Origin: a virus
DNA: 24,299 bases
Virus record (IMG/VR): IMGVR_UViG_3300008120_000649
Location: 1-24,299 of that record
Reading direction: 5' to 3' (one strand)
Shown here: piece by piece, positions 1-24,299 of the stretch
Layout: every line of letters starts with the position of its first letter
Position numbering within the stretch: the stretch's first letter is position 1
Notes under the pieces: model-generated
Told to the model about the DNA's origin: nothing
Database searches by the model: none
Seen by the model: only the letters and a program-made list of their open reading frames with translations
Program-made: the position numbers and the translations under genes

Positions 1-456
1 CCAGATGAATTGACTGAGAACAGAGCAGTATGGTATAATGTTGATGGATTTAAAAGAATAGAGATCTTAGACGAGTACGTGATGCATTCATCGCCATCAC
101 CTCATTATGATTATGTATATTGCTATATTGATCTGAAGGTCCCGCACAATCTTTCTAATGTTTTAGCGGATAGCAGCGAGAGCATATTGTTAGATCATCT
201 TAAAGGTGAAGTAGGTGCAAGATGTGCTAGTTTGAGCGCAAATGCAGTGACCATACAATATGTCATGGATGTCGTAGAAGGCAATGTTAAACCGAGCAAA
301 CAAGAATATGAGTCTCGTATCAAAGCAATGAAGAAGATGTTTAAGGATGGCAAGAGATATCAATTGGATTGGTGGCCTGATATAACAAAAGATACTGATC
401 CATCAAACACCTATTATGAGCATGTAGATCATCATTGCTGCAGTATTATATCGTAA
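1..456 (+). CDS. Unknown protein, probably 5'-truncated by the window edge
   Basis: The reading frame is open from the first base to a TAA at 454-456. The first possible start inside the window is a TTG at position 10, with no convincing ribosome binding site visible, so this is more likely the C-terminal part of a longer gene; from the TTG it would be 148 residues. The visible protein is mixed alpha/beta in character, with a lysine-rich stretch around residues 95-118 and an odd His/Cys-rich tail (HVDHHCCSIIS) that could bind metal or be lipid-modified; neither is shown. I do not recognise the family. It lies 31 bases ahead of a ferritin-like gene and close to virion genes, so a late role is possible. 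Confidence 0.6.
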   Translation, partial: PDELTENRAVWYNVDGFKRIEILDEYVMHSSPSPHYDYVYCYIDLKVPHNLSNVLADSSESILLDHLKGEVGARCASLSANAVTIQYVMDVVEGNVKPSKQEYESRIKAMKKMFKDGKRYQLDWWPDITKDTDPSNTYYEHVDHHCCSIIS

Positions 457-487
457 ATTTAAACCTTAAGAAAATGGAATTGCTAAT

Positions 488-928
488 ATGGATCAGTTAA
501 TTGAAAAGATGAAAGCATATCACGCATCTAATTTTGCGTTTTATCTAAAACTACACTTCTTTCACTGGAATGTAGAAGGACCGAACTTTCCTCAGTATCA
601 TGAGTTTTTCGCAGATCTGTACACTGATGTACATGGTGCAGCAGATGTTATCGCAGAACACATCAGAGCTTTACAGTCATATGCACCAGGCTCGTTTACT
701 AGATTTAGCGCATTGAGTTCTATCGCAGATCAGATCGATCCTATTCCTGCTTCAGAAATGATCGATATGGCTATAGCAGATAATACGAAATTAATGTTTA
801 TGATCGCTAATTTAGATAAGATGGCGAACGATGCGGGTGAAGTTGGTCTTAGCAATTTCCTCCAAGCACGTCATGAGATCCATAGAAAACATCAGTGGAT
901 GCTCAGAGCAACATCTAAACCTATGTAA
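488..928 (+). CDS. Dps/ferritin-like protein
   Basis: 146-residue four-helix protein of the Dps/ferritin-like superfamily. Dps proteins form 12-subunit shells that oxidise and store iron and can bind and protect DNA. The Dps signature is clear: HFFHWNVEGPNFPQYHEFF at residues 23-41, then LYTDVHGAADVIAEHI. By spacing, H26, H38, D53 and E57 match the E. coli Dps ferroxidase ligands H51, H63, D78 and E82. The position equal to D67 is A42, although D43 follows directly. Ferroxidase activity may therefore be altered. No long basic N-terminal tail is present, so DNA binding by a Dps-type tail is not evident. It sits upstream of virion genes. The family is fairly sure; the function in the phage is inferred. 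Confidence 0.8.
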   Translation: MDQLIEKMKAYHASNFAFYLKLHFFHWNVEGPNFPQYHEFFADLYTDVHGAADVIAEHIRALQSYAPGSFTRFSALSSIADQIDPIPASEMIDMAIADNTKLMFMIANLDKMANDAGEVGLSNFLQARHEIHRKHQWMLRATSKPM

Positions 929-939
929 TTTTACAAAAT

Positions 940-947
940 CATAAATA
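940..947 (+). promoter_or_regulatory. Candidate T4-type late promoter (CATAAATA)
   Basis: CATAAATA differs in one base from the T4 late promoter TATAAATA, which is read by RNA polymerase carrying gp55 with gp33 and the sliding clamp. It lies about 50 bases ahead of the virion gene at 998. The same CATAAATA word occurs ahead of the next virion gene at 1977, which supports real use. Confidence 0.55.
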
Positions 948-948
948 A

Positions 949-968
949 AAGAACAGTAATATGTTCTT
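949..968 (+). other. Stem-loop in the leader of the virion gene
   Basis: AAGAACA (949-955) pairs perfectly with TGTTCTT (962-968) around a 6-base loop. It is not directly followed by a T run (ATGTATTAATTTTTT comes after), so it is a poor terminator. It lies where a transcript from the late promoter at 940 would start, so it may cap or stabilise that mRNA, or end the transcript from the upstream gene. Confidence 0.4.
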
Positions 969-997
969 ATGTATTAATTTTTTAAAAGGAGATCAAA

Positions 998-1882
998 ATG
1001 GCTCAATGGGGCAAGACAGACGTAGCAGGCAATTCAGTACTTTGGGGCGTAACCGGATTCAATGGTGCTCCGAATACAACAAATCGCAGTGCTTTTTATG
1101 ATAATATCACACCTGATGCTTTTGTGACAGGACTTACAGCAGGTCAGTTCGGCGTTGATACGACAGAAATGGGTGTCGGTAATGGCCCGGTTGCTCAGAT
1201 CACTATAACAAATGCTGGCACGGGTTATGTCGCTAATGCTACAATCACCTTTAGCGGTGGTGGCGGATCTTCTGCAGCTGCAACAGGTACTGCAAATGGG
1301 TTTGGAAAGATCTCAGGATCAACCATCTCTAATGCAGGATCATCATATGAGACAAATCCTACAATCGTTTTTGATGCTCCTGCAAATACTGCTTTCGATG
1401 GCAATACTGCTATTACCGGCGGAGCAAGCACAGGATTAGCAACAGATGCAAATAGCACGATCAGTTTTACCACACTTTCTGCTGAGTTTGGAACAGCAAT
1501 ATTTAAAGTCGGAGATGCTGTTAAATACCGCGTCAATGCAGGCAATACTGCAGTTGGCGGATTGACTAATGAGACTATCTTTTTTGTTCAGCATGCTAAC
1601 ACAACAAAGATCGCATTAGCTGCAACACTTGGTGGTCCTAGAATCACTCTTACAAAAAGTGCCGGAACAGATCCTCAACTCGGGCATTTCCTACAAGGCA
1701 CAACAGCTACGGGTGCTGCAGTTGTTGGTGGCGCACAAAATAAAGGTGTCACACATGCTGGTTGGAATGTCCGTACAGTAGGTAGCGGCGGACGTGCAGG
1801 ACGTGTCCAATACGAAACATTAGTGGCTATGGGATCAATTAGCACTGATGGATCAGATGATGACGTCTTGCCAAACGCATAA
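998..1882 (+). CDS. Virion structural protein
   Basis: 294-residue protein, rich in Gly, Ala, Thr and Asn, with almost no Cys or Trp, as is typical of beta-rich phage surface proteins. It starts MAQWGKTDVAGNSVLWG and ends with a glycine-rich GSGGRAGRVQYETLVAMGS and a short acidic tail. From memory, this start and end recur in structural proteins of marine T4-like phages. Two internal segments share a pattern: QITITNAGTGYVANATITFSGGGG (about residues 67-90) and KISGSTISNAGSSYETNPTIVFDAP (about 104-128), suggesting a duplicated beta-repeat of the kind seen in phage fibres. An excellent ribosome binding site (AAAGGAG) lies 7 bases ahead of the ATG. It is flanked by a late promoter and a strong terminator, so it is probably highly expressed as a single late unit. 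The precise place in the virion is not known. Confidence 0.75.
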   Translation: MAQWGKTDVAGNSVLWGVTGFNGAPNTTNRSAFYDNITPDAFVTGLTAGQFGVDTTEMGVGNGPVAQITITNAGTGYVANATITFSGGGGSSAAATGTANGFGKISGSTISNAGSSYETNPTIVFDAPANTAFDGNTAITGGASTGLATDANSTISFTTLSAEFGTAIFKVGDAVKYRVNAGNTAVGGLTNETIFFVQHANTTKIALAATLGGPRITLTKSAGTDPQLGHFLQGTTATGAAVVGGAQNKGVTHAGWNVRTVGSGGRAGRVQYETLVAMGSISTDGSDDDVLPNA

Positions 1883-1904
1883 GATCTGAATAATACTTGA
1901 TTAC

Positions 1905-1931
1905 GGGGAGGGAGCAATCCCTCCCTTTTTT
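1905..1931 (+). terminator. Rho-independent terminator after the virion gene
   Basis: GGGAGGG (1906-1912) pairs with CCCTCCC (1919-1925) around loop AGCAAT, and six Ts follow at 1926-1931. It lies 22 bases after the stop codon of the gene at 998-1882. Confidence 0.93.
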
Positions 1932-1936
1932 ATTGA

Positions 1937-1944
1937 CATAAATA
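1937..1944 (+). promoter_or_regulatory. Candidate T4-type late promoter (CATAAATA)
   Basis: CATAAATA directly after the terminator and 33 bases ahead of the ATG at 1977. Same word as at 940-947. A TTGACA at 1933-1938 overlaps it but has no matching -10 hexamer at 16-18 bases, so a late promoter is the better reading. Confidence 0.55.
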
Positions 1945-1976
1945 TACGATAAATGAATAACTAGACAGAGGGTGCA

Positions 1977-2324
1977 ATGCCAAAGATCTCAGAACTCAAC
2001 GCAATAACTACATTAACATCTGATGACTTAATCATGGTAGTCAATGATCCTGCAGGATCTCCTTCTACTAATAAGATAACTTTTGGCAATATGCTTGCCA
2101 ATGTTAATATTGTTGCAAAGTTTTCTAATACCGTGAACTCGTCTGGCAATATAACAAGCACATCTATCATTAACTCCAACAATCTTTTTATAAATTATAG
2201 GACAACTCCAACCACAAATACTGATGTTGTGCAGAGCGGAAAACTCTGGTTTGATAATGATTACATATATGTTGCAATCTCAAACAACAATATTAAAAGA
2301 GCAGCATTGAGTAATTTTAGCTAA
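1977..2324 (+). CDS. Probable virion protein (small, fibre- or neck-associated type)
   Basis: 115 residues starting MPKISELNAITTLTSDDLIMVVND. This start, with its ISEL...TLTxxDLxxVVN pattern, is common at the N-termini of phage fibre and structural proteins, where it acts as an attachment module. The rest is rich in Asn, Ser and Thr and ends with GKLWFDNDYIYVAISNN, a short motif typical of phage appendage beta-structures. It follows the terminator and has its own CATAAATA promoter; GAGGGTGCA just ahead of the ATG serves as ribosome binding site. Here it is a short stand-alone protein rather than the start of a long fibre. The virion assignment is by pattern, not by a clear family. Confidence 0.65.
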   Translation: MPKISELNAITTLTSDDLIMVVNDPAGSPSTNKITFGNMLANVNIVAKFSNTVNSSGNITSTSIINSNNLFINYRTTPTTNTDVVQSGKLWFDNDYIYVAISNNNIKRAALSNFS

Positions 2325-2325
2325 T

Positions 2326-2718
2326 ATGATGGACAGACTTGATGAGACAAATTTTTTATTATACGCGGCCAAATACTATGATAATCCTCAGTGTTATGAT
2401 ACGTTAGAATTTTATGACGATCTGAAGAGATTTAAATACGTCAAGAGATTGCTCAACAGGTATCAAGAAGAAGGTGATCTGAAAGAGAGATTAATTCTCA
2501 ATCATATCATCATCCTCAATAACATATTCGGGCCTATACATACTGCAAAGATGTTATTTTTAAAGTGTAAAGGCATGGAAGAATATCTAAAGCCTTTCTT
2601 ATTGTTCTTGAATATCCTGCCTGATAAGATAATCAATATAGGTATAGAGTGTAAAACAATAAATACATCAGACATACCTTTAAACGAATTTATATTAAAC
2701 GAGCTTAGGAACATCTGA
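2326..2718 (+). CDS. Conserved T4-like phage protein (DUF7207-like)
   Basis: 130 residues, mainly alpha-helical, starting MMDRLDETNFLLYAAKYYDNPQC and continuing FYDDLKRFKYVKRLLNRYQEEGDLKERLILNHI. This matches, from memory, a small protein conserved near virion genes of T4-like marine phages (DUF7207). Function unknown. The start could be the ATG at 2326 or the one at 2329. Its TGA overlaps the ATG of the next gene (TGATG), so the two are probably translationally coupled and co-expressed. Confidence 0.7.
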   Translation: MMDRLDETNFLLYAAKYYDNPQCYDTLEFYDDLKRFKYVKRLLNRYQEEGDLKERLILNHIIILNNIFGPIHTAKMLFLKCKGMEEYLKPFLLFLNILPDKIINIGIECKTINTSDIPLNEFILNELRNI

Positions 2719-4034
2719 TGATAGTAGATGCAGTATTAACTTATCAATTCATCAAGAAATTGATAACTCCTTTTAATAAGATGCCTGCTTACGCTTTACA
2801 GTTAATCGATGAGAACGGCAACTTCCTCAAGAGAAGAAACAACTTCACATCACAAGAGAAGAAAGCATTAGGTCTATTTGACATAATGGTCATCAATCTT
2901 AAGAAACTGATCGCCAAGGTACCTTTCGGCAAGACCCGGATCGCTACTCTCGCAGCTGCTATGATGCTTCTAAGATCGACTCCTCTAAAAGAAGATGTGA
3001 TGACTGATACGTTGTTTTCTCTAGAAGAAGACTTCAATAAAACATTAGAAGTAGAAGAATTAGAGTTGATGGAAGATATGGGTGCTGTTAATAATGTGGG
3101 CATCATAGCATCAACTGGCGATCTTAGACTGCCACTAGATCAAAGGGAACCAGGTGTATCTAGATCAGCTGCCATGAGATACAAAGGTAAGAATAAAAAG
3201 GGCGCACCGTCACCGATAATTGCTCCTATGCTGAGCCGTGCCACAAAGAACGTTTTCAATGTCGTGAAGAAGGGTGTGTTAAAATCTATCCTAGAAGATA
3301 CCACGCTACAATATCATACAGAATTAAATTCTAAGATCTGGGATGGGATGAAGCTAAAGGATGAAGTCAGGGGCAAATTGCTTCAGATCGCTTCAGCATG
3401 GGTACAGTTTGCTAAGATTCATCCTGATACGATACAGGACATAATCATCACAGGCGGTAATGTCAATTACAATTATACACCACAATCAGACATCGATCTG
3501 CATATCGTGATCTCTAGAGATACGATGAATCCGGATAGAGCGCTCGTAGATGAGTATCTACAGGATAAGAAGATCCTATGGACGCTCTCTCATCAAGACA
3601 TCAACATCTACGGATATCCTGTAGAGCTGTATGCTCAAGATATCGCTGAGCAACCACATGCCAACCAGGGTGTGTTTTCTGTGAAGAGAAATCAATGGAT
3701 CGCTATGCCACAGCATCTTGACATTGACTTCGAAAGCGACTATCATTTACAGAAGAAAGTGCAATTCTATAAAGATCTGATCGATAAGATGGTGTTACAG
3801 AATGCTACTGACGGATCATTCGATATGATTAAGCAAAAAATCAAGAAGATGCGTGGCGATTCTATCGCTAAAGACGGTGAGTTTGCTTTCGGTAACCTAG
3901 TGTTCAAAGAGCTCCGTAACCAGGGTTACTTAGATAAGATGGACATGTATCAGAAATCTAACCAAGATAAGGCGGATAATCGGCGGGGTGATGCTTGCTA
4001 TCACAACAGGATATACTTGGTTAAAGATACATGA
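2718..4034 (+). CDS. Two-domain protein with C-terminal nucleotidyltransferase fold
   Basis: 438 residues. Residues 1-95 form an N-terminal domain (MIVDAVLTYQFIKKLITPFNK...) that I recall as a conserved protein next to virion genes of marine T4-like phages. An acidic, low-complexity linker follows (about 95-125). From about residue 195 there is a DNA polymerase beta-type nucleotidyltransferase domain: GGN at 246-248 and SDIDLH at 257-262 give the G-G and D258-x-D260 metal-binding motif, followed by DINIYGYPVELYAQDIAE. Such enzymes add a nucleotide to protein, RNA or an antibiotic; the substrate here is unknown. The last 47 bases overlap the next gene in another frame, so the C-terminal tail (RRGDACYHNRIYLVKDT) is shaped by that overlap. 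Confidence 0.75.
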   Translation: MIVDAVLTYQFIKKLITPFNKMPAYALQLIDENGNFLKRRNNFTSQEKKALGLFDIMVINLKKLIAKVPFGKTRIATLAAAMMLLRSTPLKEDVMTDTLFSLEEDFNKTLEVEELELMEDMGAVNNVGIIASTGDLRLPLDQREPGVSRSAAMRYKGKNKKGAPSPIIAPMLSRATKNVFNVVKKGVLKSILEDTTLQYHTELNSKIWDGMKLKDEVRGKLLQIASAWVQFAKIHPDTIQDIIITGGNVNYNYTPQSDIDLHIVISRDTMNPDRALVDEYLQDKKILWTLSHQDINIYGYPVELYAQDIAEQPHANQGVFSVKRNQWIAMPQHLDIDFESDYHLQKKVQFYKDLIDKMVLQNATDGSFDMIKQKIKKMRGDSIAKDGEFAFGNLVFKELRNQGYLDKMDMYQKSNQDKADNRRGDACYHNRIYLVKDT

Positions 4035-4311
4035 CTATAACATCTGGGAAGAAGCGACTCTGGCTTTCAATCAAGCACAAGAGCAATTGACTCAACAGAA
4101 ACAAGAAGAGTTTGTTCAGAAGACAGAAGTGATAAACGATAATGCTGCTCGTATCAGAGAAACCATTGCAAGACGTGAAGATCAGATGAATGAGATATCA
4201 TCTGGCATCGAGAAACAAGCGATCACTGAGCATAAGGGCACCGAGCAGGCGTCTAAATATCTTAAGAACATCATATATCAATTAGATCAAAATTACGGAG
4301 CAAAAAAATGA
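3988..4311 (+). CDS. Membrane-anchored coiled-coil protein, candidate inner-membrane spanin
   Basis: 107 residues from GTG 3988 (ATG 3991 follows at once). The body, about residues 20-75, is a long charged helix rich in Gln, Glu and Lys, ending KYLKNIIYQLDQNYGAKK. Reading the same frame upstream gives KIRRIIGG just before the first start, making a normal N-terminal anchor KIRRIIGGVMLAITTGYTWL; with the GTG start the membrane segment is too short. The frame is open back to a TAG at 3931 but has no ATG/GTG/TTG there, only ATA and ATC codons, with AAGGCGG at 3969-3975. A single N-terminal membrane segment plus coiled coil is the design of phage i-spanins, and a lipoprotein lies downstream at 6235. 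The stop overlaps the next ATG (ATGA). Role inferred. Confidence 0.6.
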   Translation: MMLAITTGYTWLKIHDYNIWEEATLAFNQAQEQLTQQKQEEFVQKTEVINDNAARIRETIARREDQMNEISSGIEKQAITEHKGTEQASKYLKNIIYQLDQNYGAKK

Positions 4312-6242
4312 AGACCTATTTTACGTTCATGAAAGAATCTCATACTCTATATCATAAATCCTATACAGATGCTATCAATGCAGCTCTCGCACACCATAAA
4401 GATAAAGAAGGTCTAAATGTTAGCGACGAAGATCGTGATACACATATCGCAATGGGTCCTCGTAAGCCAGCAGAAGGTGAGACTGTAGAGCGCCACATTC
4501 CTGCTACAGATAAGAACGGCAAGAGACGTATAATTCACATTCAGGTATATAACAAGGGTGGGCCCACCCCTTATGAATTAAATGCTTATTCAAGCGGGGA
4601 TAGAGTAGCAGAAGAAACTGTAGACGTTTCAGAAGGACTGGGTGACCGTTATACAAATAACACTATTGGAAAATTTTCTGAACTTAAAAATCATGCAAAC
4701 AAACTTGGACCAAAGCATAAAGATTATGATGATCTGATGATAGCCGCATCTCATATGGCATTTGGCAACATGGATCATCTAACGAAACATCTTAAAAAAT
4801 TAAACCCAGATGTTCGTGACAAAATTAAAGAATACATGAAAGAAGAAGTCGAGCAGGTTGATGAGATTTCTTCAGCTACATTGATTTCATACTCACAACA
4901 AGCCCACAATCAGATTAAGGGAAATCAACCCGCTGACCCTGATAAACTTCGCAAGCGTACTAATAGAGAACAGGGTATTAAATTAGCTTTTGATAAACAT
5001 TATCAAGTTAGAACAAAAGTTCCTGCTACTATCAATGAAGAAGAGCCTCTTGCTGAACAAGTGTCATTCAAGAAAACAATATCTGGTCATCACATCCATC
5101 ACAACGGCGAACGAGTAGGAGAAATCATAAAGACGAATTCTATGGGTAGTTTAGGTTATTCAGTCCGTTTTCGTGGTAAAGAAGTCTCATCAGAGAAATC
5201 ACTTAGCGCAGCAAAAGAATCTGCTAAGTATCACTTAACATCTAGTGAGTCACCGCTCAAAGAAGAAGTCGAACTCGATGAAGCAGCAGTACCTGTCGAT
5301 CACAAACAAAAAATGAGAGAAATTTATGGTCCTGGTCAAGTTACCGCTGATGTTAAAAATGGCATGATTAGTCATACCGATAAACATGGTGAAACAAATT
5401 CTCATGCATACGACCCAGATGCAGAAAAATCAATTGGGCATCATGTGGGCACTGTAACTGTGGGTGAAGAAGTTGAACTCGATGAAATGGGTAAAAAAGG
5501 TCCGTATCGTCCAATAAGTCCTGGTACACAAAACTTAAGAACTGCACAAGCTGCAACTAAAGGTGATCGGGCATTAGATAAACAATATGGTTATGGTACT
5601 ACTAAAGGTGGGGTATCTCCTATTGCTGGTAAAAGAAGAGAACAAGGTTTTGGTGCAGTAGCTAATTTTAATAGTGCTGCAGCTGCTCTCAGAGCAAAAA
5701 GAATGGGTGAACCCCCTAAAACTCAAGATGCAGAAGTTCATAAAGGTTGGGGTAAAACTGTTGATCAGATGCCTGCTGCTAACCCAGAAAAACAAGCTGC
5801 TAGAAAAAAATTACAACAGACACCATTTTATGCTCTTTCCAAAGGTGAAAAGGAAAAAGATACAATTTTAAGAAAAGGTATTACTAAAGAAAAAATTGAA
5901 CCTCTTGCTGAGATTTCAGCTGCGCTTGCTATGAGAGCATCTCGTGCAGCTACTAAAGAAGTCGGCACGGGTAAATCAAAAAGAGAAGATAAGTTGATAG
6001 GCTTACAAAAGACAGCTGATGAGAAATTTCGTAAGATGCTAGGACGTTCATCATCTGCTAAAGTCGCGACTACATCAGAAGAGACTGTTCTAGATGAAGT
6101 TTCAAAGGGAACTGTCGGGAGTTATCTAGAAAAATTAAATACTCTTAAGAGATCTGAATTGAAAGCACGCGGGACTAAACCGACGCTTGCAGCCAATAAG
6201 GTATTTGGCAAAGACGTAAAGGTACCTGCTACTGATGAATGA
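4308..6242 (+). CDS. Large modular protein, candidate internal capsid polyprotein
   Basis: 644 residues, hydrophilic, Lys/Glu/Ala-rich, no Cys and no membrane segment. The N-terminus MKTYFTFMKE|S closely resembles the capsid-targeting sequence of T4 internal proteins (MKTYQEFIAE|A), which the prohead protease gp21 removes by cutting after L/I-x-E. Sites of the type xxL-x-E recur at E186 (EQVDE), E250 (PLAE), E325 (VELDE), E393 (VELDE), E535 (PLAE) and E597 (TVLDE), at spacings of 64, 75, 68, 142 and 62 residues. Each is followed by a different module, several starting like SxxTLxSY or SKGTVGSYLEKL. Residues about 390-530 use a more T- and A-rich codon set than the rest, suggesting a recently gained module. 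Genes on either side overlap (ATGA, ATGAATGA). Unrelated alternatives such as a tail protein cannot be excluded. Confidence 0.6.
   Translation: MKTYFTFMKESHTLYHKSYTDAINAALAHHKDKEGLNVSDEDRDTHIAMGPRKPAEGETVERHIPATDKNGKRRIIHIQVYNKGGPTPYELNAYSSGDRVAEETVDVSEGLGDRYTNNTIGKFSELKNHANKLGPKHKDYDDLMIAASHMAFGNMDHLTKHLKKLNPDVRDKIKEYMKEEVEQVDEISSATLISYSQQAHNQIKGNQPADPDKLRKRTNREQGIKLAFDKHYQVRTKVPATINEEEPLAEQVSFKKTISGHHIHHNGERVGEIIKTNSMGSLGYSVRFRGKEVSSEKSLSAAKESAKYHLTSSESPLKEEVELDEAAVPVDHKQKMREIYGPGQVTADVKNGMISHTDKHGETNSHAYDPDAEKSIGHHVGTVTVGEEVELDEMGKKGPYRPISPGTQNLRTAQAATKGDRALDKQYGYGTTKGGVSPIAGKRREQGFGAVANFNSAAAALRAKRMGEPPKTQDAEVHKGWGKTVDQMPAANPEKQAARKKLQQTPFYALSKGEKEKDTILRKGITKEKIEPLAEISAALAMRASRAATKEVGTGKSKREDKLIGLQKTADEKFRKMLGRSSSAKVATTSEETVLDEVSKGTVGSYLEKLNTLKRSELKARGTKPTLAANKVFGKDVKVPATDE
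5262..5486 (+). repeat. Direct repeat encoding EEVELDE
   Basis: The 21-base unit at 5262-5282 (GAAGAAGTCGAACTCGATGA plus A) recurs at 5466-5486 with one base changed. Diverged copies encode EEVEQVDE near 4845-4865 and EETVLDE near 6078-6098. The copies mark module borders in the 644-residue protein and could help modules swap by recombination. Confidence 0.7.
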
Positions 6243-6525
6243 TATGAAGTGGCTGGGTGTCATCCCTTTATTATTGCTATTAGCAGCATGTCAGCACACA
6301 CAAGTGGCACTGATCGCTCCTGAGTATAAGATCGTCAAGGCACCTGACGATCTATACAGATGTCCTACTGTGACTAAGTTCCCGAAAGATGAGACGCTGA
6401 CAGACCAGGAAGTCGGTTCGCTCATATTAAAACTTCAAAACAATAATGTCACTTGCAAGCGTTCGTTGGATTCAATCAGACAATTCTATGACGATGCAGA
6501 AAAGACGATTGCAGAACAAAAATGA
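6235..6525 (+). CDS. Small outer-membrane lipoprotein, candidate o-spanin
   Basis: 96 residues with a lipoprotein signal: M-K-W, then IPLLLLLAAC, lipobox LAAC with the modified cysteine C19 (C16 if the second ATG at 6244 is used). The mature part of 78 residues is hydrophilic, with KAPDDLYRCPTVTKFPKDETLTDQEVGSLILKL and two more cysteines that could form a disulfide bond. Small phage lipoproteins in late blocks are usually outer spanin subunits that, with an inner-membrane coiled-coil partner, fuse the two membranes in the last step of lysis. The candidate partner is at 3988-4311, so the pair would be split by the capsid polyprotein gene. The start overlaps the end of that gene. The lipoprotein call is firm; the spanin role is inferred. 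Confidence 0.7.
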   Translation: MNDMKWLGVIPLLLLLAACQHTQVALIAPEYKIVKAPDDLYRCPTVTKFPKDETLTDQEVGSLILKLQNNNVTCKRSLDSIRQFYDDAEKTIAEQK

Positions 6526-6872
6526 AAAGCTTCATAGAATTCATCAATGAAGACGCTGACGAGCCTAAGCAAATGCATCAGATCGGATTGAATAGGTCTC
6601 AGTTGAAATCTTTGCATAGGCATCCTTCATTTAGGACATATGTCGATTCTCCTTCGTATCCTAAAGTTTATGCAAAATTAGATAAAAACGATGGTGGACC
6701 AGGAAGAACACGCAACGTGATATTAACTAACTCTCGCAATAAGCACAAGATGCATGTGGCTATCACCAATCGTGGCATGATCCTTGGTCATTCAATATAT
6801 AGTAAGTTAGACAATCCTCATCCGGATGCAGAGGTACAGTGGGATCATGTTAAATCTGTCGATGGCAGTTAA
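6522..6872 (+). CDS. Unknown protein with capsid-targeting-like N-terminus
   Basis: 116 residues. The start MKSFIEFINE|D has the same pattern as the 644-residue protein (MKTYFTFMKE) and T4 internal proteins (MKTYQEFIAE), that is MK-T/S-Y/F-x-x-F-x-x-E, with an I-x-E cleavage-type site at residue 10. The rest is basic and His-rich (LKSLHRHPSFRTYVDSP, NKHKMHVAITNRG) with no family I recognise. The ATG overlaps the upstream stop (ATGA). It is the last gene before the early promoter at 6879. I infer that it may be packaged in the head and injected with the DNA. Confidence 0.55.
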   Translation: MKSFIEFINEDADEPKQMHQIGLNRSQLKSLHRHPSFRTYVDSPSYPKVYAKLDKNDGGPGRTRNVILTNSRNKHKMHVAITNRGMILGHSIYSKLDNPHPDAEVQWDHVKSVDGS

Positions 6873-6878
6873 TAATAC

Positions 6879-6906
6879 TTGACAAACCGTACAACTATGT
6901 TATAAT
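6879..6906 (+). promoter_or_regulatory. Strong sigma70-type early promoter ahead of primase
   Basis: TTGACA at 6879-6884, 16-base spacer, TATAAT at 6901-6906, with TG one base ahead of the -10 (extended -10, TGTTATAAT). Both hexamers are perfect consensus. It marks the change from the late block to the DNA-metabolism block. Confidence 0.9.
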
Positions 6907-6941
6907 TACTCTGTAGATTTGAAATAGAGTGATTAAAGAAA

Positions 6942-7976
6942 ATGAATACATTATGGTTAGATCAGAAGTTTGCATCCCTTGTAGGTACGCAGCTTGAACA
7001 GTTTAAAGTAATCAATACTAAACCTTATAATGCCAAGTTCAGATGTAATGTCTGTGGGGATTCCCAGTCTAGCAAGTTTAAGACCCGTGGGCATTTCTAT
7101 GAGCATTCAGGTCGTATCAACGTAAAGTGCTTCAACTGCGGATACAGCACCTCCCTCTCTAAGTTCATCAAGACATACAATCCTTCTCTATATACTGAAT
7201 ATCGCCTTGAAGTGATGAAGGAGACGGGTGCTGTTGAACCCGTTAAGTTTGTCCCTGAGATCGAGAAGTTCTCTAGCAGGCGCATCGACCATTTCGAACC
7301 GTTCAAAGAACTGAAAAAGATATCTCAATTAAAACCTGAGCATGTCGCAAAAAAATATATTTCTGATCGGAATATCCCGTCAAATACGCATTACCGAATA
7401 TTCTATTCACATATATACTTAACATGGGTAAATTCTTTCGTTCCAGATAAGTTCAATGAGAAGGCGCTAAAATTTGATGAACCAAGAATCGTATTCCCTT
7501 TCATCGATAGAAACGGATATGTATTCGGGTTTACCGGTAGATCGATATCACCCAAATCAACCTTAAGATATGTTACCATAATGTTAGATGAGACCAAGGA
7601 CAAGATCTTTGGTCTTGATTCTATTGATGACAGTAAGAAGATATATTTAGTAGAAGGTCCTATCGATAGTTTGTTCTTGACTAACTGTGTTGCTATGGCA
7701 GGATCTGATATTAACTTGACAAACCTAGGTGATCGTAATAATATTGTTATCGTATATGACAACGAACCCCGTAGCAGAGAGATAATCAATAAGATATCCA
7801 AGGCAATCGATATGAACTATAAGGTCTGTATCTGGCCAGATGATATCGAACAGAAAGACATCAATGACATGGTGCTAGCAGGATTGAGCGGACCGGCAGT
7901 ACAGCACATCATAGATCACAACACATATGAAGGCCTATCCGCCAAGATGCGGTTACAGATTTGGAGCAAAGTATGA
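6942..7976 (+). CDS. 61: DNA primase (T4 gp61-like)
   Basis: 344 residues, the same size as T4 gp61 (342). It makes the RNA pentamers that start lagging-strand synthesis, working with the gp41 helicase. Near the N-terminus is a zinc ribbon with C35-x2-C38 and C63-x2-C66 (RCNVCGDS...KCFNCGYS), used to read the priming site. The toprim-type catalytic core follows, with IYLVEGPIDSLFL (E238) and VIVYDNEP (D273) as the two acidic metal-binding motifs. It is the first gene after the early promoter and overlaps the next gene by ATGA. No oddities. Confidence 0.93.
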   Translation: MNTLWLDQKFASLVGTQLEQFKVINTKPYNAKFRCNVCGDSQSSKFKTRGHFYEHSGRINVKCFNCGYSTSLSKFIKTYNPSLYTEYRLEVMKETGAVEPVKFVPEIEKFSSRRIDHFEPFKELKKISQLKPEHVAKKYISDRNIPSNTHYRIFYSHIYLTWVNSFVPDKFNEKALKFDEPRIVFPFIDRNGYVFGFTGRSISPKSTLRYVTIMLDETKDKIFGLDSIDDSKKIYLVEGPIDSLFLTNCVAMAGSDINLTNLGDRNNIVIVYDNEPRSREIINKISKAIDMNYKVCIWPDDIEQKDINDMVLAGLSGPAVQHIIDHNTYEGLSAKMRLQIWSKV

Positions 7977-8146
7977 AGACGTGTATAGTTCGGATTGAAT
8001 TTGATGAACGTGAAGGTGAATATTACATTCCGCTTCCTGAAGAGATGCTAAAAACTCTAGCAGATCTAGGATGGAGTGTCAATGACGATCTGGAATGGAT
8101 TGACAACGAAGACGGAACATTTTTATTGAAAAAGAAAGAGGCATGA
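7973..8146 (+). CDS. Small conserved phage protein of unknown function
   Basis: 57 residues from ATG 7973, chosen because GGAG lies 7 bases ahead and the ATG overlaps the primase stop. The protein is acidic with MKTCIVRIEFDE, IPLPEEMLKTLADLGW and a closing DDLEWIDNEDGTFLLKKK, which looks like a small beta-rich fold. I do not know its function. It sits between primase and ribonucleotide reductase, only 1 base from the latter, and so is co-expressed with both. Confidence 0.75.
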   Translation: MKTCIVRIEFDEREGEYYIPLPEEMLKTLADLGWSVNDDLEWIDNEDGTFLLKKKEA

Positions 8147-8147
8147 C

Positions 8148-10073
8148 ATGAGCAATTTCCTACCAACGCTATACCAAGAATTCATCTATAAGAGCAGGTA
8201 TTCTAAATTCCTAGATAAAGAAGGTCGTCGTGAGAATTGGTCTGAGACCGTATCTCGTTATTTTGATTTCATGGTTAAGCATCTGTCTGAAAACCATAAT
8301 TATTCATTGCCTAAAGCAGAACGTAAAGAACTAGAAGAAGCGATCCTCAATCTCGAGATCATGCCCTCGATGCGTGCTTTGATGACTGCAGGACCTTCCC
8401 TAGAACGTGATAACACATGTGCTTACAACTGCTCGTATGTCGCTGTAGATGATCCTAAGTCATTCGATGAGACGATGCTCATCCTCATGAACGGCACAGG
8501 TGTCGGGTTCTCTGTAGAACGCCAGTATGTCAATAACCTCCCAGAGATTCCTGCTAAGATGTTCGATAGCGATACGACTATCATCGTAAAGGATTCTAAA
8601 GAAGGTTGGGCGAAGGGTTTCCGTCAGTTGATCGCTCTTCTTTATTCTGGAGAAGTCCCTAAGTGGGACCTAGCGCTACTTCGTCCTGCAGGTGCTCGCC
8701 TAAAGACGTTCGGCGGCCGCTCGTCAGGTCCGGGTCCTCTAGATGATCTCTTTAAGTTCACTGTCCGTATGTTCCGTGGCGCGACAGGTCGTAAGTTAAA
8801 CTCTCTAGAATGTCATGATATTATGTGTAAGATCGGCGAAGTAGTCGTCGTGGGCGGTGTCCGTAGGTCAGCGATGATCTCGCTATCTAACTTGACAGAT
8901 GAGCGCATGAGGACTGCTAAGAACGGTTCGTGGTGGGAGACAAATCCACAGCGCGCTCTCTCTAACAATTCTGCTGCATATACAGAGAAGCCAGAGATGG
9001 GTACATTCATGCGTGAATGGTTGTCTCTATATGATTCTAAGTCAGGTGAGCGTGGTATCTTCTCTCGTGTAGCATCACAGAACCAAGCGAAGAAGTTCGG
9101 TCGTCGTGATCCAGAACACGAATTTGGGACCAATCCTTGTTCTGAGATCATCCTTCGTCCTAATCAGTTCTGTAACTTGACAGAAGTCGTCGTCCGTGGG
9201 ACAGATAGTGTGGTTGATCTTCAGCGTAAAGTACGTCTTGCTGCTCGTCTCGGCACTCTACAGTCGACTCTCACTAAGTTCCCATATCTCCGTAAAGTAT
9301 GGACAAACAATACAGAAGAAGAACGTTTGCTAGGCGTCAGCATGACAGGTATCATGGATAATACGTTAACAAATGGTAAAGACAAAAACATCGATCTAAA
9401 ACATATGTTAGAGTCTCTCCGTGATATAGCAGTTGCAGCAAATAAAGAATTTGCGGTAGCTCTAGGCATTCCTCAATCGACCGCTGTTACTTGTGTTAAG
9501 CCGTCAGGTACTGTATCACAGTTGGTCGATTCTGCTTCAGGCATCCATGCTCGCCATAATGATTATTACATTCGTACAGTACGTGGCGACAACAAAGATC
9601 CATTGACGATGCTTCTCAAGGAATCAGGTTTTCCTAATGAACCGTGTGTCATGAAGCCAGATGCGACTACAGTGTTCTCTTTCCCTGTCAAGGCGCCTGA
9701 TGGTGCAGTGACTCGTACAGAGATGACCGCAGTAGAACAGTTAGAGATGTGGATGATCTATCAGCGCCATTGGTGTGAGCATAAACCATCTGTGACCATC
9801 ACAGTCAAGGAAGATGAATGGATGGCAGTGGGTTCGTTCGTATACGAATACTTTGACGAGATGTCTGGTGTATCATTCTTGCCGCATTCTGATCATACTT
9901 ATCGCCAAGCACCCTATCAGGATTGCTCAAAAGATGAGTATGAAGCATTAGATGCGACCATGCCTAAGATCATCGATTGGGATAAGCTAGCACAATATGA
10001 GAAGGAAGATAATACTAAGGGTTCTCAGACCCTTGCTTGTGCTGCTGACGGGTGTGAGATCGTTGACCTCTAA
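8148..10073 (+). CDS. nrdJ: Class II ribonucleotide reductase (adenosylcobalamin-dependent, monomeric type)
   Basis: 641 residues. Reduces ribonucleotides to deoxyribonucleotides with a B12-derived radical, supplying DNA synthesis without need of an NrdB subunit or oxygen. The N-terminal part carries NTCAYNCSYVAVDD (C91, C95) and MNGTGVGFSVER, typical of the monomeric triphosphate reductase. NPCSEI holds the catalytic cysteine C331, and FCNLTEVV gives C342; their 11-residue spacing equals C408 and C419 of the Lactobacillus enzyme. VKPSGTVSQLVDSASGIHAR is the conserved barrel segment. The C-terminal LACAADGCEIVDL gives the redox pair C631-x4-C636 that is re-reduced by thioredoxin or glutaredoxin. 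It is about 100 residues shorter than the Lactobacillus enzyme. The host or its surroundings must supply cobalamin. Confidence 0.92.
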   Translation: MSNFLPTLYQEFIYKSRYSKFLDKEGRRENWSETVSRYFDFMVKHLSENHNYSLPKAERKELEEAILNLEIMPSMRALMTAGPSLERDNTCAYNCSYVAVDDPKSFDETMLILMNGTGVGFSVERQYVNNLPEIPAKMFDSDTTIIVKDSKEGWAKGFRQLIALLYSGEVPKWDLALLRPAGARLKTFGGRSSGPGPLDDLFKFTVRMFRGATGRKLNSLECHDIMCKIGEVVVVGGVRRSAMISLSNLTDERMRTAKNGSWWETNPQRALSNNSAAYTEKPEMGTFMREWLSLYDSKSGERGIFSRVASQNQAKKFGRRDPEHEFGTNPCSEIILRPNQFCNLTEVVVRGTDSVVDLQRKVRLAARLGTLQSTLTKFPYLRKVWTNNTEEERLLGVSMTGIMDNTLTNGKDKNIDLKHMLESLRDIAVAANKEFAVALGIPQSTAVTCVKPSGTVSQLVDSASGIHARHNDYYIRTVRGDNKDPLTMLLKESGFPNEPCVMKPDATTVFSFPVKAPDGAVTRTEMTAVEQLEMWMIYQRHWCEHKPSVTITVKEDEWMAVGSFVYEYFDEMSGVSFLPHSDHTYRQAPYQDCSKDEYEALDATMPKIIDWDKLAQYEKEDNTKGSQTLACAADGCEIVDL

Positions 10074-10233
10074 ATCACCTTGTCAGAAGATATGTAAGTT
10101 AGATCCTGCCACAGATTATTGTACCGTCTGTGGCAGGACTATGGAGCAGATTCAAGATTGGTCTTCATACAGCGATGAGATGAGATCCAAGATAATGAAA
10201 GATCTTAAAGTTAAAAAAGACTCGAAAAAATAA
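10063..10233 (+). CDS. DUF1289 family small cysteine protein
   Basis: 56 residues from TTG 10063, overlapping the reductase end by 11 bases; no ATG is available and a GTG at 10054 is the alternative. The sequence SPCQKICKLDPATDYCTVCGRTMEQIQDW shows the DUF1289 pattern: C7, C11, C20 and C23, then RTxxEIxxW-like. DUF1289 proteins are widespread in proteobacteria, with four cysteines thought to bind metal; their function is not established. Position just after the reductase suggests a link to redox or nucleotide metabolism, but this is only context. Confidence 0.75.
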   Translation: MTSKSPCQKICKLDPATDYCTVCGRTMEQIQDWSSYSDEMRSKIMKDLKVKKDSKK

Positions 10234-10241
10234 TATAAATA
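10234..10241 (+). promoter_or_regulatory. T4-type late promoter (TATAAATA)
   Basis: Exact TATAAATA, between the DUF1289 stop and the gene at 10271, 30 bases ahead of its ATG. Confidence 0.75.
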
Positions 10242-10270
10242 ACCAGATATACAAAGCATAGGAGATGACG

Positions 10271-10510
10271 ATGGATATCAATGCGTTCATTAATATCATT
10301 GCAGAAACGATCAAAGATGATTCCATGAGATCTGAGATCTATAATAACTTGCTCGACGTTGCTAGCACATCTGACATAAGAAGTGTTGAGCTTGGAATCG
10401 ATAGCGTATTTGATAATGTCTATGAAGAATACACAGAATCATATAATGATGACGATCTAGAAGAAACTGAAGAAGAAGATTTCAACTATGATTATGAAGA
10501 AGAGGAATGA
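10271..10510 (+). CDS. Small acidic protein of unknown function
   Basis: 79 residues from ATG 10271, preferred over ATG 10265 because AGGAG (10259-10263) is then 7 bases away. Helical N-terminal half (MDINAFINIIAETIKDD) and an extremely acidic C-terminus (DDDLEETEEEDF...DYEEEE). Such tails can mimic DNA or contact RNA polymerase, but I do not recognise the family. It follows an exact late promoter and overlaps the next gene by ATGA, so it is likely co-translated with the RuvC-like nuclease. Confidence 0.7.
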   Translation: MDINAFINIIAETIKDDSMRSEIYNNLLDVASTSDIRSVELGIDSVFDNVYEEYTESYNDDDLEETEEEDFNYDYEEEE

Positions 10511-11064
10511 GGGTCGTAGGGGTTGATTACTCCTTATCTAGCCCTTGCATATGCATCTCTGATCTGAAAGATTTTAATTTTGATTCCTGTAAGATATACT
10601 ATCTAACAAGTATAAAGAAATACGACCTGGACATCGATAATATACAGGGAGATCTTCACATAGGATATTCGTGTGAAGAAGAGAGATTCTTTAATATAGC
10701 AAATTGGGTATTGACAAAGCTACAAGAAACCGATATCATATACATTGAAGGTTATTCTATGGGTTCTACAGGTAGAGTATTTAATATAGGAGAGAACGCA
10801 GGCCTCTTGAAGCATTACTTATGGAAACGCAATCATCAATATAATGTTGTTCCTCCTACTGTGATAAAGAAGTTTGCTACAGGAAAAGGTAATGCTAACA
10901 AAGAAGCATTACAAGAAGTTTTCTTAAGAGAGACGAATTATAATATCAAAGAAAAATTCAATATGACTGAAAAGCAGTGGAATCCTTCCTCTGATATAAT
11001 CGACAGCTATTTTATCTGTAAGTATGGCATAGCAATGGAGAACGAAAATGTGGAAATGGTTTAA
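10507..11064 (+). CDS. RuvC-like Holliday junction resolvase / RNase H-fold nuclease
   Basis: 185 residues with the RuvC layout. GVDYSLSS gives the first catalytic Asp (D7), YIEGYSMGSTGRVFNIGENAG gives E81, and SSDIIDSYFI gives the C-terminal pair D163 and D166, as in RuvC (D, E, D-x2-D). VPPTVIKKFATGKGNANKE is the conserved basic stretch after the second motif. These enzymes cut branched DNA, which for a T4-like phage would help resolve replication and recombination intermediates before packaging; T4 itself uses the unrelated endonuclease VII. It overlaps neighbours on both sides and lies under the late promoter at 10234, suiting a pre-packaging role. Confidence 0.8.
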   Translation: MRVVGVDYSLSSPCICISDLKDFNFDSCKIYYLTSIKKYDLDIDNIQGDLHIGYSCEEERFFNIANWVLTKLQETDIIYIEGYSMGSTGRVFNIGENAGLLKHYLWKRNHQYNVVPPTVIKKFATGKGNANKEALQEVFLRETNYNIKEKFNMTEKQWNPSSDIIDSYFICKYGIAMENENVEMV

Positions 11065-11323
11065 GAAAATCTTTATCGGCGAATTCAATAAGATTGAAGA
11101 CAAAGTAAGCGATCAGATCACTGACTCTGTGACACAAGTCAAAGAACAATTAGACAAAAGTATCGATAAGTTCATCGATAACATGAAATCTGATGAGGTC
11201 AAACCTAAAAAGAAACCGAAGATCTTTGAGAGTCCAGATGGTGGAAAGACTATATATTCTCGTGATATAGGCGGCAAAGAAAAGACCTTAGTCAAAAAGC
11301 CAAAGAAAAATGGAAAAAAGTAA
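11048..11323 (+). CDS. Small basic protein with amphipathic N-terminus, unknown function
   Basis: 91 residues. MWKWFKKIFIGEF at the N-terminus is an amphipathic, membrane-seeking helix. It is followed by a predicted long helix (KIEDKVSDQITDSVTQVKEQL) and a lysine-rich tail (KPKKKPK...KKPKKNGKK). GGKTIYSRDIGGKE lies between. It could be a peripheral membrane or DNA-binding protein. It overlaps the RuvC-like gene by 17 bases and the next gene by 14 bases, so it belongs to the same operon. No family recognised. Confidence 0.65.
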   Translation: MWKWFKKIFIGEFNKIEDKVSDQITDSVTQVKEQLDKSIDKFIDNMKSDEVKPKKKPKIFESPDGGKTIYSRDIGGKEKTLVKKPKKNGKK

Positions 11324-11525
11324 CCCCATCACAGTAGCTGCAGATGGCAATCTCCCAGTAGTAATCGGAGATTGCCCATCATGCGGTGCTGGCGATAGGT
11401 CTATGATACTGATTGATTATGTACCCAATCTTAAAAATAATATTGATAGTACGGTATATCTGAAATGTATCTGTTGTAACACTATACATCAACGTAAAGT
11501 TAAAGATTTGGTTATGGAGGGATAG
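11310..11525 (+). CDS. Small zinc-ribbon protein, unknown function
   Basis: 71 residues with two knuckles, CPSC at residues 22-25 and CICC about 30 residues later, giving a likely zinc ribbon. The spacer (MILIDYVPNLKN...STVYLK) would form the beta strands. Zinc ribbons of this size bind DNA, RNA or protein. The ATG at 11310 lies inside the end of the upstream gene; no other in-frame start retains the first part. I see nothing that fixes a function. Confidence 0.65.
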   Translation: MEKSNPITVAADGNLPVVIGDCPSCGAGDRSMILIDYVPNLKNNIDSTVYLKCICCNTIHQRKVKDLVMEG

Positions 11526-11528
11526 AAG

Positions 11529-11801
11529 ATGGGTAAGAAGAGAACACGAAGCAAGGTAGTATCAAAAGGTACGCAAGATAGCGTATCGAGACAATTGCTA
11601 AAGGCAGTCAGCAGAAACGTGCCAGAAGTTGAGAAGGTGCTCAATAAGCTAAAGCACTGGGCAAGAGGAAAGCGTACAGTTGTAACGATTGTCAATCCAA
11701 ATAAGAATGAGACTAATAAGCGTTTTATCAAGGTAGAAGGTAACCATTCAGCAGCATTCGGTCCTTGGAAGCGAGTTGAAAAAGAAAAGAATAATTCGTG
11801 A
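11529..11801 (+). CDS. Conserved basic T4-like phage protein
   Basis: 90 residues, very basic, starting MGKKRTRSKVVSKGTQDSVSR, with VVTIVNPNKNETNKRFIKV near the end. The MGKKRTRSK start and the NPNKNETNKxF motif recur, as far as I remember, in small proteins of marine T4-like phages. The charge suggests nucleic-acid binding. Start supported by GGAGG at 11517-11521 (ATGGAGGGATAGAAGATG). Its TGA overlaps the glutaredoxin ATG. Confidence 0.7.
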   Translation: MGKKRTRSKVVSKGTQDSVSRQLLKAVSRNVPEVEKVLNKLKHWARGKRTVVTIVNPNKNETNKRFIKVEGNHSAAFGPWKRVEKEKNNS

Positions 11802-12049
11802 TGATAAGAGTATACGGGAAACACAACTGCAATTGGTGTGTCAAAGCAAGAGAGTTGCTTAACATGTACGGTATGCAGTATGAATATATCATCGTCGGCG
11901 AAGGTATCGGCATTACAGAGCTATTAGAGATGTATCCTGGCACAAAGACTGTGCCTCTGATAGAAGTTGACGGCAAAAAACTAGGTGGTTATGAAGAATT
12001 AACAAGGTATGTGGAGGAAACACAGAATGATTACGGACACTCTATCTAA
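11801..12049 (+). CDS. Glutaredoxin
   Basis: 82 residues, the usual glutaredoxin size. The redox active site is C10-N-W-C13 (KHNCNWCVKA). TVPLIEV carries the conserved cis-proline and GGYEEL the glutathione-binding loop, so the fold is complete. It reduces disulfides, here most likely the C-terminal cysteine pair of the class II ribonucleotide reductase encoded 1.7 kb upstream. A GTG at 11798 is an alternative start; ATG 11801 overlaps the upstream stop and is preferred. Confidence 0.93.
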   Translation: MIRVYGKHNCNWCVKARELLNMYGMQYEYIIVGEGIGITELLEMYPGTKTVPLIEVDGKKLGGYEELTRYVEETQNDYGHSI

Positions 12050-12281
12050 GTCAAACATAAAGAATATGCTCAATACAGACATCGTTAATGTGAAGTTTAA
12101 GAAGATGGACGGATCAGAACGGTTGATGAAATGCACTCTTCTCGAAGGAATCGTGAAAGAGTATGAAAAGAAGTCAGAAAAAACGCGCAAAGTATCAGAA
12201 GATACGATAACTGTATGGGACGTAGAGAATGACGGATGGCGCTCTTTTAGATATGACTCTATTATTGAAATATATAAATAA
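12027..12281 (+). CDS. Small SH3-like beta-barrel phage protein
   Basis: 84 residues from ATG 12027, chosen because GGAGG (12012-12016) is well placed; an ATG at 12009 would overlap the glutaredoxin by 41 bases. NVKFKKMDGSERLMKCTLLEG followed by ITVWDVENDGWRSFRYDSIIEI matches a small protein found in many T4-like phages and often described as an SH3-type barrel. Function unknown; it likely binds nucleic acid or protein. The late promoter at 12273 lies over its last codons. Confidence 0.75.
   Translation: MITDTLSKSNIKNMLNTDIVNVKFKKMDGSERLMKCTLLEGIVKEYEKKSEKTRKVSEDTITVWDVENDGWRSFRYDSIIEIYK
12273..12280 (+). promoter_or_regulatory. T4-type late promoter (TATAAATA)
   Basis: Exact TATAAATA, overlapping the end of the preceding gene and 32 bases ahead of the candidate holin start at 12312, which has AAGGA as ribosome binding site. 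Confidence 0.8.
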
Positions 12282-12311
12282 AAGATATATTTAATAATAT
12301 AAGGATCTATT

Positions 12312-12647
12312 ATGTCCGAAGATTTCACAATGCCATTAATGGCCAAAGCGATTGCAGGCCTAGGTGGTTTAATTGGCGGAGCTGCTTTCATGGTATTTTA
12401 TAGACCGACAAATGTTTGGGATGCTGCTGTGAGATCTGGACTTAGCACAACAACTGCGATACTTGGTTGTGCTCCTCTATTAGAATGGATGCAGCTGTCT
12501 ATTACTACTGATAACGTATTGGCAGCTGCAGCATTCATAGGATTTGTATCCTGGAGCGTGCTATCTTTTGTCGCCAATATATTGATGAACATACAAGATG
12601 AAAAGGTCGAACTCAAACTTCCAGAGTTTTTGATACGTAAAAAATAA
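12312..12647 (+). CDS. Integral membrane protein, candidate holin
   Basis: 111 residues with three hydrophobic segments, about residues 11-30 (AKAIAGLGGLIGGAAFMVFY), 44-60 (weaker, TTTAILGCAPLLEW) and 68-92 (VLAAAAFIGFVSWSVLSFVANILM), and a charged C-terminal tail (DEKVELKLPEFLIRKK). Small size, three membrane passes and a charged end are the design of class I holins, which open the inner membrane to release the lysin. The exact late promoter just ahead fits a lysis role. No endolysin lies next to it, and T4's own holin is a different type, so this remains a candidate; another small late membrane protein is possible. Confidence 0.55.
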   Translation: MSEDFTMPLMAKAIAGLGGLIGGAAFMVFYRPTNVWDAAVRSGLSTTTAILGCAPLLEWMQLSITTDNVLAAAAFIGFVSWSVLSFVANILMNIQDEKVELKLPEFLIRKK

Positions 12648-12665
12648 TTAATAGGTGATTTTGTT

Positions 12666-13604
12666 ATGGTTGAAGTGAACGAATTGAATAAGAATGCTCG
12701 CGGCGGCACAGAACTGATGCAGGAACGCCTTCATAAGAGCATTCCTGAACAACTGCTGAACAAGTTTCAGATCATACCTTCCCGTGTCCGAGAATTAGAT
12801 CCCGACAAGAAGAAGATACTTTGGCTACATGATCTCCCTCATGATCCTGAATCTGAACACCTAAAAGATCCCGAACTCCGCAAGCGCTTTTCAAAGATCG
12901 TTGCTGTGTCTGATTGGCAGATGCAGATGTACAATATCATCAGCGGCGTCCCCTATGCTGAGAGCTTCGTGATCAAGAATGCTATCGATCCTATCCCTGT
13001 CGAAAAGAAAGAATATAACGGTACAGTCAACCTGATATATCATACCACACCCCATCGTGGTTTAGAGATACTGATCCCGGTATTCGAAGAGCTAAGCAGG
13101 ATACATGACAACATCCATCTAGATGTATATTCTTCTTTCAGCATCTACGGATGGGAAGAGCGTGATAAGCAATATAAGCAGCTGTTTGATCGTTGCAGAG
13201 CTCATCCTAAGATCACATACCATGGTGCTGTCCCTAACGAGGAGATCCGTCAAGCTCTCGTTAAGTCACACATCTTCGCATACCCATCGATCTGGCCAGA
13301 GACAAGCTGTCTTGCGGCAATCGAGGCGATGTCTGCCATGAACTTGGTCGTATGCCCTAACTTTGCTGCTCTTGCAGAGACATGCTCGAATTTCGCTATG
13401 ATGTATCAGTTCAATGAGAATAAGAACCTACATGCAGTGCAGTTCGCACATACGCTCGATATCGCTATCAAGACAGTCATACAGAACCGCGGGACGACAT
13501 ATCCTTATCTAGATTTTCAGAAGCAATATTTTGATTATTTTTATAGCTGGGATAAACGAAAAGGAGAGTGGTTAGCTCTCCTTAACTCCTTAGATAATGA
13601 TTGA
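12666..13604 (+). CDS. Glycosyltransferase, GT-B fold (GT4-type)
   Basis: 312 residues. C-terminal Rossmann domain with YHGAVPNEEIRQALVKSHIFAYPSIWPETSCLAAIEAMSA. E212 and E220 form the E-x7-E motif of GT4-type enzymes that transfers a sugar from a nucleotide donor. NLIYHTTPHRGLEILIPVFEEL around residues 121-143 is the donor-side loop. The N-terminal acceptor half contains ILWLHDLPHDP and KIVAVSDWQ. Target unknown: virion protein, modified DNA base or host surface glycan are all precedented in phages. An 8-base perfect hairpin (AAGGAGAG/CTCTCCTT, 13561-13583) lies within its last codons. Convergent with the reverse-strand cluster. Confidence 0.85.
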   Translation: MVEVNELNKNARGGTELMQERLHKSIPEQLLNKFQIIPSRVRELDPDKKKILWLHDLPHDPESEHLKDPELRKRFSKIVAVSDWQMQMYNIISGVPYAESFVIKNAIDPIPVEKKEYNGTVNLIYHTTPHRGLEILIPVFEELSRIHDNIHLDVYSSFSIYGWEERDKQYKQLFDRCRAHPKITYHGAVPNEEIRQALVKSHIFAYPSIWPETSCLAAIEAMSAMNLVVCPNFAALAETCSNFAMMYQFNENKNLHAVQFAHTLDIAIKTVIQNRGTTYPYLDFQKQYFDYFYSWDKRKGEWLALLNSLDND

Positions 13605-13619
13605 AGATTTAATTCTTCA
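13602..13619. terminator. Possible weak bidirectional terminator between convergent genes
   Basis: TGAAGA (13602-13607) pairs with TCTTCA (13614-13619) around TTTAAT, exactly between the glycosyltransferase stop and the stop of the reverse-strand gene. No long T run on either side, so termination is only suggested by position. The hairpin at 13561-13583 just upstream may add to it. Confidence 0.35.
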
Positions 13620-13865
13620 TGAATTAGGATTGTCTCTCCTGACTCGATCATTTCGTTCTTGCAAGATCTGCTGACGGTTCAGGAAGTCAACCCAACCGTA
13701 TGGTGTATCGCCGCCTTCCCAAGCATGTAGCATACGAAGATGACTCGTATTGGTCTGTTTAAATCCGCGCTTTACGAATTCTGCAGCACACATCGATTTC
13801 CAATCTTCGAAAGTAGTGTTCTTGTTAGTATTGACAATATTACGCTCATTTTGCATGAAAGACAT
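13617..13865 (-). CDS. Small phage protein of unknown function
   Basis: 82 residues, reverse strand, starting MSFMQNERNIVNTNKN. Contains FEDWKSMCAAEFVKRGFKQTNTSHLRMLHAWEGGDTPYGWVDFL and an Arg/Asn-rich end. AAAGGAAAA stands ahead of the ATG. It is the last gene of a five-gene reverse-strand cluster. No family recognised; the tryptophan-rich middle suggests a small folded domain. Confidence 0.65.
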   Translation of the reverse strand: MSFMQNERNIVNTNKNTTFEDWKSMCAAEFVKRGFKQTNTSHLRMLHAWEGGDTPYGWVDFLNRQQILQERNDRVRRDNPNS

Positions 13866-13884
13866 CTATTTTCCTTTGGGTTGA

Positions 13885-14091
13885 TCAGTATTCTTTAAAA
13901 TCAGTATTTTCAGTATATCCGAGATGATATTCGAATATCTCTTCTTCAGTCAGCTTGACGATCTTTTCGCCGAATTCGCTGTTTGCTGTCCACCAATGCG
14001 GGTTGCGAGGCCGACGATAATATGAATCTGCCGCACCACGATCATATAATGATCCGTTACGCTCACGATCAAATTGTGGTTGATCAATCAT
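13885..14091 (-). CDS. Small conserved phage protein of unknown function
   Basis: 68 residues from the ATG at 14091, chosen because GGAGG lies 7 bases ahead; a longer frame starts at 14121. The sequence FDRERNGSLYDRGAADSYYRRPRNPHWW, then LTEEEIFEYHLGYTEN, matches from memory a short protein seen in many phages and prophages, in which DRG-ADSYY-RPRxPH is the conserved core. Function unknown. The start lies 1 base after the stop of the upstream gene. Confidence 0.75.
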   Translation of the reverse strand: MIDQPQFDRERNGSLYDRGAADSYYRRPRNPHWWTANSEFGEKIVKLTEEEIFEYHLGYTENTDFKEY

Positions 14092-14092
14092 A

Positions 14093-14362
14093 TTAAGCCT
14101 CCATTCCATCTCTAGATTCAATCCATTTATTATTGTGATCTATTTCTTCTATTGTATCATGAGCATGTTTGATAGCAGTTTTAATATAATTATTCATTTG
14201 TTTCCTAGAAACTGATTTGGCTAGAGCTTCGTATATGAAAACATCAAAATCTTCCATAAGATACTCTTGGTATCCATCCAAATTTTCCCAAGCCTCAAAT
14301 ACTTCTTTGGAAACAGGAATATTAACTGTAATCTTAAGATTGTGATCATGATGCTCTATCAT
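14093..14362 (-). CDS. Small unknown protein, possibly a regulator
   Basis: 89 residues from ATG 14362 (the longer frame to 14401 lacks a ribosome binding site and overlaps the upstream gene). KITVNIPVSKEVFEAWENLDGYQEYLMEDFDVFIYEALAKSVSRKQMNNYI could be a beta strand followed by helices, somewhat like small ribbon-helix-helix regulators, but I would not claim it. The rest is helical and charged (HAHDTIEEIDHNNKWIES). It is packed 1 base from genes on both sides. Confidence 0.6.
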   Translation of the reverse strand: MIEHHDHNLKITVNIPVSKEVFEAWENLDGYQEYLMEDFDVFIYEALAKSVSRKQMNNYIKTAIKHAHDTIEEIDHNNKWIESRDGMEA

Positions 14363-14363
14363 A

Positions 14364-14594
14364 TTAAGCTGCCTTCTGCTTTTCTTGCAGTTGTTCAGCA
14401 AGGATGAACTTAGCGATGTTCATATATTTGCGCGCTTTATCAGAATCATCGAATTCTAGCATCGTCTGTGCATCTGAGAGGATACCCATGATCGTCATCT
14501 CAATGCCGACCATCTTAGTGGCGATGCAATCGATGATGTTGATGCGGATATCGTCCTGGGACATTCCGTAGCAGTTGCGTTCGAATTCAGTCAT
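14364..14594 (-). CDS. Small helical phage protein of unknown function
   Basis: 76 residues from ATG 14594, with AAAGGAAAT as ribosome binding site. An in-frame extension to ATGATG at 14618 (MMKTKEIK ahead of MTEFERN) is possible, and the predicted transcription start falls on that ATG. The protein MTEFERNCYGMSQDDIRINIIDCIATKM...AEQLQEKQKAA is helical. Similar short helical proteins occur in marine phages and their role is not known. Expressed from its own promoter cassette at 14625-14653. Confidence 0.65.
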   Translation of the reverse strand: MTEFERNCYGMSQDDIRINIIDCIATKMVGIEMTIMGILSDAQTMLEFDDSDKARKYMNIAKFILAEQLQEKQKAA

Positions 14595-14603
14595 TTTGAT
14601 TTC

Positions 14604-14660
14604 CTTTGTTTTCATCATATTATCAATATAAGGTGTTTTGATAAAAATGTCAACCGTTAT
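14604..14660 (-). promoter_or_regulatory. Promoter cassette copy A (57-base repeat)
   Basis: On the reverse strand: TTGACA at 14653-14648, 17-base spacer, TATATT at 14630-14625, then GATAAT and ATGATGAAAACAAAG. All 57 bases match copy B at 14987-15043 except two. Transcription should start at or next to the first ATG of ATGATG (14618). Confidence 0.8.
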
Positions 14661-14974
14661 CATGCGGGCCCATTTAAAAACTTTCTAGCATCTTTTCCAC
14701 AGAATGCTTCGATGATGTCAAAGTACCAATCTTCGTTCTTTTCACGAAGGATGTCCAAAGGCGCCTTGTTGCCATGAGGAGAAACCTGTGAGAAGTATCC
14801 TTCGACTGTATGATTAGCGATCAGTTCCTTAAGGAACTTAGCCTTGGTGAATGGGCTCCTGGAATACTTGAAACGAGCGACAAACCGGCGCTCGCCATTG
14901 TACGGGTAAAACACATAATCGCCAGAAATTATGAAGAGTTTCTTGTCAAAGCCGGTGGTAGGAATCAACTGCAT
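14660..14974 (-). CDS. Unknown phage protein
   Basis: 104 residues from ATG 14974; an in-frame extension MMKTKKETE from ATGATG at 15001 is possible and has the same first residues as the extensions of two neighbouring genes. The sequence MQLIPTTGFDKKLFIISGDYVFYPYNGERRFVARFKYSRSPFTKAKFLKEL looks like a small beta-rich domain followed by helices and ends RKFLNGPA. A family is not recognised. Its stop codon overlaps the end of promoter cassette A, and cassette B drives it. Confidence 0.65.
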   Translation of the reverse strand: MQLIPTTGFDKKLFIISGDYVFYPYNGERRFVARFKYSRSPFTKAKFLKELIANHTVEGYFSQVSPHGNKAPLDILREKNEDWYFDIIEAFCGKDARKFLNGPA

Positions 14975-14986
14975 TTCTGTCTCTTT

Positions 14987-15043
14987 CTTTGTTTTCATCA
15001 TATTATCAATATACGATGTTTTGATAAAAATGTCAACCGTTAT
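14987..15043 (-). promoter_or_regulatory. Promoter cassette copy B (57-base repeat)
   Basis: Reverse strand: TTGACA at 15036-15031, 17-base spacer, TATATT at 15013-15008, GATAAT, then ATGATGAAAACAAAG. Two differences from copy A. Stands back to back with the forward promoter at 15072; the two -35 boxes form an inverted TGTCAACC...GGTTGACA. Confidence 0.8.
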
Positions 15044-15071
15044 TTTAAAAAAACCTTTAAAGAAATAGTGG

Positions 15072-15120
15072 TTGACATTTCCATACATAGTTACTATCAT
15101 AATAATATGATGAAAACAAA
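15072..15120 (+). promoter_or_regulatory. Promoter cassette copy C, divergent
   Basis: Forward strand: TTGACA 15072-15077, 17-base spacer, TATCAT 15095-15100, AATAAT, then ATGATGAAAACAAA at 15107-15120. The spacer sequence differs from copies A and B but GGTTGACATTT and AATATGATGAAAACAAA are shared. Confidence 0.75.
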
Positions 15121-15133
15121 ACAGGAAAATAAA

Positions 15134-15298
15134 ATGAATGAAGATTTACGTGAGGCACTTGACGATGCAGATAAATGGTATGAGTTGTGGCTTGGTCAGA
15201 AATTAGCCAATAAGCGTTTGAATGATAAGATTGCACAGCTTGAGGAAGAGGTTGATAGCCTCAGACAATTGGTATATGGTTCACCTGACGGAAATTGA
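15134..15298 (+). CDS. Small coiled-coil protein of unknown function
   Basis: 54 residues from ATG 15134, with AGGAA 8 bases ahead; the in-frame ATGATG at 15107 would add MMKTKQENK. Residues 25-48 (LANKRLNDKIAQLEEEVDSLRQL) show leucine heptads and should form a two-stranded coiled coil. No family recognised. First gene of the long forward block that runs to the end of the window. Confidence 0.65.
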   Translation: MNEDLREALDDADKWYELWLGQKLANKRLNDKIAQLEEEVDSLRQLVYGSPDGN

Positions 15299-15315
15299 TT
15301 AGAGAGGACTGACAC

Positions 15316-16443
15316 ATGGCTAAATCTTTGTTGAGCACTAAAGGCCTTAAGAAGAAAGTCGCTCGTAAGACTAAGAGCGAGACATATCTTGTCAATTGGA
15401 AATATCTCGGTGAAGAGCCTAAGAATGTCCGTGGCAAGGTAGATCTGCTTAAAGCGTTTAACTGGTATAACGTCATGACAGAAAAAGATGATGTACGCCA
15501 GTATCTGAAAGATTACTTTGCGGGTGATAAAGCGACACATAAGGTCATTGACAGCATCCCTGACAATCGCCTGCCTTTGACAGCAGCATGGCTCTGCCGG
15601 ATCGCGACTAACAACAAAGAAGATCTGCATGTCAATGATTGGGTCAGAGTCAACCATGACATTCAAGATGCTTCTGGGTATTACAAAGAAGAAGCAGAAG
15701 ATAAACCAAAGACGGTTCTTGCAAAGCCAAGCATCCAGGATCGTGTTAAAGAACGAGGGTACGATATCATCGGAGATATCGAAGAACTCTTAGACAAAGG
15801 TGAAGCGTTCTCACTCTATGAATGGTTGCAGAAGAATGAGATTCCTGCGATGTATGCTACTAAGATAATCGATCATTACAAGCCCTGGTTCATGGAATTG
15901 TATGCTGCTGCTACGACTAGCGATGCAGATCTCAACGAAGCATATTCTCATATGACCAAGAAAGATATGAAAGATCGTATCATATTCTTCACTAAGTTCT
16001 TGGAAGATGCAGAACGCTATAGCGGCAACATCAAGAAGGCCCGTGCTCCTCGTAAGAAGAAAGCACCTACTACAGAAAAGCTCTTGAAGAACTTTAAGTA
16101 TCAGAAAGAGAGCAATGAGTATAAGCTACAGTCATGCGACCCTGCAACTATCATCGCAGCTCAAGAGCTCTGGGTGTTCAATACTAAGTATAAGACGCTC
16201 GGCGTGTATCGTGCTAGAGGTCCTGCAGGTCTCACCGTCAAGGGTGCTAGCATCGATGGGTACGACAGCGATTCTTCCTTGATCAAGCGTATCGGTCGTA
16301 AGCCAGAAGAATATGTAAAGAAGGTTCTTTCTGGGGGCAAGATCACTCTACGCAAGCTCATGGAAGAGATCAAATCTGAGCCTATCGCATTCACAGACAG
16401 GATAAATACAAATGTAGTAATCCTTAAAGTGGTGAGACAATGA
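15316..16443 (+). CDS. Conserved T4-like phage protein of unknown function
   Basis: 375 residues. The N-terminus is basic (MAKSLLSTKGLKKKVARKTKSE), the middle is helical with a lysine-rich segment near residues 238-260 (KKARAPRKKKAP), and the C-terminal part, about 260-375, is a distinct domain: FKYQKESNEYKLQSCDPATIIAAQELWVFNTKYKTLGVYRA, then LTVKGASIDGYD and KITLRKLMEEI. The C-terminal domain is one I recall from marine T4-like phages, always without known function. The charge pattern suggests DNA or RNA binding. GAGAGGA precedes the ATG, and the stop overlaps the next gene's start (ATGA). Confidence 0.75.
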   Translation: MAKSLLSTKGLKKKVARKTKSETYLVNWKYLGEEPKNVRGKVDLLKAFNWYNVMTEKDDVRQYLKDYFAGDKATHKVIDSIPDNRLPLTAAWLCRIATNNKEDLHVNDWVRVNHDIQDASGYYKEEAEDKPKTVLAKPSIQDRVKERGYDIIGDIEELLDKGEAFSLYEWLQKNEIPAMYATKIIDHYKPWFMELYAAATTSDADLNEAYSHMTKKDMKDRIIFFTKFLEDAERYSGNIKKARAPRKKKAPTTEKLLKNFKYQKESNEYKLQSCDPATIIAAQELWVFNTKYKTLGVYRARGPAGLTVKGASIDGYDSDSSLIKRIGRKPEEYVKKVLSGGKITLRKLMEEIKSEPIAFTDRINTNVVILKVVRQ

Positions 16444-16799
16444 CAGAAAACATAGTAAACTTCCCCAATAAAGGTCTAGAGATGTTTCCTTCGAGCATTG
16501 AAGAATCTCTCGATCATATCCGATCAGTAAGACAAGAATACTGCAACGAAGTAGCAGATGATGTGTTCGAGGCGATGGCAAGCGTTCTATCAACTTATGG
16601 TTTTGTTGTTCGTATGAACGAGGGTCACATAAAAGACTTCACGTTTGCTGAAGAGACAATCAAAGCTCTCGTATATCGATATAAGAGGATCGAGCATCCA
16701 TTTCATGAGATCATCGATAATGTCATCACGATATCTGATGAAGTAAAAGAAGATCTAGAAAAAGCAAAAGAACAGCAAGAAACTAACTTGACATCTTAA
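16440..16799 (+). CDS. Conserved acidic phage protein of unknown function
   Basis: 119 residues, acidic and helical: MTENIVNFPNKGLEMFPSS, then SIEESLDHIRSVRQEYCNEVADDVFEAMASVL and a Glu/Lys-rich end. Co-translated with the upstream gene through an ATGA overlap. The early promoter for RNase H overlaps its last codons (TTGACA at 16788). No function can be assigned. Confidence 0.7.
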   Translation: MTENIVNFPNKGLEMFPSSIEESLDHIRSVRQEYCNEVADDVFEAMASVLSTYGFVVRMNEGHIKDFTFAEETIKALVYRYKRIEHPFHEIIDNVITISDEVKEDLEKAKEQQETNLTS

Positions 16800-16816
16800 C
16801 AAATAGTATATATAAT
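16788..16816 (+). promoter_or_regulatory. Consensus sigma70-type early promoter ahead of RNase H
   Basis: TTGACA 16788-16793, 17-base spacer, TATAAT 16811-16816: perfect hexamers at ideal spacing, 32 bases ahead of the ATG at 16848. Confidence 0.92.
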
Positions 16817-16847
16817 AGATATATAATGAAATATTGGAAACTTTAAA

Positions 16848-17684
16848 ATGGTAATCGTGGACTTTAATCAGGTAATGATTTCGAACCTGATGATGCAATT
16901 AGGAAATCATACTAACATTCCTTTGGAAGAAGGATTGTTCAGACATATGGTAATAAACTCTTTACGGTCATACAAGCAAAAATTTCAGCATGAATATGGC
17001 GAGATCGTGATCGCTTGTGATGATAGGAACTATTGGCGTAAACAAGTATTCCCATACTACAAAGCAAATCGTAAGAAGAATCGTGATGCTTCTGAGATCA
17101 ATTGGGCACAAGTGTTTGATATCTTCAACAAGATCAAAGGAGAGATCAAAGATAATTTCCCCTATCGAGTGATTCAAGTAGAATCTGCAGAAGCAGATGA
17201 TATCATCGCTACTCTCGTCACTGAGAACAATAATGAGACGATCCTCATCCTTTCTGCTGATAAGGACTTCGTTCAGCTCCAAAAATATGCGACAGTGAAG
17301 CAATACGATCCTATCCGTAAGAAATGGATCAAGGAAGACAATCCTCAGCAGTATCTCTACGAACATATCCTCAAAGGTGATCAAGGTGACGGCATCCCGA
17401 ACATCCTTTCTGATGATGATACTTTCGTCACGGATAAGCGTCAGAAACCCATGACACAGAAGAAGATCGATCTGTTCAAGTCAGAAGGCATCTCTCAGGA
17501 GATGTTAAAGAGGAACTTCGCTCGTAATGAACTGCTCGTAGATCTGACGAAGATCCCTGAAAACATCAGAAATAGCGTAATTAATAAATATAACGAAGAA
17601 AATGGTAAGGATAGGAGCAAGCTATTCAACTATTTTATCTCACATAATTTGAAACTTCTAATGGATAGCGTAGGTGATTTTTAA
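16848..17684 (+). CDS. rnh: Ribonuclease H / 5'-3' exonuclease (T4 Rnh-like)
   Basis: 278 residues (T4 RNase H has 305). Removes RNA primers and adjacent DNA from lagging-strand fragments as a FEN-1/RAD2-type 5' nuclease. Acidic metal sites are visible in order: D5 (VIVDFN), D58-D59 (ACDDRNYWR), E115/D117/D118 (ESAEADDIIATL), D138/D140 (SADKDF) and D178/D181 (KGDQGDGIPN, the helix-hairpin-helix region). PYYKANRKKNRD around residue 69-80 matches the substrate-binding arch. Starts the rnh...33-59-32 order known from T4 and has its own early promoter. Confidence 0.93.
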   Translation: MVIVDFNQVMISNLMMQLGNHTNIPLEEGLFRHMVINSLRSYKQKFQHEYGEIVIACDDRNYWRKQVFPYYKANRKKNRDASEINWAQVFDIFNKIKGEIKDNFPYRVIQVESAEADDIIATLVTENNNETILILSADKDFVQLQKYATVKQYDPIRKKWIKEDNPQQYLYEHILKGDQGDGIPNILSDDDTFVTDKRQKPMTQKKIDLFKSEGISQEMLKRNFARNELLVDLTKIPENIRNSVINKYNEENGKDRSKLFNYFISHNLKLLMDSVGDF

Positions 17685-17685
17685 T

Positions 17686-18111
17686 ATGTCAAAATTCGTT
17701 TTTAAGATGCAATCGGTGTCACAGTTTTTGACACAAATCAATGAATTGAAGAAGAAAGAAGATAGGATCGAAGCATTGAAATATAATAGCCATGCTTCAG
17801 TGAAGACTATCTTAAAATATATGTTTGATCCTAGGATCAAGTTCCTCCTCCCAGAAGGAGATCCTCCTTTTAGGGCTAGCCAGTTTGACGAACCTAAGGC
17901 TCTGATGCAAGAGATCAACAGGTTTTATCTCTTTGTCGAAGGCGGGAATCCTAACCTGAAACCTATCCGCAGAGAACAGATCTTTATCCAAGTGCTAGAA
18001 GCAGTGTCAGCTGAAGATGCTAAATTGCTATTAGCAATGAAAGATAAGAAAAGCCCATACAAGGGGATAACTAAAGAAATCGTGCAAGCAGCATATCCGG
18101 AGCTCTTCTAA
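17686..18111 (+). CDS. DUF6433 family phage protein
   Basis: 141 residues from ATG 17686, 1 base after the RNase H stop. The C-terminal end RREQIFIQVLEAVSAEDAKLLLAMKDKKSPYKGITKEIVQAAYPELF is the mark of DUF6433, a family I know only from T4-like phages. Function not established. In T4 the small double-stranded DNA binding protein DsbA, which aids late transcription, sits in this slot after rnh; the two sequences do not look alike to me, so a shared role is only a guess from position. Confidence 0.8.
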   Translation: MSKFVFKMQSVSQFLTQINELKKKEDRIEALKYNSHASVKTILKYMFDPRIKFLLPEGDPPFRASQFDEPKALMQEINRFYLFVEGGNPNLKPIRREQIFIQVLEAVSAEDAKLLLAMKDKKSPYKGITKEIVQAAYPELF

Positions 18112-18113
18112 CT

Positions 18114-18308
18114 ATGACTAAGACTACTAACATGTATCAGAAGTTTGATGCTAGAGTAAAGACGACCAATAAGAAATCCTTTATAGATGAAGAAAATGTA
18201 TCTTTTAAAGAGATCAAGCGTGACAGGCATCAAAAGCAATATCGTAACTATGATAATGCTTTAAGAGCAAAGAATCTAGACAGATTGCTTTCATATGATG
18301 ACGATTGA
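18114..18308 (+). CDS. Small basic phage protein, unknown function
   Basis: 64 residues, strongly charged (KFDARVKTTNKKSFIDEENVSFKEIKRDRHQKQYRNYDNALRAKNLDRLL). Likely helical and possibly nucleic-acid binding. Lies 2 bases after the DUF6433 stop and overlaps the next gene, so it is in the same operon. No recognised family. Confidence 0.7.
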   Translation: MTKTTNMYQKFDARVKTTNKKSFIDEENVSFKEIKRDRHQKQYRNYDNALRAKNLDRLLSYDDD

Positions 18309-18498
18309 TAATATAATCACAGCAGTAGGGTATACGATGCTGATGTTTGGCGTTTCTTCCTACTATTGGGCTCAAGGTAGGCAAAGAGGCATACATGAGA
18401 CTGTCGCTGTGATGAAAAAATTCGAACCAGAAGCCACATTCAGATTAAAATCCACATTAGAGAGAATAACAACAAATGACACAGACACTGAACAGTAA
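18295..18498 (+). CDS. Small single-pass membrane protein, unknown function
   Basis: 67 residues with one hydrophobic segment near the N-terminus, IITAVGYTMLMFGVSSYYWAQ, followed by a basic GRQRG and a soluble helical tail; likely N-out/C-in by the positive-inside rule. Start may be ATG 18295 or 18298 (ATGATG) inside the end of the upstream gene. Function unknown. Confidence 0.65.
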   Translation: MMTIDNIITAVGYTMLMFGVSSYYWAQGRQRGIHETVAVMKKFEPEATFRLKSTLERITTNDTDTEQ

Positions 18499-18667
18499 TC
18501 CGACAGATGCTCAAAAGATCATCGATGAACAATTTAATCCACGCAATGTCAGCGAATCTGCATTTTTGCAAGATTTAGTCGAAGAAGAGATGCGTGCTAA
18601 GGGATTGGATCCCATAAATAAAGATGACGTCCAAAAGTATTGGGCATCTAGAGGTGTTAAGGTTTAA
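18476..18667 (+). CDS. Small acidic phage protein, unknown function
   Basis: 63 residues: MTQTLNSNPTDAQKIIDEQFNPRNVSESAFLQDLVEEEMRAKGLDP and ending KYWASRGVKV. Overlaps the upstream gene by 23 bases and its TAA shares its last base with the next ATG (TAATG). Helical, no motif that indicates function. Confidence 0.65.
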   Translation: MTQTLNSNPTDAQKIIDEQFNPRNVSESAFLQDLVEEEMRAKGLDPINKDDVQKYWASRGVKV

Positions 18668-18903
18668 TGGCAACTTATACTTTTTATGATACTAAGACAG
18701 AAGAATATTTTGACATTAGCATGCCTATGTCTGAATTAGACACTTACACTGAAAATAACAAACATCTCAACCATATCCCTTCGATGACTGCTATAGCAGA
18801 CCCAACCAGATTAGGCATTCGTAAGCCTGATTCTGGTTTTCGTGATGTTCTCAAACGTGTAAAAAAAGCTAGTGGGAGGGGTAATACTATCAACACCTTT
18901 TAG
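18667..18903 (+). CDS. Conserved phage protein resembling FmdB-type small proteins without the zinc ribbon
   Basis: 78 residues: MATYTFYDTKTEEYFDISMPMSELDTYTENNKHLNHI, then DPTRLGIRKPDSGFRDVLKRVKKASGRGNTINTF. The start TYxFxxxxTxExFDxxMxMSE resembles FmdB-type regulators, but the cysteines that would bind zinc are absent. The GIRKPDxGFRDVLK...NTINTF end recurs in small proteins of marine T4-like phages as far as I recall. Function unknown. Co-translated with the upstream gene. Confidence 0.75.
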   Translation: MATYTFYDTKTEEYFDISMPMSELDTYTENNKHLNHIPSMTAIADPTRLGIRKPDSGFRDVLKRVKKASGRGNTINTF

Positions 18904-18919
18904 CAAATAAAGGAAACTC

Positions 18920-19657
18920 ATGGAAAAGACTTCTCGTTCAGAAAAAAGACAAAATAGACAACAAAAAAGAAACGAGCAACATCAAGTAAAGAACAACCTA
19001 TTACTTAAAAATATTGGTCCTAAAACAAAGAATCAGGAGACTGTATTTCGAGACTTTTCCAGCGGTAAGCATCTACTCATACACGGACTACCTGGTACAG
19101 GAAAATCATTCATTTCCCTTTACCTCGCACTAGAAGAGATACAAAAATATAAAGAATATAACAACGTCACGATCATCAGATCAGTGGTGCCATCAAGAGA
19201 GATGGGATTCCTTCCGGGATCAATCAAAGAAAAATCAAAAGTATACGAAGCACCATATCAATCAATATGCAATGAGCTATATGGACGTGGCGATGCTTAT
19301 GACATACTCAAATCAAAAAACATCATCGACTTTCAGACATCATCATTCTTGAGAGGAATGACTCTAGATCATACGATCATTCTAGTAGATGAATGTCAGA
19401 ACATGACTTACTCAGAGCTATGTACTATCATCACCAGAGCAGGAAACAATGCAAAGATCATCTTCTGTGGAGATTATAGACAGACTGATCTGAAATGGGA
19501 TGATGAGAAGATCGGAATATTCCACTTCATGACCATCCTAAACAAGATGACCAAGTACTTCTCATGTATTGAATTTGAAGAACAAGACATCGTTAAACAA
19601 AGAATCGTGCCTGTGAATGCTGCAAACTTTACTGAAGAACAGAAAATCTTTCACTAA
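18920..19657 (+). CDS. phoH: PhoH-like P-loop ATPase
   Basis: 245 residues. Walker A GLPGTGKS at 56-63 and Walker B IILVDECQN at 153-161 (D157, E158) define the PhoH family, which is frequent in marine phages. The N-terminus is basic (SEKRQNRQQKRNEQ). PhoH proteins are ATPases and probably RNA helicase-like; their role in phages is not settled. AAAGGAAA stands 6 bases ahead of the ATG. The last 41 bases overlap the next gene. Confidence 0.92.
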   Translation: MEKTSRSEKRQNRQQKRNEQHQVKNNLLLKNIGPKTKNQETVFRDFSSGKHLLIHGLPGTGKSFISLYLALEEIQKYKEYNNVTIIRSVVPSREMGFLPGSIKEKSKVYEAPYQSICNELYGRGDAYDILKSKNIIDFQTSSFLRGMTLDHTIILVDECQNMTYSELCTIITRAGNNAKIIFCGDYRQTDLKWDDEKIGIFHFMTILNKMTKYFSCIEFEEQDIVKQRIVPVNAANFTEEQKIFH

Positions 19658-20330
19658 AAAACCTTATTGCGAAGATAGTGATCATGTGCTTGGTGAGATA
19701 CTAGAACAAGTCAATACTGACACTGGCAGGTACTACAAGACTCCTGCCGGTGTCCTTTACCCTTCTGTCACCACAGTCACAGGATTGATGGGTGCAAAAG
19801 GTATCGCCGCATGGAGAGCCCGTGTCGGCGAAGCAGAAGCAAATAAGATAAGCTCTACTGCATCTAAGCGAGGAACTCGCATACATCAGCTCTGTGAAGA
19901 TTATATCAATGGAGCAGAGATAACTCCAGATGATTACGATTATAATGATGTTATCAACTTCACGCTGTTGAAGAAAGTCATCGATGATAATATCGATAAC
20001 GTCCATATGCAAGAGGTCAGGTTGTATTCTGATTATCTCAAGATGGCGGGTACAGTCGATTGTGTTGCTGAGTTTAAAGGTATGCTTTCTATCATCGACT
20101 TTAAGACGGCAAAGAAAGCAAAAAACCGTGAATACATCACAAACTACTTCTGCCAGGCAGCTGCATATGCTATCATGTACGAAGAACGTACAGGAATACC
20201 TGTCAGCAAGATAGTGATCATCATATCAGTAGACGATGATGAAGTTCAAGTATTCGAAGATAGAAGAAACTATTATGTAGATAAGTTGCTTCAAGTTCGT
20301 AAGCAATATGCAGATCAGTTCGGAATATAA
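19617..20330 (+). CDS. PD-(D/E)XK family exonuclease (RecB/Cas4-like)
   Basis: 237 residues. Motifs of the RecB-type nuclease fold: YPSVTTVTG (residues 49-56), KRGTRIHQLCEDYI with H90, QEVRLYSD with E133, AGTVDCVAEF with D148, and IIDFKTAKK with D161 and K163, followed by YFCQAAAYAIMYEE with the conserved Q. It is a metal-dependent DNA exonuclease likely to act in recombination or DNA turnover. The only ATG is at 19617, inside the end of phoH. Residues before about 35 may be less conserved because they are shaped by the overlap. Confidence 0.85.
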   Translation: MLQTLLKNRKSFTKKPYCEDSDHVLGEILEQVNTDTGRYYKTPAGVLYPSVTTVTGLMGAKGIAAWRARVGEAEANKISSTASKRGTRIHQLCEDYINGAEITPDDYDYNDVINFTLLKKVIDDNIDNVHMQEVRLYSDYLKMAGTVDCVAEFKGMLSIIDFKTAKKAKNREYITNYFCQAAAYAIMYEERTGIPVSKIVIIISVDDDEVQVFEDRRNYYVDKLLQVRKQYADQFGI

Positions 20331-21054
20331 ATTGCAGTCTAACAATCAGATCATAGCATATTATATGCATACTGACAACTCTCTTACCTTAGATAAAGGA
20401 AGATTAGAGAGATATTGGATGGATAGGTCAAAGGCATATCGTTGCCTTCCTATGGGAATCGCCAATCAACACGGATGGGCATTTTATCTGAAAGAAGATA
20501 TTCAGGTGTCATGGGACGGCACTGATGCTTTTGATGGCGTAAGAATACATAAAAATTATAACAACATTGCTAAGAGCATATTTGGCATGGGTATCGTGAC
20601 CTTTAGCATCGATTGCGTAATACGAACTCCTCCTAATTATAACATTTATATCACAGGAGCTCCGAATTTTGTTAAGCCCGGTGCTCACCCCCTTTCTGGT
20701 GTATATGAGGCAGATTGGGCGCCATATACCTTTACAATGAATTGGCAATTAACAGATGCATATCGAGTAATCAATTTCAATAAAGATGAACCGATATGTT
20801 TTTTCTTTCCTGTATTGAGAAATACTATAGAAGATATGGTGATGATCAAGAAAGATATGAAATCTAATCCTGAATTATTAGAACAATACAATGCTTTTGT
20901 TGTTAGCAGACACAATTTCATACAGAGCAAGACGGAATATGACAGAGATTGGCAAAAACATTACTTTAAAGGACATTATCTTGACGGATCAAAATGCCCT
21001 TTCAACCACCAAACTAAACTAAATGTCAAAACTATAGATGAAAATAATAGTTGA
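20308..21054 (+). CDS. DUF6065 family protein
   Basis: 248 residues. The start IIAYYMHTDNSLTLDKGRLERYWMDRS, then CLPMGIANQHGWAF and the tail HNFIQSKTEYDRDWQKHYFKGHY...NHQTKLNV, fit the DUF6065 family found in phages and some bacteria. FSIDCVIRTPPNYNIYITGAPN and ADWAPYTFTMNW suggest a compact beta-rich sensor- or enzyme-like fold of unknown activity. Overlaps the nuclease gene by 23 bases. Ends just as the tmRNA promoter starts (TTGACA at 21051). Confidence 0.75.
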   Translation: MQISSEYKLQSNNQIIAYYMHTDNSLTLDKGRLERYWMDRSKAYRCLPMGIANQHGWAFYLKEDIQVSWDGTDAFDGVRIHKNYNNIAKSIFGMGIVTFSIDCVIRTPPNYNIYITGAPNFVKPGAHPLSGVYEADWAPYTFTMNWQLTDAYRVINFNKDEPICFFFPVLRNTIEDMVMIKKDMKSNPELLEQYNAFVVSRHNFIQSKTEYDRDWQKHYFKGHYLDGSKCPFNHQTKLNVKTIDENNS

Positions 21055-21084
21055 CATATAACATATAATAAACTATTATAAATA
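21051..21084 (+). promoter_or_regulatory. Overlapping early (sigma70) and late (TATAAATA) promoters of the tmRNA
   Basis: TTGACA 21051-21056, 17-base spacer, TATTAT 21074-21079 forms a sigma70-type promoter. An exact T4 late box TATAAATA lies at 21077-21084 and overlaps its -10. Both would start transcription just before or at the acceptor piece of the tmRNA. Confidence 0.7.
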
Positions 21085-21156
21085 CTATGCTGATGTCGTT
21101 GACATCTAATGGAATAGACACTGAGGACCCGGGGGCAGTACCCGGCGCCTCCACCA
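21085..21156 (+). ncRNA. tmRNA acceptor piece (T-arm and CCA end)
   Basis: CCGGG (21129-21133), 7-base loop GGCAGTA, CCCGG (21141-21145), then acceptor strand CGCCTCC (21146-21152), A, CCA (21154-21156). From memory this is nearly the 3' end of alphaproteobacterial tmRNAs. A hairpin GATGTC/GACATC lies at 21092-21106. AGACA at 21116-21120 could pair with TGTCT at 21229-21233 as part of the P2 helix. Confidence 0.85.
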
Positions 21157-21303
21157 AAAAGAAGTTATATATGATATATGTGAGAGACGAAGGTCAAAAG
21201 ATAAAAAATGGGATAAATTTTTATCCATTGTCTTCAAACCACGTTGGTTTTGTAATTAGGTTGTAGTAAAGATAAGATCGAGACAGAAGCAAAAAAACTA
21301 AAT

Positions 21304-21360
21304 GCAAGAACTGCATCTAATGACAACGTTCCTTATTCCGCAATGAAAATTGCTGCTTAA
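21304..21360 (+). other. tmRNA tag reading frame
   Basis: GCA at 21304 starts ARTASNDNVPYSAMKIAA-stop (TAA 21358-21360). The second GCA at 21313 gives ASNDNVPYSAMKIAA. NDN near the start and a final AA are shared with alphaproteobacterial tags (for example ANDN...AVAA), so resumption is likely at one of these two Ala codons. Confidence 0.8.
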
Positions 21361-21371
21361 GAATTGAGTCT

Positions 21372-21407
21372 GGGGTATGAGCTCCACCCTATCAAACAAC
21401 GGGCTCA
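21372..21407 (+). other. H-type pseudoknot in the tmRNA coding piece
   Basis: Stem 1: GGGGT (21372-21376) with ACCCT (21386-21390). Stem 2: TGAGCTC (21378-21384) with GGGCTCA (21401-21407). The stems interlock with a 1-base first loop and a 10-base second loop, 12 bases after the tag stop, where tmRNAs carry a pseudoknot. Confidence 0.8.
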
Positions 21408-21426
21408 CTTAATATTTGGAGTGAAT

Positions 21427-21786
21427 ATGATATATGGGTTGTATAAACTTTTTGAGGAAATGATGGCATTTACATTGAATAGGAACCCTCCTAACGAAGA
21501 AAATAAAGAACAAGAACAACCCGAACCTAATGTTAGTTTGTTCTCGAAGATTGCCAATAAGAAAGAGGCTGTCAATCATCCTGAACACTACGGCGGCAAG
21601 GAAAATCCTTATGAAGCAATCAAAGTGATAAGGGCTTGGGAATTGGGATTCTCGCTAGGAAATACGGTCAAATATATTGCTCGTGCAGGAAAGAAGGATC
21701 CTTCGAAGAGGATCGAAGATCTGCATAAAGCGATGTGGTATCTACAAGAAGAGATCAATAGCGAATACGAAAAGATCGCTAAGTGA
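21427..21786 (+). CDS. DUF3310 protein (T7 gp1.7-like nucleotide kinase family)
   Basis: 119 residues from ATG 21427, chosen for GGAG at 21418-21421; a frame reading further upstream would run through the tmRNA and is not real. Residues about 48-112 are the DUF3310 core: VNHPEHYGGKENPYEAIKVIRAWELGFSLGNTVKYIARAGKKDPSKRIEDLHKAMWYLQEE. T7 gp1.7 of this family is a nucleotide kinase acting on dTMP and dGMP, so a role in nucleotide supply is plausible. The N-terminal 45 residues are a poorly conserved, Pro/Glu-rich lead. Confidence 0.85.
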   Translation: MIYGLYKLFEEMMAFTLNRNPPNEENKEQEQPEPNVSLFSKIANKKEAVNHPEHYGGKENPYEAIKVIRAWELGFSLGNTVKYIARAGKKDPSKRIEDLHKAMWYLQEEINSEYEKIAK

Positions 21787-21821
21787 ACTGACACAACAAA
21801 CACACAACAGGAGACTATAAC

Positions 21822-22031
21822 ATGACTAAGACACCATACGAGATCCGCCTCGATCTATTGAATTTTGCACAGAGCCAACTCACAGGTCAGTATTACGCTG
21901 ATCTAGAACGTGCTCGTGAGATTCAAGATCAAGCAGAGCGTGAGACGATGATCTCAAGACTAGGATATCCAACTAAATCTGAAATCTTGCTATTAGCAGA
22001 AGATCTCAAGAGTTTCGTTGATAATAAGTAA
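21822..22031 (+). CDS. Small conserved phage protein, unknown function
   Basis: 69 residues: MTKTPYEIRLDLLNFAQSQL and ending LGYPTKSEILLLAEDLKSFVDNK. Helical with a regular charge pattern. The MTKTPYEIRLDLL start recurs, as I recall, in small proteins of T4-like marine phages near gene 33. CAGGAGAC lies ahead of the ATG. Function unknown. Confidence 0.75.
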   Translation: MTKTPYEIRLDLLNFAQSQLTGQYYADLERAREIQDQAERETMISRLGYPTKSEILLLAEDLKSFVDNK

Positions 22032-22048
22032 TAGATTAGAGGAACTCA

Positions 22049-22282
22049 ATGCAGTTAAATAACATCAAGACATCATCAGATTTTGTGAAAGAGATAACAC
22101 AGCTAGTATCAGATAAGAAGATCGGATTCTTTGATGCTGTCATCTATTATTGCGAGACACACAATATCGAAGTAGAAACTGCGGCTTCGATGATCAAGCA
22201 AAGCACTCTATTGAAATCTAAGATCCAATATGAGGCTGAAGAACTCAATCTGATGAGAAAGACAGCACGACTGCCGATTTAA
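22049..22282 (+). CDS. 33: Late transcription coactivator gp33
   Basis: 77 residues. Bridges RNA polymerase to the sliding clamp so that the gp55-polymerase fires at TATAAATA late promoters. The sequence fits the gp33 type: helical body DKKIGFFDAVIYYCETHNIEVETAASMIKQSTLLKSKIQYEAEELNLM and a short hydrophobic C-terminus KTARLPI of the kind that docks on the clamp. Position before gp59 and gp32 matches T4 order and lifts confidence. GAGGAAC precedes the ATG. Its 3' end overlaps the tail of the reverse-strand endonuclease by 38 bases. Confidence 0.85.
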   Translation: MQLNNIKTSSDFVKEITQLVSDKKIGFFDAVIYYCETHNIEVETAASMIKQSTLLKSKIQYEAEELNLMRKTARLPI

Positions 22283-22775
22283 TTACGTTAGTACGTCTTG
22301 TTATCCAAGCTTTTTTTGCTGATTCTATGCCTCTCGGAATACCTTTACGTCCCATGAGAGCTCTAGCTTCTGGTGATGGATTATAGTTAGGTCTTTTATA
22401 CCCAGATTTTCTTGGATTTTTTTGAGGGCCTCTTGGACCTTTTTCAACTCTAAGTTTTTCTCTTATATGTTCTGGTTTAGGTCCAAATTTACGCCCTTTA
22501 TTAGTAGATCCTCCCTGACCTTCTTCTAAAGTTAAATTAGCCCATTCGTTTGATTTAACTATATTCCATAATTTAGAATAAAAAATTGCAGTATTTTTAA
22601 ATACTTCTTTATCTTTAGTTTGAAATATTATTTCAGTTGAAATACTATAACCATGTTCTTTTAAATGACGTTGCCAATATTTACCTGAGCCGTTATAATT
22701 GTATGGGTTATGAGTAGTTTTACCGAGGTATTTTAACCCGGTCAAATTATGTGTTTTTACATATAAATAGATCAT
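22245..22775 (-). mobile_element. GIY-YIG homing endonuclease gene
   Basis: 176 residues from ATG 22775 on the reverse strand, with AGGAG 8 bases ahead. The N-terminus MIYLYVKTHNLTGLKYLGKT gives the two motifs of the GIY-YIG nuclease (Y3-L-Y5 and Y16-L-G18), followed by NPYNYNGSGKYWQRHL. From about residue 90 the tail is basic and repetitive (KFGPKPEHIREKLR, KNPRKSGYKRPNYNPSPEARALMGRKG), like the NUMOD3-type DNA-binding motifs of such enzymes. It is a free-standing selfish gene between 33 and 59 and runs against them. Its AT-rich codon use differs from its neighbours. A TATAAATA late box is placed ahead of it at 22838-22831. Confidence 0.88.
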
Positions 22776-22798
22776 GCTGTGTCTCCTATTGACATAGA

Positions 22799-22826
22799 GT
22801 AGTTGGGACTCCACTCCGTGAACTAC
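22799..22826. other. Stem-loop in the gp33-gp59 junction
   Basis: GTAGTT (22799-22804) pairs with AACTAC (22821-22826) around a 16-base loop rich in CTCC. It lies between the endonuclease start and gp59. Could be a remnant of the insertion site or an RNA element; undecided. Confidence 0.3.
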
Positions 22827-22830
22827 ATTC

Positions 22831-22838
22831 TATTTATA
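22831..22838 (-). promoter_or_regulatory. Late promoter for the homing endonuclease (TATAAATA, reverse strand)
   Basis: TATTTATA on the forward strand is TATAAATA on the reverse strand, 55 bases ahead of the endonuclease ATG at 22775. Late promoters are known for T4 homing endonucleases such as I-TevI. Confidence 0.65.
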
Positions 22839-22860
22839 TTTTTTTAAATGGAGAAATACA

Positions 22861-23433
22861 ATTACACCATTTGAAGCATACAAATTATATACCGCTATCA
22901 AGAATCATTTCACGACTGAGTCATATGATTACTTCAAATATCACGGCAAAGTCAACGCATCTGAACATACGTTCGAGACACGTAAAGACAAGTACATGTT
23001 CTATAAGCTGTCAAAGCATGAAGATCCTTTGACGTTCCTTGTCGCAAACTTCTCTGAAAATAGCAAGCTATGGGTCGGAGATATGTTTGACACTAACAAA
23101 GAATACGTGTATAATGATTATCTAAGACGTAAGCAGTCACTGACTTATATCTTTAATAATGATATCGATAATCTATTAGAAGATTTCGATGATAACTTCA
23201 AAGTAGAAGAAGGTGATTATCCTCATCTACTTAAACTTCTTAATCGCAAGAAGATATCTAAAGAGACATTCATCATCATCAATGATTGTGTTCGATTCTT
23301 TAGCTCTTGGAATAAGAAGATCACTGATCCAGTCCTATGGCCAAAGATCGCCATGAACTGCAAGAAATTTAGACCTTTCATTGAATATGAAAAGGATAAA
23401 TACTGTGATATCTTGAGAAAGCGTTTTTCTTGA
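22861..23433 (+). CDS. 59: DNA helicase loader gp59, apparent ATT start
   Basis: 190 residues (T4 gp59 has 217). Loads the gp41 helicase onto forked DNA coated with gp32. The conserved body is TPFEAYKLYTAIKNHFTTESYDYFKYHGKVNAS...RKDKYMFYKLSKH, then LTFLVANF, WVGDMF and RRKQSLTYIFNNDI. The conserved N-terminus runs upstream of the first ATG (22996) to ATT at 22861, with no ATG, GTG or TTG before a stop at 22819. GGAG at 22850-22853 is 7 bases ahead of this ATT, so ATT is the likely start codon. Starting at 22996 would lose 45 conserved residues. Confidence 0.88.
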   Translation: MTPFEAYKLYTAIKNHFTTESYDYFKYHGKVNASEHTFETRKDKYMFYKLSKHEDPLTFLVANFSENSKLWVGDMFDTNKEYVYNDYLRRKQSLTYIFNNDIDNLLEDFDDNFKVEEGDYPHLLKLLNRKKISKETFIIINDCVRFFSSWNKKITDPVLWPKIAMNCKKFRPFIEYEKDKYCDILRKRFS

Positions 23434-23484
23434 TATATCATAAATCGTAATAAATCATACATCGTCATACAACGGAGAATATAA
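23434..23484 (+). promoter_or_regulatory. Possible gp32 translational operator
   Basis: The leader between 59 and 32 is A/T-rich and weakly structured, with TAAATC twice (23441, 23451) and ATCGTMATA-like words. T4 gp32 represses its own mRNA by binding such an unstructured stretch next to the ribosome binding site. Suggested by position and composition only. Confidence 0.35.
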
Positions 23485-24299
23485 ATGACTGTAATTAACT
23501 TTGAAGCAATGAAGCAGAATCGCAAGTCAAACTTTGACAAGCTCACTGCAGAACTCAACAAACTGAGCCAGAATACGTCTCAGGAAGGCAATCGTCAAGA
23601 CGACGAAAGGTTTTGGAAACCAGACGTCGATAAGGCAGGGAATGGTTATGCGGTCATCCGTTTTCTTCCCGCGCCAGTCGGAGAAGATGTGCCTTTCGTT
23701 CGCATTTGGGACCATGGGTTCCAGGGTGCTGGTGGTTGGTATATCGAACGGAGCTTGACTACGCTAGGTCAAGCAGATCCTGTATCTGAGTACAACACGA
23801 AGCTCTGGAATTCTGGGATCGAAGCGAATAAGACAATCGTCCGGGCACAGAAGCGTCGTCTTAGCTATTACTCAAACATCATGGTCATCAAGGATCCTAC
23901 TCGTCCTGAGAATGATGGAAAGGTATTCTTGTTCAAGTACGGCAAGAAGATCTTCGACAAGTTGAACGAAGCGATGCATCCTCAGTTCGCTGATGATGTG
24001 AAGATCAACCCATTTGACTTCTGGGAAGGTGCTAACTTCAAGTTGAAGATCCGTCAGGTAGAAGGTTATCGTAACTATGATAAGTCAGAGTTTGATAAGC
24101 CATCTGTCCTGCTCGAAGATGATGCTGCTATGGAGACGATCTGGAAGGGTGAGCATTCCTTGACAGAGCTTGTCGATCTTAAGCACTTCAAGTCGTATGC
24201 TGAGCTCAAGGCAAAGCTCGAGAAGGCATTGGGATCTTCCGCATCTGCTCCAGCAGCTGCACATCATGAAGAGGAAGATGCTTTCCAGATTCCTCAGAA
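23485..24299 (+). CDS. 32: Single-stranded DNA binding protein gp32 (3' end outside window)
   Basis: 271 codons visible, open to the window edge. Coats single-stranded DNA and organises T4-type replication and recombination. N-terminal region MTVINFEAMKQNRKSNFDKLTAEL has the basic self-interaction segment. The OB-fold core follows: AVIRFLPAPVGEDVPFVRIWDHGFQGAGGWYIERSLTTLG, then RRLSYYSNIMVIKDPTRPENDGKVFLFKYGKKIFDKLNEAM and NPFDFWEGANFKLKIRQVEGYRNYDKSEF. An acidic/alanine C-terminus (SAPAAAHHEEEDAFQ) begins at the edge. No cysteine is present, so T4's zinc ligands (H and three C) are missing. GGAG at 23474-23477 supports the start. Confidence 0.95.
   Translation, partial: MTVINFEAMKQNRKSNFDKLTAELNKLSQNTSQEGNRQDDERFWKPDVDKAGNGYAVIRFLPAPVGEDVPFVRIWDHGFQGAGGWYIERSLTTLGQADPVSEYNTKLWNSGIEANKTIVRAQKRRLSYYSNIMVIKDPTRPENDGKVFLFKYGKKIFDKLNEAMHPQFADDVKINPFDFWEGANFKLKIRQVEGYRNYDKSEFDKPSVLLEDDAAMETIWKGEHSLTELVDLKHFKSYAELKAKLEKALGSSASAPAAAHHEEEDAFQIPQ

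Follow-up and report, generated by a model that had tools for sequence, protein, structure and literature searches.

A probable deletion-broken permuted tmRNA gene in a phage genome, and relatives whose intervening segment may serve as an intron-like slot for small-protein and HNH endonuclease genes

The stretch of viral DNA analyzed here (IMG/VR record IMGVR_UViG_3300008120_000649, positions 1 to 24,299; 24,299 nt, hereafter the window) very probably carries a phage permuted tmRNA gene that has been broken by a deletion, and the intervening segment (ITS) of its relatives very probably acts as an intron-like slot for small protein genes and an HNH endonuclease. With somewhat less assurance, we consider it likely that the ITS of aquatic phages as a whole forms an intron-like niche without an intron, occupied by small-protein families and by an HNH lineage that homes to tmRNA genes under T4-like late and hairpin control, the gene in the window being a deletion-broken example.

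Results

Elements of a permuted tmRNA in the window

An earlier note on this DNA had described a phage-borne, permuted tmRNA of the alphaproteobacterial type, comprising a T-arm with CCA end, an Ala-starting tag and a pseudoknot with stems of 5 and 7 bp. Rfam and the sequence itself placed all of these elements where the note had them (Table 1), and its call of both family and origin was right. The order of the elements is permuted i.e., T-arm and CCA lie upstream of the tag and the pseudoknot lies 3' of it. The acceptor piece (GGACCCGGGGGCAGTACCCGGCGCCTCCACCA) is a near-perfect match to the alpha-tmRNA consensus and, by segment comparison, is the same in two closely related contigs, L130 and L215. 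The tag begins with an Ala codon and ends in Ala-Ala-stop, with 56-57 of its 57 nt kept in six siblings. The pseudoknot stems are GGGGT/ACCCT and TGAGCTC/GGGCTCA; in L089 the bases of stem 2 are changed, yet 7/7 still pair. Over all loci, pseudoknot covariation was weak, with full 7-bp stems in 37% of cases vs 17% with permuted partners.

The covariance search that the note had proposed, with the Rfam alpha_tmRNA model (RF01849), gave a significant match (39.9 bits, E = 6e-10), but one under the gathering score of 50; likewise, tmRNA_permuted (RF04321) matched at 38.4 bits (E = 4e-6; gathering score 47). Given these two E values, the elements are not there by chance. ARAGORN reported no tmRNA in the window, and it missed the intact siblings too.

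Table 1. Features of the tmRNA region in the window (position 1 is the first base of the window).
Feature	Position	Strand	Basis
T4-type late promoter motif TATAAATA, 48 nt upstream of T-arm	21077-21084	+	motif
Sigma-70-like promoter, TTGACA-17-TATTAT	21051-21079	+	11/12 consensus bases, consensus match only
Acceptor piece of permuted tmRNA: T-arm, 3' acceptor strand CGCCTCC, encoded CCA	21125-21156	+	RF01849/RF04321 alignment
ITS remnant, 3' part deleted	21157-21265	+	alignment with L130, L215, L146, L217
Truncated ITS ORF, 31 codons, MIYVRDEGQ...VIRL-stop	21171-21266	+	54 aa in intact siblings
98-nt deletion junction, between 21265 and 21266; microhomology TGTA at 21262-21265	21262-21266	+	sibling alignment
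Remaining 5' part of coding piece, without 5' acceptor strand and D-like region	21266-21303	+	sibling comparison
Tag reading frame, ARTASNDNVPYSAMKIAA-TAA	21304-21360	+	sequence
H-type pseudoknot, stems of 5 + 7 pairs	21372-21407	+	sequence

The window copy lacks 98 nt that its siblings retain

Relatives were collected by scanning IMG/VR with a T-arm pattern, which returned more than 100 contigs, most of them with an intact permuted tmRNA; L130, L215, L146 and L217 were aligned with the window across the ITS and the junction. Compared segment by segment (lead, acceptor, pre-tag, tag, pseudoknot, downstream gene), L130 and L215 are the same as the window (>99.6% identity over 20950-21850), and have 98 nt more at the junction. 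What these 98 nt contain is the last part of the ITS together with the RNase P site, GGGGGCG as the 5' acceptor strand (with G3.U70), and the D-like region GGATCGAC. In both siblings, GGGGGCG...GGATCGAC sits just upstream of a 38-nt stretch that is 38/38 identical to the pre-tag segment of the window; the acceptor strand and the D-like region are thus present in the intact siblings and missing from the window copy. Both siblings pass the Rfam cut-offs (89.9 bits for L130 and 89.0 for L215, vs 39.9/38.4 for the window). The four bases TGTA at the junction are common to the window and to the lost segment.

A search of the whole window with GGGGGCGAAATAGGATCGAC, allowing up to three mismatches, returned 0 matches to a 5' acceptor strand able to pair with CGCCTCC, and no other 5' piece was found. 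The earlier note had placed the beginning of a second RNA near 21180-21200 (gagagacgaagg). These bases are spacer within a protein-coding frame, and as a candidate 5' piece they were ruled out, since the intact siblings have that stretch plus the true 5' piece.

The siblings being intact and the lost region being found nowhere else in the window, we regard the window copy as a broken derivative, with an assembly error less likely. By ancestry it evidently is a phage alphaproteobacterial-type permuted tmRNA gene. Judged from what is left of it, this copy cannot serve as an acceptor for alanine and is probably non-functional: by removing the D-like region and the 5' acceptor strand along with the 3' end of the ITS, the deletion would have abolished alanine charging and normal SmpB binding. 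The intact siblings may plausibly have a role in infection, whereas the window copy would not.

Acceptor pairing across the ITS is invariant among intact viral genes

In 198 viral genes passing an acceptor filter that tolerated one mismatch, acceptor pair 5:68, which spans the ITS, exhibited perfect covariation (GC 105, CG 47, TA 38, AT 8, mismatch 0), and G3.U70, the alanine identity pair, was present in 198/198. The ends of the ITS also pair with each other and so lengthen the acceptor stem, with at least six uninterrupted bp in 97% of viral genes vs 9% of shuffled sequences. The siblings would be transcribed as a single RNA in the order acceptor piece, ITS, coding piece. From the known processing of alpha tmRNA we infer that RNase P and 3' processing remove the ITS, with the two RNAs staying joined via the acceptor stem. 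No SmpB was found among nine records from siblings or related phages, of which several are short fragments.

The complete, working two-piece tmRNA that the earlier note had proposed for the window, with a divergent 5' piece, keeps an intact T-arm, tag and pseudoknot on its side. Siblings that are the same in the other tmRNA segments nevertheless have the additional 98 nt, including the 5' acceptor strand that the window lacks, and carry the presumed 5' piece alongside the real one; with acceptor pairing invariant across the 198 viral genes, a functional window copy is highly improbable.

In an assembly or chimeric-read artefact, the real phage would have an intact permuted tmRNA like that of L130 and L215. 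The junction was not found in any other viral contig, the two contigs matching in all tmRNA segments are intact, and 4-nt microhomology is typical of chimeric reads, though equally of real deletions. A k-mer assembler, however, would not be misled by 4 nt alone, and the remaining region matches the siblings base by base; we consider an artefact a minority possibility that deserves to be kept in mind. That the remnant serves as a decoy, its acceptor piece or charge-less coding piece disturbing the host tmRNA, is very unlikely. A CDS-less tmRNA form of phage DS6A has been reported to inhibit the endogenous tmRNA (PMC11915505), and the promoter, tag and T-arm of the window are unmutated. Against this, DS6A keeps the tRNA-like domain that is broken in the window, the deletion occurs in one contig only, and near-identity with the siblings implies that the window copy is too young for visible selection.

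Several related loci were observed alongside these. L089 and L121 share the acceptor piece and ITS with L130 and L115, the two pairs differing in the coding piece (classic tag ANDNFVSQDYALAA) and in the downstream gene; this points to recombination within the tmRNA gene. L453 (MT836065.1, human faeces), an unannotated gut phage fragment, has an alpha-type permuted tmRNA with a 14-nt ITS, and in Rhodobacter phage RcRudolph (L452, 49133-49468) a hypothetical protein is annotated over an apparently intact permuted tmRNA gene.

Promoters and phage context

In the window, TATAAATA overlaps the sigma-70-like site. The same motif was located before the T-arm, at a distance of 33-71 nt and nearly always of 42-49 nt, in 145/196 viral and 0/109 bacterial genes, and in about 2% of shuffled sequences. 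Its presence suggests late transcription of the phage permuted tmRNA; the T4-type late promoter most likely drives the sibling transcript, and an early promoter may possibly do so too.

Elsewhere in the window, a B12-type ribonucleotide reductase (8148-10073) has its nearest matches in Roseobacter-phage proteins, being about 70% identical to those of podoviruses, and T4-like gp32/primase-type genes are present. The likeness of the B12-dependent reductase suggests an alphaproteobacterial host.

The ITS of relatives carries small-protein genes

Bacterial alpha tmRNAs were collected with the same T-arm pattern as the viral ones. The viral ITS had a median length of 85 nt (n=199 genes), compared with 29 nt for the alphaproteobacterial ITS (n=111, longest 139; p = 8e-29); the viral set was sampled by exact patterns, one of which favours TTTGATGGGG ends, and percentages drawn from it are not population estimates. 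The ITS of L036 is 28 nt long. Most viral ITS of at least 135 nt have an ORF spanning roughly 65-92% of their length.

In the siblings, a 54-aa ORF (MIYVRDEG) fills the 180-nt ITS; because of the 98-nt deletion, it is down to 31 codons in the window. Homologues of this ORF are free-standing in L137 (56% identity) and L138 (49%), with substitutions mostly at third positions. A second family, KNPLV, which consists of small membrane proteins, lies inside the ITS at 64 loci, and at 63 of these its TGA stop ends 1 nt before the mature coding piece; at a few loci the family is free-standing. Over 20 members its dN/dS was about 0.2, with codon-position differences of 2145/1245/2859. DUF6356 was identified by Pfam in the ITS of L376 and L423 (46.2 bits, cut-off 24.4). 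By tblastn, homologues of MIYVRDEG and KNPLV were found in no named phages.

The view that such ORFs are not genes, and are frames left open by chance in AT-rich spacers, draws on several ITS shorter than 108 nt, which have no ORF beyond the shuffled-sequence level. Purifying selection, free-standing homologues, the Pfam match to DUF6356 and a 144-aa HNH enzyme (below) stand against it and make it scarcely credible as a general account; for the KNPLV, MIYVRDEG, DUF6356 and HNH families it was rejected, being contradicted by selection, homologues and family matches. Some ITS ORFs could still be rarely or never translated.

An HNH endonuclease lineage resides in the ITS

In L150 and L151, a 489-nt ITS encodes a 144-aa HNH protein, which matched phrog_655 (E = 5.7e-14) and scored 21.1 bits against Pfam HNH, slightly below the cut-off of 21.4. 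A scan for this protein yielded 30 relatives, 15 of them in an ITS, including every full-length one; relatives also occur in cyanophages and enteric T4-like phages. The tmRNA flanking the HNH genes had Rfam support in most cases tested, with L462 and L151 under the cut-offs. Before the ITS HNH ORF, a hairpin pairs the SD, and in most copies the loop or upper stem of this hairpin contains TATAAATA; in the L458 and L459 hairpins the motif is altered to TACTAAATA. Folding z-scores were between -3.0 and -5.3 for five of the seven hairpins folded, and weak for L456 (-1.8) and L460 (-1.6).

Compared with the window, the siblings L150 and L151 are the same at 56/57 positions of the tag and 327/345 of the downstream gene; L151 matches at 19/52 of the T-arm/acceptor and 24/38 of the pre-tag segment, with outer flanks about 90-98% identical. 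L151 and L130/L143 are alleles that carry and lack the endonuclease gene, respectively, and the tract surrounding it differs as if replaced, as co-conversion in homing would leave. We infer from these features that the HNH proteins of the ITS are homing endonucleases.

The permuted tmRNA of L464-L468 (GGGGGTGTTCCGGGAATCGAT) is more divergent, unlike the alpha consensus, and has an HNH gene in its 482-nt ITS; that of L465 scored 62 bits with RF04321. In L470 (2501-3190), an HNH relative lies directly upstream of, and outside, the permuted tmRNA (2977-3190), which is possibly an intermediate arrangement. On the minus strand of the window, about 0.45 kb past the gene downstream of the tmRNA, a gene at 22245-22814 has a weak match to the homing-endonuclease family phrog_314 (E 2e-7), with a GIY-YIG-like N-terminus and no Pfam match.

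Discussion

Introns and inteins, which excise themselves from the product, are the textbook carriers of homing endonucleases. With RNase P and 3' processing, a permuted tmRNA would offer a similar shelter, one that phages appear to have used repeatedly, for several protein families. The discarded ITS would constitute an intron-like slot in which cargo causes no harm to the mature tmRNA; such a niche would be possible because tRNA-type processing strips the cargo from the mature RNA. Two ideas become testable: that one transcript serves as both tmRNA precursor and mRNA, and that T4-like phages of alphaproteobacteria produce a ribosome-rescue RNA of their own in late infection. A warning also follows for annotation, as long spacers cause ARAGORN to miss many such genes and lower Rfam scores too. 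The lasting interest lies with the relatives of the window copy, in which a phage tmRNA spacer houses, in intron-like fashion, genes and putative homing endonucleases.

With known permuted two-piece tmRNAs (RF01849, RF04321) the window shares the acceptor-ITS-coding order, the T-arm consensus, the Ala-Ala tag end and the downstream pseudoknot, and its siblings share G3.U70. The window differs in that its 5' acceptor strand is missing, as is the D-like region, and the phage ITS differs from the bacterial one in being longer and often protein-coding.

Permuted tmRNA has been published for marine phages. Methylophilales phage Melnitz, an isolated T4-like phage, has an alpha-type two-piece ssrA, for which its authors put forward early expression, driven by a predicted sigma-70 promoter; the ITS is unmentioned in the searched text of that paper (PMC9004378). 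We found TATAAATA upstream of the Melnitz gene as well, and a 142-nt ITS with an SD and an ORF similar to the one in L429, for which the Melnitz record has no annotated CDS. The Melnitz gene thus shares its alpha type, two-piece form and upstream TATAAATA with the window, and differs in being intact. According to the same text, ARAGORN identified 53 two-piece tmRNA genes among 18,146 phage genomes (PMC9004378), a count that is likely low because the program misses many intact genes with a long ITS.

Phage-borne permuted tmRNA is therefore known, going by the searched text on Melnitz (PMC9004378); what appears to be new is the ITS as a gene-carrying segment, of which we found no earlier description. 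In the open-access literature, we found no description of protein genes or homing endonucleases in the ITS of permuted tmRNA; the ITS cargo given in the 2025 tmRNA database paper is a tRNA gene and a repeat, and the text of that paper names no protein gene there (PMC11915505). The same paper describes tmRNA genes with group I introns that carry LAGLIDADG endonucleases. Those genes resemble the present ones in having an endonuclease gene within the tmRNA gene, in a part missing from the mature RNA, and differ in being one-piece and bacterial, with a self-splicing T-loop intron and another enzyme class (PMC11915505).

A close parallel in control is that of the T4 endonucleases. For the intron enzymes I-TevI, I-TevII and I-TevIII and the free-standing SegB and Aeh1 MobE, translation is blocked early by a hairpin and becomes possible from a late promoter (PMC2988022). 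I-TevIII and MobE are HNH enzymes and the others are GIY-YIG (PMC2988022); the HNH lineage of the ITS has a similar hairpin and late-promoter motif. The T4 endonucleases are hosted in a removed RNA segment or, for SegB, a tRNA region (PMC2988022), and the ITS likewise would be a removed segment. Unlike the T4 introns, the host segment here is the ITS of a permuted tmRNA, with predicted tRNA-type processing in place of a ribozyme.
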